This document shows, in pieces, positions 1-64,000 of a DNA stretch of 64,000 bases. Made by a program: the position numbers and the translations under genes. The notes below the pieces were generated by a model. The model was given only the letters and a program-made list of their open reading frames with translations, ran no database searches and was not told the DNA's origin. Position 1 is the first letter of the stretch. Each line of letters begins with the position of its first letter. Origin of the DNA: Okeanomitos corallinicola TIOX110. GTDB taxonomy: Bacteria > Cyanobacteriota > Cyanobacteriia > Cyanobacteriales > Nostocaceae. The stretch covers positions 3,451,318 to 3,515,317 of the forward strand of contig NZ_CP150886.1 of NCBI RefSeq assembly GCF_038050375.1. Direction: 5' to 3'.

Positions 1-106
1 TAATTTTATCTTCTTTACTCATTTCTTCTAATTCATCAATTAAAGAAAGAGCCGCTTCTAGGTTGCCAGAAACGACTAATTCTCTTAGTTCTATTAATTC
101 TTCCAT
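1..106 (-). CDS. DUF29-like protein, N-terminal part (cut by window edge)
   Basis: The minus strand opens with ATG at 104-106 and stays open to the window edge, giving about 35 residues beginning MEELIELRELVVSGN and containing ELEEMSKEDKI. This acidic, leucine-rich N-terminus matches what I remember of cyanobacterial DUF29 proteins, which are small, often multicopy and without an established role. The rest of the gene lies outside the window. It sits downstream of, and on the same strand as, the toxin-antitoxin pair, 52 bp away. The family call rests on the N-terminal motif only. Confidence 0.6.
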   Translation of the reverse strand, partial: MEELIELRELVVSGNLEAALSLIDELEEMSKEDKI

Positions 107-158
107 TGCTCGCTCTCTCTTTGAAGTTTGCTATTTCTAGCATAACATTGCTCTCAAC

Positions 159-506
159 TCAATTACTTAAAATCCAGGTTGCCAGATTTATTTTAATTCG
201 CTCCAATCTTTCTACGGAAACTTCACCTATTTTACCCAGTAATATCTTTTCAGATACAACTGCTAACCGTGAGACTCTAACAACACTTTCTGACTTTAAG
301 CCTGTTTGTTTAAAATCCTGATCATTGGGTGTAATAATTTCATCAAGTCCAGTCAATTCTTGCCCTGTTTTAGTAGAAATCATACAAACTAGCCAATCAT
401 CATAACCGTTACTTAATGGCTTAATTAGAAGTGCTGGGCGTAATTTTCCAATTGTTAGGTCTGTTTGGGGAAATTTGAATAATACAATTTGACCTGCTAT
501 TGCCAT
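159..506 (-). CDS. MazF/PemK-type mRNA interferase toxin
   Basis: This 115-residue protein has the usual length of a PemK/MazF toxin. The N-terminus (GQIVLFKFPQTDLTIGKLRPALLI, residues 5-28) is the family's first beta strands with the conserved K-RPAL segment. LVCMIST (39-45) and SVVRVSRLAVVSEKILLGKIG (74-94) match the later core strands. Such toxins cleave cellular mRNA unless bound by the antitoxin. The start codon overlaps the 3' end of the upstream antitoxin gene by 10 bp, the normal translationally coupled arrangement. No inactivating change is visible, so the module may be active. Cleavage specificity cannot be read from the sequence. Confidence 0.85.
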   Translation of the reverse strand: MAIAGQIVLFKFPQTDLTIGKLRPALLIKPLSNGYDDWLVCMISTKTGQELTGLDEIITPNDQDFKQTGLKSESVVRVSRLAVVSEKILLGKIGEVSVERLERIKINLATWILSN

Positions 507-712
507 TTTTCTATAAGATCCGCTTCTGTGTATTCTGGGAGATGATCATTTTCTAAACCCCTCATGGCCTGTTCAAGAGAAAATTGATTCCATTCTTCAT
601 TTTCTGTATTATTCCTATTTGCTAACAGAGGTTTATAAAGTGTTAGTTTCTCTTCTCTCAATACTTCTCTAATCATTTCCTTAATCAAGGCTTTTAATTC
701 TTGAGTTTCCAT
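497..712 (-). CDS. Antitoxin of the MazF-like module
   Basis: This is a short acidic protein of about 71 residues starting METQELKALIKEMIREVLREE, with an amphipathic N-terminal helix, a middle segment and an acidic tail ending EADLIEKW. I start it at the internal ATG at 710-712 rather than nine codons upstream, because the helix and the usual family start fall there. It precedes and overlaps the toxin gene, which is the main evidence for an antitoxin role. I recognise no DNA-binding fold. A possible -10 element (TATTAT on the minus strand) lies at 727-732, about 15 bp upstream. Function is inferred from context. Confidence 0.7.
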   Translation of the reverse strand: METQELKALIKEMIREVLREEKLTLYKPLLANRNNTENEEWNQFSLEQAMRGLENDHLPEYTEADLIEKWQ

Positions 713-829
713 AATTTTACTTTCGTATAATATTCTCATTCTAGTAGATGAATGCTAACAAAAAGAGTAAGGGAATGCAAAATTACCTCCCCTACACTAA
801 TTGTTAATCAGTTATCAGAAATTACCAGC

Positions 830-2035
830 TTACGCTTCATCCAAAGCTGCAATACCAGGTAAAACCTTACCTTCTAACAACTCCAAACTAGCACCACCAC
901 CAGTAGAAATGTGGCTCATTTGATCAGCCAAACCTACCTTTTCCACAGCCGCTACAGAGTCACCACCACCGATAATAGTAGTTGTGCCGGTTTTACCAAT
1001 TTCTGCTAAAGTATGTGCGATCGCCTCAGTACCCGCAGCAAATTTATCAAACTCGAACACACCCATCGGACCATTCCAAATCACAGTCTTACAGTCAGCC
1101 AAAGCCGCTTGGAAAACCTTCACAGAGTCAGGCCCAATATCTAAACCCATACCATCAGCAGGGATATTTTCAATGCTGACAGTAGTAGCATTGGCATCAG
1201 GAGCAAACTTATCAGCGGAAACGATATCTGTAGGTAACAACAAAGCCACACCACGTTCCTTCGCCTTAGCTTCCAAAGCCTTAGCCAACTCTAACTTATC
1301 TTCTTCTACCAAAGACTTACCAACACTCAAACCACGGGCTTTGTAAAATGTGAAAATCATCCCACCACCGATGATTAACTTGTCACACTTTTCTAATAAG
1401 GTTTCAATTACACCAATTTTACTAGAAACCTTAGAACCACCGATAATAGCCGCCAAAGGACGTTTTGGTGCTTCAATTGCACTTTGTAAATATTGCAATT
1501 CCTTCTCAACCAAATAACCAGCTACAGAAGGTTTCAGGAACTTAGTCACACCTTCCGTAGAAGCATGAGCGCGGTGAGCAGTACCGAAAGCATCATTAAC
1601 ATAAAAATCAGCATTTGCAGCTAATTTCTTGGCAAACTCAGGATCGTTCTTTTCTTCTTCAGCATAGAAGCGCACATTTTCTAGTAACAGCACCTGGCCA
1701 TTTTGCAAAGCTGCAACCTTAGCAGCGACATCATCACCGATACAGTCATCGGTTTTGACAACTTCTTGTCCCAACAATTCAGAAAGGCGTTTAGCAACAG
1801 GAGTTAAACGTAACTTATCTTTAACTTCCCCTTTGGGACGGCCAAAATGACTTGCTAGAATGACCTTAGCTCCCTTCTGCGTCAAATCTTTCATCGTTGG
1901 CAGAGCCGCCCGAATCCGAGTATCGTCTGTAATATTGCCTTGATCATCCATAGGCACGTTAAAGTCTACCCGTACCAAGGCACGTTTGCCAGATACATCT
2001 GCCGCAGATAGATTTGCTAAACTTTTTTTCGACAC
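830..2035 (-). CDS. pgk: Phosphoglycerate kinase
   Basis: This 401-residue protein has the normal length for bacterial phosphoglycerate kinase, which interconverts 3-phosphoglycerate and 1,3-bisphosphoglycerate in glycolysis and the Calvin cycle. Visible signatures are the N-terminal substrate-binding motif RVDFNVP near residue 22, SHFGRPKG in the basic patch, [20 protein letters not shown], and the C-terminal nucleotide loop [10 protein letters not shown]. The protein is complete, cytosolic and intact. It is transcribed alone, divergently from the universal stress gene, with 89 bp between the two starts. Confidence 0.97.
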
Positions 2036-2124
2036 AGATAAAACCTCCTGATTATCTTTTTGTTATCTTTTTGAAAGTATCTCCATCAAGATTTTACCGG
2101 AGTGCGGGGTGTCCCAGTGAGATT

Positions 2125-2532
2125 ATGTTTAAAACAGTTTTATTTCCAATTGATCAAAGTCGTGAAGCACGGGAAGCTGCTGACCTAGTTACCAAGGTAG
2201 TGCAACAGTGCAATAGTCGTCTGGTCTTGCTTTCTGTCGTCGAAGAACCAACGCCAGATGGGGATAATGGTACTCCTATGGTTTCCCCAGAAGCAGTAGC
2301 TAAACTTCTGGAAAATGCTCAGGCTTTATTTTCCCAGCAAGGTATCACTGCTGAAGTGATAGAAAAACAGGGTAAACCTGCTTTTACTATCTGTGATGTA
2401 GCTGATGAAGTAGGTGCAGATGTAATTATTATGGGTTGTCGTGGCTTAGGTTTGACTGATGATGGTGCAAACGATAGTGTGACAAACCGGGTAATTAATC
2501 TTTCACCTTGTCCTGTATTGGTTGTTCCGTAA
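2125..2532 (+). CDS. Universal stress protein (UspA family)
   Basis: From the ATG at 2125 this encodes 135 residues starting MFKTVLFPIDQSREAREAADLV, the family's first strand with the conserved acidic residue. An open frame extends 37 codons further upstream, but it runs into the pgk region and has no Usp character. The C-terminal nucleotide motif G-x2-G-x9-G-[ST] appears as GCRGLGLTDDGANDS, so the expected glycine before the serine is an aspartate. ATP binding may therefore be altered. The last strand is PCPVLVVP. Single-domain Usp proteins are cytosolic stress factors with poorly defined targets. Confidence 0.9.
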   Translation: MFKTVLFPIDQSREAREAADLVTKVVQQCNSRLVLLSVVEEPTPDGDNGTPMVSPEAVAKLLENAQALFSQQGITAEVIEKQGKPAFTICDVADEVGADVIIMGCRGLGLTDDGANDSVTNRVINLSPCPVLVVP

Positions 2533-2565
2533 TTGGTGATTGGTGATTGGTGATTGGTGATTGGG
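2532..2565. repeat. Tandem heptamer repeat (ATTGGTG)n
   Basis: Four full copies plus part of a fifth of the 7-mer ATTGGTG begin in the stop-codon region of the universal stress gene. Short tandem heptamers of this sort are a known feature of Nostocales genomes. No coding role is seen. The rest of the interval up to 2776 holds only a short palindromic fragment near 2605-2630 (CCGCGTAGCGTGCC) and no supported gene. Confidence 0.85.
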
Positions 2566-2776
2566 AAAAATAACTTAATGACCCATAACCAATGACTAAA
2601 TAGGGCTGACTGTCCGCGTAGCGTGCCGTCAGGCATATAAATCTCAAAACATTACAGGTAAACGGTTTTAGCCATTGTGACTTTCAAAAAGTGCCAGCTT
2701 TTATGAGGAGGGAACTCGAAAACCTTGCATTTAATTCCTGCTTCAAGGAAAAATTGTTCCCATCCAAATCTTGAAA

Positions 2777-2809
2777 CTGTCACCTGTCACCTGTCACCTG
2801 TCACCTGTC
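2777..2809. repeat. Tandem heptamer repeat (CTGTCAC)n overlapping the ictB stop
   Basis: About 4.7 copies of CTGTCAC run across the 3' end of ictB. On the minus strand the array encodes the last residues (TGDR) and the TGA stop at 2794-2796. The same heptamer, GGTGACA in reverse, recurs at 27851-27901 and 48897-48924. Confidence 0.9.
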
Positions 2810-4185
2810 TTATTGACTGGTCTCCAGTAACTAGCCACTAAAGCTACCATCAACCACCAGATAGTGTTAATTTCTGGACGATACCAAACAGTATCCACCA
2901 AACCGTGGGCAAGCATACCTAATAAAGCTGCGATCGCCCCAATTATCCACAAACCCTCTAAATTTCTCAATTCCCTTAACCGCTGCATTTGTGTAAATGC
3001 TGTATTAAAGGTGATAAACACTAACCACAAAAAACAACCTAAACCCACAAAACCCATTTCTACCGCTACTTCTAAGAAAATAGAATAGGCACTCAAAGCT
3101 GTATATTTTGGTTGTTGGTAAAGGGGGTAAATTTTATTAAAAGAATTGTGTCCAGGGCCAATACCGATAATTGGGCGATCGCCTATCATCTTAAATACCG
3201 CATCCCAAACATTACGCCGAAAATTATTACTACTGTCTTGACGATCTGCAAAAATACTCATTACCCGTAGACGCACAGGTTCTACAAAAATTATAGCCAG
3301 TAGTAATACACCAATTAAACTACCTGCCATAATTACCAGCGACCAAGTACGCCAAAAGGGGTTAAAATCCACACTCCACCAATAAACTAACAGCATTGCA
3401 GCCGCTAAAAGTGCTACTACCAAACCAATCCACCCACCTCGGCTATAAGTCAGCACCAAACAAGCAGTATTGACAAAAAACATTGTTAGTGATAAGGCTT
3501 TTCTGATCCACCCCTGCCAAGCAAAAATGGCTACCAAACTTAAAGCCACAGCGGCTATCAGATAACCTGCTAGTAAATTGGGATTACCTAAATAGCTGTA
3601 AACCCTGGTAGTTTTGGATAAAGGAGATTCTGGATCAACCCAAGTTGCCAAAGCGTCAGCGCCAAAAAACCATTGTCTAATGCCATAAACGCTGACAATT
3701 AGCGATATATGTAAATAAACAGTAATTAACCAAGAACGAAAACGAGAAAACCTTAATACCCTCGCACATACAAAAAAAAGTAGTATGTATAGTGATAAAA
3801 CCGCTAAATCCTTCAGAGCCGCCGATTTTACAGGAGATAAAGCCGTTGCGACAGCAGCGACCAACCAGTAGAGTAATACCAAAAAATGAATAGGAGTAAC
3901 AAAGGGTACATTTACAGCAGCTGTATCATCACACAAAGTCAGTAAAAACCAGAATCCTATAGTAGCCACCAACAAAACCAGTATGAGACTACTGGAAGCA
4001 AAAGGAGCAAAACCATAGACAAGACTCAGGAGTAAGGCTGCTATTGTATCTCCCCACTGCATTAAAATACTGCTTTGTCGCCAAGGCTTTAAAATTCCTA
4101 CTACTAATCTATGTAGATAACTACCTTCTAGATATTCTTTCAGCGGTAAAGAGGATAAAGTTAATCTTTCCCAAACTAAGTTCAT
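2794..4185 (-). CDS. ictB: IctB family membrane protein (O-antigen-ligase-like)
   Basis: A strongly hydrophobic protein of about 463 residues with some ten or more membrane segments and the Wzy/O-antigen ligase signature near the C-terminus (RPIIGIGPGHNSFNKIYP). The N-terminus, MNLVWERLTLSSLPLKEYLEGSYLHRL split over two segments, resembles cyanobacterial IctB. I therefore place the start at the ATG at 4183-4185, six codons inside the longest frame. IctB was first linked to bicarbonate accumulation, but a direct transport role is doubtful and the fold is that of polysaccharide ligases. The stop codon lies inside a tandem heptamer repeat, so the C-terminal residues are repeat-encoded. Confidence 0.85.
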   Translation of the reverse strand: MNLVWERLTLSSLPLKEYLEGSYLHRLVVGILKPWRQSSILMQWGDTIAALLLSLVYGFAPFASSSLILVLLVATIGFWFLLTLCDDTAAVNVPFVTPIHFLVLLYWLVAAVATALSPVKSAALKDLAVLSLYILLFFVCARVLRFSRFRSWLITVYLHISLIVSVYGIRQWFFGADALATWVDPESPLSKTTRVYSYLGNPNLLAGYLIAAVALSLVAIFAWQGWIRKALSLTMFFVNTACLVLTYSRGGWIGLVVALLAAAMLLVYWWSVDFNPFWRTWSLVIMAGSLIGVLLLAIIFVEPVRLRVMSIFADRQDSSNNFRRNVWDAVFKMIGDRPIIGIGPGHNSFNKIYPLYQQPKYTALSAYSIFLEVAVEMGFVGLGCFLWLVFITFNTAFTQMQRLRELRNLEGLWIIGAIAALLGMLAHGLVDTVWYRPEINTIWWLMVALVASYWRPVNKTGDR

Positions 4186-4329
4186 AAAAAATTCTGTTAC
4201 CAACTAATGCCTAATTTACTTAACTCGGACTTGATGATCATCTTGGTTGTTATCAACTTAATACAAAAATGATATCCAAAATTAACAGTTAATCATGTCC
4301 GATGTCTAGAATTAGGTAGATTGGTCAAT

Positions 4330-4357
4330 GTAGAGACTTTTAATATAACGTCTCTAC
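4330..4357. repeat. Inverted repeat (GTAGAGAC...GTCTCTAC)
   Basis: A perfect 8-bp stem, GTAGAGAC/GTCTCTAC, encloses a 12-nt AT-rich loop. It lies in the gap between the divergent ictB side and the histidine-kinase-like gene. It resembles dispersed TGTAGAGACG palindromes common in cyanobacterial intergenic DNA. No T-tract follows, so I do not call it a terminator. Confidence 0.6.
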
Positions 4358-4405
4358 AATTTCTAGTAGATATGCTTAGAGAACTCCACAAAAAAGATGA
4401 TCCAA

Positions 4406-4470
4406 TCTTGTGGGATGGGCATCTTGCCCGTCCTTGTATTATTAGCGGGCAAGATGCCCGCACCACAAGA
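4406..4470. repeat. Long inverted repeat built on GGGCATCTTGCCC
   Basis: Two arms of about 25 nt (4406-4430 and 4446-4470) are reverse complements with roughly three mismatches, enclosing a 15-nt spacer. Each arm contains the core GGGCATCTTGCCC, itself able to form a small hairpin. The same core flanked by GTGGTGC occurs once more at 22664-22687. This looks like a dispersed palindromic element. An open frame across it on the plus strand is treated as spurious. Confidence 0.8.
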
Positions 4471-4502
4471 AATTTTGGGATATTTTTTTAATTGGCAGTC
4501 TC

Positions 4503-6059
4503 TTAATGAATATTATCACCAGTATTTACAGCTTGTAATGGTAAAGAAACCAGATAGCGGTATCCTGACTGTGCTGAACCTTGCAGAGAAATTTCTCCCC
4601 CATGAAGTTCAGCTAGTTGACAGCTAAGTAATAAACCTAGTTTTTCACGAGACATATTAGCACAACTACTACTGAAATTATGATCTAAACCATTATTATC
4701 AACTGCAAATTCTTCTTTGGAGAAATTTGGGGAAATCTCCACAACACTTCCTTCCCGATGATTATTTTCTTGGGGATTAAATTGTTTTGAGTTCTCAAAA
4801 ATATTCCCAATTAACAAAGAATCAACGGGTAAATAAGAATCCATTTCCGATATCACTTCTCCTAACCAGGGATGAGACACCCAAATAGTCATGCACAGGT
4901 TGTTTTCTTTATAAGAAATATGAACATGAACAATACTGCCCGTGGGAGAAAGTTGTACCATGCTATATAATAGATGATAAACAATTTGTTTTACCTTATC
5001 TTTATCCAAAGACCAAAGACGATTATGTCCTGGTTCTACAGATAGACGAATATCCTGCTCACGACGAGTAGCTACTTCTGATAGAGTTTTGATAGCTTGT
5101 TGACAAAGCATTTCAATATCTACAGAACTAAGATTGACTGAATTTGAATTGGTTGTTAATGTCCCTAGTTCGTTGATTTCATTGACTAGAGAAAGTAAGT
5201 ATTTTCCACTATGTTGGATAATCTCTAGATATTCTCGCTGTTTACTGGTTAAAGGCCCATAAATTTCCCGTCCGAGAACACTTGTCATTCCCAGTACAGA
5301 TGTTAAAGGTGTACGTAACTCCTGGGTTAATTTGTCTAAGAGTTCTAATTTTAATTGCTGACTAGAATTAGTTCCTGCATTAATCACAGGTGGCGCAAAT
5401 TTCAAATGAATTTCTTTCTCTTCCTGTAGTGGTAAATGGGGAATACTATTAGTGGAAAAACTACTCGTTGGACTTTTCAGAGATTGATTTTGCAAAAATC
5501 TGTTGCGCTCAAATTCACTCATGCTCCAACGCGCAATAATTTGCAAAAAAGCCATTTCTTGTTCTGTAAAATGGCGTGGATTACGTTCCATTACTGCTAA
5601 CGTACCTAAACACCACCCGTTTACATCTATCAGTGGTACGCCTAAGTAGGAACGAATACCATATTTTTTTACTAACTTACTATTACATATCAGAGGATCT
5701 GTGGTTGTATTAGTATCATTAATAACTAATATTTGAGAACTTTCTACCACTTGAGAGCAAAAAGAATCCCGACGTAATAATTGCCGTTTCTGAGCTAAAT
5801 CATTCATCAGTCCTAATCTTGATAAACCTACTGATGATGTAAACCAGTGATTTTCCTGATCTATAAATCCCAAAATAGAAATTTCTGCCGTTAGAAAATG
5901 AGCCGCAGTTTGAGTAGCTTCTTCAAATACAGGAATTGTTTCTGATTGTCGCAAACCCAATTCTGACAATACTTGAATCCGTTGCTGCTCTTTGGTTTCT
6001 AAATAATTCCAACCATCATCAGGGATAAATAATTGGTTTTTAGGTTCTATCATTACCAT
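4503..6059 (-). CDS. GAF-domain histidine-kinase-like protein, probably catalytically degenerate
   Basis: The 518 residues hold an N-terminal GAF domain (about 30-178; RSYLGVPLI and CLGTLAVMERNPRHFT are typical), a linker, a HisKA-like dimerisation segment (about 236-300) and a weak ATPase-like C-terminus. In the H-box the phospho-acceptor histidine is Gln246 (KLTQELRTPL instead of SHELRTPL), encoded by CAG at 5322-5324. The N-box asparagine is not recognisable (KQIVYHLLYSMVQLSPTGS), and no clear DxGxG box is visible. The last 40 residues keep an echo of the kinase fold (LAELHGGEISLQG). It may act as a scaffold or allosteric partner. No response regulator is adjacent. A second possible start is the ATG two codons downstream (6051-6053). 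Confidence 0.85.
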   Translation of the reverse strand: MVMIEPKNQLFIPDDGWNYLETKEQQRIQVLSELGLRQSETIPVFEEATQTAAHFLTAEISILGFIDQENHWFTSSVGLSRLGLMNDLAQKRQLLRRDSFCSQVVESSQILVINDTNTTTDPLICNSKLVKKYGIRSYLGVPLIDVNGWCLGTLAVMERNPRHFTEQEMAFLQIIARWSMSEFERNRFLQNQSLKSPTSSFSTNSIPHLPLQEEKEIHLKFAPPVINAGTNSSQQLKLELLDKLTQELRTPLTSVLGMTSVLGREIYGPLTSKQREYLEIIQHSGKYLLSLVNEINELGTLTTNSNSVNLSSVDIEMLCQQAIKTLSEVATRREQDIRLSVEPGHNRLWSLDKDKVKQIVYHLLYSMVQLSPTGSIVHVHISYKENNLCMTIWVSHPWLGEVISEMDSYLPVDSLLIGNIFENSKQFNPQENNHREGSVVEISPNFSKEEFAVDNNGLDHNFSSSCANMSREKLGLLLSCQLAELHGGEISLQGSAQSGYRYLVSLPLQAVNTGDNIH

Positions 6060-6535
6060 TGATACCTTAATAGTTCTTAGATAGTATAAGTTTTGTAATC
6101 ACTGGAATGGGATTACTATTTCCTATTTTTTAGGATTCCCCAATTTCATCATTGATTAACAATTTTGAACTTTTTTTTGCCTTGAGCAATTTTTGTCTAA
6201 ACATAAACTAGAGGATGAAATTTAGTAGCATTTTTTTTAATAACATCCGTAAATTAAGGGATATAATAAAAATACTGGTAATTGGTTTTGATAAAAATTT
6301 CAGAATTTTTACTGTGGTTTTGAACTCAAAAAAGTTCTGAGTTCAGAATTTCTGGTTTTTTAGGGGTTATAGGTAAATATTATCACTTTTGATCAAAAAT
6401 TATTTATGTTACTTTTCATTAAGTATATTGCTTTTCTGACAATTTTTTTCAAATTAAAGGTGTGTATAAAATGGAGAAGGTATTATATTTTATAAGGTAT
6501 TCCCAAATTCCCAATTACACCGAGTGAGAACTTAA
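6060..6535. other. Long intergenic region upstream of the EPS/exosortase locus
   Basis: This 476-bp AT-rich gap lies between two divergent genes and must hold promoters for both. It has no supported ORF and several poly-T and poly-A runs. A short duplicated phrase, TTCCCAAATTCCCAATT, occurs near 6499. I cannot assign a promoter or operator with confidence. Confidence 0.5.
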
Positions 6536-7678
6536 ATGACTATTAAAGTTCCTTTTGTAGACCTAAATTTACAGCATCTACCGATTCAATCTCAGCTACA
6601 AGCAGCAATTCAAGATGTAGTCACCAAAGGAGACTTTATTTTAGGACAAGCTGTATCCGAATTTGAAGGGGCTTTTGCCGCAGCATCTGGGACAAAATAT
6701 GGAATTGGTGTAGCTTCTGGCACAGATGCGATCGCCCTGGGTTTACAAGCTTGTAGCATCGGTGCTGGGGATGAGGTCATCTTACCATCTAATACTTTCA
6801 TTGCCACTTTAATTGGTGTAGTCAATGCCGGAGCTAAACCAATCTTAGTAGATTGTCATCCGCAAACAGCCCTAATTGATTTAGAAGCAGCTGCTAAAGC
6901 AATTACACCACAAACCAAAGCCATCATTCCCGTACATCTCTATGGGCAAATGGTATCACCCAGTCAATTATTAGACTTTGCAAATACTTATAAAATCTTG
7001 ATTTTTGAGGATGCGGCCCAAGCACATTTAGCAGAAAAAGAAGGATATACAGCCGGTTCAATAGGTTTAGCAGCTGCCTTTAGTTTTTACCCCAGTAAGA
7101 ATTTAGGAGCTTTTGGGGATGGGGGAATTGTCCTCACTTCAGATGCCAATGTAGCTAAAAAAATGCGGAGTTTACGAAACTATGGTTCATCTCAAAAGTA
7201 TGTACACATAGAACCGGGAACTAATAGCCGCCTCGATACCTTACAAGCAGCAGTATTAAACCAAAAATTACCTTACATATCTCAGTGGAATAGCGATCGC
7301 CTAACCATTGCTCAGATGTATGATAGAGAACTAGCACCTTTAGCCTCTGCTGGTATTTTGCCCATGGAAAACCAAAGTGGTACAGGACACATATATCATC
7401 TTTATGTGATTAAAATTGATGATTCTTGCCATCTGGAACGTCAACAAATACAAGAAAAATTAATGGTAGCGGGAATTCAAACCGGCATACATTATCCCAT
7501 TCCTTGTCATCTCCAACCTGCTTTTACTTACTTAGGTTATCAACCAGGAGATTTTCCCCAAGCCGAAAAACTATCTCAACAAATATTATCCCTACCTATG
7601 TATCCCGGTTTAACCGCAAGCCAAATCACAGAAGTTATCAATGCTATGAGTTCAATTATTAAGGATAGCAAAAATTAA
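6536..7678 (+). CDS. DegT/DnrJ/EryC1/StrS-family sugar aminotransferase
   Basis: This 380-residue PLP enzyme has standard length. The PLP lysine is Lys188 in SFYPSKNLGAFGDGG, the pyridine-binding Asp159 is in FEDAAQAH, and GVASGTDAIALGL forms the phosphate cup region. RNYGSSQKY and SRLDTLQAA are later family motifs. The family transaminates nucleotide-linked keto-sugars to make amino sugars for surface polysaccharides or glycosides. It is the first gene of a same-strand run into the exosortase and polysaccharide export genes, 70 bp before the exosortase, which supports a role in the same polymer. The exact sugar substrate is unknown. Confidence 0.93.
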   Translation: MTIKVPFVDLNLQHLPIQSQLQAAIQDVVTKGDFILGQAVSEFEGAFAAASGTKYGIGVASGTDAIALGLQACSIGAGDEVILPSNTFIATLIGVVNAGAKPILVDCHPQTALIDLEAAAKAITPQTKAIIPVHLYGQMVSPSQLLDFANTYKILIFEDAAQAHLAEKEGYTAGSIGLAAAFSFYPSKNLGAFGDGGIVLTSDANVAKKMRSLRNYGSSQKYVHIEPGTNSRLDTLQAAVLNQKLPYISQWNSDRLTIAQMYDRELAPLASAGILPMENQSGTGHIYHLYVIKIDDSCHLERQQIQEKLMVAGIQTGIHYPIPCHLQPAFTYLGYQPGDFPQAEKLSQQILSLPMYPGLTASQITEVINAMSSIIKDSKN

Positions 7679-7748
7679 TTTCAGATCACACAATTACTCC
7701 GATAAAATCAGTAATTTTCGATCACAACCTAGAATTTAAAATTAAATT

Positions 7749-8654
7749 ATGACAACTCAACAACCAATTCAAAACCGTAACCCAGCCCTACTCCTTAATA
7801 TAGGCATCTTAAGTATTTTAACCTTACTTTATGCTCCCATCTTGCTACATTGGGTAGATGGTTGGCTACACAAAACCATCAGTATAGAACATGAGTATTT
7901 CAGTCACGGAATGATTGGTTTACCATTCGCTGGTTACTTAGCTTGGATAAATCGAAAACAATGGCAACGTCTGCCCAACGTAACCAATCCTGTCAGCATT
8001 GGCTTATTTGTCATAGGTGCAATTTTCTATCTCAGTGGTGTAGCTGAATGGGTTAATCTTTCCTTACCAATAATTCTATCAGGACTATGTTTGTACTTTA
8101 AAGGTATACCAGGCTTAAAATTGCAAGGATTTTCTCTGCTATTGGTATTTTTAGCCACGCCAACAGCACTACCTTATTTGATAGCTCCCTATACTTTTCC
8201 TCTACAAAGCTTTATTGCCAGTACAGCAGCCTTCATCTTGAACCAGTTTGATATGAAAGTTGTCGTAGATGGCATTAATTTATATGTAGGGGGACGGATA
8301 GTAGAAGTAGCACCCTATTGTGCAGGATTGAAAATGTTATTTACTACCCTTTACGTCGGATTAATATTACTACATTGGACAGAATCCTTATCTTCACGTC
8401 GTGTAACTTGGAGTTTTTTAACTATTGCCGCAGTGATCAGCGTTACTGCTAATATCATTCGTAATACCTTATTGACCTTGTTTCACGGTACAGGCCAAGA
8501 AGGAGCTTTTACTTGGTTACATGACAGTTGGGGTGGCGATGTTTATTCTGGGTGTATGCTTTTGTTACTCATACCATTACTTAATTGGCTCAATAGTAGT
8601 TTTACACAAACATCACCAATGCAATTAGAAGAAGAAGTAAACAGCAACGACTAA
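7749..8654 (+). CDS. crtB: Cyanoexosortase B (membrane transpeptidase-like sorting enzyme)
   Basis: A polytopic membrane protein of 301 residues with about eight hydrophobic segments. The exosortase catalytic triad is visible: Cys191 in VAPYCAGLKM, Arg238 in ANIIRNTLL and His258 in WLHDSWGG. Exosortases process proteins with a C-terminal PEP-CTERM-like signal and are typically encoded with exopolysaccharide genes. The variant B call rests on the following gene, which resembles the cyanoexosortase B partner protein. The symbol here means cyanoexosortase B, not phytoene synthase. No PEP-CTERM substrate gene is seen in this window. Confidence 0.88.
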   Translation: MTTQQPIQNRNPALLLNIGILSILTLLYAPILLHWVDGWLHKTISIEHEYFSHGMIGLPFAGYLAWINRKQWQRLPNVTNPVSIGLFVIGAIFYLSGVAEWVNLSLPIILSGLCLYFKGIPGLKLQGFSLLLVFLATPTALPYLIAPYTFPLQSFIASTAAFILNQFDMKVVVDGINLYVGGRIVEVAPYCAGLKMLFTTLYVGLILLHWTESLSSRRVTWSFLTIAAVISVTANIIRNTLLTLFHGTGQEGAFTWLHDSWGGDVYSGCMLLLLIPLLNWLNSSFTQTSPMQLEEEVNSND

Positions 8655-8740
8655 ACTCCTGTAGTTGCAACCTGTTAAAAAAGCAAATATTCACTCACCT
8701 TATTTAGCAAAATTATGACAATATGTGAGATATCTTACTA

Positions 8741-9463
8741 ATGTTTTCTTTATCTAAACACTTTAAATCAAAGCCAATTAGTCAAGTAGTTTTACTAATA
8801 CTATTACTGATACTGCTCATCATAGGAGCGGTACCCGGATATTTGACCGGAAAGTGGCAATGGAAACAACCACCGCCAATTAGTAATCTGAAGGAATTGA
8901 GAAACATCCTGAAAGTAGGATTGAATATCCCTGGATGGCAAACTATTCAACAGTCAGAATCAAAAATTGGAGAACATAAATGGTCAGTACAAATTCTGCA
9001 AGAACAGGACTCATCTGTTGAAGCCATACTATTGTTATTGCCACAAAATGGATCAAGAGATCAACCAGAAGTGGAATGGACAGATATTAGCGGCTGGGCT
9101 AAATTTCGCTGGGGAGGCTGGGATATAGCTCAAGATCGGACTGTAGAATTTACGTTAGACTCTGTCTCTGAAAAGAATACAAATTTGACCCAGAAAGTTA
9201 AGGCGAAATTTTTTCGCGCCACAACAAAACAAAAAACTTTCGCCGTCTTACAATGGTACGCAATGCCAAATGGTGGCACTTCATCATCTTTACACTGGTT
9301 TGCAGTGGATCAATTAGCACAATGGCAAAAAAAACGTGTTCCTTGGATGGCAGTGAGTATTATGATACCAATGGAATCCTTCGGGCAAGCGGAAACATCT
9401 TTGCCAAAACTTGAGTCCCTGGGTAAAAAAGTACAATTTGCTCTGATGTCTACAGTATTATAA
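8741..9463 (+). CDS. Cyanoexosortase B system-associated protein
   Basis: A 240-residue protein with one N-terminal transmembrane segment (about 15-36, VVLLILLLILLIIGAVPGYL) and a periplasmic domain. The domain contains IPGWQTIQQSESKIGEHKWS, VEWTDISGWAKFRWGGWD and, later, LQWYAMPNGGTSSSLHWFAVDQ. Position directly after the exosortase and the EpsI-like layout identify it as the dedicated partner protein. EpsI-type domains accompany exosortases widely, but their biochemical role is unsettled. It starts 86 bp after the exosortase stop and ends 27 bp before the export protein gene, so co-transcription is likely. Confidence 0.8.
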   Translation: MFSLSKHFKSKPISQVVLLILLLILLIIGAVPGYLTGKWQWKQPPPISNLKELRNILKVGLNIPGWQTIQQSESKIGEHKWSVQILQEQDSSVEAILLLLPQNGSRDQPEVEWTDISGWAKFRWGGWDIAQDRTVEFTLDSVSEKNTNLTQKVKAKFFRATTKQKTFAVLQWYAMPNGGTSSSLHWFAVDQLAQWQKKRVPWMAVSIMIPMESFGQAETSLPKLESLGKKVQFALMSTVL

Positions 9464-9490
9464 ATTGTTTGATTTTATATCTAGAGAATA

Positions 9491-10894
9491 ATGTTTATAG
9501 TATCCAATTCTCATAAATGTGGACTTGTTACCGTAATTTTTATTACCTGGCAGGTAAGTATTATTTCGATAACATCCATTCGACCTGTGGTTGCACAAAC
9601 CTTACCATCCTTAGAACCATCCTCACAGAAAATTATCTTACCTCCTCACAATTCTGAATTTATCAATCCTAATAGGAACAAAGAGATTGAAAATGAAGAG
9701 ATTAAAAATAAAAACATTTCCCCAGATTTTAACAGTTATCTTTTAGACATAGGAGATGGACTCAGTGTTATTGTTCAGCCTCTTCCTGGGTTATATAGGT
9801 TAGGAATTGGAGATTCTATTGGTGTTGCAGTACAAAGATTTCCAGATTTGAGTTTCCAAGCATCAATCAACCCAGAAGGTAATATTATTGTCCCACTACT
9901 AGGGGCGATATCTTTAAATGGCTTGACCTTAAAAGAAGCAGAAGATAAAATTCGCGCTGGCTTAAATCGTTATGTTATCGATCCCATCATATATTTATCC
10001 TTAACAGGGCGAAGACCTAACTTGAGTTTTCAAGCTCCTATAAATCAAGATGGCAATATCATCATTCCCCAAATAGGTCAACTGTACGTCAAAGGTCTGA
10101 GTGTAGAAGAGGCGGAAATAAAAATTCGCTCGGCTTTAAGTGCAATTACAAGTGATCCTGTAGTGGTTTCTTTAGCACAAATGCGACCAGTTCAGATTAC
10201 TATCAGCGGAGAAGTGTTTCGTCCAGGAATTTATTCTGCGGGTACTGCTATGCCCAGAGTAACTGACATATTACCTCTTGCGGGTGGTTCCACATTAAAT
10301 GCAGACCTCCGCAAAGTACAAATTCGTCGTCAGTTAGGTGATGGTTCTATAGTTTCACAAAATGTGGATTTATATGCTGCCTTACAAAGTGGTGGCACTC
10401 CTCCCAACTTACGCCTACAAGATGGTGATGCCGTAATTGTCCAACGTCGTGAACCTGGTACTGATGATGGTTATGACCGGAATTTAATTGCACGGTCAAC
10501 TTTAGCAGTACCCCAGATTAAAGTGAGAGTCTTAAACTATGCAGCTGGAGGAATTGGTACTCAATCACTCCCCAATGGTAGTACATTCCTAGATGTGCTG
10601 GGAAATGTTCCTCTGAATACGGCTAACTTGCGAGATATTGCTTTAGTTCGCTTTGATCCAGAACAAGGTAAAGCTGTGACTCAAAGACTAGATGCTAAAA
10701 AGGCTCTAGCTGGCGATGCTTCCCAAAATGTTACACTCCAAGATAATGATGTCATTGTTGTTGGGAGAAATCTTGTTGGTAAATTGACTACTTTATTCAA
10801 TACCATTACTCAACCTTTCTTTAATGTACAGTCGTTTATCCGCTTTTTTGAAAACTTTGGTAACGGCTTATTTGGGGGTAATTCAAATCGGTAA
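9491..10894 (+). CDS. Wza-like polysaccharide export protein with SLBB domains
   Basis: A 467-residue protein with an N-terminal signal peptide ending about residue 35 (RPVVAQ). The polysaccharide export domain is repeated: residues 116-171 and 174-228 share DLSFQA.IN..GNII.P and EAE.KIR. A shorter repeat precedes it (YLLDIGDG near 83, YRLGIGDS near 102). SLBB-type segments follow (VQITISGEVFRPGIY near 235; QDGDAVIVQRREP; LQDNDVIVVGRNLVG). Such proteins form the outer-membrane or periplasmic export channel for exopolysaccharide. The partner chain-length regulator is the next gene. Confidence 0.93.
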   Translation: MFIVSNSHKCGLVTVIFITWQVSIISITSIRPVVAQTLPSLEPSSQKIILPPHNSEFINPNRNKEIENEEIKNKNISPDFNSYLLDIGDGLSVIVQPLPGLYRLGIGDSIGVAVQRFPDLSFQASINPEGNIIVPLLGAISLNGLTLKEAEDKIRAGLNRYVIDPIIYLSLTGRRPNLSFQAPINQDGNIIIPQIGQLYVKGLSVEEAEIKIRSALSAITSDPVVVSLAQMRPVQITISGEVFRPGIYSAGTAMPRVTDILPLAGGSTLNADLRKVQIRRQLGDGSIVSQNVDLYAALQSGGTPPNLRLQDGDAVIVQRREPGTDDGYDRNLIARSTLAVPQIKVRVLNYAAGGIGTQSLPNGSTFLDVLGNVPLNTANLRDIALVRFDPEQGKAVTQRLDAKKALAGDASQNVTLQDNDVIVVGRNLVGKLTTLFNTITQPFFNVQSFIRFFENFGNGLFGGNSNR

Positions 10895-10996
10895 ATTCTG
10901 GTCAAAAAATCAGTTAGACATCACCGATATCATTAGGCATAATCATATTTTGTAAATACTTTTTCCTGATTACTAATAACTAATAAAATAAATACT

Positions 10997-13180
10997 ATGG
11001 CACCACCAATTGTTAAAAAATATCTGATTGCCTTTGAAAAGTATAAATGGATTGGAATAGCTAGTTTTGTATTAGTATTATCTGGCGCAACTGTAGTAGC
11101 TTTACAACCAGAACCAGAAGATGTATTCATGATAGAAGGTGCTTTACGCTATAACATTCCACCTGTTGCCTTCTCGAAAACAGCAAGTGACATTCAGCAA
11201 CAAGGACAACAACTAACAGAACAAACTCTACTATCAGAACCAGTGATCAGAAAAGTAGTAGATACAGTACGAGTCAAGCCAGATATGTCCAAAATAAAAA
11301 TTGTCATGCCTAAGTATGATAGTAAAAGTGGGCAATTAATTAATCCTTTAATGATGGTTTACTATCAAGATAGTGATCCGAAGAGAGGCAAGCAATTTCT
11401 GGATGAATTGATGAAACAAATGGTGATATTAAGCCGTGAAATTAACACTGGCCGCTTAAATGCTATTATTAAAAAAATAGATGAACTCTTACCAAATGCA
11501 AAGAAAGAACTTCAATTAGCAGAAAATAGATTAGAACAATATGATCGTCGGGAAATGCCAGTTATCTTAGCAGCAGAAAATGGTAGTTTGCTAAGTGGAA
11601 TTAGTAGTAGTCAAAATCAACAAAGAGCTATCAAACTGACTATTTCTGGCATTAATGCTCAGATCCGCTCTTTAGAAGATAAATTGGGTTTAACAGTAGG
11701 ACAGGCCTATGTTTCTTCAGCTTTGAGTGCTGATCCTATTATCGGTAACTTGCGATCGCAGATTTACCAAGTAGAGACGCAAATAGCTACACTTCGTAAA
11801 GATTTACGTCCTGAACATCCCACCATGATTCAATTACAGCGTCAGAAAGAAGCATCAGAAGAACTGCTACAAGAACGCGCTGCGGAAGTATTGGGTGGGG
11901 GTGGTATGGCTGCACCTTTACGAGGTAATGTCACGGGTATTCGTACCCAAAGTAGTTTAGACCCCACACGACAAGCACTAGCAAACCAAATGGTGGCTTT
12001 GCAAACCCAACTAGAAACCTTGGAGCAACAACTAAAACAGCAAATTGAACAAGAGACTCAATTGCGGCAAGAATACGCTCTCATCCCTAACAAGCAATTG
12101 GAGCGATCGCGCTTAGAACAAGAGTTAGGACTCAAAAAAGCCATCCATGATCAAATGCAAGCCAAACTGATAGATGCAAAGGCAGCAGAAGCAGAAACTG
12201 TTGGTAGTCTAAACTTAGCTAAAGAAGCAATTCCCAGCGCTGTACCCAACAAACCCAAGAGTTTACCTGTTACCTTGGCTATCGGTGGTGTCTTGGGTAT
12301 TGCAATTGGCGGTGGTGTCATATTCTTATTAGGTTCATTAGAAGGTACTTTCAAGACCAGAGAAGATATCCGCGAAAGCCTCAAACAGCGGGATGTATTG
12401 CTACTGGGAGAATTGCCTTTAATACCAGTTGATGATTTAGAACCAGACACCCTACCAGTGTTACTTTCTCCCAATTCTCCTTACTTGGAGTTTTATGAGA
12501 AGTTCCGTAGTAACTTGCGGAGGTTGGGTAGTACAGATGCTAAAGTAGTATTAATCACTAGCGTTGGTAGTAAAGAAGGTAAAACAGTTAGTGCTTACAA
12601 TTTAGGTATAGCTTCAGCATTAGCTGGCAAAAGAACCCTAATTATTGAAGCAGATTTGCGATCAGCATCTCAAGCCTCATCCTTAAAAGTTACCCCTGAT
12701 TCCTATGCTGCCATCGAACCCTTAATATATTATTCCACGTTAAGTGACTGTATTCATATAGTTCCTGATGTAGAAAACCTATACATTATCCCCAGCGCAG
12801 GCCCTGTAAATCAATCTGCTGCTGTCATAGAATCTATGGAAATTAGGTTGTTGATCGAAGATGCACGTCAACGTTACGATTTAGTAATTATAGACACAAA
12901 TCCTTTAAGTATTTCCAATGATGCTCTACTCATGCAGCCTTACAGTGATGGTATTGTTTTAGTGACTCGGCCCAACTACACTCAAGAAAATATGTTAACA
13001 GAAGCCATTGATGAGTTAGTGGAAAATGAGCTAGGACTACTGGGTGCGATTATCAACGGTGCTGACATTGAAGTTCGCATACCTGCACGTTTTGAACCAA
13101 TTCATCAGCCTGAACCTGAGATTACCTTAGAGGTTATTTCAGAAGCTGAAGATATATCCACTATTTTTGGCAAGAATTAG
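10997..13180 (+). CDS. Wzc-like polysaccharide co-polymerase / BY-kinase-like protein lacking a tyrosine tail
   Basis: The 727 residues comprise a Wzz-type N-terminal segment with a first membrane helix (about 18-36), a long coiled-coil periplasmic region (160-400), a second membrane helix (about 424-447) and a cytoplasmic P-loop domain. Walker A is SVGSKEGKT ending at residue 530. The Walker A' region reads IIEADLRS (551-553 EAD, where Asp-Ala-Asp is usual) and Walker B is VIIDTNPL with Asp633. Bacterial tyrosine kinases end in a tyrosine cluster, but the last 35 residues here contain none. Autophosphorylation on the usual tail is therefore unlikely. It probably controls chain length and export with the preceding Wza-like protein. 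The gene ends just before a mobile-element footprint. Confidence 0.9.
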   Translation: MAPPIVKKYLIAFEKYKWIGIASFVLVLSGATVVALQPEPEDVFMIEGALRYNIPPVAFSKTASDIQQQGQQLTEQTLLSEPVIRKVVDTVRVKPDMSKIKIVMPKYDSKSGQLINPLMMVYYQDSDPKRGKQFLDELMKQMVILSREINTGRLNAIIKKIDELLPNAKKELQLAENRLEQYDRREMPVILAAENGSLLSGISSSQNQQRAIKLTISGINAQIRSLEDKLGLTVGQAYVSSALSADPIIGNLRSQIYQVETQIATLRKDLRPEHPTMIQLQRQKEASEELLQERAAEVLGGGGMAAPLRGNVTGIRTQSSLDPTRQALANQMVALQTQLETLEQQLKQQIEQETQLRQEYALIPNKQLERSRLEQELGLKKAIHDQMQAKLIDAKAAEAETVGSLNLAKEAIPSAVPNKPKSLPVTLAIGGVLGIAIGGGVIFLLGSLEGTFKTREDIRESLKQRDVLLLGELPLIPVDDLEPDTLPVLLSPNSPYLEFYEKFRSNLRRLGSTDAKVVLITSVGSKEGKTVSAYNLGIASALAGKRTLIIEADLRSASQASSLKVTPDSYAAIEPLIYYSTLSDCIHIVPDVENLYIIPSAGPVNQSAAVIESMEIRLLIEDARQRYDLVIIDTNPLSISNDALLMQPYSDGIVLVTRPNYTQENMLTEAIDELVENELGLLGAIINGADIEVRIPARFEPIHQPEPEITLEVISEAEDISTIFGKN

Positions 13181-13201
13181 CCCTGTCTACCACGTAATTT
13201 T

Positions 13202-13304
13202 GGCGTTGCTGATTAAGAGTATGATTTTATTTCACGCAGAGTCGCAGAGAGTAAGAGTTTCATTTTTTTGATTTTTCAATTTCATACTTCAATTAAGCAA
13301 CGCC
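13202..13304. mobile_element. MITE-like inverted-repeat element with 8-bp target duplication
   Basis: Terminal inverted repeats of 24 nt (13202-13225 and 13281-13304) match at 18 positions, both starting GGCGTTGCT on their own strand. The direct repeat GTAATTTT flanks the element on both sides (13194-13201 and 13305-13312), as expected for a target-site duplication. The 103-bp element has no ORF and carries an internal TTTCACGCAGAGTCGCAGAG phrase that also occurs, inverted, near 40763. Its right end lies inside cofG and supplies the last three codons and the stop. Confidence 0.8.
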
Positions 13305-14243
13305 GTAATTTTTAACTGCTGTAACCATTTCTTCATTCAACCAACTATAAAAATGAGGATATACAGGTAAACGTGGTACTAATTCCCATCCTGCTGTTTT
13401 TAAAATCTCCATCAGTTTGTGTTTCTGTAAATGAGGATAATCAGGGTTAACTTCATCTTTAGGACCGATTCCCCCTAAATCCCTAGCACCAGCATCTAAA
13501 CAAGCTAGTAACCAATTGTCATCTGTTACCAAGTTAGGCGGAATTTGAATGGTAATCTCTGCGGGTAAAATATTCCGTGCTTTTTCGATGAGTTTTGGCA
13601 GTAGACGAGGATCAAAAGCTTCTGCATTCAAGGTTTGTAAATTTCCAGGACTGTGGGGTTGTAATATCACTTCTTGTATATGTTTATATTGTTTGTGCAA
13701 ATCCGCAATAGCAGCTAAAGCTTGCCAGCAATCATCTTCAGTTTCTCCAATTCCCAAAAGTAAGCCGGTGGTGAAAGGAATCTGCAATTTTCCCGCCCAT
13801 TCTAACTGTTGTAAACGCACATCAGGTAATTTACTGGGTGCATGAAAATGTACGGTATTCAACAATTTGGGTGTCAACTGTTCTAACATCAAACCCATCG
13901 AGACATTGACATTTTTTAACCTTTGCATTTCCGGAAAACTCAATGGCCCAGCATTGGTGTGGGGCAAAAATCCCATTGCTAAAGCTAAAACACACAAGTC
14001 ATAAATCAGCTGAAACCAAGCTTCTCTTCTGGGTGATAAAGGATGAACCTCACCACTAAGAATGAGAATTTCACAGATACCTTGATTTTGAAGTCTTTGC
14101 AAAATACTCTCAGCTTCTAGAAGCGTTAACCATGGACTTTTACCAGGATCTGTCCGAAAATTGCAGTAGCTACACCTATTGAAACATTCATAAGTAGGCA
14201 CAATAGTATAAGCAGGGCTGTAGGTAACAATATTTTGAGACAT
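13293..14243 (-). CDS. cofG: FO synthase subunit CofG (radical SAM), C-terminus altered by an insertion
   Basis: A 316-residue radical SAM enzyme with the cluster motif CFNRCSYC (Cys20, Cys24, Cys27). CofG with CofH makes FO, the deazaflavin chromophore used by some cyanobacterial photolyases. SGEVHPLSPRREAW, PHTNAGPL, GLLLGIGETEDDC and GGIGPKDEVNPDYP are CofG-like segments. CofH is not in the window. The last residues, Gly-Val-Ala and the TAA stop, come from the terminal repeat of the small element at 13202-13304. Collapsing the target duplication would extend the frame ten residues, to a stop at 13161-13163. The core is intact, so activity is probably kept. It lies five bases downstream of trhO on the same strand. 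Confidence 0.93.
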   Translation of the reverse strand: MSQNIVTYSPAYTIVPTYECFNRCSYCNFRTDPGKSPWLTLLEAESILQRLQNQGICEILILSGEVHPLSPRREAWFQLIYDLCVLALAMGFLPHTNAGPLSFPEMQRLKNVNVSMGLMLEQLTPKLLNTVHFHAPSKLPDVRLQQLEWAGKLQIPFTTGLLLGIGETEDDCWQALAAIADLHKQYKHIQEVILQPHSPGNLQTLNAEAFDPRLLPKLIEKARNILPAEITIQIPPNLVTDDNWLLACLDAGARDLGGIGPKDEVNPDYPHLQKHKLMEILKTAGWELVPRLPVYPHFYSWLNEEMVTAVKNYGVA

Positions 14244-14248
14244 AGAAT

Positions 14249-15157
14249 TCAGGATTGAGGAGTGATGGAAATATTATTTAACTTGTACTGTTTCCACTTC
14301 TCCTGTTGTCTTGCTCTTTTTTCCGCTGTCAAACTACCAATACAGTGAGGACAAGAAATACCTTCTTCATACTCAGGTGAAGATTTATCTGCTTCGGAAA
14401 TGGGATGACCACAACCAAAGCATAACTCATAACTTCCTTCCTCCAAACCGTGACGCACTGCCACCCGTTCATCAAACACAAAACATTCTCCTTCCCACAA
14501 ACTTTCTGCCTGGGGAACTGCTTCTAAATATTTGAGAATACCGCCTTTGAGATGATAAACTTGCTCAAAACCTTGAGCCAACATATAGGATGAGGCTTTT
14601 TCGCATCTAATACCACCAGTACAAAATAGGGCTACTTTTTTATGTTTGTTCGGGTCTAGATTTTTACTAATGTATTCAGGAAATTCTCGGAAAATCTGCG
14701 TTTGGGGATTTTCTGCTCTTTTGAAAGTACCAATACTGACTTCATAATCATTGCGGGTATCAATTACTTTCACCTCTGGATCAGAAATCAAATCATTCCA
14801 TTCCTCAGCACTAACGTAAGTTCCCACCTTTTGATTAGGATCAACTTCCGGTATTCCCAATGTCACAATTTCTCTCTTTAACCGGACTTTCATTTTTTCA
14901 AATGGCGGTGTTTCGGTGTAGGATTCTTTATGCTCCAAGTCTGCTAACCTGGCATCACTACGGAGAAAACCCAAAACTGCATCAATTTCAGTCCGAGAAC
15001 CAGCTATAGTTCCATTAACTCCTTCTTTTGCTAGTAAAATTGTGCCTTTAATGTTTTGCTGCTGACAAAAAGATAACAACGGTGCTTGCAGTTCTTGATA
15101 ATCGGTTAAACTGACAAATTTATACAGTGCAGCTACTACAATATTTTCTGGGTTCAT
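14249..15157 (-). CDS. trhO: tRNA uridine(34) hydroxylase TrhO (rhodanese domain)
   Basis: The 302-residue protein has the YceA/TrhO layout: an N-terminal acylphosphatase-like domain ([17 protein letters not shown], 37-53), a central rhodanese domain with Cys179 in [13 protein letters not shown] and Cys185 close by, and a C-terminal cysteine-rich tail (CFGCGHPI and CPHC). TrhO makes the 5-hydroxyuridine of wobble U34 in certain tRNAs, using oxygen. It is the first gene of a two-gene unit with cofG, five bases apart. That pairing has no obvious pathway logic. Confidence 0.93.
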
Positions 15158-15270
15158 CTGTTTACAAAAAAAGCATAACAGGATATTATTTTATCAAAGT
15201 TTAAAATTAGCTCTTTTCTAACTAGAAAGAAACCTAATTTGATTTTGACTTTTGATTTTGACCTAAAAAC

Positions 15271-15343
15271 GGGGGTTTAGCTCAGTTGGTAGAGCGCCTG
15301 CTTTGCAAGCAGGATGTCAGCGGTTCGAGTCCGCTAATCTCCA
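15271..15343 (+). tRNA. tRNA-Ala (UGC)
   Basis: A full cloverleaf of 73 nt. The acceptor stem GGGGGTT pairs with AATCTCC, with two G-U pairs. The D-arm contains TTAGCTCAGTTGGTAGAG. The anticodon stem CCTGC/GCAGG encloses loop TTTGCAA with anticodon TGC at 15304-15306. The T-arm is GCGGTTCGAGTCCGC. The discriminator base is A and no CCA is encoded. Confidence 0.97.
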
Positions 15344-15353
15344 TAATTTCACA

Positions 15354-15986
15354 TCAATCACGTTTAAATACAACAGATAGATTGTTCGCTGGCATTTGGT
15401 AAATCTTGTGTAATGTCAGACTTTCAGTTTTTGCAACTTCTATCACATCCTCTAAATTACGCACTCCCCATTCTGGATTTTGTGACCGTAAAGAATCATC
15501 AAAATCAGCATTGCTAGGTGCGGTATGTTTTCCGTTTTGTTTATATGGGCCATATAAATAAAGGATGCCATCAGCGGGTAAAATACGCCTAGCTCCGGAC
15601 ATGAGTCCCAAACAGGCTGACCACGGGGAAATATGAATCATGTTAATGTTAATTATAGCGGTAATAGGCGAGTCTGTGATTTGTTCTTTTTCAACTGGCC
15701 ACAATGGTAACTGAGCATCTAAATCTATCGGTGGGTAAAGATGATCACTTTTAAATTCTGCTGCCCAAGCTGTGATACTGTCTCTTAATAAGGGGTTTGG
15801 GTCAGAAGGTAGCCATTTTCGCGGTGCTAGATGGGGAGTAAAAAATACTGCGTGTTCTCCTGTTCCACTGGCTATTTCTAAGATTGTTCCTGCTTTTGGT
15901 AATACTTGTAAGAGTACATCTAAAATTGCGTTGCGGTTGCGTTGGGTTGCTGGTGCAAACTGTTTTTGTTCTGGGTTTGTGTTCAT
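15354..15986 (-). CDS. DUF938 SAM-dependent methyltransferase-like protein
   Basis: From the ATG at 15984-15986 this encodes 210 residues starting MNTNPEQKQFAPATQRNR, the typical DUF938 opening. Motif I of the class I methyltransferase fold is TILEIASGTGEHAVFF, followed by LPSDPNPLLRDSI. NINMIHISPWSACLGLMSGA and LYLYGPYKQNGKHTAPSNADFD are conserved family segments. The frame is open 24 codons further upstream, but that part crosses a tandem repeat and has no family similarity. Substrate unknown. It ends 10 bp from the tRNA-Ala gene, on the opposite strand. Confidence 0.88.
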   Translation of the reverse strand: MNTNPEQKQFAPATQRNRNAILDVLLQVLPKAGTILEIASGTGEHAVFFTPHLAPRKWLPSDPNPLLRDSITAWAAEFKSDHLYPPIDLDAQLPLWPVEKEQITDSPITAIININMIHISPWSACLGLMSGARRILPADGILYLYGPYKQNGKHTAPSNADFDDSLRSQNPEWGVRNLEDVIEVAKTESLTLHKIYQMPANNLSVVFKRD

Positions 15987-16005
15987 AGTTCTTTGGTTTT
16001 TATTG

Positions 16006-16035
16006 AACGCAGATAAACGCAGATAAACGCAGATG
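16006..16035. repeat. Three tandem 10-mers (AACGCAGATA)
   Basis: Three consecutive copies of AACGCAGAT[A/G] lie between the DUF938 gene and the acyltransferase. Phrases of this type recur widely in Nostocales intergenic DNA. No function can be assigned. Confidence 0.8.
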
Positions 16036-16155
16036 ATTGAGGATAAGTAAAAGATCAATTAATGAATTTTATGATTCTGTGCAGGTTCACATAAAATTGT
16101 GATTAGTGCGATCGCTTTTTATTTACCTTGTTTTACTATATTACAGGAGAAAAAT

Positions 16156-17565
16156 TTGCCTAAGTCTATTAATTCAACCCAACCACCATTAAAGTTTATT
16201 CCTCCACGTTTTAATCCTTTAATACTCAAGGTTATGTCTTTATTTCTACCTTTTATTTTGAGGGTAAGAACTAGACCTTGGCTACCTGCGGGGATTGTCA
16301 AAATTGAGGCTCAAAATGCTGAGGTATTAGCTAAATTATATCATGAGTTTCAAGGGGGAAAAATTCGGTTTTTAATTGCTTTTCGTCATCCAGAAGTAGA
16401 AGATCCTTTGTCAATGTTATATCTACTTTCTCGCATTGTTCCCCAGGTAGCAAGGGAAAAAGGGATTTCTTTACAATATCCTGTGCATAGTCATTTTATG
16501 TATGAAAGAGGAATGACTTTATGGGCAGGAAATTGGTTAGGATGGTTATTTTCTCGATGTGGTGGTGTACCTGTTCGCAGGGGAAGAAAGGTAGATAGAA
16601 ATGCAATTCAAATGGCTAGAAATTTATTTGTAAATGCAAAAATACCCATTGCGATCGCCCCTGAAGGTGGTACAAATGGTCATAGTGGTATGGTTAGTCC
16701 TTTAGAACCTGGTGTGGCACAGATGGGTTTTTGGTGTGTGGAGGATTTACAAAAAGCTAACCGGACAGAAACTGTTTTTATTATCCCAGTTGCGATTAAA
16801 TATAGTTATGTGATTCCACCTTGGCAAAAAATAGATTGGTTATTATCCAAATTAGAAGCTGATAGCGGTTTAGTAGGGGCAGAAATTAATCAAAGTGGGA
16901 AAAATAAGGAAGAAATTTTATATCAGCGAATTTTGCGATTAGCGGAATATTTAATTACGGAAATGGAGGAATTTTATCGTCGTTTTTATCATCAAGAGTT
17001 TACCGAGGTTATATCTCAAGATATCTCAGCTAATGAGCTATTAATTAATAGATTACACCGTTTAATGGATACGGCATTAACAATTACAGAAAAATATTTT
17101 AATGTCCAACCACAAGGTAATTTTATTGATAGATGTCGGCGGTTGGAAGAAGCAGGTTGGAATTATATTTATCGGGATGATATCAAAGATATTCATAGTC
17201 TACCACCTTTGAAACGTGGTTTAGCTGACTGGGTAGCAGAAGAAGCAGATTTACGAATGCAGCACATGAGAATAGCTGAAAGTTTTGTAGCGGTTACTGC
17301 TAATTATATTCAAGAAAAACCAACTGCTGATAGGTTTGCAGAAACGGTGTTATTAATGTTTGATATGTTATCTAGAATTAAAGATTCGACTTTACCGGGT
17401 AGGCCGCGTTTAGGTTTAAAACAGGCTATGATTACTGTGGGTGAACCAATTTCTGTAACGGAAAGATGGCAGGTTTGTCAGGGTAATAAACAGGCTTTTA
17501 GACAGGGAGTGAGTGATTTAACTCAGGATTTATTTGTAGCTTTGGAGAGATTAATTAAGGATTAA
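16156..17565 (+). CDS. PlsC-like acyltransferase, long form
   Basis: About 470 residues with acyltransferase motifs HPEVED (the HxxxxD box, in IAFRHPEVEDPLSM) and APEGGTNGHSG (the EGT-like box). They lie in a PlsC domain with a large C-terminal extension rich in helices. Such enzymes acylate lysophospholipids at the membrane. I prefer a TTG start at 16156-16158, preceded by AGGAGA at 16145-16150. A GTG at 16099 is in frame but would add a 19-residue segment without a clear ribosome site. Substrate is not determined. A shorter PlsC homologue occurs at 31441-32253. Confidence 0.82.
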   Translation: MPKSINSTQPPLKFIPPRFNPLILKVMSLFLPFILRVRTRPWLPAGIVKIEAQNAEVLAKLYHEFQGGKIRFLIAFRHPEVEDPLSMLYLLSRIVPQVAREKGISLQYPVHSHFMYERGMTLWAGNWLGWLFSRCGGVPVRRGRKVDRNAIQMARNLFVNAKIPIAIAPEGGTNGHSGMVSPLEPGVAQMGFWCVEDLQKANRTETVFIIPVAIKYSYVIPPWQKIDWLLSKLEADSGLVGAEINQSGKNKEEILYQRILRLAEYLITEMEEFYRRFYHQEFTEVISQDISANELLINRLHRLMDTALTITEKYFNVQPQGNFIDRCRRLEEAGWNYIYRDDIKDIHSLPPLKRGLADWVAEEADLRMQHMRIAESFVAVTANYIQEKPTADRFAETVLLMFDMLSRIKDSTLPGRPRLGLKQAMITVGEPISVTERWQVCQGNKQAFRQGVSDLTQDLFVALERLIKD

Positions 17566-17666
17566 AATCACAGGACAAGACGCAAAGAAAAAGGTTTTAT
17601 TCTGGGGTAGAAATCACTAAAGATTCAAAAAATACATCATAGCTCGTGATTTCTACCATCTAAGTC

Positions 17667-17903
17667 TTAATCTTCTACATCTACTGCCGCATCATCATCA
17701 TCACCGTCATAGGTCAGATCGTCAAGATCAATAATTTCTGAGATTTCTTCTACGTTATTATTGAGATTAGTAGATTCTACAGGTTCACGTTCTATTAATC
17801 TTCCTGTAGACTTGAGCCATTCTAAAAGTACAAATTCATTACTTGTACGAATTACAGTAGCTCGTTGGTTGCGGGGTTGTTCATGCAATGGTCCATCAAG
17901 CAT
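17667..17903 (-). CDS. DUF3134-like small acidic protein
   Basis: This 78-residue protein has a basic N-terminal half (HEQPRNQRATVIRTSNEF and LLEWLKSTGRLIERE) and a very acidic tail with a run of aspartates. I match the QPRNQRA and LEWLxSTGRL phrases to the cyanobacterial DUF3134 family, from memory. No enzymatic motif is visible and the family has no known role. It is a monocistronic gene between the acyltransferase and the EVE-domain gene. Confidence 0.7.
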   Translation of the reverse strand: MLDGPLHEQPRNQRATVIRTSNEFVLLEWLKSTGRLIEREPVESTNLNNNVEEISEIIDLDDLTYDGDDDDAAVDVED

Positions 17904-18054
17904 AAAATATATATTGCCTAAGATTCTCGGTTGTATGGATGAAAATGTAATCTATTGTCAGGTAATTGAATTGTTTAGTTTTTGATCAAAGCTGCAAATT
18001 TTAACTCCTGACAAGTAAATCTTCTACCCAATTATAGACTATTCTTGATGAAAA

Positions 18055-18516
18055 TCAATTATTCGTTACCAGGATACTTTTTGCTACTGATTCTATCACA
18101 GGTATTACTGATAAGCGATTCCCTTTTTTAACTACTAATAATTCATCACCGTTAAATTTTTCTTTGAGTGTAGATAATAAAATTGGTTGGGAAAATTCTT
18201 CTACAAATTCTACTTTTACTGTCTGCCAACGTGGTGATTCTGGGGTAGATTTAGGATCATAATATTCACTATCTGGATCAAATTGGGTGGGGTCAGCAAT
18301 ACCTGTTTCTACAATTTTCATTAACCCGACAATACCAGGAGGTTGAGTATTAGAATGATAAAAAAAGGCTAAATCTCCCACTTGCATTTGTTTTAAAAAG
18401 TTACGGGCTTGATAATTCCTCACACCATCCCAAATAGTTTGTTTTTGCTGTTGTAAATTATGAATACTGTATGCTGCTGGTTCTGATTTCATTAACCAGT
18501 AATTAATATTTGGCAT
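18055..18516 (-). CDS. EVE-domain protein
   Basis: The 153 residues form a complete EVE domain: NYWLMKSEPAAYSIHNL at the N-terminus, TIWDGVRNYQARNFLKQM and GDLAFFYHSNTQPPGIVGLMKI in the core, then DPKSTPESPRW. EVE domains are PUA-like folds that bind modified nucleobases. Stand-alone versions are widespread, with possible roles in sensing modified DNA or RNA. Nothing nearby suggests a restriction or RNA-modification partner. Confidence 0.92.
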   Translation of the reverse strand: MPNINYWLMKSEPAAYSIHNLQQQKQTIWDGVRNYQARNFLKQMQVGDLAFFYHSNTQPPGIVGLMKIVETGIADPTQFDPDSEYYDPKSTPESPRWQTVKVEFVEEFSQPILLSTLKEKFNGDELLVVKKGNRLSVIPVIESVAKSILVTNN

Positions 18517-18549
18517 TTATTTTTTTATAAATTAATACGATATTGGCAG

Positions 18550-18570
18550 GGGTTTAGCAATGCTAAACCC
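18550..18570. repeat. Near-perfect palindrome GGGTTTAGCA-A-TGCTAAACCC
   Basis: Two perfect 10-bp arms are separated by one base, between leuD and the EVE gene. This is a recurrent cyanobacterial intergenic palindrome. It could fold in RNA from either strand, but no T-tract follows on the minus strand, so a terminator role after leuD is only possible. Confidence 0.75.
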
Positions 18571-18606
18571 GGACAGGAATTAATAATTAAAAAGCTAATT
18601 CTGCTA

Positions 18607-19215
18607 TTAACTAGCGACTAATTTCCCCCAACCAATGTAAGGTAATTTACCTGCTGTGGCTTTTACCTGTTCTGCATTGGCTACCAGTTGTCCGCAAGCG
18701 TCCCAAGTTCCAGCCACAAAAGCGGTTCTTGTCCCTTCACTCATCACCACCGGGGCGGTAAAATCATTGATTTGTACTTGCAATTTTTCCAAATCTATGG
18801 TAATGGCTGCTTGGGGATGGGCGGTAACTAATTCTTGTAGTTTTTTAACTGTTGTTTCTTCTGCTATTACGCATGGTATTCCCATTGCTACACAGTTACC
18901 AAAGAAGATTTCGGCGAAACTTTCACCAATGACTGCTTTTATGCCCCATTTGGCGAGTGCTTGGGGTGCGTGTTCTCTGGATGAACCACAGCCGAAGTTA
19001 CGGTTAACTATTAATACTTTTGCCCCTTGGTATTGGGGTAAGTCAAAGGGATGTTGACCATTTAAGGCGGTTCTGTCGTCAATAAATACCCCTACTCCTA
19101 AGCCGTCAAAGGTGATGGCTTTCAGGTAGCGGGCGGGGATAATTCGGTCTGTGTCTATATCATTGCCAATTAGAGGAACGGCGTTACCTGATATTTGTTT
19201 TACTTCACTTTGCAT
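18607..19215 (-). CDS. leuD: 3-isopropylmalate dehydratase, small subunit
   Basis: From the ATG at 19213-19215 this gives 202 residues starting [32 protein letters not shown] is the swivel-domain signature and [17 protein letters not shown] is the substrate-binding loop. With LeuC it isomerises 2-isopropylmalate to 3-isopropylmalate in leucine synthesis. A longer frame with 25 extra residues is open upstream but overlaps the neighbouring small gene and lacks family similarity. It is separated from leuC, on the same strand, by an unrelated gene and repeat DNA. Confidence 0.95.
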
Positions 19216-19273
19216 AATTAATGAACCATGAAGGCACGAAGGACATTTTAACTCTAAAAATATATCAAATTGA

Positions 19274-19612
19274 TTATAGAGAGGTTTCACATCGGATATT
19301 ATTTATCGTTTCTATATGCTTCTTGAAGGAAGCTTCTATAAATTTCTGGATTTCTGGTTTTGTAATAATTACTTGATTAATAATGGCTTCCATACTTACT
19401 TGAAATAAAATTACAGCTTGTATGCAAAATTGAAACTCATTTTGACGTTTAGATGCTAATTCAATGGAAACATTTTGGCAATCTAATGCATTGTAATTAT
19501 ATTCAATGAGTTGTTTTCCTTCGCATACTGCTTGGTAAGCATGAGACAACATTTCTCCTCCCTTCAAACCACAAAATTTTGCAATATCAAAATCATATTC
19601 TGGTGGTACCAT
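19274..19612 (-). CDS. Hypothetical protein between leuC and leuD
   Basis: A 112-residue protein (start [19 protein letters not shown]) with no motif I recognise. It is mainly helical by composition ([35 protein letters not shown]) with four cysteines. It lies between leuC and leuD on their strand. In many genomes those genes are adjacent, so this looks like an insertion. The frame is open and without rare-codon runs, so it may be expressed. Its C-terminus could be truncated. Function unknown. Confidence 0.5.
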
Positions 19613-19682
19613 TTGATTTAGTTGTCTTTGTTTTTTGCTTTTTTCCTATGGGGCAGGTTTCTAGTCTAGCCTTTTTTTCACT

Positions 19683-19706
19683 CCCCTCCTCGCTTGCGGG
19701 GAGGGG
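19683..19706. repeat. GC-rich hairpin downstream of leuC
   Basis: CCCCTCCTCGC and GCGGGGAGGGG form an 11-bp stem, with one G-T pair, around a 2-nt loop, 23 bp past the leuC stop. It belongs to a common intergenic repeat type (ending GGTTAGGGGTGGGG). On the leuC strand no T-run follows, so it is a repeat rather than a clear intrinsic terminator. Confidence 0.65.
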
Positions 19707-19728
19707 TTAGGGGTGGGGTTATATGGGA

Positions 19729-21132
19729 TTACAGCATTTCCCGCACATCGGCGACTTCACCTTTAATGGCGGCGGTGGCTACCATTGCGGGACTCATTAA
19801 CAGGGTGCGGCCGGATGCTGAACCTTGTCTACCTTTAAAGTTACGGTTGGAGGAGGAGGCGCTAATTTGTCTACCTTGTAATTTGTCTGGGTTCATGGCT
19901 AAACACATGGAACACCCTGGTTCGCGCCATTCAAAACCTGCTGCGACGAAGATTCTATCTAGTCCTTCGGCTTCGGCTTCTTGTTTAACTCGTTCTGAAC
20001 CGGGTACGACAAAGGCTTTGACTCCCTCTGCAACTTTGCGTCCTTGGGCTATTTTGGCTGCTTCTCTCAGGTCGCTGATGCGTCCGTTGGTGCAGCTACC
20101 AATAAAGCACACATCAATTTTTGTGCCTTGGATGGGTTGACCAGGATACAAGTCCATGTAGCGATAGGCTTCTTCGGCTACAAAACGGTCTTCTTCTGCT
20201 AATTCTGCGGCAGCGGGAACTTTTTGATCAATACCGATACCTTGACCTGGTGTAATTCCCCAGGTGACGGTGGGGGGTATGTCTTCGGCATTAAATACTA
20301 CTACATCATCATATTCGGCATCCGCATCACTCCGCAGAGATTCCCACCAGGCAACGGCTTTGTCCCAGTTTGTATCTTTGGGAGCGAAGTCTCTATTTTT
20401 GAGGTAGTCGTAAGTAATTTGATCGGGGTTGACATATCCGCATCTTGCCCCACCTTCAATGGCCATGTTACAAACGGTCATCCGTTCTTCCATGTTCATC
20501 TGTGCAAAAGTTGTTCCTGCGTATTCATAGGCGTAACCTACGCCACCTTTTACTCCCAATGTCCGGATGATATGTAAAATTACGTCTTTGGCGTAAACTC
20601 CGGGTTTGAGTTGGCCGTTTACTTCGATTTTTCTAACTTTGAGTTTTGATAATGCTAGGGTTTGGGAGGCGAGAACGTCTCTAACTTGGCTTGTACCGAT
20701 GCCAAAGGCGATCGCCCCAAATGCACCATGACTAGATGTGTGGCTATCTCCACAAGCAATGGTCATTCCCGGTTGGGTTAATCCCAGTTCGGGAGCAATA
20801 ACATGAACTATACCTTGATTTCCCGAACCAATATTGTAAAAAGTTATGTCATTTTCTTGACAACTCTTTTCTAATGCCTGGATCATTGCCTCTGCCATGC
20901 TATCCACAAAGGGACGAGCTTGATTTTCAGTAGGAACAATATGATCAACTGTGGCTACTGTGCGTTGGGGGAATAAGACTTTTAAACCCCTCTCTTTGAG
21001 CATAGCAAAGGCTTGGGGACTGGTAACTTCATGAATAAGATGGAGGCCGATAAAGAGTTGCGTTAGTCCTGATGGAAGTGTACCAACGGTGTGTAAGTCC
21101 CAAACTTTGTCAAACAGAGTTCCCTTGCTCAT
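19729..21132 (-). CDS. leuC: 3-isopropylmalate dehydratase, large subunit
   Basis: The 467-residue protein is full length. Iron-sulfur ligands appear in [16 protein letters not shown] and in the GCSMC motif ([15 protein letters not shown]). [20 protein letters not shown] is the aconitase-family signature. It forms the isopropylmalate isomerase with LeuD in the cytosol. The start [17 protein letters not shown] is canonical. It is on the same strand as leuD, about 0.5 kb upstream of it. Confidence 0.97.
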
Positions 21133-21477
21133 ACGTCAATTTATGTTAAAGGAGTCGAGTTTATAATCTTATCAGAAAATGGTACTCCGTAAATAATTCC
21201 AACTCTGGTTTTGATGAATTTCTGTATGGTCATACAAACTCGTTTATGTACAGATTGTTAATAAATTGTTAATAAATATAAACTTTATCTGAACTTTGAA
21301 TGTTCATAAAATAACATTAGCATTCACACTTTATAATAGAAGTATCATTACATCTATAGTTCAATTTACTTACTGAGCTTAGTTTTTTAATCATCAGAAA
21401 ACTTTTTTACATCAAACTACTTATATAAAGCACCTGCAATAGAAATCAATAAATAGGTGAAATCTCCAAATTAATCT
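21133..21477. other. Intergenic region between leuC and the cysteine desulfurase gene
   Basis: This is a 345-bp AT-rich gap between divergent genes. A candidate -10 box TATAAT sits at 21332-21337 on the plus strand, without a consensus -35. No ORF or RNA gene is supported. A long leader (about 130 bp) to the downstream gene would follow if that box is used. Confidence 0.45.
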
Positions 21478-22647
21478 ATGTCTAATCGTCCTATCTACCT
21501 TGACTGTCATGCAACTACACCTGTAGATGAACGGGTACTAAATGCTATGATTCCTTACTTTACAGAAAAGTTTGGCAATGCCGCTAGTATTAGTCATGTT
21601 TATGGTTGGGAATCAGAAGCAGCAGTTAAACAAACTAGAGGAATTTTAGCGACTGCTATTAATGCTAACCCAGAAGAAATTGTTTTTACCAGTGGAGCAA
21701 CAGAAGCTAATAATTTAGCCATCAAAGGTGTAGCTGAAGCTTACTTTTCTAAAGGTCAACACATTGTCACCATAGCAACAGAACATAAAGCAGTTTTAGA
21801 TCCTTGTGAATATTTAAAAGGTCTGGGTTTTGAAATTACAATTCTCCCAGTTAACAAAGATGGTCTAATTGATTTAGAACAATTAGAAAAAGCCCTGCGT
21901 GATGATACAATTTTAGTGTCTGTGATGGCTGCCAATAACGAAATAGGCGTTTTACAACCATTAGCAGAAATCGGTAAAATCTGCCGAGAAAAAGAAATTC
22001 TCTTCCACACAGATGCTGCCCAAGCTATTGGTAAAATTCCCTTAGATGTAGAAGCATTAAACATTGATTTAATGTCTTTAACTGCCCATAAAGTCTATGG
22101 GCCAAAAGGTGTTGGGGCTTTATATGTTCGCCGCCGCAACCCCAGAGTTAAACTAGCAGCACAACAACATGGGGGAGGCCATGAAAGGGGAATGCGTTCT
22201 GGAACTTTATACACACCCCAAATAGTTGGCTTTGGTAAAGCTGTAGAAATTGCCATTGCAGAACAAGAAACAGAAAATCAAAGATTAACAGAACTGCGGG
22301 AAAGACTTTGGCAACAGTTATCTAAAGTTGAGGGAATTTATTTAAATGGACATCCTCAAAAAAGATTAGCAGGAAATTTGAATATTAGTGTTGAAGGTGT
22401 GGATGGTGCGGCACTTTCTTTAGGTTTACAACCGATAGTAGCAGTATCTTCTGGGTCTGCTTGTTCTTCTAATCATGTTGCACCTTCCTATGTATTAACA
22501 GCATTAGGACATCCTGAAAAATTAGCTTATGCTTCTGTCAGGTTTGGTCTTGGTAGGTTTAATACTGTGGAAGAAATAGATAAAGTTGCACAACATTTTA
22601 TTACTACTGTGAACAGTTTACAAAGTACCTTGGCAGTTAGTCGTTGA
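21478..22647 (+). CDS. Cysteine desulfurase (IscS/NifS family)
   Basis: A 389-residue PLP enzyme. PLP lysine Lys205 is in SLTAHKVYGPKG, His103 in ATEHKAVLD, and the catalytic Cys329 is in SSGSACSSNHVAPSYVL. It converts cysteine to alanine and delivers persulfide sulfur to Fe-S assembly or thiolation. No iscU, iscA or nif gene is adjacent, so this is a stand-alone copy. The extended loop around the cysteine is of the IscS/NifS group rather than the SufS group. I leave the symbol empty because NifS and IscS cannot be separated here. Confidence 0.94.
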   Translation: MSNRPIYLDCHATTPVDERVLNAMIPYFTEKFGNAASISHVYGWESEAAVKQTRGILATAINANPEEIVFTSGATEANNLAIKGVAEAYFSKGQHIVTIATEHKAVLDPCEYLKGLGFEITILPVNKDGLIDLEQLEKALRDDTILVSVMAANNEIGVLQPLAEIGKICREKEILFHTDAAQAIGKIPLDVEALNIDLMSLTAHKVYGPKGVGALYVRRRNPRVKLAAQQHGGGHERGMRSGTLYTPQIVGFGKAVEIAIAEQETENQRLTELRERLWQQLSKVEGIYLNGHPQKRLAGNLNISVEGVDGAALSLGLQPIVAVSSGSACSSNHVAPSYVLTALGHPEKLAYASVRFGLGRFNTVEEIDKVAQHFITTVNSLQSTLAVSR

Positions 22648-22670
22648 AACTAACAGTTAAAGATTGTGGT

Positions 22671-22687
22671 GCGGGCATCTTGCCCGC
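22671..22687. repeat. Single copy of the GGGCATCTTGCCC palindrome
   Basis: GCGGGCA-TCT-TGCCCGC is a 7-bp perfect hairpin. Together with the GTGGT in front it repeats one arm of the inverted repeat at 4406-4470. It lies between convergent genes. Confidence 0.75.
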
Positions 22688-22704
22688 TATTTTCATCAAT
22701 CTAA

Positions 22705-23691
22705 TCAGCTATTTTCTAATATTTGCAGAATCTTAGCATACAAATATTTTACTCTTTCTATTTGCGTTTCACCCAAGGAAACATAATAAGTTAAACCGGG
22801 TGCGCTATTAATTTCTAAGAGGGTATAATCTAGCAAAGGTTGAGTAATATCAGAGGTAAGAATATCAACACCTGCTAGTCTCAATCCCATGTTTTTAGTG
22901 ATATTAATTGCCAATTCTTGAAAATCAGGATGAATATGATCAGTGAAATCTACTGCATCACCACCTGTAGAGAGATTGGCATTATCTAAAAGATAAACTA
23001 CAGTATCTTGATCAACTATACTATCAAAAGTGAGGTTTTGTGTTTTTAACTTTTGCAACATCCGAAAATCTTGTAAATCAACTAATACTTTTTTATTTAT
23101 TTGCCTTAATTTTTGTTGTTTTTTGATCAATAACTCTCTAATAGTAGAATTACCATCACCAGTTATAGATAAAGGTATTCTCTGGTAAGCGGCAATTATT
23201 TCATTATCTAAAGCTAAGATTCTAAAATCGCTACCGCTATAAAATTTTTCTACAATTAATCCTGATTGAATTGCTAAAATTTTCTCTGCTACTTGATAGT
23301 ATTCATCTTTTTTATATACCTTGGCTACCAAACATCCTTGACTTAAATTTAATGGTTTAACAATTACAGGTAATCCTAATTCTTGGGCATAATTCCAACC
23401 ATCATGGATGTTTCTAGGGTTGCTAATATTTGCACAGATTTTATCATTAAAAAAAGTATGTCCTGCTGTTACCTTGTAACCCAGTTGGTTGAGAAAATAA
23501 TTAGAAAACCCTTTATCTTTAGCTAAATTAGCCGCACCATAACCATTAATATCTAGTTTATTGTGATCAAATATTGAGGTTTTTCCATTTTTAAAGGTGA
23601 TGTGTCCAATCAATTGATATTCTGGCTCTATTAAAACAGTAGCTCCCATTTCTGTGGCTACTTGTGTTAAAATTGATGTTATTAATCTCAT
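22705..23691 (-). CDS. ATP-grasp enzyme related to cyanophycin-synthetase/RimK-type ligases
   Basis: The 328 residues show the ATP-grasp layout: LGLPVIVKPLNLSQGC (about 105-121) binds ATP, GLIVEKFYSGSDFRILALDNEIIAAY (143-168) is the central sheet, and GVDILTSD...LLEINSAPGLTYY (about 275-307) carries the metal-binding acidic and asparagine residues. SITGDGNSTIRELL matches the cyanophycin synthetase and glutathione-synthase-like branch. It lacks the Mur-ligase half of CphA. It should join a carboxylate to an amine with ATP. Substrates unknown. It is convergent with the desulfurase gene and divergent from a small gene and an asparagine-synthetase-like gene. Confidence 0.82.
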   Translation of the reverse strand: MRLITSILTQVATEMGATVLIEPEYQLIGHITFKNGKTSIFDHNKLDINGYGAANLAKDKGFSNYFLNQLGYKVTAGHTFFNDKICANISNPRNIHDGWNYAQELGLPVIVKPLNLSQGCLVAKVYKKDEYYQVAEKILAIQSGLIVEKFYSGSDFRILALDNEIIAAYQRIPLSITGDGNSTIRELLIKKQQKLRQINKKVLVDLQDFRMLQKLKTQNLTFDSIVDQDTVVYLLDNANLSTGGDAVDFTDHIHPDFQELAINITKNMGLRLAGVDILTSDITQPLLDYTLLEINSAPGLTYYVSLGETQIERVKYLYAKILQILENS

Positions 23692-24008
23692 ATAATTATG
23701 GGAATTAGCCTATTTGTTACCTAGTAGATTCTAGGATGTTATGTAACTATTTTACAAGCAATTTTGTGATTTTATTAACAGAGTAACCAGATAAGTTTTA
23801 GTATATTTACTGTTAGTACCTGAACTAACTAAATAAATTAATTTTCCTCGGTTTTATTGCTGAGTTAAAACAATTTTGTTGCACTAAGTATTGACAATCA
23901 CAAAATTATGTAATAACAAGGTGGCATCAACAATTAAAGGCGCTAGTGTTATCCCCCCTAAGAGACACACCAACGCCAAATACTCAAGTTTATACGGTTA
24001 ATATAATC
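23692..24008. other. Intergenic region upstream of the small gene at 24009
   Basis: This 317-bp AT-rich gap holds no convincing gene. A TTGACA occurs at 23891-23896 with a weak TAATAA 14 bp further on, too short a spacing for a good sigma-70 promoter. An open frame begins at 23946 but the first 21 codons show no conserved feature. Confidence 0.4.
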
Positions 24009-24245
24009 ATGCCACAAAACTCAGATTTCCAAGAGAAAAAATCAGAAAATCAGGCAATTTCTTATAGAAACCGGCTGAATAGTTGGACTATAGCTCGTTT
24101 GGTTGCACAACAAAAACGGATAATTGTTGCTAGATTCCGTACTAGATCAGATGCAGATGGTTATATTCAGCACTTACGGCAACAAGCACCCCAAGATGCT
24201 TTTGAGATTTTCTTTGATTCTCAAAGCAAAGAAGCGACAATTTAA
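24009..24245 (+). CDS. Conserved small hypothetical protein
   Basis: From the ATG at 24009 the gene encodes 78 residues starting MPQNSDFQEKKSENQ. The second half (WTIARLVAQQKRIIVARFRTRSDADGYIQHL, then DAFEIFFD) reads like a small alpha-beta domain. It resembles the pattern of SPOR-like or uncharacterised cyanobacterial proteins in which a strand is followed by a helix with RSDADGYI. I do not recognise a named family. A palindromic repeat follows 15 bp after the stop. Codon use is ordinary. Confidence 0.6.
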   Translation: MPQNSDFQEKKSENQAISYRNRLNSWTIARLVAQQKRIIVARFRTRSDADGYIQHLRQQAPQDAFEIFFDSQSKEATI

Positions 24246-24247
24246 GC

Positions 24248-24541
24248 TCACGTAATTCTTAGATCCCCAGCTTGTTGAGAAGGTGGGGGATCTAAACCTG
24301 AGTTTGAGAACTTGCTCAACGGTAAGCGGCTGTTTCTAGATTTTTCAACCCCTGTAAAGAACCACGAAAAAACTTGTTGATTTTGTTGATTGAGATGTTG
24401 ACAATTTTGTTCTAAGAATTGCTGTAGTGATTTCATCCCCATCGGGATTCCTATCACCTGGGTTTGAAAATCCTGCACACGACTTAAACCACGACAAACA
24501 GCTTGATATTCTGAACCGTTGGGTACTAAAATTGTGTTAAT
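24248..24541 (-). pseudogene. Probable remnant of a phosphorylase/nucleosidase-like gene
   Basis: On the minus strand the frame reads INTILVPNGSEYQAVCRGLSRV, then IPMGMKSLQQFLEQ. This resembles the N-terminus of cyanobacterial nucleoside-phosphorylase-like proteins as I remember them. No ATG precedes this segment; an in-frame TAG lies at 24554-24556. The similarity fades after about 60 codons, and the remainder runs through repeat DNA at 24261-24293. An alternative frame gives RGSLQGLKNLETAAYR, suggesting a frameshift. I regard it as a decayed fragment. The family assignment is tentative. Confidence 0.4.
24261..24293. repeat. Palindromic repeat AGATCCCC...GGGGATCT
   Basis: A perfect 8-bp stem, AGATCCCC/GGGGATCT, surrounds a 17-nt interior with a further partial match (AGCTT/AGGT). 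It belongs to the same family as the hairpin at 43514-43542. No T-tract follows, so it is a repeat that may act as a weak terminator. Confidence 0.65.
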
Positions 24542-24555
24542 TATTGGTGCTATCT

Positions 24556-26286
24556 ATGTTTTTGAACATTTTTAAAAAACCAGAATCTATAACTGCTAAT
24601 CTGGACATAAATCCCAGTTGGTATATAGCTTACGGTAAATTAGATAATGTAGATAATTCTATAGAAAATGCAATTTGGCAAGATGAAAAATTAGCAATAA
24701 TTTCCACACCCTCAGAATTTGCCCTCAGTCCTCAAAAAAGATTTGTAGTAGTTGGGGATATATGGTTAAGTAATCGTGATGAATTAATACAAAAATTAGC
24801 CATTGATGATCACGAAAATATTAGTAATCAACAAATAATTGCCCATCTGTGGGAAAAATATAACTCCCAATGTTTAACCCTATTATTAGGAATGTTTGGG
24901 TTAGTCGTTTGGGATCGAGAAAAACAAATATTATCTTTAATTAGAGATGCCGTAGGTAGCCGGACTTTATATTACACTAATACTGGTTCAACTCGCTGGA
25001 TTGCCCCTAAATTAACCACCCTTAACCCTTATCGCAGTAATGATTTAGATATAGTAGCATTACGGGATTATTTATGTTGTGCATTTGTGCCAGGAGAAAG
25101 AACAATGTGGCAAAATGTCCATGAAATTCGTCCTGGGACAATGATAGAAATGCCATCAGATAAAGTTTATCACTATTGGCAACTGCAAGAACAAGTTAAA
25201 GATATCAATCAACCTTTAGAATTTTATAGTCAAAAATTATATAATTTACTTGAGCAAGTAGTTACAGAATATTTACCTCAAAATCAACCTGTGGGTGTGT
25301 TTCTTTCCGGTGGTTTAGACTCTAGTTGTATCACAGCATTAGCAGCAAAATTACATGATGCACCAGTTCACACCTACTCAATTCATTTTGGCGAAGAAAC
25401 ACCAAATGAATTAGAATTTTCTGGTTTAGTTGCCCAACATTGTCAAACTCAACACCACGTTTTAGAAATTACCTTTCCAGATATGTGGGAAAAGCTGCCA
25501 CAAACTATGTTACATCTGGATGATCCAATTGGAGATCCTTTAACAGTACCAAATTTTTTATTAGGAAAATTAGCTAGAGAAAATGTCCAAACTATTCTGA
25601 ATGGAGAAGGCGGAGATCCTTGTTTTGGTGGACCTAAAAACCAAGCTATGTTAATTAATAGTTTGTATGGATATATTAATAACCAAGATTCTCTACAAGC
25701 ATATTTAATATCTTTTAAAAAATGTTTTCTGGATTTACCACAACTGTTAAAACCAGAAGTATTAAAAACTTTAAACACTGAATTATCTATATTTGCTGAT
25801 GATTTAAATTCTCAAGATAATTACCTGAATAAATTAATGTCTTTGAATATTAAATTTAAAGGTGCAGATCATATCCTGACTAAAGTTAATAACTTAACCC
25901 AAGCTGCAAATTTGCAAGGTTTGTCACCATTATTTGATCAGCGGGTAGTGGATTTAAGTATGGAAATTCCTCCAGAATATAAACTTTCAGGAGTAGAAGA
26001 AAAAGCAGTTTTAAAAAAAGCAGTCAGCGATATTTTACCCGATACAATTATCAATCGTCCTAAAAGTGGGATGATGGTTCCTGTGCAATTAGGTTTTAAA
26101 AAATACTGGCAAAAAGAAGCCAGAAAATTATTATTAACTAGAAATAATGAAATTTCTACCTATATCAATCAGGAAGTATTACGAAATTGGTTAAATTTTA
26201 AAAATGATACCTGGGGAAGATACGGTGTGAAACTGTGGCTATTAGTAAGTTTAGAAATTTGGTTACAGGTGAATAAAAATAAATAA
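24556..26286 (+). CDS. Asparagine-synthetase-like protein without glutaminase cysteine
   Basis: From the ATG at 24556 the protein has 576 residues. The C-terminal ATP-pyrophosphatase domain is clear: the PP-loop SGGLDSS is at 251-257, with NGEGGDPCFGG and a later NRPKSGMMVPV. The N-terminal half keeps the fold of a class II glutamine amidotransferase (GLVVWDREKQILSLIRDAVGSR), but it starts MFLNIFKKPES rather than Met-Cys, so glutamine hydrolysis is not expected. Proteins of this type include ammonia-using asparagine synthetases, beta-lactam synthetases and lasso-peptide cyclases. A TTG 12 bp upstream could also start it. Substrate unknown. Confidence 0.85.
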   Translation: MFLNIFKKPESITANLDINPSWYIAYGKLDNVDNSIENAIWQDEKLAIISTPSEFALSPQKRFVVVGDIWLSNRDELIQKLAIDDHENISNQQIIAHLWEKYNSQCLTLLLGMFGLVVWDREKQILSLIRDAVGSRTLYYTNTGSTRWIAPKLTTLNPYRSNDLDIVALRDYLCCAFVPGERTMWQNVHEIRPGTMIEMPSDKVYHYWQLQEQVKDINQPLEFYSQKLYNLLEQVVTEYLPQNQPVGVFLSGGLDSSCITALAAKLHDAPVHTYSIHFGEETPNELEFSGLVAQHCQTQHHVLEITFPDMWEKLPQTMLHLDDPIGDPLTVPNFLLGKLARENVQTILNGEGGDPCFGGPKNQAMLINSLYGYINNQDSLQAYLISFKKCFLDLPQLLKPEVLKTLNTELSIFADDLNSQDNYLNKLMSLNIKFKGADHILTKVNNLTQAANLQGLSPLFDQRVVDLSMEIPPEYKLSGVEEKAVLKKAVSDILPDTIINRPKSGMMVPVQLGFKKYWQKEARKLLLTRNNEISTYINQEVLRNWLNFKNDTWGRYGVKLWLLVSLEIWLQVNKNK

Positions 26287-26365
26287 AAATCACTCCAAAC
26301 CCCACACAGGAGAAAATTTGAGCAATACTGGTACAAGTAAGGAAAGTTAACAGAACATTACAAAC

Positions 26366-27838
26366 ATGACAATTCGACCCAGCGACACAGCTTTATTAGA
26401 TTGGAGTGGTGATACCTTAGCAATTGGTTTATTTGAAGATGCAGTGGAGTTAACAGGCGATTTAGCGACTTTGAATGAGAAAAGTGGCGGAATTATCCAA
26501 GAAATCATTGCTGAAGAAGAATTTACAGGTAAAGTGAATAGTACCGTTGTCATTCGGGTCGGTGCTAGTTATCCTGTGCGGAAAGTGATTTTAGTGGGTT
26601 TAGGAAAACCAGAGGCACTAAGCTTAGAAAGCTTACGCCGTGCTGCGGCTACAGTGGCGCGAAGTGCGAAAAAGCAAAAAACTAAAACTTTGGCTATTAG
26701 CTTACCTGTGTACAATCATGAACCAGCAGCTACAGCCCAAGCGATTACAGAAGGGGCAGAATTAGCACTTTACCAAGATACTCGCTTCAAATCTGAACCA
26801 GAAGATAAAAATCCCGATATCGAAACTATAGATTTACTGGGGTTAGCAGGACAAGAAGCAGCTATTACCCGTGCAGAACAAATTGTCTCTGGGGTAATTT
26901 TAGCTAGACAGTTAGTAGCAGCCCCAGCTAATGCGGTGACACCAATTACAATGGCAGAAACCGCCCAAGCTATAGCCAAAGAACATGGTTTAGAATTACA
27001 AATTCTCGAACAAGAAGATTGCGAAAAATTGGGTATGGGGGCATATTTAGGAGTTGCCCAAGCTTCTGACTTACCACCTAAATTTATTCATCTTATCTAC
27101 AAACCCACCACTACACCTAAACGAAAATTAGCGATTATTGGTAAGGGTTTAACCTTTGACTCTGGTGGTTTGAATATTAAAGGGGCTGGTAGCGGCATTG
27201 AAACCATGAAAATTGACATGGGTGGCGCGGCGGCTACTTTGGGTGCAGCTAAAGCTATTGGGCAGTTAAAACCAGATGTGGAAGTTCACTTTATCTCAGC
27301 CGTTACCGAAAACATGATTAGCGGTAAGGCTATGCACCCTGGAGATATCTTAACCGCATCCAATGGCAAAACAATCGAAGTTAACAACACTGATGCTGAA
27401 GGGCGTTTAACCTTGGCTGATGCGTTAGTTTATGCGGACAAGTTGGGTTTGGATGCCATGGTTGATTTAGCTACCCTGACTGGTGCTTGTGTTGTGGCTT
27501 TGGGTGATAATATTGCTGGTTTATTTACACCAGATGATGATGTAGCTGCCCAATTACAAACTGCTTCAGAAAACGCAGGTGAGAAACTTTGGCGGATGCC
27601 GATGGAGGAGAAATATTTTGAGGGGATGAAATCTGGTATTGCGGATATGAAAAATACTGGACCTCGTTATGGTGGTTCTATTACTGCATCTTTGTTTTTG
27701 AAACAGTTTGTTAAGGATACTCCCTGGGCGCACCTAGACATTGCCGGGCCTGTTTGGGCGGATAAGGAAAATGGTTACAACGGTGCTGGTGCTACTGGTT
27801 TTGGTGTCAGAACTTTGGTTCATTGGGTTTTGAGTTAA
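26366..27838 (+). CDS. pepA: Leucyl aminopeptidase
   Basis: This 490-residue M17 family aminopeptidase is complete. The metal and active-site region is present: [16 protein letters not shown] (around 256-271), [13 protein letters not shown], and the signature [19 protein letters not shown] (around 340-358). It removes N-terminal residues from peptides as a cytosolic hexamer with two metals. It is transcribed alone; the upstream asparagine-synthetase-like gene ends 79 bp earlier. Confidence 0.97.
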
Positions 27839-27850
27839 CCTCAGTTGAAC

Positions 27851-27901
27851 CAGGTGACAGGTTACAGGTTACAGGTTACAGGTTACAGGTTACAGGTGAC
27901 A
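27851..27901. repeat. Tandem heptamer repeat, ACAGGTT with GGTGACA edges
   Basis: Five copies of ACAGGTT are bounded on both sides by copies reading ACAGGTG or GGTGACAG. The edge units equal the reverse complement of the heptamer at 2777 and 48897, so the central T variant appears to have been spread across the array. It lies 13 bp after pepA. Confidence 0.88.
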
Positions 27902-27946
27902 GTAATAGGAAATAAGAAAGAAATTTATTTTTATTATCCTATGTAC

Positions 27947-27966
27947 GGGCGAACGGCCGTTCGCCC
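27947..27966. repeat. 20-bp perfect palindrome GGGCGAACGG/CCGTTCGCCC
   Basis: The sequence is identical to its reverse complement over 20 bp, between the convergent pepA and GDYXXLXY genes. It looks like the common GGGCGAACGGCCG intergenic element of cyanobacteria. No T-tract is next to it. Confidence 0.85.
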
Positions 27967-27974
27967 CTCCTGAC

Positions 27975-28685
27975 TTAAAAGCGATAATTGCGATCGCCTA
28001 TCCACATACTTGTGGGTACAGCATTACCTTGAGGATCTACTTTTACCTTAACTGTAATTGGTGTTGTGCGTCCGTTGCGGTTTTGCTGTATTTGGGACAA
28101 ATCATTATTAATTTGCTGTCTTTGTTCTTCGGAGACATAATAATTTTCCAGACCATAATTAATTACACCATCTTGATAATTACCCTTTAACGCCACCTGG
28201 TTATTAGGTAAATAAATGGGGCGATCGCTACTTACACGTACAGGCCGCCAAGCAGGAGGAACAGCACGATTAAAAGTTCGTTGTTCTTGCAAAACCAAAT
28301 ACAAGGTACTACCCTGATTAATTCTGCCATTTCTAATTGAATTTTGGTCTACCCAATCTCTCCATCCTGGTAATCTTCTCAAGGTATCTGTGCGAGAAAT
28401 ATTATAATCAAAGGATACAGAAGAACCTTGCAAAACATTATTAGAATATTCAGGTATAGTTTGCAAAATTACAGTTTTACCTGTCATTTCTGTATACATT
28501 GCTTGACTGGGAACTGCTAAAATTAACCCTATTTGTACCATCAAAGGAGCGATTAGCCGCCAAATCGGTAAAGGTTGATTTGCTTTTTGTTCAGTTGCAA
28601 TTAAGTAATCACGAAAAGTTAACTTTTCAGAAAATTCTTTTTCTGGAGTTAAGGTTTTATTTTTGTCAGGTGAATTATTTGCCAT
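27975..28685 (-). CDS. GDYXXLXY-type membrane-associated protein
   Basis: The protein has 236 residues from the ATG at 28683-28685. A membrane helix lies near 43-62 (LIAPLMVQIGLILAVPSQA) and an extracytoplasmic domain follows. The motif region SVSFDYNISRTDTL stands in for the GDYxxLxY consensus. VPTSMWIGDRNYRF ends the protein. I assign it to the GDYXXLXY family because of this segment and because its upstream neighbour, 136 bp away on the same strand, is a DUF2157 protein. That pairing occurs in many bacteria. Biochemical role unknown. Confidence 0.78.
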   Translation of the reverse strand: MANNSPDKNKTLTPEKEFSEKLTFRDYLIATEQKANQPLPIWRLIAPLMVQIGLILAVPSQAMYTEMTGKTVILQTIPEYSNNVLQGSSVSFDYNISRTDTLRRLPGWRDWVDQNSIRNGRINQGSTLYLVLQEQRTFNRAVPPAWRPVRVSSDRPIYLPNNQVALKGNYQDGVINYGLENYYVSEEQRQQINNDLSQIQQNRNGRTTPITVKVKVDPQGNAVPTSMWIGDRNYRF

Positions 28686-28821
28686 GATCAATAAATAATA
28701 GGTTAACTGTTAGTTATCAGTTATTAGTTATCAGTTTTTTTCTAATGACTAATGACCAATGACTCATAGGATATTCAACGCAGAGACTTAATATATTTGT
28801 TAATTCTAATGCACAGATGAT

Positions 28822-30258
28822 CTACGACTTTTTAGCTGTAGAACGTTCCTGTAAACGACGTTCAAACCATAAACCAGCAGAAATCAAACCAGAACCACAC
28901 AACACGAACACTAATGATCTAAACAATATATCAGTGTCATATTCTAGCACTCGACTGATGACTTGGAGGATGAATAATAACATACCAGACCAAAAAGCAG
29001 TTCTGTGACTTAACTTCAATCCTTCTTGAATTAATCCCCAAGCTAAAGTTATCAACAGGATATTGAAAATAAAAATTCCCAATTCAGTAATTTGACCAAT
29101 ACTTTGATGCCAAAAAGGGATAATGACAATGAAACCGAGAAAAATACTAATTACTGTGATCGTAAAAAATACTTCTCTCCGGATAGGATTATTCTGATGA
29201 CGAAAGAGAAATAACCATTGCAAAACTACTAAACCACTGATAATTCCTAAATCAATTATAGGCACAGCTTGCAAAACATTCGAGAAATTGGTAGGTGAAT
29301 TACCAAAACCAGAACTAAAAGATTGCCATTGCCAACGGAAGGATAATAAATAAAACACCACACCAAAACAGACTAAGGACAAATTACGGGCTATGGGTTG
29401 AAATAACCGATAATTAATATTGGGAAAAAGTAAATCATCATAACTCCAGAATAATGCCGGAGGAAGTGCTAAAGCAAAAGAAGCTACCCAAGGAATGACA
29501 TTAGAAAAAGTTAATAACGGTAAAGGGTTGAGATTGTATTGCAGAGATAGAGTAAAGGCGATCGCTGCCAAGACAAAAATAATCCGTGAACGACAAATAT
29601 AAGCCAAAGGTACAAACAATAACCAAGAAATTAATGGTGTATGTCGTACAGCTAACCGCGCCCAATTTAATTCACTACCAGCAGACCAAAATTCCCTCAA
29701 ACCCAACCAATAGCCAATTTGTAACAAAACAATAGCCAAAACCCCCAAAGAACTCAGAGATAGGCTATAAGCCATCACCAAAACCCCAAAACCCCAAGCT
29801 AAAAATAACTGTGGTGCTGAACCACTAATGTTGAAAATTTGCCCCATTAACATCAAAGTTGCCCCTAAAATTAAGGCACTGAGAATTAATAAAGCCTCGC
29901 CTAAAAGTCGTTTACCCTGTTGTGGTTTTTTCCCACTCGCAGCCGCAAGACTAGGTTCTCTCCAAGTCAAAAAACCAGTAATAGCAGTTGATAAAAACCA
30001 ACTCATCAACAAGATAAATTTAATTTCTCTTGACCATGTTTGCCAATTTGCTGCTACAAAGATAATGATCCCTAAAATTAACAGTAAACCACCACCAGCA
30101 ATGGCTATTAACCCAGAACTTTCTTTGGCAGCAGCCTCTATTTTGTTAAATTGATAACGGTCTGCTATGTTTTGATATTGAGAAGAACTAATAAGTCCCT
30201 CATCCCGCCAACGTTGTGCTTCTTGGCGTAATTTTCGCGCAAAATTATCTAAGATCAT
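28822..30258 (-). CDS. DUF2157 multi-pass membrane protein
   Basis: The ATG at 30256-30258 follows GGAGAG and gives 478 residues. The first 40 (FARKLRQEAQRWRDEGLISSSQYQNI, split) form the amphipathic DUF2157 head. About twelve membrane helices follow, starting IAIAGGGLLLILGIIIFVAA. The longer frame, starting 13 codons upstream, is less likely because the ribosome site lies inside it. DUF2157 proteins are uncharacterised and often neighbour GDYXXLXY or DUF4401 genes, as here. Confidence 0.85.
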   Translation of the reverse strand: MILDNFARKLRQEAQRWRDEGLISSSQYQNIADRYQFNKIEAAAKESSGLIAIAGGGLLLILGIIIFVAANWQTWSREIKFILLMSWFLSTAITGFLTWREPSLAAASGKKPQQGKRLLGEALLILSALILGATLMLMGQIFNISGSAPQLFLAWGFGVLVMAYSLSLSSLGVLAIVLLQIGYWLGLREFWSAGSELNWARLAVRHTPLISWLLFVPLAYICRSRIIFVLAAIAFTLSLQYNLNPLPLLTFSNVIPWVASFALALPPALFWSYDDLLFPNINYRLFQPIARNLSLVCFGVVFYLLSFRWQWQSFSSGFGNSPTNFSNVLQAVPIIDLGIISGLVVLQWLFLFRHQNNPIRREVFFTITVISIFLGFIVIIPFWHQSIGQITELGIFIFNILLITLAWGLIQEGLKLSHRTAFWSGMLLFILQVISRVLEYDTDILFRSLVFVLCGSGLISAGLWFERRLQERSTAKKS

Positions 30259-30469
30259 GACCTCTCCGGTGTAATGGGTGAGTTTAACAACTGTCAAAAA
30301 TGGTCAGCCTCTAGCCAACAGCCAAAAGTAACGCCGGACACGCATTAAAAATGCAATCTCTATGATGGTCATTATGTTTTCAGTATGCAGCCAAATACCC
30401 TAATTGCATTGTTTATCTGTAACAGTTATTAGACTGTGCTAAGTAGCTAAATTTACTCAATTTGGAAAT

Positions 30470-31456
30470 ATGGAAAAGCCTTCAAATTTATTACTAAAAG
30501 TTGCCCGTCGTTTATTTAATAATGCTGATGAACAAGCAAGGTTTATTGCAGCTTTAGTTGATCCTCAACCTTTTTCACCTTGTATTCTTTGGTGTCAAGA
30601 ACGTCCCCAAATTTCACCTTTTGTAGTAGAAATATCAACACTTTGGCAACCTAAATTTATAGATAGATTAAACATTTCAGAAAAGCCTGGTCAACATTTT
30701 CTGCATCAACAAGGATATTTTTATTGTTTGGATTTTTCTTCTGTATTTGCTGCTTCTGTCTTGTTAACAATTAATCAACCAATATCTTTAATTTTTGATA
30801 TGTGCGCTGCACCAGGAGGTAAAAGTATCTTTGCATGGAAGGCGTTACAACCTGATTTATTAATTAGTAATGAGGTGATTGGTAAACGTTTAGGGATGTT
30901 AATTTCTAATTTGAAACGTTGTCAAATTCAACCTAGTTGTGTAGTGAATCGAGATCCTAGTATTTTTGCAGAGAGTTTTTCTCAATCCAGTAATTTGGTC
31001 ATAGTTGATGCACCTTGTACTGGACAATCTTTATTAGCTAAAGGTGGAAAAGCACCGGGATGTTTTCACCATACCTCAATTAATAAAAGTGCCAATCGTC
31101 AAAAAAGAATTATTGCTAATTCAGCCCAAGTTGTCGCCCCTCAAGGTTATTTGCTGTATATGACTTGCACCTATTCACCAGAAGAGAATGAACAAGTTTG
31201 TGAATGGTTTTTAGAAAAATTCCCTCAGTTTAAAGCTGTAAAAGTTGAGCATTTATCAACTTATCAATCACATTTAACTGATATTCCTTGTTATCGGATG
31301 TTTCCTCAAGATAGATTAGGTGCTGGTGCATTTACAGTATTATTGCAAAATACAGAGGATGGGGAAATAAAAGATGGGCAATTAGAAACAATCTTGGCGA
31401 TGAGTAGGTATAAAAATATGATCACTCAGTCAGATGTAAATCAAGAAGATATCTGA
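30470..31456 (+). CDS. RsmB/NOP-family RNA m5C methyltransferase
   Basis: A 328-residue class I methyltransferase. Motif I is IFDMCAAPGGKSIFAWKAL. The two catalytic cysteines are in VDAPCTGQSLL (motif IV) and YMTCTYSPEENEQV (motif VI). This combination is specific for RsmB/Nop2-type enzymes that make 5-methylcytosine in rRNA or tRNA. No N-terminal NusB domain is present, so it is a short form. The last 16 bp overlap the convergent acyltransferase gene. Confidence 0.92.
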   Translation: MEKPSNLLLKVARRLFNNADEQARFIAALVDPQPFSPCILWCQERPQISPFVVEISTLWQPKFIDRLNISEKPGQHFLHQQGYFYCLDFSSVFAASVLLTINQPISLIFDMCAAPGGKSIFAWKALQPDLLISNEVIGKRLGMLISNLKRCQIQPSCVVNRDPSIFAESFSQSSNLVIVDAPCTGQSLLAKGGKAPGCFHHTSINKSANRQKRIIANSAQVVAPQGYLLYMTCTYSPEENEQVCEWFLEKFPQFKAVKVEHLSTYQSHLTDIPCYRMFPQDRLGAGAFTVLLQNTEDGEIKDGQLETILAMSRYKNMITQSDVNQEDI

Positions 31457-32253
31457 GAATTATTAGTTATTTTCCTCAAATCATGAGCATTAATTTCTGA
31501 TTTTTTATGGCTTAATTCTTGTAATTTATTTGTTAAATATGCAGTGAGGTTTTTAGCGTCTTTTTTGAGAGAACCATTAATATGATCTCTAACTTTAATT
31601 GGTTCACCAATATGAAGATTTACATCTGTACCCCAGTTAGGATAGGGTTGACTGTAGTTAATACCAACAGGAATAATTTTTATTTCTAACCCTGGATGAA
31701 TAGATTCAGATGTCAAAGCTAAACGGGTAACACCGGATTTTAAGGGGTGAATTTTGCCATCTCGATAAATTCCACCTTCGGGATAAATTACTAACATTTC
31801 TCCCTGTACCATTAACTCTACCGTATGCCGTAAAGTGGCGATCGCCGGACGTTGAGTATCTACAGGAAAACCACCCATGCGTTTGACAAACCAGCCTTGT
31901 AGACCTTTACACTCGCTACTTGTCACCATAAAGCGCATATCTCGACCAGTAACACAGCGACCAGCAGCATAAGGTAAAAGCAAAGAATCCCAACGAGAAC
32001 GATGGGTCGGTGCAAGTAAAATAGGTCCACTTTTGGGAATATTTTCTTGACCAGTAATATTAATTTTCCCAAAAAATGTAGGTAAAACTATCTTACGTCC
32101 CAAGTAATAAACTAAAGGACTTAACCAAGAGGAAACTTTTGATCTACTAGAAACAACCTTAGTATTTACAGAAGTATTTACATAGGTAGTATTTACACAA
32201 GTATTGGTGAATTGAGATTGAGATTTGGTAGAAGCAGTGTAAGTTTCCATCAT
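31441..32253 (-). CDS. 1-acyl-sn-glycerol-3-phosphate acyltransferase family protein (PlsC)
   Basis: A 270-residue protein with a typical PlsC domain: HRSRWD (HxxxxD box, in LLAPTHRSRWDSLLLPY), FMVTSSECKGLQGWFVKRMGGFPVD, YPEGGIYRDG and IPVGINYSQPYP. It acylates lysophosphatidic acid or a related lipid at the membrane. The N-terminal 35 residues are rich in Thr, Ser and Asn (CVNTTYVNTSVNT) and look like an unstructured extension. An ATG at the second codon is an equal start. Confidence 0.92.
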   Translation of the reverse strand: MMETYTASTKSQSQFTNTCVNTTYVNTSVNTKVVSSRSKVSSWLSPLVYYLGRKIVLPTFFGKINITGQENIPKSGPILLAPTHRSRWDSLLLPYAAGRCVTGRDMRFMVTSSECKGLQGWFVKRMGGFPVDTQRPAIATLRHTVELMVQGEMLVIYPEGGIYRDGKIHPLKSGVTRLALTSESIHPGLEIKIIPVGINYSQPYPNWGTDVNLHIGEPIKVRDHINGSLKKDAKNLTAYLTNKLQELSHKKSEINAHDLRKITNNSQISS

Positions 32254-32364
32254 GACAGTGGCTAAGAATTAACGGATAAAATGTAACGCAAACTTGATTA
32301 TGTCCACCGTAAATTTTCTTGAGTATTTTGTGTTTTCCTCTTCGGACAGTTTTATCTCTGTCTG

Positions 32365-32841
32365 TTATTTATGCTGATGCCTCCTAGTTGTAAACCAATC
32401 TTGTAATTGTTGACGACAGGCTGATTCTAGAATACCTCCGACCACTTGTAAACGGTGATTAGAGGCAGGGCTACTGGGGATGTTAATAACAGTGCGAATA
32501 GCACCAGTTTTGGTATCGTCCACTCCATAGACCAATGTGGCTAAACGTGCATGAACTATAGCCCCAGCACACATAGGGCATGGTTCAAGGGTGACATAGA
32601 GGCTACATTGGTCTAAACGCCAACTTTGTAAACTTTGTGCTGCTGACCGAATGGCAATTACTTCCGCGTGTGCTGTGGGGTCTTTGTCTCGTTCTTTTCT
32701 GTTTTCCCCTTCACCAATTAAGTTACCCGATGGATCAATAACAACTGCACCAACGGGAACTTCACCAGCATCACCAGCTACCTGAGCCAATTTTAGGGCA
32801 TGGTTCATCCATTTCTGATGTTTTAGATATTCATTCTGCAT
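32365..32841 (-). CDS. tadA: tRNA adenosine(34) deaminase
   Basis: The 158-residue deaminase carries the zinc motif HAEV (His58, Glu60) and PCPMC (Cys88 and Cys91) with EVPVGAVVIDPSGN before it. It converts A34 to inosine in tRNA-Arg(ACG), allowing the tRNA to read several codons. Length and motif spacing are typical. It is the downstream partner of the GUN4-domain gene, 62 bp apart, with a short CATCACCC-type tandem repeat between them at 32881-32903. Confidence 0.95.
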   Translation of the reverse strand: MQNEYLKHQKWMNHALKLAQVAGDAGEVPVGAVVIDPSGNLIGEGENRKERDKDPTAHAEVIAIRSAAQSLQSWRLDQCSLYVTLEPCPMCAGAIVHARLATLVYGVDDTKTGAIRTVINIPSSPASNHRLQVVGGILESACRQQLQDWFTTRRHQHK

Positions 32842-32903
32842 TGGGTATTGGGTTATTGTTATTATTCTTCCCTTAACTCCCCATCACCCCATCACCCCAT
32901 CAC

Positions 32904-33617
32904 CTAACCCCAGGCAGGATGAGCTAATAAAGAAGCCATAACTCTGACTCCGCGTAGTTGATTAGAGAGGGGTAAATGACCTCTAGGGGCGCTTAAATCC
33001 CATGTAAACTCTCCAGGGTAGCGAGTCCACTTATTACCGTCTTTCCAGCCGATTTTGGGCCATAAGCTTTCCCAGTTCCTACCCAGTCCCATCCAAATTT
33101 CTCGCTGTACAGAAAAGCCAAATTTACCTTCTGAGTGAACTAACCAAAGATGATCAATTGTTTGCAAATCTTGAACAGGAAAATTTTCAACCTCAGTAAA
33201 ATACAACCATTTTCTTTGGACTGCTTGTGATCCTGCCATTGCACACATTTTTTGGATAGTCAACAGATCAGCAGCTTGAAATTCTTGCTGGATTAGAGAT
33301 TGTTGCAAAGAATTGTAACTGATCCCGCAGTCGGATTTTAGAGGTACAATTCCTTCAGGAAAGTTAGTTTCTAGAAATTCCTTAGCTGTAGGTGCATCAG
33401 AGTTGTAGACTACTTGGTAAGCTTTGCCATCAATCCAAGTTGCTGGAGTGTCACGACGTTTCAGTAGGAATTCCTGCAACACCTCTAATCCTTCATTACC
33501 CAAGTCAGCTAACTGTGGGATGATTTGTTGTTGGACTTTTTGTGACCCAGCGATTAATTTTTGGCGCAGGGAGTCTATGTCATTAGCAGTGCCTGATACA
33601 ATCATTGGGTCTGTCAT
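32904..33617 (-). CDS. GUN4-domain protein
   Basis: The 237-residue protein has an N-terminal helical domain and a C-terminal GUN4 core from about residue 95 (QQSLIQQEFQAADLLTIQKM, EVENFPVQDLQTIDHLWLVHS, KFGFSVQREIWMGLGRNWES). GUN4 binds protoporphyrin IX and Mg-protoporphyrin and stimulates magnesium chelatase in chlorophyll synthesis. The N-terminal domain also matches the Synechocystis GUN4 architecture. Cyanobacteria carry several GUN4-domain proteins, so this may or may not be the principal one. It is upstream of tadA on the same strand. Confidence 0.9.
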   Translation of the reverse strand: MTDPMIVSGTANDIDSLRQKLIAGSQKVQQQIIPQLADLGNEGLEVLQEFLLKRRDTPATWIDGKAYQVVYNSDAPTAKEFLETNFPEGIVPLKSDCGISYNSLQQSLIQQEFQAADLLTIQKMCAMAGSQAVQRKWLYFTEVENFPVQDLQTIDHLWLVHSEGKFGFSVQREIWMGLGRNWESLWPKIGWKDGNKWTRYPGEFTWDLSAPRGHLPLSNQLRGVRVMASLLAHPAWG

Positions 33618-33935
33618 GCCATTACTCTTGTTAGCGTTTCAGTGAATAAAGAAAAGGAATCAGCTATTGGGCATTCTACAAAATGAAGCACAAATAGCGA
33701 AATGTAGTTTACTATTTTTGACTGTAGAAAACAGCGGCGATGTAACTGAAATCCAAGCCTGAGCTACCAATAATGTACCAGGTAAACCAGGGGATAGTCT
33801 GCGCCTCAAAGGGGAGAGTGGGTGAGGGGGAGATGGGGTGAGGGGGAGAAAAATGAGAAATTAGTCCTTTATTCCCCTGCTTCCTGCTCCCTGTCTCTTC
33901 TGACTCCTTGATATTTTATTTGGAATGTGTGAATT
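33618..33935. other. Intergenic region between the GUN4 gene and icd
   Basis: A 318-bp gap between divergent genes. It carries GA-rich imperfect tandem repeats at about 33810-33850 (GGGTGAGGGGGAGATG-type) and otherwise AT-rich DNA. Cyanobacterial icd is often under NtcA, but I see no clear GTA-N8-TAC site here. No gene is supported. Confidence 0.45.
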
Positions 33936-35357
33936 ATGTACGAAAAGATTACCCCCCCAACGACTGGCGAAAAAATTACCTTCAAGAATGGTGAACCTGT
34001 TGTTCCTGAAAATCCCATTATTCCCTTTATTCGTGGTGATGGTACGGGTGTAGATATTTGGCCAGCTACGGAAAAGGTAATTGATGCTGCGGTCAATCAA
34101 GCATACAAGGGTAAAAAGAAGATTAGCTGGTTTAAGGTTTATGCTGGGGATGAAGCCTGTGATTTATACGGTACTTATCAGTATTTACCCCAGGATACTC
34201 TGACAGCAATTAAGGAATATGGGATTGCTATCAAAGGCCCTTTGACTACTCCTGTGGGTGGTGGGATTCGCTCTTTGAATGTGGCTTTACGGCAAATTTT
34301 TGACTTGTATGCCTGTGTCCGTCCTTGTCGTTATTATGCAGGAACTCCTTCTCCACACAAGAATCCCGAAAAATTGGATGTGATTGTTTACCGGGAAAAT
34401 ACGGAAGATATTTATTTGGGGATTGAATGGAAACAGGGTAGTGAAATAGGCGATCGCCTCATTTCTATTCTCAACAATGAACTTATTCCCGCTACCCCAG
34501 AACATGGTAAAAAGCAAATTCCCCTCGACGCAGGTATAGGAATTAAGCCCATTAGCAAAAGCGGTTCACAACGTTTAGTTAGACGTGCCATCAAGCACGC
34601 TTTACAATTGCCCAAAGCCAAGCAACAAGTGACATTGGTGCATAAGGGTAACATCATGAAATACACAGAAGGTGCTTTCAGAGATTGGGGTTATGAATTA
34701 GCAACCAGTGAATTTCGTCATGAAACAGTCACAGAAAGGGAATCTTGGATCTTAGGAAATAAGGAGAAAAACCCCAATATTTCCGTAGAAGAAAACGCCA
34801 GAATGATCGATCCTGGTTTTGATGGTTTAACTGCTGAGAAAAAAGCCCAAATTGTCAAAGAAGTGGAAACAGTTCTCAATGACATTTGGACAACTCATGG
34901 GAATGGGAAATGGAAGGAAAAGATCATGGTCAATGATCGCATTGCTGATAGTATTTTCCAACAAATTCAAACCCGTCCAGATGAGTATTCTATCCTCGCC
35001 ACAATGAACCTCAACGGTGACTATTTATCTGATGCTGCTGCGGCGATAGTTGGCGGTTTAGGCATGGGGCCAGGAGCAAATATTGGTGATTCCTGCGCGA
35101 TTTTTGAAGCTACTCATGGCACAGCACCAAAACACGCAGGACTAGATAAAATTAACCCCGGTTCTGTAATTCTTTCGGCTGTGATGATGTTGGAATTTAT
35201 GGGATGGCAAGAAGCCGCAGATTTGATTAAGAAGGGCCTAGGTACTGCCATTGCTAATGGTGAAGTTACCTATGACTTAGCGCGGATGATTGAACCACCT
35301 GTAAAACCTTTGAAATGTTCTGAATTTGCTGAGGCAATTATCAAACATTTTGGTTAA
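33936..35357 (+). CDS. icd: Isocitrate dehydrogenase (NADP-dependent)
   Basis: The 473-residue protein matches cyanobacterial Icd in length and sequence. It includes the substrate loop region ([20 protein letters not shown]), [14 protein letters not shown] and the metal-binding region [19 protein letters not shown] with GAHGT-like [12 protein letters not shown]. It oxidises isocitrate to 2-oxoglutarate, which is the carbon skeleton for ammonium assimilation and the nitrogen signal. It is monocistronic. Confidence 0.97.
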
Positions 35358-35518
35358 TTTTGGTTAATTACTGTTAAATAGAGGGGCGGGTTTTTCCCGT
35401 CCTATTTGTCAGAATCAGGATTTCCAGGATTAAAGGATGAACAGGATTGATAACTGGTATAAAAATCATGTTTAAGTCATAATATTAATATATCCTAATC
35501 AGAAGAATAGATATTTTT

Positions 35519-36094
35519 ATGGTGATTACTCCTTTCCAACTCAACCTAAACACAGTTGATTTGTCCGATGAACAATTTTATCAACTATGTCAAAAAAACC
35601 AAGATTTACAATTTGAACTGACATCTACCGGAGAATTAATAATTATGCCACCAGTCGGAGGAGAAAGCGGTAACAGAGAAGCAGATTTAATTACTGATGT
35701 AAACATCTGGAATCGCCAAACAAAACTAGGTTACACCTTTAGTTCTTCCACTATCTTTAAATTACCAAATGGTGCTAAACGTTCACCTGATGCAGCTTGG
35801 ATAAAAAAAGAAAGATGGGAAGCACTGACACCAGAACAAAAACGTAAATTTCCTCCTATTGTACCAGATTTTGTGATTGAATTAAGGTCAGCAACAGATA
35901 ATTTAGAAACTCTGCATTCTAAAATGCAAGAATATATGGATGCAGGAGTAAAATTAGCATGGTTGATAAATCCTCAACAGCAACAAGTGGAAATTTATCG
36001 TTTAGGAAAAGATGTGGAATTACGAAGTTTACCTACAGAATTATTAGGGGAAGATATATTACCAGGATTTAGTTTGAGTTTAGATTGTTATTAA
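35519..36094 (+). CDS. Uma2-family protein (PD-(D/E)XK nuclease-like)
   Basis: A 191-residue member of the Uma2 family, which is highly expanded in cyanobacteria. Typical phrases are ELTSTGELIIMPPVGGESGNREADL, SPDAAWIKKERW, PDFVIELRSATDNLETLHSKMQEYMDAGVKLAWLINP and VEIYRLGKDVE. The fold is that of restriction-type nucleases with catalytic Asp and Glu-x-Lys, seen here as PDAAW and FVIELRS, in which the Lys is replaced by Arg. Function in cells is unknown. A second, distinct Uma2 gene is at 43606-44166. Confidence 0.92.
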   Translation: MVITPFQLNLNTVDLSDEQFYQLCQKNQDLQFELTSTGELIIMPPVGGESGNREADLITDVNIWNRQTKLGYTFSSSTIFKLPNGAKRSPDAAWIKKERWEALTPEQKRKFPPIVPDFVIELRSATDNLETLHSKMQEYMDAGVKLAWLINPQQQQVEIYRLGKDVELRSLPTELLGEDILPGFSLSLDCY

Positions 36095-36179
36095 AATCTC
36101 TAGTTTCTACTACTTACTAACTTCAATCCTTATCCTGTTCATCCTTTCATCCTGGAAATCCTGATTCAGACAACCTCCT

Positions 36180-38561
36180 TTAAGGATGTGATTTTTCAAC
36201 CCAACGCCGAAATAACTCTACTATGATTCTCCAGCGACTTTGATTTTCGACAATCACATCATGACGGTTTAAAATTTCTAAAGCTGCATTTAACTGACTT
36301 TCATCTATTCCCGTCAACTCAACTAATTCATTTACAGTTAATCCTTCTATATTTTGGGCAAGTTCACGTAAAATTATTTGTTGAGTATTATCATTTTCCC
36401 CAGCTTGACCCCAAACACCATTAAAATAATTACTACATCTGGTAAAAAATTCCGGTTTACTCACAACTGTTTCTACATCTTCCACCGTAAAAACATGGTC
36501 GCGGTCTTTTCCTTGTTCAAACACAAAATCATTATATAGTCGCACTAAATGAAAACCTACCAACCGGACTAAATAAGGTTGACCGTGGGTTAAATCATAA
36601 ATTTTATCTAGTGCTGCTGGTGTATAGTCTAATAAAAAATCTTCAATAGCAGGGTTAGCAAGAATTTGACCAGTTGCACCAGGACTGAGAAAACCGACAC
36701 GAATATTAATCACACTCCCAAAGAAGGGATGAAAGTAATCTGCGGTCATTTCATCTAAAGTGTGCAACCCTGCAAAAGCAAAAGCAACTTGAGGAGATGT
36801 TTGTAATAAACCTCTCAACAAATCCATAAAATTATTAGGAATTTTTTTTTCTTTTATTAAATCTTCAATTTTCTCAAATTCATCTATAGCAATAATTAAA
36901 CCACCGGATAAATTTTTAATTACTTTTTCAAAATAGCGGTTAAAAGTCCGTTCAGGAAGTTTTAATAAATCATCATCATTGGGAGTGGGAATATTCACAA
37001 CTTGGGAAATTTCATCACTAATAGCCATTAATACTTCTCCCACACCTTGGGTTACATCTCCTAACTTTAATAAATTCACATCAGCAACTTTTACTTGATT
37101 ATCTAAAGAATTGGCAGCATTGCGTAAAATCGAAGTTTTACCCATGCGTCTATGACCATAAATAACTACTGACTGGATTTGAATACCTCTTAGCCAAAGT
37201 TCTTCTAATTGTCTAATAATATCTTCTCTACCAATAAATAAATTACCTATTACTGGGTCACCTATCACATAAGGATTATTTACGGATTTATTAATAACAA
37301 CTTCCCCAACTTCCCCAGCAATTCGTAATAGTTGTTGTCGCCAGTTTTCGGCAATATCTATAATTAATCCTTTTTCTGCTGTGGGTAAAGTATCGGCTGT
37401 ATTTAAAATAGTTGTCAGTTCGCCTAATACGCGATTTAAAGCCGAAGAACGAGATACATGGGAGACACTGCAATTGATAATTTTTACGTCTTCAATTACT
37501 CGCAGAAATCTATTTAATGTTTGCCAAGTGTGAGGACGTAATAAACCTGATGTGGGAAATATAGGTAATTGTAGATTAGCAATAGATTTTAATTCTTTAG
37601 CGTCGTTAAATGCTACCAGAGTTTCGGCAAGAATATACATTTCTTCACCATAGAGAAGAGAATGCTTGGTAATAAAATCATGGATAACAGTTTCATCCCA
37701 AGGAAAAATATCTATTTGTTGAAAAATATTTTCTAATGGTGATGTATTACCATTACTTTGACTATCCTTAAATAATGTTTTTAAAGGTTCATTCGCAGCA
37801 ACAACTAATTTTAAACAAGCATTGCTACCTTCAGCTAAACCCCGTAAATGATCTCTCACATCTCTTGTAAATCCTGTTCCATTTAGTTTACCGACATTAT
37901 CTAAAATTAATAATACTCTTTTGTTTTCCAAGTTTCTAGTGAATCTGTAACCCTTGCTTTCTGGTATATCAAGTTTTTCACAAATAGCAAAATAAAAATC
38001 TTCTTGGTCATAAATATTATTCATGTCTAGAAAAACATTTTGACGTGGTATTTTTAAAAACTTTTCTGATTGTTGACACACTGCATATAAAAAAGATGAT
38101 TTACCAATTGCTGGTTCACCTATAATAGCAACACTACTGGAATTATTGAGCAGTTCAAATATTTGTGTTAGTTCTTGTTCTCTACCGAATAATTTTTCTG
38201 GGTTTTCTATTCTTCCAGTTGTGGGGATAAATGGATTTTGATTATTTGATGGAATTGGATTTGGTGTAGGAGTTTTTATAGGAAGAGAATTAGATGAATA
38301 TTCTTGATAAAAGTGTTTAATGGGATTTTGAAAATTTTTTTTACTAACTAAAATTCCTAATTCTTCTTTTAATTTCTTAAATAATTTGCTTCCTAATTCT
38401 CTTGTATATTGATTACTTAGATTAAGTTTAGCGACAATTTGTTGATATTCCAGACCTTCCCAAATACCTAAAAAAAGACATTCTTCCACATTATCTAAGA
38501 CAGGTTTTTCGTTTTCTCGCAATACATCATTGATAAATTTTAAAGCGTCTTGAGATTCCAT
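36180..38561 (-). CDS. STAND-like protein with two P-loop ATPase modules
   Basis: The 793 residues comprise an N-terminal helix-turn-helix-like domain (1-85, NLSNQYTRELGSKLFKKL and SKKNF; like domains fronting vWA-MoxR-associated and NB-ARC proteins) and a first P-loop module (Walker A GEPAIGKSS at 148-156; Walker B RVLLILDNVG at 215-224). A linker follows, then a second module (Walker A GHRRMGKTS at 469-477; Walker B GLIIAIDEFEK at 554-564) and a C-terminal winged-helix region (728-788). The two modules differ; the second is the AAA-like type common in cyanobacteria. No effector enzyme is fused. Its divergent neighbour encodes a small membrane protein. Role unknown; signalling or defence is an inference. 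Confidence 0.8.
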   Translation of the reverse strand: MESQDALKFINDVLRENEKPVLDNVEECLFLGIWEGLEYQQIVAKLNLSNQYTRELGSKLFKKLKEELGILVSKKNFQNPIKHFYQEYSSNSLPIKTPTPNPIPSNNQNPFIPTTGRIENPEKLFGREQELTQIFELLNNSSSVAIIGEPAIGKSSFLYAVCQQSEKFLKIPRQNVFLDMNNIYDQEDFYFAICEKLDIPESKGYRFTRNLENKRVLLILDNVGKLNGTGFTRDVRDHLRGLAEGSNACLKLVVAANEPLKTLFKDSQSNGNTSPLENIFQQIDIFPWDETVIHDFITKHSLLYGEEMYILAETLVAFNDAKELKSIANLQLPIFPTSGLLRPHTWQTLNRFLRVIEDVKIINCSVSHVSRSSALNRVLGELTTILNTADTLPTAEKGLIIDIAENWRQQLLRIAGEVGEVVINKSVNNPYVIGDPVIGNLFIGREDIIRQLEELWLRGIQIQSVVIYGHRRMGKTSILRNAANSLDNQVKVADVNLLKLGDVTQGVGEVLMAISDEISQVVNIPTPNDDDLLKLPERTFNRYFEKVIKNLSGGLIIAIDEFEKIEDLIKEKKIPNNFMDLLRGLLQTSPQVAFAFAGLHTLDEMTADYFHPFFGSVINIRVGFLSPGATGQILANPAIEDFLLDYTPAALDKIYDLTHGQPYLVRLVGFHLVRLYNDFVFEQGKDRDHVFTVEDVETVVSKPEFFTRCSNYFNGVWGQAGENDNTQQIILRELAQNIEGLTVNELVELTGIDESQLNAALEILNRHDVIVENQSRWRIIVELFRRWVEKSHP

Positions 38562-38579
38562 TGAGCATATTTTGAGTTA

Positions 38580-38694
38580 GTAGGTTAGATTTAGCACTTT
38601 GCTAATAATTTGACATTCTACCCTACAAACCTACATCAGCCTACATTTACCTACATAAATTTTCATAAATAATTACCTACGACTACCTACCTAC
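38580..38694. promoter_or_regulatory. Array of CCTAC repeats in a divergent promoter region
   Basis: CCTAC occurs at 38622, 38630, 38640, 38650, 38676, 38686 and 38690, and once inverted (GTAGG) at 38580. Four consecutive copies are spaced 8, 10 and 10 bp, close to one helical turn. The array lies in the 197 bp between the STAND-like gene and the small membrane-protein gene. It could be an operator, or just degenerate repeat DNA. Confidence 0.5.
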
Positions 38695-38758
38695 TCAGCA
38701 TATACGCTAAGTCATGATAGAGACACAGAAAAAGACACACATCTGAGGAGTGCAAACA

Positions 38759-39043
38759 ATGTCTCAACAAACAACAGATAATACTGGCAAAATTTTAGAC
38801 AGTGCGGAGAAGATAGTTGACAATATTACAGAATCAGAAATTGTTGAATTGAGTGAAGTTGCAGCAAAAACAACAGAGAATATTTTCACAATTTTAGTTT
38901 CATCTGGTGGTAAACCCGTAGCAATAATTTTAGCTATTGCAATTTTAGTTGCAACTTTTGCCATACCTCTTTCAGTTATAAAAATAGAACCTTCTCCTAT
39001 CAATTTACCTGCAACAACTTCCCAAGTCAAACAACTGGAATAA
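38759..39043 (+). CDS. Small single-pass membrane protein
   Basis: From the ATG at 38759, preceded by TGAGGAG at 38743-38749, the gene encodes 94 residues. The first half is soluble, acidic and threonine-rich (ILDSAEKIVDNITESEIVELS); one long membrane helix follows (about 60-82, VAIILAIAILVATFAIPLSV) and a short tail. I recognise no family. The clear ribosome-binding site and the hairpin after the stop suggest a real, separately transcribed gene. Divergent placement beside the STAND-like gene suggests a link, but this is not shown. Confidence 0.65.
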   Translation: MSQQTTDNTGKILDSAEKIVDNITESEIVELSEVAAKTTENIFTILVSSGGKPVAIILAIAILVATFAIPLSVIKIEPSPINLPATTSQVKQLE

Positions 39044-39054
39044 AAGCTGTCAAT

Positions 39055-39075
39055 AGTCGTCTTTAGACGACTTTT
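39055..39075 (+). terminator. Possible intrinsic terminator after the small membrane-protein gene
   Basis: AGTCGTC and GACGACT form a perfect 7-bp stem with loop TTTA, followed by TTTTA. It starts 12 bp after the stop codon. The T-run is only four bases, so strength is uncertain. Confidence 0.45.
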
Positions 39076-39209
39076 ACTATGAGACTCTGAATTAATTCGG
39101 AGGTGGGTGTTACTGTAAAGGGGTAAAACTCACCATTCCTAAATACAGTTTTGCAGTTATGATCTAAAACAGTAAAAAGTGTGCAAATCTACCAACTGCA
39201 AAAAGACTT

Positions 39210-39932
39210 ATGAGTTTAAATCGTCGTCATTTCTTAGTTTTACTGGGTGCTAGTGCGGGTGCTTTTATTTTAGATAGTTGTGCTGCTGCGGAAACATCCA
39301 CCCCCAGAACATCAACTATTGAACTACCACCTTTACCCTACGCTTATGATGCACTAGAACCCCACATTGATGCTAAAACCATGCAGTTCCATCATGATAA
39401 ACATCATGCGGCCTATGTGAATAATTTAAATAAAGCATTGGATAAATATCCAGAACTAAAAAACAAAACTGTTGAAGAACTGCTGCAAAATCTTGATAAT
39501 GTCCCCGCAGATATTAGAACTACAATAAGAAATAATGGTGGTGGCCATGTTAACCACTCGATGTTTTGGAAAATTATGAAACCTAATGGTGGAGGTGAAC
39601 CGACTGGAGAAATTGCAACTGCAATTAAAGATAATTTTGGCAGTTTTGCAGATTTTCAAAAACAGTTTAACCAAGCTGGTGGAGGTCGTTTTGGTAGCGG
39701 TTGGGTTTGGTTAGTTCGCAATCAAAATGGCAAATTAGAAATTACAACTACAGCAAATCAAGATAGTCCTTTAATGGAAGGTAAATATCCTATTTTTGGT
39801 AATGATGTTTGGGAACACGCTTATTATTTGAAATACCAAAATCGTAGACCTGATTATTTAGCAGCTTGGTGGAATGTGGTTAACTGGGATGAAATTAATC
39901 AACGGTTTGCAGATGCAAGTAAAATAGGTTAA
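39210..39932 (+). CDS. Exported superoxide dismutase, probably Mn-type
   Basis: A 240-residue superoxide dismutase with an N-terminal export signal: [24 protein letters not shown] (split at residues 5-28) has a twin-arginine start and a lipobox-like Cys. The catalytic domain from about 39 has metal ligands in [16 protein letters not shown], the His of VNHSMFW, and [23 protein letters not shown] and NQDSPLMEG favour manganese over iron. It would act outside the cytoplasm, perhaps anchored as a lipoprotein. Anchoring depends on the LDSC motif, which departs from the usual lipobox. The gene is monocistronic. Confidence 0.9.
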
Positions 39933-39990
39933 TTCGTAATTCATAATTGGTAATTGATTTATAAACATGACTAATTACCAATTACCTAAT

Positions 39991-40740
39991 TTACAAAGGT
40001 TTTTGCTTAGGTATCCCTACCGGACGCGGAAAACTCACAGGTGTGTGTTTAACCTTCCGTAAAAATAAACAATGACGAATACTATGACTTAAAGGAGTTG
40101 TAAATTCTTCGATTAACTCCACCTTTCCCCCTAAAATATTCACTGAATTTTCTAAACTTTGCTTTTCTTCTTCTGTAAAACTTCCCCGATAAATAACTGC
40201 TAAACCACCTTTTTTCACCAAAGGTAAACAATATTCCGCACAAGCAGAAACACTACCAACAGCACGAATAACAGCTAAATCATAACTTTCTCGGTGTTTG
40301 ATTTCCTGTCCAATTTCTTCCACTCTCCCCACAACAGTTTGAGCATTTTTAATACCAAGACCATCTATAACAGAGTCAATAAAATTTATTTTCTTGCGAG
40401 TAGAATCTAATAAAGTAACTTGAGAATTGGGAAAAATTAGAGAAATTGGTAATCCTGGAAAACCAGCACCAGTACCAATATCAATTACAGATAGACCTTG
40501 ATTTAAACCATCCATAAATTGCTGTTTCTGTGCAACCCCCACCAAAGAATCCCAAAGATGTTTTTCCCAAAATTCCGACGGTTCAGTAATCCTAGTTAAA
40601 TTCAAATAACGATTAGCATCAATAACCAATTCATAGAGTTTCTGAAATTGATTTTGTTCCTCATTTGTAGGTTGCCAATTTAGCGTTTGTTGCCAAACTT
40701 CTATCATTTCGGGTAAAGTAGATGCAGCTTCTAAACTCAT
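39991..40740 (-). CDS. rsmG: 16S rRNA (guanine(527)-N7)-methyltransferase
   Basis: The 249-residue protein has the RsmG features: NLTRITEPSEFWEKHLWDSL near residue 48, the SAM motif VIDIGTGAGFPGLPI, LLDSTRKKINFID, and the later IRAVGSVSACAEYCLPL. It methylates G527 of 16S rRNA. The C-terminal tail RPVGIPKQKP is a common cyanobacterial ending. It lies 59 bp downstream of an ABC ATPase gene on the same strand. The gap contains a repeated TGCGACTC phrase. Confidence 0.95.
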   Translation of the reverse strand: MSLEAASTLPEMIEVWQQTLNWQPTNEEQNQFQKLYELVIDANRYLNLTRITEPSEFWEKHLWDSLVGVAQKQQFMDGLNQGLSVIDIGTGAGFPGLPISLIFPNSQVTLLDSTRKKINFIDSVIDGLGIKNAQTVVGRVEEIGQEIKHRESYDLAVIRAVGSVSACAEYCLPLVKKGGLAVIYRGSFTEEEKQSLENSVNILGGKVELIEEFTTPLSHSIRHCLFLRKVKHTPVSFPRPVGIPKQKPL

Positions 40741-40760
40741 ATCAATTTTTTGCGTTCTTC

Positions 40761-40786
40761 TTTGCGACTCTGCGACTCTGCGTGAA
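40761..40786. repeat. Dispersed repeat TGCGACTC/TGCGTGAAA
   Basis: Two copies of TGCGACTC are followed by TGCGTGAAA in the gap between rsmG and the ABC gene. Its reverse complement contains TTTCACGCAGAGTCGCAGAG, which is also found inside the small element at 13202-13304. Confidence 0.7.
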
Positions 40787-40799
40787 AAATTCTGATCTT

Positions 40800-41471
40800 T
40801 TAATTCACAACAGTTTCAGATAACTTCTTTTCTAGACTTTTCGGATCAACAGATTCTAAAACACCATGATTTAATGTCCAACAACTATCTGCTATTGGCA
40901 ACATATCTCCAGCATCGTGTGTTACAACTAATAAAGTCCAATCTTTTTTTAACTTCCCTAATAAATTGACTAATTGACGACGCATTGACCAGTCCAAACC
41001 AGCCGTAGGTTCATCTAATAATAGTACATTTGGTTGTCTAATTAGTTGAACAGCTAAAGCTAAACGTCGCTGCTGTCCACCGCTTAAAGCATGAGGTGAT
41101 GCGGAAAGTGATAAATGATCTAATCCTACTTCCTGTAATGCCTTATGAACTCGTTCTGTACCTAATTCGGGATGGCCTAAACGTAATTCTTCTAAGATTG
41201 TACCACCGCAAAAGTGCCTTTCTGGAAATTGAAAAACGATACCTGCTAATTGTTGTAATTGTTCAGATATTAGCGGTTGTTCTCTCCAAAAAGCTGCACC
41301 AGATGTAGGTTCAGCCAATCCTGATAAAATTTCTAATAATGTGCTTTTACCAGAACCACTCGGACCTATAATCAAACCTAACTGCTGGGTTGGTAATTCC
41401 AAATTAATAGATTTAAGAATTGCTGTGGGACAAGCGGTGGGATGATAAGTTAAATTTCTGAGATATAGCAT
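40800..41471 (-). CDS. ABC transporter ATP-binding protein
   Basis: A 223-residue single-domain ATPase with Walker A GPSGSGKST, the Q-loop GIVFQFPERHF, the signature LSGGQQRRLALA, Walker B NVLLLDEPTAG and the H-loop VVTHD. The FQFPERHF motif resembles the energy-coupling factor (EcfA/CbiO) group, which power vitamin and metal uptake. No transmembrane partner is nearby, so the transported substrate is unknown. It is probably co-transcribed with rsmG. Confidence 0.9.
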   Translation of the reverse strand: MLYLRNLTYHPTACPTAILKSINLELPTQQLGLIIGPSGSGKSTLLEILSGLAEPTSGAAFWREQPLISEQLQQLAGIVFQFPERHFCGGTILEELRLGHPELGTERVHKALQEVGLDHLSLSASPHALSGGQQRRLALAVQLIRQPNVLLLDEPTAGLDWSMRRQLVNLLGKLKKDWTLLVVTHDAGDMLPIADSCWTLNHGVLESVDPKSLEKKLSETVVN

Positions 41472-41594
41472 TTGTTAGGTAAGAATTTGGGAGTCAGAAT
41501 TTTTGATAAGTTTAGATATTATCAAACAGGTATTTTTTTGAATTTTAAGTAAAACATAAAACAATTTCAACCATAATTATTCTCGGTATTTATT

Positions 41595-42521
41595 ATGTCT
41601 AAACAGTTTTTAATGTCCCCATTCAGGATGTTTTCACAATTTTCTGTAGTTTTTAAGGTGACTTTTGTTACTACTATAGCTTTAAACCTGTGGATTAATC
41701 CATCATTAGCGGGTGATCCTTTTCGTCGCAGTCAACCCCATAAAATTGGAGATCGCACTGAAGCAGCATTTAACGCTATTTTTCAACAGGGAAATTATCC
41801 AGCAGCAGCAGAGTATCTGGAAAAATCAATTGCTGATGAACCAGATGAACCTTTAGCTTATGCGTTGAAAGCTTCCTTAGCTTATGGGAAGCAAGATATA
41901 AATAGCTTAGATAAGTATAGTAAAAAAACTTTAATAGCTGCACAAAAATTAATTGCACGGGATTCATTACGTGGGAATTTATACACTGGAGTTGGTCATT
42001 TTTTAGAAGGTGCGGTAATTTTGTTACGAGGAGGAAGTATTAATAGTGCATCTCAAGCATTTGCTAAATTAGCAAAAGTCTATGAATATTTAGACAAAGC
42101 AGAAGCTATTAATGCTAATGATCCAGAGTTCAACTTAATTAAAGGCTATATGAATTTAATGTTAGCCGTCAATTTACCTGTAATTAGTCCCGAACAAGCA
42201 ATTGATAAACTAGAAAAAAATGCAGCACCGAAATATTTAGTAGAACGAGGTATTGCTTTAGCTTATAGAGATTTAAAAAAATATTCCCAAGCTTTAGATT
42301 ATGTAAATCGGGCTTTAAAAACAACTGCTGACAACCCAGAAATTTATTATCTCAAAGCCCAGATATTACATGAAAAGGGTAAAAAAGAAAAAAGTCAGAA
42401 TTTAATTAAGGAAGCGATCGCACATTTTGAGAAAGCATTAACCAAAAAATCCCAACTTCCGGCTAGTTTAGTCAAACAAATTGAATATGAACACAACTTA
42501 GCTAAAAACAGACTTAAATAA
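41595..42521 (+). CDS. Sll0314/Alr1548-family TPR-repeat protein
   Basis: A 308-residue protein with an N-terminal signal segment (TFVTTIALNLWINPSLA, cut near residue 40) and helical TPR-like repeats, including AAFNAIFQQGNYPAAAEYLEKS and YSQALDYVNRALKTTADNPEIYYLKAQIL. The pattern and the start of the mature protein (GDPFRRSQPHKIGDRTEAAF) match the family named from Synechocystis Sll0314 and Anabaena Alr1548, which is found in cyanobacteria. It is probably exported to the periplasm. Function unknown. Confidence 0.88.
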   Translation: MSKQFLMSPFRMFSQFSVVFKVTFVTTIALNLWINPSLAGDPFRRSQPHKIGDRTEAAFNAIFQQGNYPAAAEYLEKSIADEPDEPLAYALKASLAYGKQDINSLDKYSKKTLIAAQKLIARDSLRGNLYTGVGHFLEGAVILLRGGSINSASQAFAKLAKVYEYLDKAEAINANDPEFNLIKGYMNLMLAVNLPVISPEQAIDKLEKNAAPKYLVERGIALAYRDLKKYSQALDYVNRALKTTADNPEIYYLKAQILHEKGKKEKSQNLIKEAIAHFEKALTKKSQLPASLVKQIEYEHNLAKNRLK

Positions 42522-42594
42522 TATATGATTAGTCATTAGTTATTAGTCATTAATCAGTAGACTAATAATTTCATCCAATTACCCATTACCAATT

Positions 42595-43047
42595 ATGTAC
42601 ATTCAATTTCGAGAATTTAACCCCTTTGATGTTTGGATCTGGATCAAATTTAGTAACGTTCCTTCCCAACAAGAAAAACAATATGTAGAAGAAGTATTTA
42701 ACTCCTGGTTTTATTTAGGTAAATTAGGAGGATTTAATTCTGAAAATTTGCAAGTTCAAGAGACAGGTTCAGACCTTAGCTACATGAATTATGATGACAA
42801 AGGTTATGATAAAAGTATGTTAGCTTTAATGCACAACATGGGAGAATTTGAATATGAAGGAGAATGGGGAAGATGCTGGTTTGACTTAGGAACAAGTGAT
42901 GCGATCTCCCTAGATATTCTCCTCAATGCACTCACTCAATTAAGTGAAGAATACGTCACCATTGAAGCTTTATATTTAGGTGGTGAAAATGAAGATTGGC
43001 TAATTGAAGATGATGAAACTCGCGCATACTCAATTTACGATAACTAA
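42595..43047 (+). CDS. DUF3531-family protein
   Basis: A 150-residue acidic protein with the family's opening MYIQFREFNPFDVWIWI and WFYLGKLGGFNSENLQVQE, then FEYEGEWGRCWFDLGTSD and LGGENEDWLIED. DUF3531 is a conserved cyanobacterial and plastid family. A role in photosynthesis or the thylakoid is often presumed, but I cannot confirm one here. It sits 73 bp after the TPR gene and 28 bp before a NUDIX gene on the same strand. Confidence 0.88.
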   Translation: MYIQFREFNPFDVWIWIKFSNVPSQQEKQYVEEVFNSWFYLGKLGGFNSENLQVQETGSDLSYMNYDDKGYDKSMLALMHNMGEFEYEGEWGRCWFDLGTSDAISLDILLNALTQLSEEYVTIEALYLGGENEDWLIEDDETRAYSIYDN

Positions 43048-43075
43048 TTAGTCAACTAATCAATTAATAATAAAT

Positions 43076-43507
43076 ATGAACAACCCAGGTACAATTCGCG
43101 TCATAGTTTTAGCCTTAATTAAGGATGGTGACAGAATATTTGTTTCTGAAGGATATGATCCCACAAAACAATCAACATTTTATCGTGCTTTAGGTGGTGG
43201 TGTAGAATTTGGTGAAACCAGTCGCATAGCATTAGCAAGAGAATTTCAAGAAGAAATTCAAGCAGATTTAACCAACATTCGCTATTTAAGTTGTATCGAA
43301 AACCTGTTTATTTTCAATGGTAAACAAGGACATGAAATCATCCAACTTTATCAATGCGACTTTGCAGATTCTAAATTTTACCAAATTGAAAGTTTAACCT
43401 TTTCCGAAACCCCAGAAAGAAAACATCGCGCTTTATGGGTAGAAATTGCCAAGTTTAAATCAGGAGAACTAAGATTAGTACCAGAAGTATTTTTTGATTA
43501 TTTGTAA
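43076..43507 (+). CDS. NUDIX hydrolase
   Basis: A 143-residue single NUDIX domain. The box is GGGVEFGETSRIALAREFQEEI (43-64), matching Gx5Ex7REUxEE. It hydrolyses nucleoside diphosphates linked to another moiety; which one cannot be told from the box. It follows DUF3531 by 28 bp and likely shares its transcript. A palindromic repeat follows the stop. Confidence 0.93.
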   Translation: MNNPGTIRVIVLALIKDGDRIFVSEGYDPTKQSTFYRALGGGVEFGETSRIALAREFQEEIQADLTNIRYLSCIENLFIFNGKQGHEIIQLYQCDFADSKFYQIESLTFSETPERKHRALWVEIAKFKSGELRLVPEVFFDYL

Positions 43508-43513
43508 AACCAA

Positions 43514-43542
43514 ATTCCCGATTTATAAAACAAGTCGGGGAT
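43514..43542. repeat. Palindromic repeat ATTCCCGATTT...AAGTCGGGGAT
   Basis: Eleven base pairs, two of them G-T pairs, with a 7-nt loop. It starts 6 bp after the NUDIX stop and is of the same type as 24261-24293. It may act as a transcript end, but only ATATATTT follows. Confidence 0.6.
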
Positions 43543-43605
43543 ATATTTCATTAAATTAGGATAGTTGCTATAATTAGGAAATAGTCTTAAACAAGAGAGT
43601 GAATT

Positions 43606-44166
43606 ATGTCTATACAATTAGTAACCAGACGTTTCACCGTTGCACAATATCATCAAATGAATCAAGCAGGTATTTTAACAGAAGATGATAGAGTTGAATT
43701 AATCAACGGAGAAATTATTGAAATGTCACCAATTGGTAGAAAACACGCAGCTTGTGTAGATAGACTCAATTATTTACTAGCTATTTTGCTAGGAACAAAA
43801 GTAATTATCAGAGTTCAAAATCCCATTCTATTAAATAACCTATCAGAACCCCAACCGGATATAGCATTACTTAAACCCCGTGCAGACTTTTATGAATCTG
43901 GACATCCTCAACCACAGGATACATTTTTATTAATAGAAGTTGCAGATAGTAGTCTGGAATATGATCGAGATATCAAAATTCCACTTTATGCAAATAGTGG
44001 TATTTTAGAAGTTTGGTTAGTTGATATTTTAGAACAAACAATCACTGTTTATCGTCAACCAACAGCAAATGGATATAGCGAAATCAAGACTTTTCACCGT
44101 GGTGAAATTTTAGATATTTTAGCATTTTCAGAAATTAAGACTACCGTTGATAGCATTTTAGGATAG
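43606..44166 (+). CDS. Uma2-family protein (PD-(D/E)XK nuclease-like)
   Basis: A 186-residue Uma2 protein of the second sequence type. It contains MNQAGILTEDDRVELINGEIIEMSPIGRKHA, EPQPDIALLKPRADFY, DTFLLIEVADSSLEYDRDIKIPLYANSGILEVWLVDI and ITVYRQP. Here the nuclease motif LLIEVADSS has Glu but the following positive residue is not clear. Its role is unknown. It is unrelated in detail to the one at 35519-36094, which starts with a different N-terminal domain. Confidence 0.92.
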   Translation: MSIQLVTRRFTVAQYHQMNQAGILTEDDRVELINGEIIEMSPIGRKHAACVDRLNYLLAILLGTKVIIRVQNPILLNNLSEPQPDIALLKPRADFYESGHPQPQDTFLLIEVADSSLEYDRDIKIPLYANSGILEVWLVDILEQTITVYRQPTANGYSEIKTFHRGEILDILAFSEIKTTVDSILG

Positions 44167-44228
44167 AGATTTTTCAACTCAGATTTTATGATTTCAAATT
44201 TCAAATATTCTGAATCCTGACTCCTTTT

Positions 44229-44561
44229 TTAATCATATCTATCCTTTTTTAACTTAATTACTTGCATCACATTATCATGATGTTGTCCACCAATAATATC
44301 TTTGAGATGAATTTTGCCATCAATATATTGTAAATGAATCCGCCACCCTGATATTTTATTAATATCTGCACGATAGATAGCTTGTTTAATACCAGCTACC
44401 TTATGTAATCTTGTTTTTGGAAAAGTTCTAGTTCTGTGACATTCATTATCTTCTAACTCAGCTAAAGCTTCCAGAAAATCAATTTTCAAATATTCTGGTA
44501 AAATTTTCATCGCTTCATGAATTACACCATATTCATCCAAAAGAGGTTTAATTTGTGCCAT
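44229..44561 (-). CDS. RelE-like small protein, partner of the upstream gene
   Basis: From the ATG at 44559-44561 the protein has 110 residues starting MAQIKPLLDEYGVIHEAMKILP. The second half (TRLHKVAGIKQAIYRADINKISGWRIHLQY, then HLKDIIGGQHHDNVMQVIK) resembles a RelE-type toxin fold with basic residues and a late strand. The start codon overlaps the upstream stop by one base (TAATG), so translation is coupled. I know homologues only as hypothetical cyanobacterial proteins. Toxin identity is not established. Confidence 0.55.
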   Translation of the reverse strand: MAQIKPLLDEYGVIHEAMKILPEYLKIDFLEALAELEDNECHRTRTFPKTRLHKVAGIKQAIYRADINKISGWRIHLQYIDGKIHLKDIIGGQHHDNVMQVIKLKKDRYD

Positions 44562-44950
44562 TAACAACACTGAATTTTTAAATCTTGGTTTTCTTCTACC
44601 GTGAAATCTTGATAAATCATTTCTGCAACCGCATTATAAGCTTGGTGAGCATTTTCTTTATCTACCATTCTAAATAAGGTAATTAAAATACACCCAAAAA
44701 TTGGATCATCATCAATAGTTAAAATTATTCTTTTGTCATCATTTATTGTCAAACAATATATAGTGGAATCATAATCATGGTTGAGTTTAATATTTCTTAG
44801 TTGTTCGCTATGTTCATAAAAAGAATTATTCTCAGAAGAGATTAATTCAAAATTCCGATTCATTTCTTTAATAATTTTAAACTTCTCTGTATCTGTGAAT
44901 TTTTCTAAATCTTTTTCAAAATCTTTTGTAGATTCAATGAGTATATCCAT
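44561..44950 (-). CDS. RelE-like small protein, upstream partner
   Basis: A 129-residue protein starting MDILIESTKDFEKDLEKF, with LRNIKLNHDYDSTIYCLTINDDKRIILTID and FGCILITLFRMVDKENAHQAYNAV. This resembles the ParE/RelE-like pattern in which a strand rich in basic residues follows a helix and a turn. It is translationally coupled to the downstream 110-residue protein. Which of the two would be toxin and which antitoxin is unclear; neither looks like a classical DNA-binding antitoxin. Confidence 0.5.
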   Translation of the reverse strand: MDILIESTKDFEKDLEKFTDTEKFKIIKEMNRNFELISSENNSFYEHSEQLRNIKLNHDYDSTIYCLTINDDKRIILTIDDDPIFGCILITLFRMVDKENAHQAYNAVAEMIYQDFTVEENQDLKIQCC

Positions 44951-45087
44951 TTATTTAACTCCTAAGTCAAAATGACAGGGTTACTTTCAATTTATCTTAC
45001 TTGCAGAAAGTCAGAAATTAACTTTTCATAACTTGTATCTACATCTGCACATTTTCCATACCTTGAATTTGTGGAAATAATTAACTC

Positions 45088-45324
45088 ATGCAGATTGATC
45101 AACTCAAAACTAAAATCATCAAACCTATCTTCATCATCATATCAGGACTAGCTATTACGCAAAGGATTGGCTGTACCAGATTAAATTCTAATCATAATCA
45201 AGTTAATGCTCAAACTACAAATAAACCTGCATCATGTATCAAAAAGAAAAACAACAAGACAAACGACCAAAAGAGTTTAAACTATCCTTTGGGGGGAAAC
45301 TGGCAGCAGATAACCGATGGGTAA
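45088..45324 (+). pseudogene. Possible truncated signal-peptide gene fused in frame to IS relic DNA
   Basis: The frame starts with a plausible signal sequence, MQIDQLKTKIIKPIFIIISG then LAITQRIGCTRLNSN...VNAQ. It then passes into the transposase relic in a different reading frame, giving meaningless sequence and a stop at 45322-45324. This suggests an exported protein whose gene was cut off by an insertion. I do not recognise the protein and confidence is low. The 137 bp between it and the previous gene hold nothing clear. Confidence 0.25.
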
Positions 45325-45384
45325 TACTAGCTCAAATAATACCTAATACCTTGGAAAGAATTTGAAGGAGAATATGCAGCAAAT
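45234..45384 (+). pseudogene. Transposase N-terminal relic with 7-bp tandem duplication
   Basis: From ATG at 45234 the frame reads MYQKEKQQDKRPKEFKLSFG, then GKLAADNRWVILAQIIP. This closely resembles the N-terminus of a cyanobacterial insertion-sequence transposase (MYRKE...PFEGKL...NRWV.MA..IPW.EFE.EYA). A tandem copy of TAATACC (45337-45343 and 45344-45350) breaks the frame. Removing one copy restores PWKEFEGEYAAN. The similarity stops at about 45384, so only some 48 codons remain. It is inactive. The exact IS family is not certain. Confidence 0.7.
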
Positions 45385-45457
45385 CCTATCCTGATTCTGA
45401 CAAAAAAATAGGGACAGCTTGCACCATCCCCATCAATTTAACATCTAATTATGAGTT

Positions 45458-47344
45458 TTATAGTTGAGGAACAAACTGTTGCTTTTCAGGAACTTCAGTG
45501 TATTCAGCCACAATTTGCCGGAACTCATCACCGTCAATAGTTTCCTTCTCAATCAACAAATCAACCAAGCGATCTGTAACACTGCGGTTTTCACGGATAA
45601 TTCTCTTCGCATTATCGTAGCATTCCTCGGCGATCGCTCTGACTTGACCATCAATCCGAGCAGCAATAGAATCAGAATACTCAGAACGAGTAGTCCAGTC
45701 ACGACCCAAGAACACTTCACCTTGTTGACTTTCCAAAGACAAAGGCCCTAAATCAGACATCCCAAACCGTGTTACCATTTGTCGTGCCATACCTGATAAC
45801 TGTTGTAGATCTCCACCAGCACCAGTTGTCACTTCCGCAGCACCGAAAATTACCTCTTCAGCAGCACGACCACCCAAAGCACCAGTAATTCTAGCTTTGA
45901 GTTGAGAACGGGAAATTAAACCCTGTTCTTCGTTAGGCATAAACCAAGTTAAACCCTGTGCTTGTCCTCTAGGAATAAGCGTAACTTTTTGAACAGGATC
46001 ATGGTCTTTCAATAAAGTACCAACCAAAGCATGGCCAACTTCATGGTAAGCAATTAACCGCTTACTCTTGCTGTCTACCAAAGGAGTACCTTCCATCCCT
46101 GCAACTACTCTGTCTACAGCATCATCAATTTCTAACAGGGTAATTGCGTCCTTGCGTCTTCTAGCGGTAAGGATAGCTGCTTCATTCAGGAGGTTAGCTA
46201 AATCTGCACCTGTAAAACCAGGAGTACGACGAGCGATCGCTTCTAAAGAGACACCGTCATCTAATTTTTTATTCCGAGCGTGGACTTCGAGAATTTCCAA
46301 ACGTCCTTTAATATCAGGAGCATCCACAGAAACCTGTCTATCGAAACGACCAGGACGCAACAGCGCCGAGTCAAGCACATCTGGACGGTTAGTAGCAGCA
46401 ATAATAATGATGCCAGTATTACCTTCAAAACCATCCATTTCTGTTAACAGTTGGTTTAAGGTTTGCTCCCGTTCATCATTACCACCACCGATACCAGCAC
46501 CCCGTTGACGACCTACCGCATCAATTTCATCAATAAAGATGATACAAGGAGCATTATCCTTAGCTTTTTTGAACAAATCACGGACACGGGAAGCACCCAC
46601 ACCCACAAACATTTCTACAAACTCAGAACCGGAAATACTAAAGAAAGGTACACCAGCTTCACCAGCGATCGCCTTAGCTAATAAGGTCTTACCAGTTCCA
46701 GGTGGTCCAATTAATAGTACACCTTTAGGAATTTTTGCACCAACAGCCGTAAATTTCTCAGGCTGTTTTAAGAAAGTCACAACTTCTTCTAATTCTTCCT
46801 TAGCTTCTTCAATTCCCGCCACATCATCAAACTTTACTCCAGTTTTCGCTTCCATTTGGAAACGAGCGCGAGACTTACCAAAGTTCATGGCTTGGCCAGG
46901 TCCACCAGGCATATTATTAGAGCGCCGGAACAAAAAGAATAAACCAGTAATCAATAAAACTGGGAATAAAAGATTACCCAACAAACCCCAAATCGCGCCA
47001 TCATTGCGGATGGGGTGAGCGTCAAAACTGACATTATGTGCTTTGAGTTTGTTGATCAACTCAGGAGCATTAATAGGTAAATCTACGCGCCAACGTTGCA
47101 CCCGATTTTCAATATCTTGGTCGTTAGCTTCGATAATTGCAGTTCTACCACCATCATACAAATCTACGTTGATCACACGATCAGCGTCTAAATATTCTAG
47201 AAAGCGCCCATAGGTCATACGGGTATTGGCTGTATTTTGACTCATGTCCCCAGCACCACCCGCAAACGTGCCTTGCCAAAAGAAAAAGCCGATTACCAAG
47301 GCCAGCACTGACCAGAGTGCTACAATTCTCCATGAAAATTTCAT
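45458..47344 (-). CDS. ftsH: ATP-dependent zinc metalloprotease FtsH
   Basis: The 628-residue protein has two N-terminal membrane helices (8-24 and 118-139) flanking a thylakoid-lumen or periplasmic domain, an AAA ATPase (Walker A GPPGTGKT at 213-220; Walker [10 protein letters not shown] ending at 274; second-region homology [18 protein letters not shown]) and the zinc protease motif HEVGH at 434-438. It degrades membrane and photosystem proteins. Cyanobacteria carry four FtsH homologues; which this is cannot be told for certain. It is monocistronic. Confidence 0.97.
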
Positions 47345-47604
47345 CTTTTAATTTGCCTCTATATGTTAATAGAACTGCTATGTAACGGATGTTTATAAAT
47401 CCATTTTGTTTAATTGGACATCTGATAACTGTTCATAGATTGCCGATATGCGAACAAGGCCGTAGGGCAAACTCAGCCAGAATATCAAAAATCTTAACTA
47501 AAGTTAACTTAATTCTCATTTTAATACAAATACAGGGTTTTCATCACATGGTCACTACATTTGACCATGCTTTTGGTGCAACTCAAAACCCCGAAACCCT
47601 TTTT

Positions 47605-48099
47605 CTACTTGGATTCTGTAATTTTTAAAGTATAGGGAAGATATTTACCTTTTTCGTAAGAACCTACCCAAATTTTGTAACTACCCTTTAACCATTCCCC
47701 CACAATACCGGGATTTTTCCCATGCAAATCATCGTTACACCAAGTCCCACCAGGGCCTTTAATCATGATAGTCGTATCCGCTGGGCTTTCTACTTGTACT
47801 TTCAGGTAGTCAAATTTACTCAGAAGTTTTAAAGTATGATCCGCCTCTTTATCTACAAACCCAGAACAAGTCCCAGTTTGGGTTTTATTCCCCCCATTGA
47901 CTTTACTTGCAGGAACTGAACCACCACTCATCCCCCTAACTGTCAATGGATCGGGTGAAAATTGCCGATCAATGGTAATATCTCCAAAAATCTGTGGTGT
48001 TTCTTGAGCATTAACTAAACCATGAATTGCTGTAGTCATCACCATTGTGACTATCATGAACGATAATTCTGTTGTTATATTTAGTGATTTTTTTTTCAT
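47605..48099 (-). CDS. Secreted protein of unknown function
   Basis: A 164-residue protein with a signal peptide (MKKKSLNITTELSFMIVTMV to about residue 31, ending VNAQ). The mature part contains TCSGFVDKEADHTLKLLSKFDYLKVQVES, TTIMIKGPGGTWCNDD and GSYKIWVGSYEKG. This is a beta-rich layout in which two cysteines could bond. It resembles pre-peptidase-C-terminal or pilus-like domains only loosely. Export is well supported. Function unknown. Confidence 0.65.
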   Translation of the reverse strand: MKKKSLNITTELSFMIVTMVMTTAIHGLVNAQETPQIFGDITIDRQFSPDPLTVRGMSGGSVPASKVNGGNKTQTGTCSGFVDKEADHTLKLLSKFDYLKVQVESPADTTIMIKGPGGTWCNDDLHGKNPGIVGEWLKGSYKIWVGSYEKGKYLPYTLKITESK

Positions 48100-48242
48100 T
48101 GTAATTATATTTTTATATAAGTAATTTAAAAGACATAAATCTGATGTCTCAAGTTCCCAAACCTATGTTTAATCAGACAGGAGACAAGTCAAAAGCTGGC
48201 AATTAGTAGTTGGTCATTAACTCCAAAAACAAAGCTTTATGC

Positions 48243-48272
48243 TTGACATAGTATTATTAATGATACTACAAT
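48243..48272 (+). promoter_or_regulatory. hicAB promoter with an embedded operator-like palindrome
   Basis: TTGACA (48243-48248) and TACAAT (48267-48272) are separated by 18 bp, a good sigma-70 promoter. The spacer and the first -10 bases (48249-48268) form the near palindrome TAGTATTATTAATGATACTA, with a single non-complementary symmetry pair. It ends 22 bp before the hicA start. A site between -35 and -10 is where an antitoxin repressor such as HicB could block RNA polymerase; that is an inference. Confidence 0.65.
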
Positions 48273-48290
48273 TAGTGGTAATTCTATCTT

Positions 48291-48545
48291 ATGGGACAAA
48301 TCCAAAAAATCCTTGCTCAAATCAGGAACAATCCTAAAGATGTAAACTTTACTGATTTAGTAAAAGTTTGTAATCACTATTTTGGAGAACCTAGACAACA
48401 AGGAACAAGTCATTGCGTTTATAAAACACCTTGGGTTGGAGATCCACGAGTTAACATTCAAGAAAAGAATGGAAAAGCAAAGTTTTACCAAGTCAAACAA
48501 GTTTTAGCTGCCATTGAGAAAATTGAGGAAACGGAAGATGGTTAA
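48291..48545 (+). CDS. hicA: HicA-like toxin
   Basis: An 84-residue protein. The HicA-like motif region is CNHYFGEPRQQGTSHCVYKTP, with the histidine of SHCVYK in place of the catalytic histidine of the double-stranded RNA-binding-like fold, followed by INIQ-like VNIQEKNGKAKFYQVKQVLAAIEKI. It probably acts as an mRNA interferase. It is the first gene of the pair and overlaps hicB by 8 bp. Confidence 0.82.
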   Translation: MGQIQKILAQIRNNPKDVNFTDLVKVCNHYFGEPRQQGTSHCVYKTPWVGDPRVNIQEKNGKAKFYQVKQVLAAIEKIEETEDG

Positions 48546-48864
48546 CCACGACCACTATACTTATAGAATTACTTGGTCAAGTGAAGATCAAGAATTTATA
48601 GGATTATGTGCAGAATTTCCTAGTCTATCTTACCTCAGTGAAAACCGTAATACTGCACTAGAAGGGATTACAAATTTGGTAAAAGATATATTAGTAGATA
48701 TGGAACAAAATGGAGAGGAAATACCAATACCTATTTCCGAAAAAAGTTACAGTGGCAAATTTCAAGTTCGGATCACTCCAGAACTTCATCGCAGGTTAGC
48801 CATAGAAGCAGCAGAGGAAAAAGTTAGCTTAAACCGCTACGTGAGTTATAAGCTTGCATATTAA
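48538..48864 (+). CDS. hicB: HicB-like antitoxin
   Basis: From the ATG at 48538 it encodes 108 residues. The first part is a degenerate RNase-H-like HicB domain (YRITWSSEDQEFIGLCAEFPSLSYL, with the typical LCAEFPSLSYL). The second is a ribbon-helix-helix DNA-binding segment (SGKFQVRITPELHRRLAIEAAEEKVSLNRYVSYKL). It should neutralise HicA and repress the operon. The start ATGGTTAA overlaps the hicA stop. A longer frame (start at 48514) is less likely. Confidence 0.9.
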   Translation: MVNHDHYTYRITWSSEDQEFIGLCAEFPSLSYLSENRNTALEGITNLVKDILVDMEQNGEEIPIPISEKSYSGKFQVRITPELHRRLAIEAAEEKVSLNRYVSYKLAY

Positions 48865-48896
48865 ATTGGTTATGGTGGACAGTAACAGAAGACAAG

Positions 48897-48924
48897 TGTC
48901 ACCTGTCACCTGTCACCTGTCACC
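48897..48924. repeat. Tandem heptamer repeat (TGTCACC)4
   Basis: Four perfect copies of TGTCACC lie between hicB and the convergent gltX gene, 9 bp before the gltX stop. The unit is the same as at 2777 and, in reverse, 27851. Confidence 0.9.
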
Positions 48925-48932
48925 TAATTTAC

Positions 48933-50366
48933 CTAAACAGCTTGATTTAAGCGTTGTTTATCTAATCCGATCTGATTTAACAATAACCACGATTGGATTA
49001 AATCTGGTCCATGTACATCCCCAGTCAAAGCGGCTCTGAGCGATCGCATAACTAAACCTTTCTTCACCTTCTGCGCTTTTACCACCTGTTTAATAATTTC
49101 CTGAGCGCTCTCTGGGGAAAGTTGTGGTTCATTTTCCAAAGCTGTGATAATTGCTTCTAGTACAGCTTTTACCCCTTCCTGTTGCAGTTGTTGACTACCT
49201 TCTTCCGTGAGTTCTACGGCTTCAGTAAAAAACATTTTAGTCATGGGTACAGCATCCACTAACCGAGTCAAACTCGCAGCAATTAAACTTACCAACTGCT
49301 CTAACCAAGGACGCTCCCTACCATCGGTCAAGCTATATCCCGCTTCTTCCCAAAAGGGAATAAGTAAATCTGTGAGCTGATCCACTGGCATATTATGGAT
49401 ATATTGACTATTGATCCAATCCAGTTTATCCCAGTCAAATTTAGCACCAGCTTTATTCACCCGTTCAAAGGTAAATTCTTTTGCTGCTTCATCTAAGGTA
49501 AATATTTCCTGAGTAGAATCCGGGGCAGACCATCCCAACAAGGTCATATAATTTACTAAACCTGCCGCAGTAAAACCCATTTTCTGGAAATCAGAAATAG
49601 AAGTTACACCATCCCGTTTGGAAAGTTTGCGTCCTTCTTGATTCAAAATTAGGGGTGTATGGGCAAATTCGGGGATTTTTGCACCCATAGCTTCATACAA
49701 CAAAATTTGTTTAGCTGTATTAGCAATATGATCTTCACCACGAATGACATGAGAAATTTGCATATCAATGTCATCCACCACCACCACAAAATTATATAGT
49801 GGTTGACCAACTCCGTCAGATGAAGCGCGAGCAATGACCATATCACCACCCAGGTCACTACCACGCCAGGACATTGTACCCCGGACTAAGTCATGCCAAA
49901 CAATTTCCCGGCCATCGTCAATTTTGAAGCGAATGACAGAAGTACGTCCCTCAGCTTCAAAAGCGGCTATTTGTTCTGGGGTAAGATGACGGTGACGGTT
50001 ATCATATCTGGGTGCTTCGTTGCGCGCTTTTTGTGATTCTCGGAGCGCGTCTAATTCTGCGGATGTGGTGTAGCAGCGGTAAGCTAATCCTTGATCTAAC
50101 AGTTTTTCTACCGCTTCCCTGTAAAGATCCAAACGCTGAGACTGAAAAAATGGACCCTCATCCCAGTTTAAGCCTAACCAGCGTAACCCATTGAGAATAT
50201 TATCGGTGTATTCAGGGCGCGATCGCTCTAAATCGGTATCTTCAATTCTCAGAATAAATTTCCCATCGTGGTGACGAGCGAACAAATAATTGAACACAGC
50301 AGTTCTAGCTGTTCCAATGTGTAAATTTCCCGTAGGACTAGGAGCAATACGAACTCTAACAGACAC
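48933..50366 (-). CDS. gltX: Glutamyl-tRNA synthetase
   Basis: The 477-residue class I synthetase has HIGT in [12 protein letters not shown] (the HIGH position, 9-20) and KLSKRDG (the KMSKS-type loop). [21 protein letters not shown] and [18 protein letters not shown] are further signatures. In cyanobacteria, which use the transamidation route for glutamine, the enzyme commonly charges both tRNA-Glu and tRNA-Gln; this is family knowledge. It also feeds 5-aminolevulinate synthesis. The start ATG follows a weak ribosome site. Confidence 0.97.
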
Positions 50367-50514
50367 AGTTAATTCTCTCTCTCAAAAAGCAAGATTACTA
50401 TAACAATTGCTGAGGGGCTATAAACAACCAGTCAAGGTATTTCTCCCAGATTGGTAAAATTGGTGTTTGCTATTCACCTTCTCAGTAATCAGCTTATTTT
50501 ATCTATATTTAGAA

Positions 50515-50588
50515 CGGGACTGACGGGGCTCGAACCCGCAACTTCCGCCGTGACAGGGCGGTGCTCTAACCAATTGAACTACAGTCCC
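50515..50588 (-). tRNA. tRNA-Asp (GUC)
   Basis: A 74-nt cloverleaf on the minus strand. The acceptor stem is GGGACTG/CAGTCCC with discriminator G. The anticodon stem is CCGCC/GGCGG with loop CTGTCAC and anticodon GTC. The T-arm includes GCGGGTTCGAGCCCCG. No CCA is encoded. It lies 148 bp upstream of gltX on the same strand. Confidence 0.97.
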
Positions 50589-50686
50589 TTGCGTTTTCTC
50601 AACTATACTATTATTACTTGTTATTTTGGATTTGTCAACTATTGGAAAGAAAAAAATTAATTTTCCTCCCCTGTCTGCCCTGATTC

Positions 50687-52201
50687 CTATGCAGACTGGT
50701 TCTGGGATTCCAGATGTGCCAATATTTGCATTTGTATCTGTTTGTACTTCTCCTTTAACAGCTTTTTACTGGCTTGAGATTGGGATGAGGATGGTAACTG
50801 CTGACTCTGTGTCACCCAGGTTTTCAGCTTTTGCTTTTGTGCAGAAGAAATACTGTTAGTAAGAATTTTAACACAATTGTGGGGAGGTTCTAGGGTGAAA
50901 AAAAAGAACGGGTAAGACTGATCAGTAGTTAAAGCCGATACTAGATGAAGATTTTGAGGATTTTGCATATCTAGGTAGCAGGGCAACCACCTCGGACCAA
51001 GCTGGGGATGATAAAGCAATGTAATCCATAACAGCATTGGATGAGGAGTAGTAATAAATGTAAACTGATTGAATATTTTGTTATCGGCTCTATTTTTGAT
51101 TTCTTGTGCGGGCAACATTAGCCACAGGGAAATTGTGGAAGCTTTGCCAGTGTCTATTAACTGGGGAAAAACAATTTCCTGAATGGGTTTACCTTCAGGC
51201 CAAACGAGTTTTCCATAACTATTGCTGATTTTTTCGGAATTTTCAGATACCAGGGGATGATGAGTTGTATGTTGTGGCTCTACAGTGTTATGAGTGTTAT
51301 GGGGAATGGCTGAATCAGAAATATCTATTTTTGACAATGTTTGGATAACATGACCCATATCCTGGGGACGATTTTCTGGCTTTTTCTCCAAACAAGCCAT
51401 AATTAGCTCGTTTAGGGGCTGGGGTACTGTAATGTAAGGATTTACTTCGGTGATCGCCTTGGGTTGTTCAAACTGATGTATTTTATACCAAGATCCAAAA
51501 TAATTATTGTCTGCTTGCCAAGGTTTTTGTCCTGCCAACATTTCAAACATCATCACACCCAAGCTGTAAATATCGGAACGACTATCTACTTCTGACCCTT
51601 CTAATTGTTCAGGTGAACAGTATGGTAAAGTTCCATGAAAACCTTTAGTCTTAATTGGTGCTGCGGAGTTTAAAAATTTGGCAATACCAAAATCCAGAAT
51701 TTTTACTAATTGTCCCAACATAGGATCGGGAATAACAATAATATTGGCTGGTTTAATATCTCTGTGGACTAACTGATAAACCTTACCTTCCATATTTACA
51801 CCTTGATGGGCGCACTGTAAGCCCAAACAAATCTGACGTGCAAGATTCATAAAAATAGGCAACGGAGTAGGAATTAAGTCTTTTAAAACCCTACCAGATA
51901 GATATTCCATTACATAATATGCTTTTCCACTTTGGCTAACACCATAGTCATAAGCTCTGACAATATGAATACTTTTTTGGCTCAATGCAGCACTGAGTAA
52001 AGCTTCTCGATTAAATTTAGCTTCTATTTTGGAATTGACTGTTTGGGATAAAAATTTTATGGCAACTGGTGTACCTCCTAGCAAAACATCAGATGCTAAA
52101 AAAACTTCACCCATACCACCTTTACCTATTAATTTCTGAAGCTGATAACGGTTGGCCAGCAACTCCTGATTTTCTGGAGACGCATGAGGGCTGTTGTTCA
52201 C
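50687..52201 (-). CDS. Hanks-type Ser/Thr protein kinase with unknown C-terminal domain
   Basis: The 504 residues comprise a complete kinase domain (about 18-290): Gly loop GKGGMGEV, Lys49 in PVAIKFL, HRDIKPANI at 146-154, DFG at 170-172 and SPEQLEG with DIYSLGVMMFEMLAG. After a linker, residues 331-490 form a second domain (WPEGKPIQEIVFPQL, LWLMLPAQEI, PMLLWITLLY, RWLPCYLDM) that is shared with the next gene and that I do not recognise. It has no transmembrane segment, so it is cytosolic. The kinase looks active. Confidence 0.92.
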   Translation of the reverse strand: MNNSPHASPENQELLANRYQLQKLIGKGGMGEVFLASDVLLGGTPVAIKFLSQTVNSKIEAKFNREALLSAALSQKSIHIVRAYDYGVSQSGKAYYVMEYLSGRVLKDLIPTPLPIFMNLARQICLGLQCAHQGVNMEGKVYQLVHRDIKPANIIVIPDPMLGQLVKILDFGIAKFLNSAAPIKTKGFHGTLPYCSPEQLEGSEVDSRSDIYSLGVMMFEMLAGQKPWQADNNYFGSWYKIHQFEQPKAITEVNPYITVPQPLNELIMACLEKKPENRPQDMGHVIQTLSKIDISDSAIPHNTHNTVEPQHTTHHPLVSENSEKISNSYGKLVWPEGKPIQEIVFPQLIDTGKASTISLWLMLPAQEIKNRADNKIFNQFTFITTPHPMLLWITLLYHPQLGPRWLPCYLDMQNPQNLHLVSALTTDQSYPFFFFTLEPPHNCVKILTNSISSAQKQKLKTWVTQSQQLPSSSQSQASKKLLKEKYKQIQMQILAHLESQNQSA

Positions 52202-52274
52202 TATAATAACCTCTAGCTAATAACCTCTATGAGAAAATTGAATTAATTGATATTAATTAAGGTTAGTTACTCTA

Positions 52275-53861
52275 TTATGATGGGGGTTTCCAGAAAGTTA
52301 CTAATTTTATTAACCAATTTCTAAAAGAAAATGAAGGGTTAACTGTATGTAGATTCATCTGTTCATTTACTTCTGCTTTGAATTTTTCATATTCTAGTTT
52401 CAGCATAATTTTAGCTTGAGTAGGAGAGGTAAGTCGCTCTATTCTTTGACTGGAATTGATAATATCGGAAATATATTGACGTTGTTTAGCTGAAAGCATA
52501 AAAGTCGTGACATAGTTACATTTATGGGGATATTCATGGGCAAATAGTAATAGATGATAGTAGCCAATTCCTGCTAGGTTACGTAAGATTTTTTCTTCTC
52601 GATTATCTTTGAGATCCAAATAATAAGCCAGCCATCTAATCAAATTTGTATTCTCTTCATATAACATTGTTAACCATAACATTATTGGGTAATCTTCTGA
52701 TTTGCCAATAAATTTATTACTATGTTTTTTATCTTTGAATTTTTCAATCTCTGCTTCGGGTAGCATTGCCCAAAAAGTTGGTATATTGCCTTTAGGTGTA
52801 TGTAAAAGATGGGGGAAACAAATTAGTGCAATAGGCTTGTTTTTAGGCCAGTATTTTTGCCAACATAATTGTTCAGAAATAGATGTTAAAGGTACTAATT
52901 TTAAACTTGTATCAGGCTCAGATTTTTTACTATTAGAGGTATGATTATTTTCAATATGTTTTTCGATTTTAACTAAATCGTCTAAAATTTCTTTGACATT
53001 TTTGGGTCTATCATGGATGTCCTTGGCTAAACAACGCATGACTAATTGTTGTAATTCCTGGGGAACTTGTATATGGGGATTAACTTCTTCAAAGGTTGGT
53101 GGAGCTTCAATACAATGTAGTTTACACCACGTGCTAAAAGAATGGCTATTTGTGTAGAATGGATGTCTACCTGTCAGCATTTCAAACATCAATAAACCCA
53201 AACTATAAATATCAGACCTAACATCCAATATTTTCTGGCCTTGCATATGCTCTGGCGATGAATAAGGTAAACTACCTATAAAAGATTCTGTCATTGTCAT
53301 CCCACTAGTTTCGGTCAGGAATTTAGCAATGCCAAAATCAAGAATTTTGACTGTTTCTGTCGGTTTACTATCGTTGGCAAGAAATATATTCTCTGGTTTT
53401 ATATCTCTATGTAAAATTGGATATATTTTTCCTTTTAAGACTACTCCTTGATGAGCGCAATCTAAACCTAAACAAATTTGCTGGCAGACTTTTAAAAATC
53501 TAGATATACTTAAACTCTCTCTTTTTAAAACTTGTTTAATGTTTCTCCCTCGCAAATATTCCATTACATAAAATGGGGTTTTATCATTAGTGATGCCATA
53601 GGTTAAAACACGAGTAATGTGTGGGCTTTTTTTACCTAATTGAGCGCCGATGAAAATTTCTCTCCCGAAACGTTCAGCTAGCTGTTTATTTCTGATATTT
53701 AAAGAGAGCATTTTTACAGCTACTAACATACAGTCTCTAGCTACATCTTCTGCGAGGTAAACTCTACCCATGCCTCCTGAACCTAGAATATCTCTGACTA
53801 AATAGCGATGATTTAATAACTGTCCAATGTAAATGTCTAATTCTGATTTATACTCATTCAT
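52275..53861 (-). CDS. Hanks-type Ser/Thr protein kinase, paralogue of the downstream gene
   Basis: This 528-residue protein has an intact kinase domain: Gly loop GSGGMGRV, Lys50, HRDIKPENI at 151-159, DFG at 175-177 and SPEHMQG. The C-terminal half from about 332 matches its neighbour in order: WPKNKPIALICFPHLLHT, FWAMLPEAEI, PIMLWLTMLY, RWLAYYLDL and SAKQRQYI. It lies 73 bp upstream of the second kinase on the same strand, so a tandem duplication followed by divergence is likely. Targets unknown. Confidence 0.92.
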   Translation of the reverse strand: MNEYKSELDIYIGQLLNHRYLVRDILGSGGMGRVYLAEDVARDCMLVAVKMLSLNIRNKQLAERFGREIFIGAQLGKKSPHITRVLTYGITNDKTPFYVMEYLRGRNIKQVLKRESLSISRFLKVCQQICLGLDCAHQGVVLKGKIYPILHRDIKPENIFLANDSKPTETVKILDFGIAKFLTETSGMTMTESFIGSLPYSSPEHMQGQKILDVRSDIYSLGLLMFEMLTGRHPFYTNSHSFSTWCKLHCIEAPPTFEEVNPHIQVPQELQQLVMRCLAKDIHDRPKNVKEILDDLVKIEKHIENNHTSNSKKSEPDTSLKLVPLTSISEQLCWQKYWPKNKPIALICFPHLLHTPKGNIPTFWAMLPEAEIEKFKDKKHSNKFIGKSEDYPIMLWLTMLYEENTNLIRWLAYYLDLKDNREEKILRNLAGIGYYHLLLFAHEYPHKCNYVTTFMLSAKQRQYISDIINSSQRIERLTSPTQAKIMLKLEYEKFKAEVNEQMNLHTVNPSFSFRNWLIKLVTFWKPPS

Positions 53862-54147
53862 ATCCTGGTGGTTATAGTGGGTTAAAAATTAAATAAATAT
53901 GGATACTTATTACAGTATATTTTAGCAAAATTATAATAAATATTATTGATTTTGATGTATATAATTTTTGATTTTCGGAACTTATAGCTGATGTTATCCT
54001 GTCAAATGATTTTTGAATTACATCACTTGTCCACGTAAAAGCTACATAATCTTGTGTAACATATTTTCTGATTTTTCGTGTAGCTGTAATAATACTTAAA
54101 TTATTTTATTTGATAATATTTATTTACGTATATATACTTAAAGACTG

Positions 54148-55341
54148 CTACTGAGGGGCAGAAAGTCGTAATAGACGTAATAATCTCATCAGAGGTGTCA
54201 GGGGTGATTCCACTTTGATGGCAAAGGCTAAGATTTGTGTGCTTTGCAACCTGTTAAAATTATTATCACTAACTAAAATTAATGAGGTTTTGCCATTAGG
54301 TAGTTTAGAACCCAGGGTAAAACCTTCAATGTTGTCTAAGGCCACATCTAACGTTTGCAAATCTAATAATCTGTTTTTGGTGACTGGTTGGATGTTTTGA
54401 ATATCGGCAGTTGCTAAACTATTAATGTTTTGAATTTCATCGGCATTTTCTAAGGAAACCTGAAATAAAGAAATCGCAAATCCTAAACCTGTAAAACTTC
54501 TTTCTAAACTCAGGAGGTTGCCATAGTTATCTAGTGCAATTAATTCAGGTAATCCACTATCAAATCTACCTGTAAAATTGAAAAGAGGTGTAACTGGTTC
54601 TGTTTGATAAAGAAACTCTTTTTCTGGCTGATTTTTAGCTAAATTATACTGTAATATCCGGCATGGACTCCCTGAACCTGGTTTTGCTTTTGCACCATCT
54701 TGAATCAGTGCATTTTCAGTTGCGGTAAACAATAATTGATTGTTGGGGGAGATGGTAAGACTTTCAAAACCTAAATTATTACGAATACCTTGCGGTTTTT
54801 GGGAATCTGGTAAAAATTTGTTGGGTATGGGTAAGGTGTTAATAGCTTTTCCAGAAGCCAGGGCAAATTCTGTAATGAAAGGGTTAATTGATTTCTGTAT
54901 ATCTCCTTCGGAGGAAATAAATAATGTTGAGTTTTTTGTTAAAGCTATGCCTTCTGTGTCACTTTTACCAGGCATGAATTTTTGATTATTTTCGTTTAAT
55001 AGGGTAGTTACTGCTAAGGGTGTGATGCTATTTTTAGTTAATTTACCTTGGCTGATGTCAATTTTTAGGGTATAAAATCTTGCAGGTGCTTTGTATCCTC
55101 TGTCGTCGGAGATAGCATAATAAACATCGTTTTTGGCATCATAGGTAATTCCTGATAATCCTCCCAATTCGGTATTTTTAAAATCAAATCCTGTGGGTAA
55201 ACTAGCTGCACCAATGAATTCTATATCAGTTACTTTTACTGTGGCAGATGCTAAGTTATTGATAAATAAACTGCTGATAATTATGGTTATTGTTAAGTAA
55301 ATTATTAGATATTTTTTGGTAATTATTTTAGTGATTTTCAT
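54148..55341 (-). CDS. Esterase-like protein of the phytase family, exported
   Basis: The 397 residues have an N-terminal membrane anchor or signal (YLIIYLTITIIISSLFINNL, about 11-30). They are followed by a beta-propeller-like domain: IEFIGAASLPTGFDFKNTELGGLSGITYD-like segment near 42, YYAISDDRGYKAPARFYTLKI, SDTEGIALTKNSTLFISSEGD, GFESLTISPNNQLLFTATENAL, and near the C-terminus LILVSDNNFN. These match the group called esterase-like activity of phytase. The substrate is unclear; many members are extracellular. It is 23 bp downstream of the RecB-like gene on the same strand. The 286-bp gap towards the kinase gene (53862-54147) shows nothing I can name. Confidence 0.85.
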   Translation of the reverse strand: MKITKIITKKYLIIYLTITIIISSLFINNLASATVKVTDIEFIGAASLPTGFDFKNTELGGLSGITYDAKNDVYYAISDDRGYKAPARFYTLKIDISQGKLTKNSITPLAVTTLLNENNQKFMPGKSDTEGIALTKNSTLFISSEGDIQKSINPFITEFALASGKAINTLPIPNKFLPDSQKPQGIRNNLGFESLTISPNNQLLFTATENALIQDGAKAKPGSGSPCRILQYNLAKNQPEKEFLYQTEPVTPLFNFTGRFDSGLPELIALDNYGNLLSLERSFTGLGFAISLFQVSLENADEIQNINSLATADIQNIQPVTKNRLLDLQTLDVALDNIEGFTLGSKLPNGKTSLILVSDNNFNRLQSTQILAFAIKVESPLTPLMRLLRLLRLSAPQ

Positions 55342-55364
55342 GTATTTTTATAATCTTTTATCTT

Positions 55365-56807
55365 TTATCTTTTATCTAAAAAATTAACTAGCCAGTCTTT
55401 AACTTTGAGCGTGGCACGACAGTCATCTTCGTTATAACGTTGAATGGTGTCTAGGAGGTGACGATCGCCTGTTTCTAACCATTGATCATACCAGTAAATA
55501 CATTTAGCACCACTGGCTTCTTGATCGCGCCATTCAAATCCTAACCATTTAGCGATCGCTTTGAGTGCATAACTTTCAATTGGTAAAGCTACATTTTGTG
55601 TGAGTTTTTCATAAACATCTACAAAGCGATTGAGTATGGGATCAATTAATGTGTAGGGTGTACGGTAAAGTTTTCCTAGTTTTTTAATCGTCTCAACTTC
55701 GTAATTACAAAAATGATAAATTGGGGCTTGGGGATATTGATTAACTAATTCTAAAAATTGCTGCCAAATTAATTCTTCTTGTTCTGGTGTTTCTGCTAAT
55801 AATGAATAAAATTTTTCGGTATTTTCTGGTCTATTAACTACCAAAACTCCCAACAGGTAATTTAAGTTTAAATCTGGTTGTGCCTCAATATCAAAGTACA
55901 ACTCGATGGCATCTGTGAATGTGACAATTCCTTCGGTTACAGCGTAGGGTAGTATTAAGGGAGTTTTTGTTAATTTTGATTGAGCTTGTACTATGAGTTT
56001 AGATGCTACTTCAGAATCAAACCCAATTAAGTTTTCTAAAGTGCTGGGGTGAGTATTTGCCAGTGTTTCTAAACTGGTTTTAGAAAGTGCTTGCAGTTGT
56101 GTATAGCGAATTGGCGTTACACCTGGTAACAATGATAGATGTTGCTGGGATTGAGCGATCGCATAACAGTGATTATGCCAGTGACAAAGATTACATTTCT
56201 GCCGAGCAATAAATATTTCTGGTGGTTCTGGGGACTCAATTACTTGAATATACTCCGCTAAAATACTTAACATTTCTGGTGTCCATTTATTTAGATCCAC
56301 CACATAGGTCGTGTCTTTATTGCGTAATATTAATCCCGCTGCTTCTAGTTGTGATTCTTGTACTGCTCCTAAAATTTCCGCATGAAAAGCAGCTACAACC
56401 TGGTACTCTTGTTTAGGGCGTTTACCTAATTGAATATCTACAGGAATGTAAAACCAATCTCCAAAACAGGATTTTCCCGGCTGTTTGATCAGTAAATCTG
56501 GGCGACTCAATAAGGTATATTCCTCATCATAAGTAGCTAATAATACTCCACGATGAATATATTCTACCCCTTGCTGCATCAGTTCTAAAGTTGCTTTCCC
56601 CCCTTCTTGCCAGTTTCCGTAAGTAAAATCTGGTTGTGTATACGATAAGTTATATATTATACTTTTTTGGTAGGCAATTTTATCCTGTTGCACTTTGACC
56701 AGCAACTCATGGGGAGCATCTCGCTGGTTATAATCACCATGAGTATCTAAAAAAGGTCGCCGCTTACAGCGTTGATATTGGAGTAGGAGTTCAGCATTAA
56801 TGATCAT
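55365..56807 (-). CDS. TM0106-family RecB-like nuclease
   Basis: The 480 residues have a RecB-type N-terminal domain (TLLSRPDLLI near 91-100, with acidic residues; KQEYQVVAAFHAEIL near 133) and cysteines in CNLCHWHNHCYAIA that could hold an iron-sulfur cluster as in AddB/Cas4-type nucleases. A C-terminal RNase-H-like exonuclease module follows (ELYFDIEAQPDLNLNYLLGVL, YHFCNYEV, RYNEDDCRATLKVKDWL; acidic DEDD-like residues). It is probably a DNA or RNA repair nuclease. Its partner and substrate are unknown. Confidence 0.85.
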   Translation of the reverse strand: MIINAELLLQYQRCKRRPFLDTHGDYNQRDAPHELLVKVQQDKIAYQKSIIYNLSYTQPDFTYGNWQEGGKATLELMQQGVEYIHRGVLLATYDEEYTLLSRPDLLIKQPGKSCFGDWFYIPVDIQLGKRPKQEYQVVAAFHAEILGAVQESQLEAAGLILRNKDTTYVVDLNKWTPEMLSILAEYIQVIESPEPPEIFIARQKCNLCHWHNHCYAIAQSQQHLSLLPGVTPIRYTQLQALSKTSLETLANTHPSTLENLIGFDSEVASKLIVQAQSKLTKTPLILPYAVTEGIVTFTDAIELYFDIEAQPDLNLNYLLGVLVVNRPENTEKFYSLLAETPEQEELIWQQFLELVNQYPQAPIYHFCNYEVETIKKLGKLYRTPYTLIDPILNRFVDVYEKLTQNVALPIESYALKAIAKWLGFEWRDQEASGAKCIYWYDQWLETGDRHLLDTIQRYNEDDCRATLKVKDWLVNFLDKR

Positions 56808-57081
56808 GCCTTTAAGCTAACAATAATTAGGACATTTTGGGGTTATACCCAGAAAATTTTCGGTTTTTATTTTGGATTTGGGATTGAGCAATCTAAAATT
56901 AAAAATGTTCCTGTGCTGCATCTGCTTTACTTACTCAAATCAAAAATAGAAGTTGTAGCAGGAAAAGAGTAGAACCCAGAGGACAGAAGCGATAGAACTG
57001 ACATGGATTTGCTATTTAGTGAGCAAATTTAAGATTCTAAACCTTAAATCCCCAATCCAAAATCTCAAATCTAAAATTAAT

Positions 57082-58239
57082 ATGTTGCATCAACATCGTA
57101 GCCAGTTTCCAGCTTTAACAAACAAGATTTATTTTAATTATGGGGGACAGGGCCCAATGCCTCAAGGGGCAATGGATGCTATTATCCAAACACAAGCACA
57201 TATTCAGGAGTTGGGGCCTTTTGGTACTGAAGCCTATGGCTGGATCTCCCCCCAAATGAAGACAACCAAGGAAGCGATCGCATCTACACTAAATGTACCG
57301 AGTGACACGATTACGCTGACAGGTAATGTCACCATTGGTTGTAACATTGGAATGTGGGGGATTAATTGGCAACCAGGTGATCATTTACTCCTTTCTGATT
57401 GTGAACATCCCGGAATCATTGCCACCGCTCAAGAGATCAGCCGTAGATTCTCTGTAGAAGTTTCTACCTGTCCGATGATGGCAACTATCAATGCAGGTGA
57501 TCCTGTATCTGTTATTGCTAAAAATCTACGTCCTCATACCAGGCTTGTAGTTTTAAGTCATATTTTATGGAATACAGGTCAAGTTTTACCCATTAGTGAA
57601 ATTGCTGATACTTGCAGAAAGAATAATTCTCTACTGTTGGTAGATGCTGCTCAATCAGTGGGAGTTCTGCCTCTTAATTTAACAGAATTGGGGGTAGATT
57701 TCTATGCTTTTACCGGTCATAAATGGTTATGTGGTCCGGCTGGTGTTGGTGGTTTGTATGTGCGCCCCCAAGTCAGGGATTTATTAAATCCAACATTTAT
57801 TGGTTTAAATGGCTTGATTGTTAACAGTCAAGGACAACCAATCAGTTGGCAACCAGATGGACGAAGATATGAAGTTTCTACCCTATCTACATCATTGTAT
57901 ATGGGTTTGCAGGAAGCGATCGCCACTCATGACCAATGGGGAACAGCAGTGGAAAGATATCAACAAATCTGTCACAACAGTGCATATCTTTGGCAAAAAT
58001 TAACAGAATTACCCCATGTTAAATGTTTAAAAAACTCTCCACCAGAAAGTGGTTTAGTATCTTTTCAATTAACTAATAATCAACCTAATGCAGAATTAGT
58101 CAAATTTTTGGAATCACACAAAATTTTAACTCGGACAATTGCTAATCCTAATTGTATTCGGGTGAGTGTTCATTACCTAACTTTAGAATCAGAAATTGAC
58201 CAATTAATAGCCACAATTAAAAGCTTTTTAGGACTCTAA
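57082..58239 (+). CDS. PLP-dependent class V aminotransferase-fold enzyme, C-S-lyase-like
   Basis: From the ATG at 57082 it encodes 385 residues starting MLHQHRSQFPALTNKIYFNYGGQGPMP (split; the NYGGQGP loop is typical). PLP residues are in LLVDAAQSVGVLPL and the lysine in FTGHKWLCGPAGVGG. Sequence and length resemble the Synechocystis L-cysteine/cystine C-S lyase group (C-DES), more than IscS desulfurases. It may release sulfur from cystine. A frame open 21 codons upstream (GTG at 57019) lies in repetitive AAATC-rich DNA and is not preferred. Confidence 0.82.
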   Translation: MLHQHRSQFPALTNKIYFNYGGQGPMPQGAMDAIIQTQAHIQELGPFGTEAYGWISPQMKTTKEAIASTLNVPSDTITLTGNVTIGCNIGMWGINWQPGDHLLLSDCEHPGIIATAQEISRRFSVEVSTCPMMATINAGDPVSVIAKNLRPHTRLVVLSHILWNTGQVLPISEIADTCRKNNSLLLVDAAQSVGVLPLNLTELGVDFYAFTGHKWLCGPAGVGGLYVRPQVRDLLNPTFIGLNGLIVNSQGQPISWQPDGRRYEVSTLSTSLYMGLQEAIATHDQWGTAVERYQQICHNSAYLWQKLTELPHVKCLKNSPPESGLVSFQLTNNQPNAELVKFLESHKILTRTIANPNCIRVSVHYLTLESEIDQLIATIKSFLGL

Positions 58240-58406
58240 TATCACCACAGATAAAGGCGGATATGCAGGAATAATTAATCTAGATTTATCTGTATTTATC
58301 TGCATTTATTTGTGAGCAAACATCATCAATACCAACAACTATAAAATTCTTCTTGACTTGATAACTGACCACACCAACAATTTTATTAATCAAACCAAAT
58401 TCCTAT

Positions 58407-59489
58407 ATGAACCGTCCTATCTTATATCTAGCCATTACAAATCATGGCTTTGGTCACACTACCCGCACCGCATCAATAGCAGCTGAAATTCAAAAATTGT
58501 ATCCACAAGTGCTATTAATCATTGTCACCACTGCACCCCGATGGCTATTAGAATCTTACATTCCTGGTGATTTTATCCTCCGTCAACGTTCCTTTGATTT
58601 AGGAGTCGTGCAAACTGATAGTTTGACAATGGATAAAGTAGCCACTTTACAAAAATTAAAAGAAATTAAGAAAAATCAAAATTCTTTAATTGCTTCAGAA
58701 GTTAATTTTATTCGCCAAAATCGTGTTAACCTCATTTTAGCCGATGTTCCTTTTCTGGCAACAGGTTTTGCACAAGCCGCAAGTGTTCCCTGTTGGATGA
58801 CAAGTAACTTCAGTTGGGATTTTATTTATAGAGATTGGGGAGGAGAATTTATTGAAATTGCTGATTGGATCAGCGATTGGTACACTAAGAGCGATCGCTT
58901 ATTTCGTTTGCCTTTTCATGCACCCATGTCAGCTTTTCCCAATATAATAGATGTGGGTTTAACTGGCGGTTCTCCCAAATTCTCCGCAGAGGAAATTCGC
59001 ACAACTTGGGGAATAACCGCACCACAAGAAAAAACTATCTTACTTACTTTTGGAGGTTTAGGTCTACAGGCAATTCCCTATGAAAATATTAGGAAATTTT
59101 CTGATTGGCAATTTATTACTTTTGATGCTTCCGCACCAGATTTACCTAACTTAATTAAAATTAAAAATCGTCAATATCGTCCCGTTGATTTTATGCCCAT
59201 TTGTGGAAAAGTCATGTCCAAACCGGGATATAGCACCTTTGCAGAAGCCACACTTTTAGGACTACCTATTATTACCATACCCCGTGATGACTTTGCCGAA
59301 GCTGCTTTACTGTTAACAGGTATTCAAAACTATAACCACCATCAAATTATTCAACCTCAAGATTTTTTTGATGGCAATTGGGACTTTATTGATGACTTAC
59401 CCCAAGCACCAAAGCAAGCACAACCAATGGCTAAAAATGGTAACGAAACCATAGCTAAAGCGGTGATAGATTATTTGCAGTTAATGTAA
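58407..59489 (+). CDS. Glycosyltransferase (GT-B, MurG-like)
   Basis: A 360-residue protein with a GT-B N-terminal motif LAITNHGFGHTTRTASIAAEI, an internal ADVPFLATGFAQAASVPCWM, and a C-terminal donor-binding region (TILLTFGGLGLQAIPYENI, RPVDFMPICGKVMSKPGYSTFAEATLLGLPIITIPRDDFAEA). This resembles MurG and L-arabinokinase-type N-terminal domains. It transfers or handles a sugar nucleotide; acceptor unknown. It is cytosolic. It lies 167 bp downstream of the C-S-lyase-like gene and 38 bp before the YjbQ gene. Confidence 0.88.
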   Translation: MNRPILYLAITNHGFGHTTRTASIAAEIQKLYPQVLLIIVTTAPRWLLESYIPGDFILRQRSFDLGVVQTDSLTMDKVATLQKLKEIKKNQNSLIASEVNFIRQNRVNLILADVPFLATGFAQAASVPCWMTSNFSWDFIYRDWGGEFIEIADWISDWYTKSDRLFRLPFHAPMSAFPNIIDVGLTGGSPKFSAEEIRTTWGITAPQEKTILLTFGGLGLQAIPYENIRKFSDWQFITFDASAPDLPNLIKIKNRQYRPVDFMPICGKVMSKPGYSTFAEATLLGLPIITIPRDDFAEAALLLTGIQNYNHHQIIQPQDFFDGNWDFIDDLPQAPKQAQPMAKNGNETIAKAVIDYLQLM

Positions 59490-59527
59490 ATAACTCCCAC
59501 CTCCACAATCTCAAATCTCAAATTAGT

Positions 59528-59941
59528 ATGGCACATTATCAAAAACTCTTGAGAATTTCTACCACTGGTAAATCATTTCAGAATATCACCTCTAAAGTTG
59601 CGGCTATAGTCGCAGAGTCTGGTGTAAAAACTGGACTTTGTACCTTATTTTTGCGTCACACATCGGCTAGTTTAGTCATTCAAGAAAATGCTGACCCCGA
59701 TGTACTCAAAGACTTAGCTAATTTTATGGCTAAATTAGTGCCAGAAGGTAATTATTATATCCATGATGCTGAAGGCGCTGATGATATGCCAGGACATATT
59801 CGCACGGTTTTAACCCATACTTCTGAAAGCATACCCATTAACAACGGTTACTTAGTTTTAGGAACATGGCAAGGTATTTACATCTGGGAACATCGCCAAC
59901 ATAATCATAATCGGGAGTTGGTAGTGCATATTTCCAGTTGA
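59528..59941 (+). CDS. YjbQ/UPF0047-family protein
   Basis: The 137-residue protein is full length. Conserved segments are SGVKTGLCTLFLRHTSASLVIQENADPDV and, later, MPGHIRTVLTHTSESIPI and VLGTWQGIYIWEHRQHNHNRELVVHI. The His residues of LRHTSAS, DMPGHI and EHR form the metal site. Members such as E. coli YjbQ show thiamine-phosphate-synthase-like activity, but the true role is unclear. It likely forms an operon with the upstream glycosyltransferase. Confidence 0.95.
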   Translation: MAHYQKLLRISTTGKSFQNITSKVAAIVAESGVKTGLCTLFLRHTSASLVIQENADPDVLKDLANFMAKLVPEGNYYIHDAEGADDMPGHIRTVLTHTSESIPINNGYLVLGTWQGIYIWEHRQHNHNRELVVHISS

Positions 59942-60039
59942 ACTGCTTAAATCGTATTGTCAAAATGTTTTTAAAATTGTGTTCACTTATAAAAACTATC
60001 AAGATATATTCATAGTTCCACTTAATTCCTGAAAGTACC

Positions 60040-61389
60040 ATGTCATCTAAAATTATTCTCACAATTACTCAAGGTAAACTCTCTGGAAAACAATATAATT
60101 TTGACTCCCGTAGCACTTGCATTATTGGTAGAAATCATGATTGTAATTTACAATTGGCCAATGAAGTAGATATGACTATTTCTCGATATCACTGCTTGTT
60201 GGATATTAATCCTCCAGATATTCGTGTGCGTGATTTAGGGAGTCTTAATGGCACTTTTGTCAATGGTAAAAAAATTGGTCAAAGAAAACCTAATCAAACA
60301 GCACAGGAAGGTTTAAAGTTAAATTTCCCAGAATACGATTTACAAGATGGTGATGAAATTAAATTAGGGGATATTTTATTTAAAATTGGCATAGAGGCAG
60401 AAGAATTACCACAGGTTTCACAAGCTAAACAAGTTATTGAAATAGAAACAATAAACTACACCAATACTATTAATCGCTTGCTAGAATTAGCTAATAATGG
60501 TGATGAAAATCTCAAGATAGTTTCATGTTATAACTTGGTTAAGTCTCTGGGTAAGGGCAATGTAGGTGAAGTATTTTTAGCAGAAAATAATCAGCTCAGA
60601 AAATTTGTAGTAATAAAATTGATGTCACCCGCAGTTACTGGTAAAGAACAGAGAATAAATCAATTCTTGGACGAAGCAGAAAATACCAAATCTTTAGCAC
60701 ATAATAATATAGTTGATTTATTAGATTATGGGTTTGCTGAAGAAACTTTCTTTTTTGTAATGGACTATTGTGAAGGTGGTAATGTTTGGGATTTAATGCA
60801 ACGTTCAGGATGGCGTTTACCAATTGATGTTGCCGTAGATATAATTATTCAAGTTCTTGATGGCTTAATATATGCCCATGAAGTAGAAATTCCCCGTGTT
60901 AAATTACCTGATGGAACGGTAGGAAAAGGTAAAGGTTTTGTTCACAGAAATTTGAATCCTTATAATATTTTGATTACCTATATTAATGATAAAATCGTGG
61001 CGAAAATAGGTGATTATGGTTTGGCAAAGGCCTTTGATTTAGCAGGGTTAAGTGGACAAACTCTCACCGGTAATCAAATGGGTATACCTGCTTTTATCCC
61101 TCGTCAGCAAGTGCTAGAATTTCAAAACTCACTACCAGAAGTTGATGTATGGGCAACTGCCGCTTGTTTATATAATATGCTGACAGGGTATTTCCCCCGT
61201 GATTTTACTGGTGATCCTTGGTTAGCAGTCTTGCAAAACGATCCTGTACCTATTCTCAAACGTAATCAAACTATCCCTAAAAAACTAGCAGCGGTAATAG
61301 ATTCAGCCTTGGTGGAAAAACCAAAAATTACTTTTCAAACGGCGGAAGAGTTTAAGCAAGCTTTGATCAAAAATATGTCCCAGAGGTGA
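60040..61389 (+). CDS. FHA domain plus Ser/Thr kinase-like domain, probably a pseudokinase
   Basis: The 449 residues have an N-terminal FHA domain (about 8-118; GRNHDCNLQL at 30-39, TISRYHC at 46-52 and GSLNGTFVNG at 67-76), which binds phosphothreonine. The kinase domain (about 160-445) has a Gly loop GKGNVGEV, Lys193 and DYG at 325-327. However, the catalytic loop reads VHRNLNPYNI: Asp is replaced by Asn304 (AAT at 60949-60951) and the next Lys by Asn. It may bind ATP but should not phosphorylate. It may read phosphorylated partners of active kinases such as the tandem pair nearby. Confidence 0.88.
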   Translation: MSSKIILTITQGKLSGKQYNFDSRSTCIIGRNHDCNLQLANEVDMTISRYHCLLDINPPDIRVRDLGSLNGTFVNGKKIGQRKPNQTAQEGLKLNFPEYDLQDGDEIKLGDILFKIGIEAEELPQVSQAKQVIEIETINYTNTINRLLELANNGDENLKIVSCYNLVKSLGKGNVGEVFLAENNQLRKFVVIKLMSPAVTGKEQRINQFLDEAENTKSLAHNNIVDLLDYGFAEETFFFVMDYCEGGNVWDLMQRSGWRLPIDVAVDIIIQVLDGLIYAHEVEIPRVKLPDGTVGKGKGFVHRNLNPYNILITYINDKIVAKIGDYGLAKAFDLAGLSGQTLTGNQMGIPAFIPRQQVLEFQNSLPEVDVWATAACLYNMLTGYFPRDFTGDPWLAVLQNDPVPILKRNQTIPKKLAAVIDSALVEKPKITFQTAEEFKQALIKNMSQR

Positions 61390-61506
61390 GATAGGAATTA
61401 CCAATTAGTGATGATTACTAATTAGACAGGGTGTTATCATCTAAGTTACAATCAATTTCTACTTCCATAACTGTATAATTACTGAAAGTAACGTCTAAAA
61501 TATCTC

Positions 61507-62295
61507 ATGAAAATTGCTGATTTAATCACCTGGTTTGAAGAATGGGCAAATCCTACTTGGTGTGAAAGCTGGGATAATTGCGGTTGGCAAGTTGAACCTG
61601 GTGTTTTGCAGGCAGAAGCACGGGTATTAGTTTGTTTAACTCCCACCTTAGCGGTGATGAAAGAGGCGATCGCCGTCAAGGCAAATCTAATTTTTGCCCA
61701 CCATCCCCTGATTTTTAACCCCCCTAAATCTCTCTGCACTGGGGAAGCAATGGGGGATATGGTGAAATTGGCTTTTACTCAAAATATCGGTATTTACAGC
61801 GCTCATACTAATTTTGATCAGGTAAATGATGGTACGGCCGATGTTCTGGCACAAATATTAAATTTACACGCAGTTTCTCCCATAGTTCCCACTCAATCAG
61901 GTTTAGGATATGGCAGGGTAGGCAATTTAGAACCATCTTTGACATTACAGGCATTACTTACTCAAATTCAATCTCAACTTCAACCCCCAAAGTTAATTTT
62001 TTCTCCCGCTGCTAACTTAGAACAACAAATTGCACGGGTTGCGGTTTTAGGTGGTTCGGGAGCAGGTTTTATTTCCGCAGCGCTGAAAACCAAAGCCCAA
62101 GCCTATCTCACCGCTGATTGTAAATTTCATCAGTTTCAGGAAAGTCGAGATCAAGGATTAATTTTAATTGATGCTGGACATTATGCTACTGAACGTCCAG
62201 CTTGCGATCGCTTGGTACAAAAATTCAAATCACTGAACTTAAATTGGGTGGAATTGAGTCAAAAAGATGAAGATTTCCGCCAATTTTTACTATGA
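61507..62295 (+). CDS. NIF3-family dinuclear metal protein
   Basis: The 262-residue protein has the family opening MKIADLITWFEEWANPTWCESWDN and metal-site residues in LIFAHHPLIFNPPKS and YSAHTNFDQVNDGTADVLA, with a C-terminal VLGGSGAGFISAA and DAGHYATERP. NIF3/YbgI proteins form hexameric rings with two metal ions; the reaction is not established. It is a complete monocistronic gene, 118 bp after the FHA-kinase-like gene. The gap carries a short repeat at about 61400-61430. Confidence 0.94.
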   Translation: MKIADLITWFEEWANPTWCESWDNCGWQVEPGVLQAEARVLVCLTPTLAVMKEAIAVKANLIFAHHPLIFNPPKSLCTGEAMGDMVKLAFTQNIGIYSAHTNFDQVNDGTADVLAQILNLHAVSPIVPTQSGLGYGRVGNLEPSLTLQALLTQIQSQLQPPKLIFSPAANLEQQIARVAVLGGSGAGFISAALKTKAQAYLTADCKFHQFQESRDQGLILIDAGHYATERPACDRLVQKFKSLNLNWVELSQKDEDFRQFLL

Positions 62296-62395
62296 ATAAA
62301 AACCGCTGACTACTGGCGGGTTAAAAATTTGGCGTTTGCTAGATACTTATAATCATAGTATTATTTATTGCCTGGATTTTATTCCCACAATTTAA

Positions 62396-62442
62396 ACTTC
62401 TTGGTGCTTTTTTTGTCTATGAAATTTTTAGCACCAAGAAGT
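62396..62442. repeat. 13-bp inverted repeat with 21-nt loop
   Basis: ACTTCTTGGTGCT (62396-62408) and AGCACCAAGAAGT (62430-62442) are perfect reverse complements around a T-rich 21-nt loop. It lies 100 bp after the NIF3 gene in a 311-bp gap (62296-62606) with no ORF. Long perfect arms suggest a dispersed element or a structured RNA. It is not a classic terminator because the T-rich stretch lies in the loop. Confidence 0.7.
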
Positions 62443-62606
62443 ATATCTTTGTCTCCACATGACTTTTGCTAGATAATCGTGATAGAGATCACAAATTTAT
62501 TGTAATGACAATCACTAACTTTTAATGTTTGATATCAATGTATTTTCAGTTGAGGTATTGCACACTAAGAGTTATAAATCCTAACCTTAGCTAAAACCTA
62601 ATCACT

Positions 62607-62828
62607 ATGATTCGTACACTCATAGCATCTGCCTTCCAAACAGGATATCTTAGTGTTGAATCAGAGGGTTTACTCCATCAAGTGCTAACAACCAAGTGCT
62701 ATAAATCAGAAGATATAAAAGCTCTTGATAACCTATACGAAGCAATACGCACAGGTAGAATTAAACGAGAAGCTTGTACACAAAGTCTGATGGAATTACC
62801 TGTCTTGAAAAATCTCACTAAGAGTTAA
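62607..62828 (+). CDS. Conserved small cyanobacterial protein of unknown function
   Basis: A 73-residue protein starting MIRTLIASAFQTGYLSVESEG, with LLHQVLTTKCYKSEDIKALDNLYEAIRTGRIKREA. The two-helix pattern with TGYLS-ESEGL and a G-x-I-K-R-E region is one I associate with small cyanobacterial proteins of unknown role. It is helical, cytosolic and without motifs. Coding is supported by balanced codon use and clear start and stop positions. The upstream region is AT-rich. Confidence 0.65.
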   Translation: MIRTLIASAFQTGYLSVESEGLLHQVLTTKCYKSEDIKALDNLYEAIRTGRIKREACTQSLMELPVLKNLTKS

Positions 62829-63425
62829 TCAATGAAATAAATAATGAAACCTCTGTTTTGCTTGCAATTGACTGCCATAAATGGAATTCAACAAACTTGT
62901 TTTGGGTAGACACTCCGTCTACCCATTAGTTATAGATGTACACTAGACCTTAACTAAACTTTATATTGAACTCAGTCAGCATCAAAATAATATAACAAGA
63001 TAAAAATATATTAATAAACTACTTTTGTATTTAATTTATGGAAGGTATGTACTTTTCTGGAGATGTCTATTGATCTTGTCTTTTCTTTCTCCTCCTTGTC
63101 TAAGTCTCTGTGGTTTAGTTAAGTTTTTCAACAGTTCTGATTATCTGCCTGAATTTTATGTCAGCCTGGAGGCAGTACACTCATGGGTGTGCTTAGTAAA
63201 TTTTACTACTAAACAATTGTTCTATATCATTGTCAACAACTCAAAAATAAAAAAAATTCTCAACCATCAAATCATTGCCATAGTTTTTAACTGACAAGCA
63301 AAAATCCAGTCCTAAACCTAATGTTATTGATCAAGAGTGAAAACTATTTAAAGTAAGCCTGAGAATGAGTTAAGATCAAATACATTAGGGTTAACAGTAT
63401 AGCCAAGTCCCTAGACCTCCTAGAA
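62829..63425. other. Long intergenic region with a 9-bp hairpin
   Basis: About 600 bp of AT-rich DNA. A perfect hairpin, TGGGTAGAC-ACTCC-GTCTACCCA, sits at 62903-62925 and belongs to the dispersed palindrome type. An 89-codon open frame at 63025-63294 has no ribosome-binding site, a composition unlike its neighbours and no recognisable motif, so I leave it out. No RNA gene is recognised. Confidence 0.5.
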
Positions 63426-63584
63426 ATGCCAATGACTACAAGTAGGCAACTAAAACAACCGCGATTATCGCCTGTTTTGCAGTATTATTTATTACAAGAT
63501 GGTAGTAAGGAATCACCACCAAATATTAACCTGGTTAGGGCAACTCCAGAGATGTTTAACTTCTATGAAGTAGACATTATCTAA
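63426..63584 (+). CDS. Possible small ORF, 52 residues
   Basis: The ATG at 63426 opens a 52-residue frame starting MPMTTSRQLKQPRLSPVLQ and ending FNFYEVDII. The amino-acid mix looks protein-like and codon use fits the genome, but no family or ribosome-binding site supports it. It could be a remnant. I place it here because it lies in a 600-bp gap near the next gene. Low confidence. Confidence 0.3.
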   Translation: MPMTTSRQLKQPRLSPVLQYYLLQDGSKESPPNINLVRATPEMFNFYEVDII

Positions 63585-63807
63585 GCATCAGCCCAAAATA
63601 AGTTAATTTCAATTCATTCAGTAACTATAGGTTTATAGCAACTATTTCCCGATATTCGACTGCTAACACCAAGTCATTGTGAAATGGGGTTATTAAACAC
63701 AATTAGTTTACAAATCGTGAAATTAACCTGTTGAGGCAATTTCCAATTGGGTAAGACCCAAATTTTCACTGGTTTAACTACGTTGTTTAAAAAGGCAGAA
63801 GCAGTAC

Positions 63808-64000
63808 ATGCTACACCGCAAAATTTATCAACTGTGTTGCGACGGGCGGGAGGTATGTGTTTTTTTGCGGGATCAGCAACGCTGGATAGAGCAAGCCCGC
63901 ATTATTGATATAGAAGGTGACTTAGTGACCCTGCGCTATGAAACCGACGAAGAAGACGAAGTTTCTTCATGGGAAGAGATGATTCGCTTAGAAAGCATCG
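63808..64000 (+). CDS. DUF6679-like conserved cyanobacterial protein, 5' part (cut by window edge)
   Basis: The ATG at 63808 starts a frame of 64 codons to the window end: MLHRKIYQLCCDGREVCVFL, then DQQRWIEQARIIDIEGDLVTLRYETDEEDEVSSWEEM. I remember this near-invariant N-terminus as a conserved cyanobacterial family labelled DUF6679. The remainder is outside the window. Codons are GC-richer than the surroundings, which fits strong conservation or expression. Function unknown. Confidence 0.75.
   Translation, partial: MLHRKIYQLCCDGREVCVFLRDQQRWIEQARIIDIEGDLVTLRYETDEEDEVSSWEEMIRLESI

Follow-up and report, generated by a model that had tools for sequence, protein, structure and literature searches.

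The analysed window comprises 64,000 nucleotides of the Okeanomitos corallinicola TIOX110 genome, and the locus described here is the junction between two convergent genes within it. The plus-strand gene, at positions 10997 to 13180, is predicted to encode a Wzc-like polysaccharide tyrosine autokinase (TIGR01007, 111.8 bits against a cut-off of 108). Facing it on the minus strand, at 13293 to 14243, is cofG, predicted to encode the 316-residue subunit 1 of FO synthase (NCBIfam NF004884, 405 bits; TIGR03550, 241 bits). At their junction lies a 103-bp element (13202 to 13304, plus strand) whose first and last 24 bases are inverted repeats at 18 of 24 positions, both starting with GGCGTTGCT. The left terminal inverted repeat (TIR; 13202 to 13225, plus strand) is GGCGTTGCTGATTAAGAGTATGAT, and the right one (13281 to 13304), read on the minus strand, is GGCGTTGCTTAATTGAAGTATGAA. 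Exact 8-bp copies of GTAATTTT flank the element at 13194 to 13201 and 13305 to 13312, and the right-hand copy still encodes the last native codons of cofG. A preliminary description of this DNA had given the same length, repeats and flanks, and our coordinates and sequence agree with it throughout. As is characteristic of a MITE, the element is short, bounded by TIRs and non-coding, with no open reading frame of its own. Its interior, CACGCAGAGTCGCAGAG, is a short heptamer-repeat motif; the CGCAGAG units of this middle section (13233 to 13257) vary in number among copies, with one extra unit in two of them (L003 and L006), and the motif also recurs at many genome sites outside the MITE.

cofG terminates inside the right TIR. 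Its last codons, GGC GTT GCT TAA (13293 to 13304, minus strand), specify Gly-Val-Ala followed by a stop, and all four are element DNA, as had been claimed. Removing the element together with one copy of the duplication in silico yielded a CofG of 323 residues with the tail YVVDRANSCQK, ending at a TAG (13161 to 13163, minus strand) that persists within the Wzc-like gene. CofG has thus lost ten native residues (VVDRANSCQK) and gained three (GVA). The preliminary description of an ancestral frame ten residues longer is right for the residues past the insertion point, but the net difference is only seven (323 versus 316).

Orthologous sites lacking the element were found in a genome of the same genus (G001; a Nostocales MAG gives the same sequence), in a second relative (G015), and in an uncultured Trichormus MAG close to G015 (L217). 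In each, the cofG product closes with NVYQK or NFYRK, its stop being this very TAG within the Wzc-like gene; the two convergent genes overlap by 20 bp, and the Wzc-like protein ends EDISTIFGK(N/R). The comparison is a fairly distant one, the cofG of the same-genus relative being only 81% identical to that of the window. Because the three relatives share this stop within the Wzc-like gene, we conclude that the insertion did separate two formerly overlapping genes, as the earlier account had proposed. That account also survived a search for the Gly-Val-Ala ending among other CofG proteins (0 of 80 relatives). In these 80 relatives the tails past the conserved RLPxY motif are mostly about 20 to 59 residues long; the window CofG, with 21, is within normal limits, close to the lower one. 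Since CofG tails vary so widely in length and sequence, the effect on the protein was probably neutral, and loss of cofG function is unlikely.

The element belongs to a dispersed family. BLAST searches of the genome returned at least six additional, nearly complete copies at 83-94% identity, and in a multiple alignment one of them (L003) was 98% identical to the window copy except for one 8-bp internal unit. Copies are bracketed by duplications of their own: automatic calling found exact 8-bp repeats of differing sequence at L002 (GATGATTT), L005 (AATATTTC) and L006 (TTTTATTG); that of L003 (AAAAAAGT) was read by eye, the automatic boundary being off at one end, and the flanks of L007 match at 7 of 8 positions. 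We then gathered 100 TIR pairs from this genome and its Nostocaceae relatives by their end sequences rather than their flanks, which makes the duplication test independent of the selection. An exact adjacent 8-bp repeat was present in about 30 of the 100 pairs (counted as longest repeats), whereas partner shuffling predicted 0.36, with a maximum of 3 in 1000 shuffles. Duplication lengths peaked sharply at 8, other lengths being almost absent, and the duplicated targets were 80% A+T. Each of the eight relatives examined for the TIR pattern had it, and 17 of 40 relatives gave MITE-like matches. These results uphold the original reading of the element as a MITE that duplicated 8 bp of its target, and with repeats at many places and empty counterparts in hand, the repeats are not confined to this locus. 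Elsewhere in the genome, one copy (L009; G000:C1, about 148795-148893) sits between convergent genes; their stop codons fall in the flanking repeat, at distances of 6 and 7 bases from the ends of the copy. Three short elements (L038, L042 and L058) have the same ends and other middles, with a GTTCCATGGAACGTCTC-like motif, which suggests that this genome holds several IS1-type MITE subfamilies.

The transposase family, left unnamed by the preliminary description, is most likely IS1, judged from the ends and from the duplication length. IS1-family transposases (PF03400) were detected in 20 of 40 relatives. Complete IS1 elements of 751-792 bp, whose ends resemble GGCGTTGC and whose 8-bp duplications are exact, were delimited at five loci (L176, L179, L181, L196 and L198); both transposase halves match NF033558 (IS1 family) and occupy two frames. 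A frameshift is a known feature of IS1. Plasmids of Calothrix 336/3, Cylindrospermopsis curvispora and Nostoc C057 each carry a 755-bp IS1 element that has these ends and an exact duplication of 8 bp. The ends of an 896-bp IS1 element on a Geminocystis NIES-3708 plasmid (duplication AAATTTCT) are nearly those of the window element; on the left, GGCGTTGCTGATTTAAGGTATGATTT is close to the window's GGCGTTGCTGATTAAGAGTATGATTT. The left TIR of the window element resembles IS1-family ends, and its right TIR matches the ends of L176, L181 and L183 at 19-22 of 24 positions, versus only 10-12 for L179. The MITEs thus have ends in common with complete IS1 elements, and both make duplications of 8 bp, within the 8 to 9 bp of the IS1 family. 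The MITE interior could be traced to no IS1 element, so the element could have captured IS1-like ends.

No IS1 transposase was found in the genome of the window itself, either by the PF03400 search or by a protein search at E 10. Because the PF03400 search is positive for other genomes and for an E. coli control, the empty result is meaningful, and the window copy is probably stranded and immobile at present. TIR matches beside four genes of this genome (L031, L032, L035 and L044) had no neighbouring transposase. In the first ten plasmid regions matching the TIR alone, no transposase was initially seen between a pair of ends; Geminocystis pGM01, which is among the ten, was later recognised as an unannotated IS1 element. 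On the Calothrix sp. 336/3 plasmid NZ_CP011383.1, the 755-bp IS1 element (836-1590; duplication GAAAATCT) lies inside an outer element (778-1766) that has related ends and is itself flanked by an exact 8-bp repeat, AAAGTTTT, an arrangement in which an IS sits within a MITE of the same kind.

Other origins for these features have to be weighed. A chance inverted repeat beside a coincidental 8-bp repeat has in its favour only that the sequence is AT-rich; the dispersed family, the independent exact duplications and the empty sites refute it, and we give it practically no credence. Mobilization by an IS5-family transposase of the IS903 group, whose ends also begin GGCGTTGTTGC, is a more specific proposal, and two such elements with GGCGTTGTTGCGTGAATAGG ends were found in relatives (L144 and L145). 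Their end match to the MITE ceases after about 10 bases, however, and their duplication is 9 bp (TATATACAT at L145) where that of the MITE family is 8. The group is also rare, occurring in only 2 of 40 relatives against the wider distribution of the TIR pattern and of MITE-like matches, and we regard this origin as very unlikely. General DDE_Tnp_1 transposases were considered as partners as well; among 30 loci, none but IS903 had matching ends.

A further proposal, which would add to an IS1-type insertion, is that the insertion was selected for insulating the overlapping convergent genes, for example through a hairpin that ends or stabilises their transcripts. The element RNA does fold better than shuffled sequences (z -5.0), and several copies lie no more than 30 bp from stop codons. 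A consensus scan found no terminator-like site in the element, however, and these elements adjoin the 3' sides of genes only a little more often than the 5' sides (50 versus 42 for 48 elements, counts that use simple ORF calls and are only suggestive). A search of Rfam returned chance matches only. Given the variability of CofG tails, drift suffices without selection, and we consider a selected insulating role improbable.

Taken together, the sequence, the copies, the duplication statistics and the comparison of ends make us highly confident that the element is a non-autonomous IS1-family MITE that rewrote the 3' end of cofG. An IS1-type transposase acting in trans would have cut the two strands 8 bp apart at GTAATTTT, within the final codons of cofG, and linked the cut target to the GGCGTTGC... 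ends, which would have served as its recognition sites; repair of the gaps, to judge from the footprint, would then have produced the 8-bp duplication. Because the right end reads GGC GTT GCT TAA in the cofG frame, translation now ends with Gly-Val-Ala and a stop. By comparison with the empty sites, VVDRANSCQK and the old TAG were thereby severed from cofG, leaving genes that no longer overlap.

The same outcome may have arisen at other genes. A reading frame that enters the element at its right end meets a stop within seven codons whichever of the three frames it is in; at the left end, two of the three frames do so within five codons. The L002 copy supplies AVLN and a stop to an oxidoreductase-like gene; an ancestral end for that gene was sought in relatives, which offered only one distant homologue. 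In another genome (G006), a 382-residue frame has its tail provided by a related MITE (L093), which, like L002, is known from the filled site alone. By the same simple ORF calls for 48 elements, and so only suggestively, 3' sides lie nearer the element (median 59 bp versus 147 bp for 5' sides). On 8 of the 50 3' sides the stop codon is exactly 6-8 bp from the element, which places it at the margin of the duplicated target; insertion may favour A+T-rich stop-codon sites. We offer as a tentative generalization, somewhat short of an even chance, that the GGCGTTGC-ended MITEs of Nostocaceae all belong to a single large superfamily that depends on IS1 and has often persisted after its transposase was lost. 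Its right-end stops in three frames would repeatedly have given genes new 3' ends, and many "type II" orphan MITEs of these bacteria would be members.

At this locus the states before and after insertion are both resolved, and they show a bacterial MITE providing the C-terminus and the stop codon of a protein and removing an overlap between genes. The link drawn here between IS1 transposases and a class of MITEs that is abundant in cyanobacteria also makes the mobility of these MITEs testable, and IS1-type transposases have probably spread such elements through nitrogen-fixing cyanobacteria. The closest known systems are the cyanobacterial IS1 insertion sequences themselves (NF033558), which have the same ends, GGCGTTGC(T/A)(G/T)A(A/T)T...ATGA, and exact 8-bp duplications; they are about 750-900 bp long and carry a transposase, whereas the window element is 103 bp without coding capacity. 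Our literature search found no paper describing this MITE family by its ends. The 147 MITEs of Anabaena sp. 90, of 77-541 bp and in some cases interrupting genes, were termed type II because that genome had no IS with the same ends (PMC3542288); compared by description only, they are likewise small non-coding inverted-repeat elements of a Nostocales genome. The Nezha element, compared by its description in later papers (Zhou 2008, as cited in PMC10969869 and PMC3733652), is also a cyanobacterial MITE. A 187-bp MITE of Microcystis PCC 7806 resembles the window element in its 8-bp duplication and in altering genes, but its ends were assigned by the authors to ISL3 (PMC11448079), whereas those described here are of IS1 type. 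The window element is an additional IS1-type MITE, and its insertion into cofG an ordinary, known process seen unusually cleanly.
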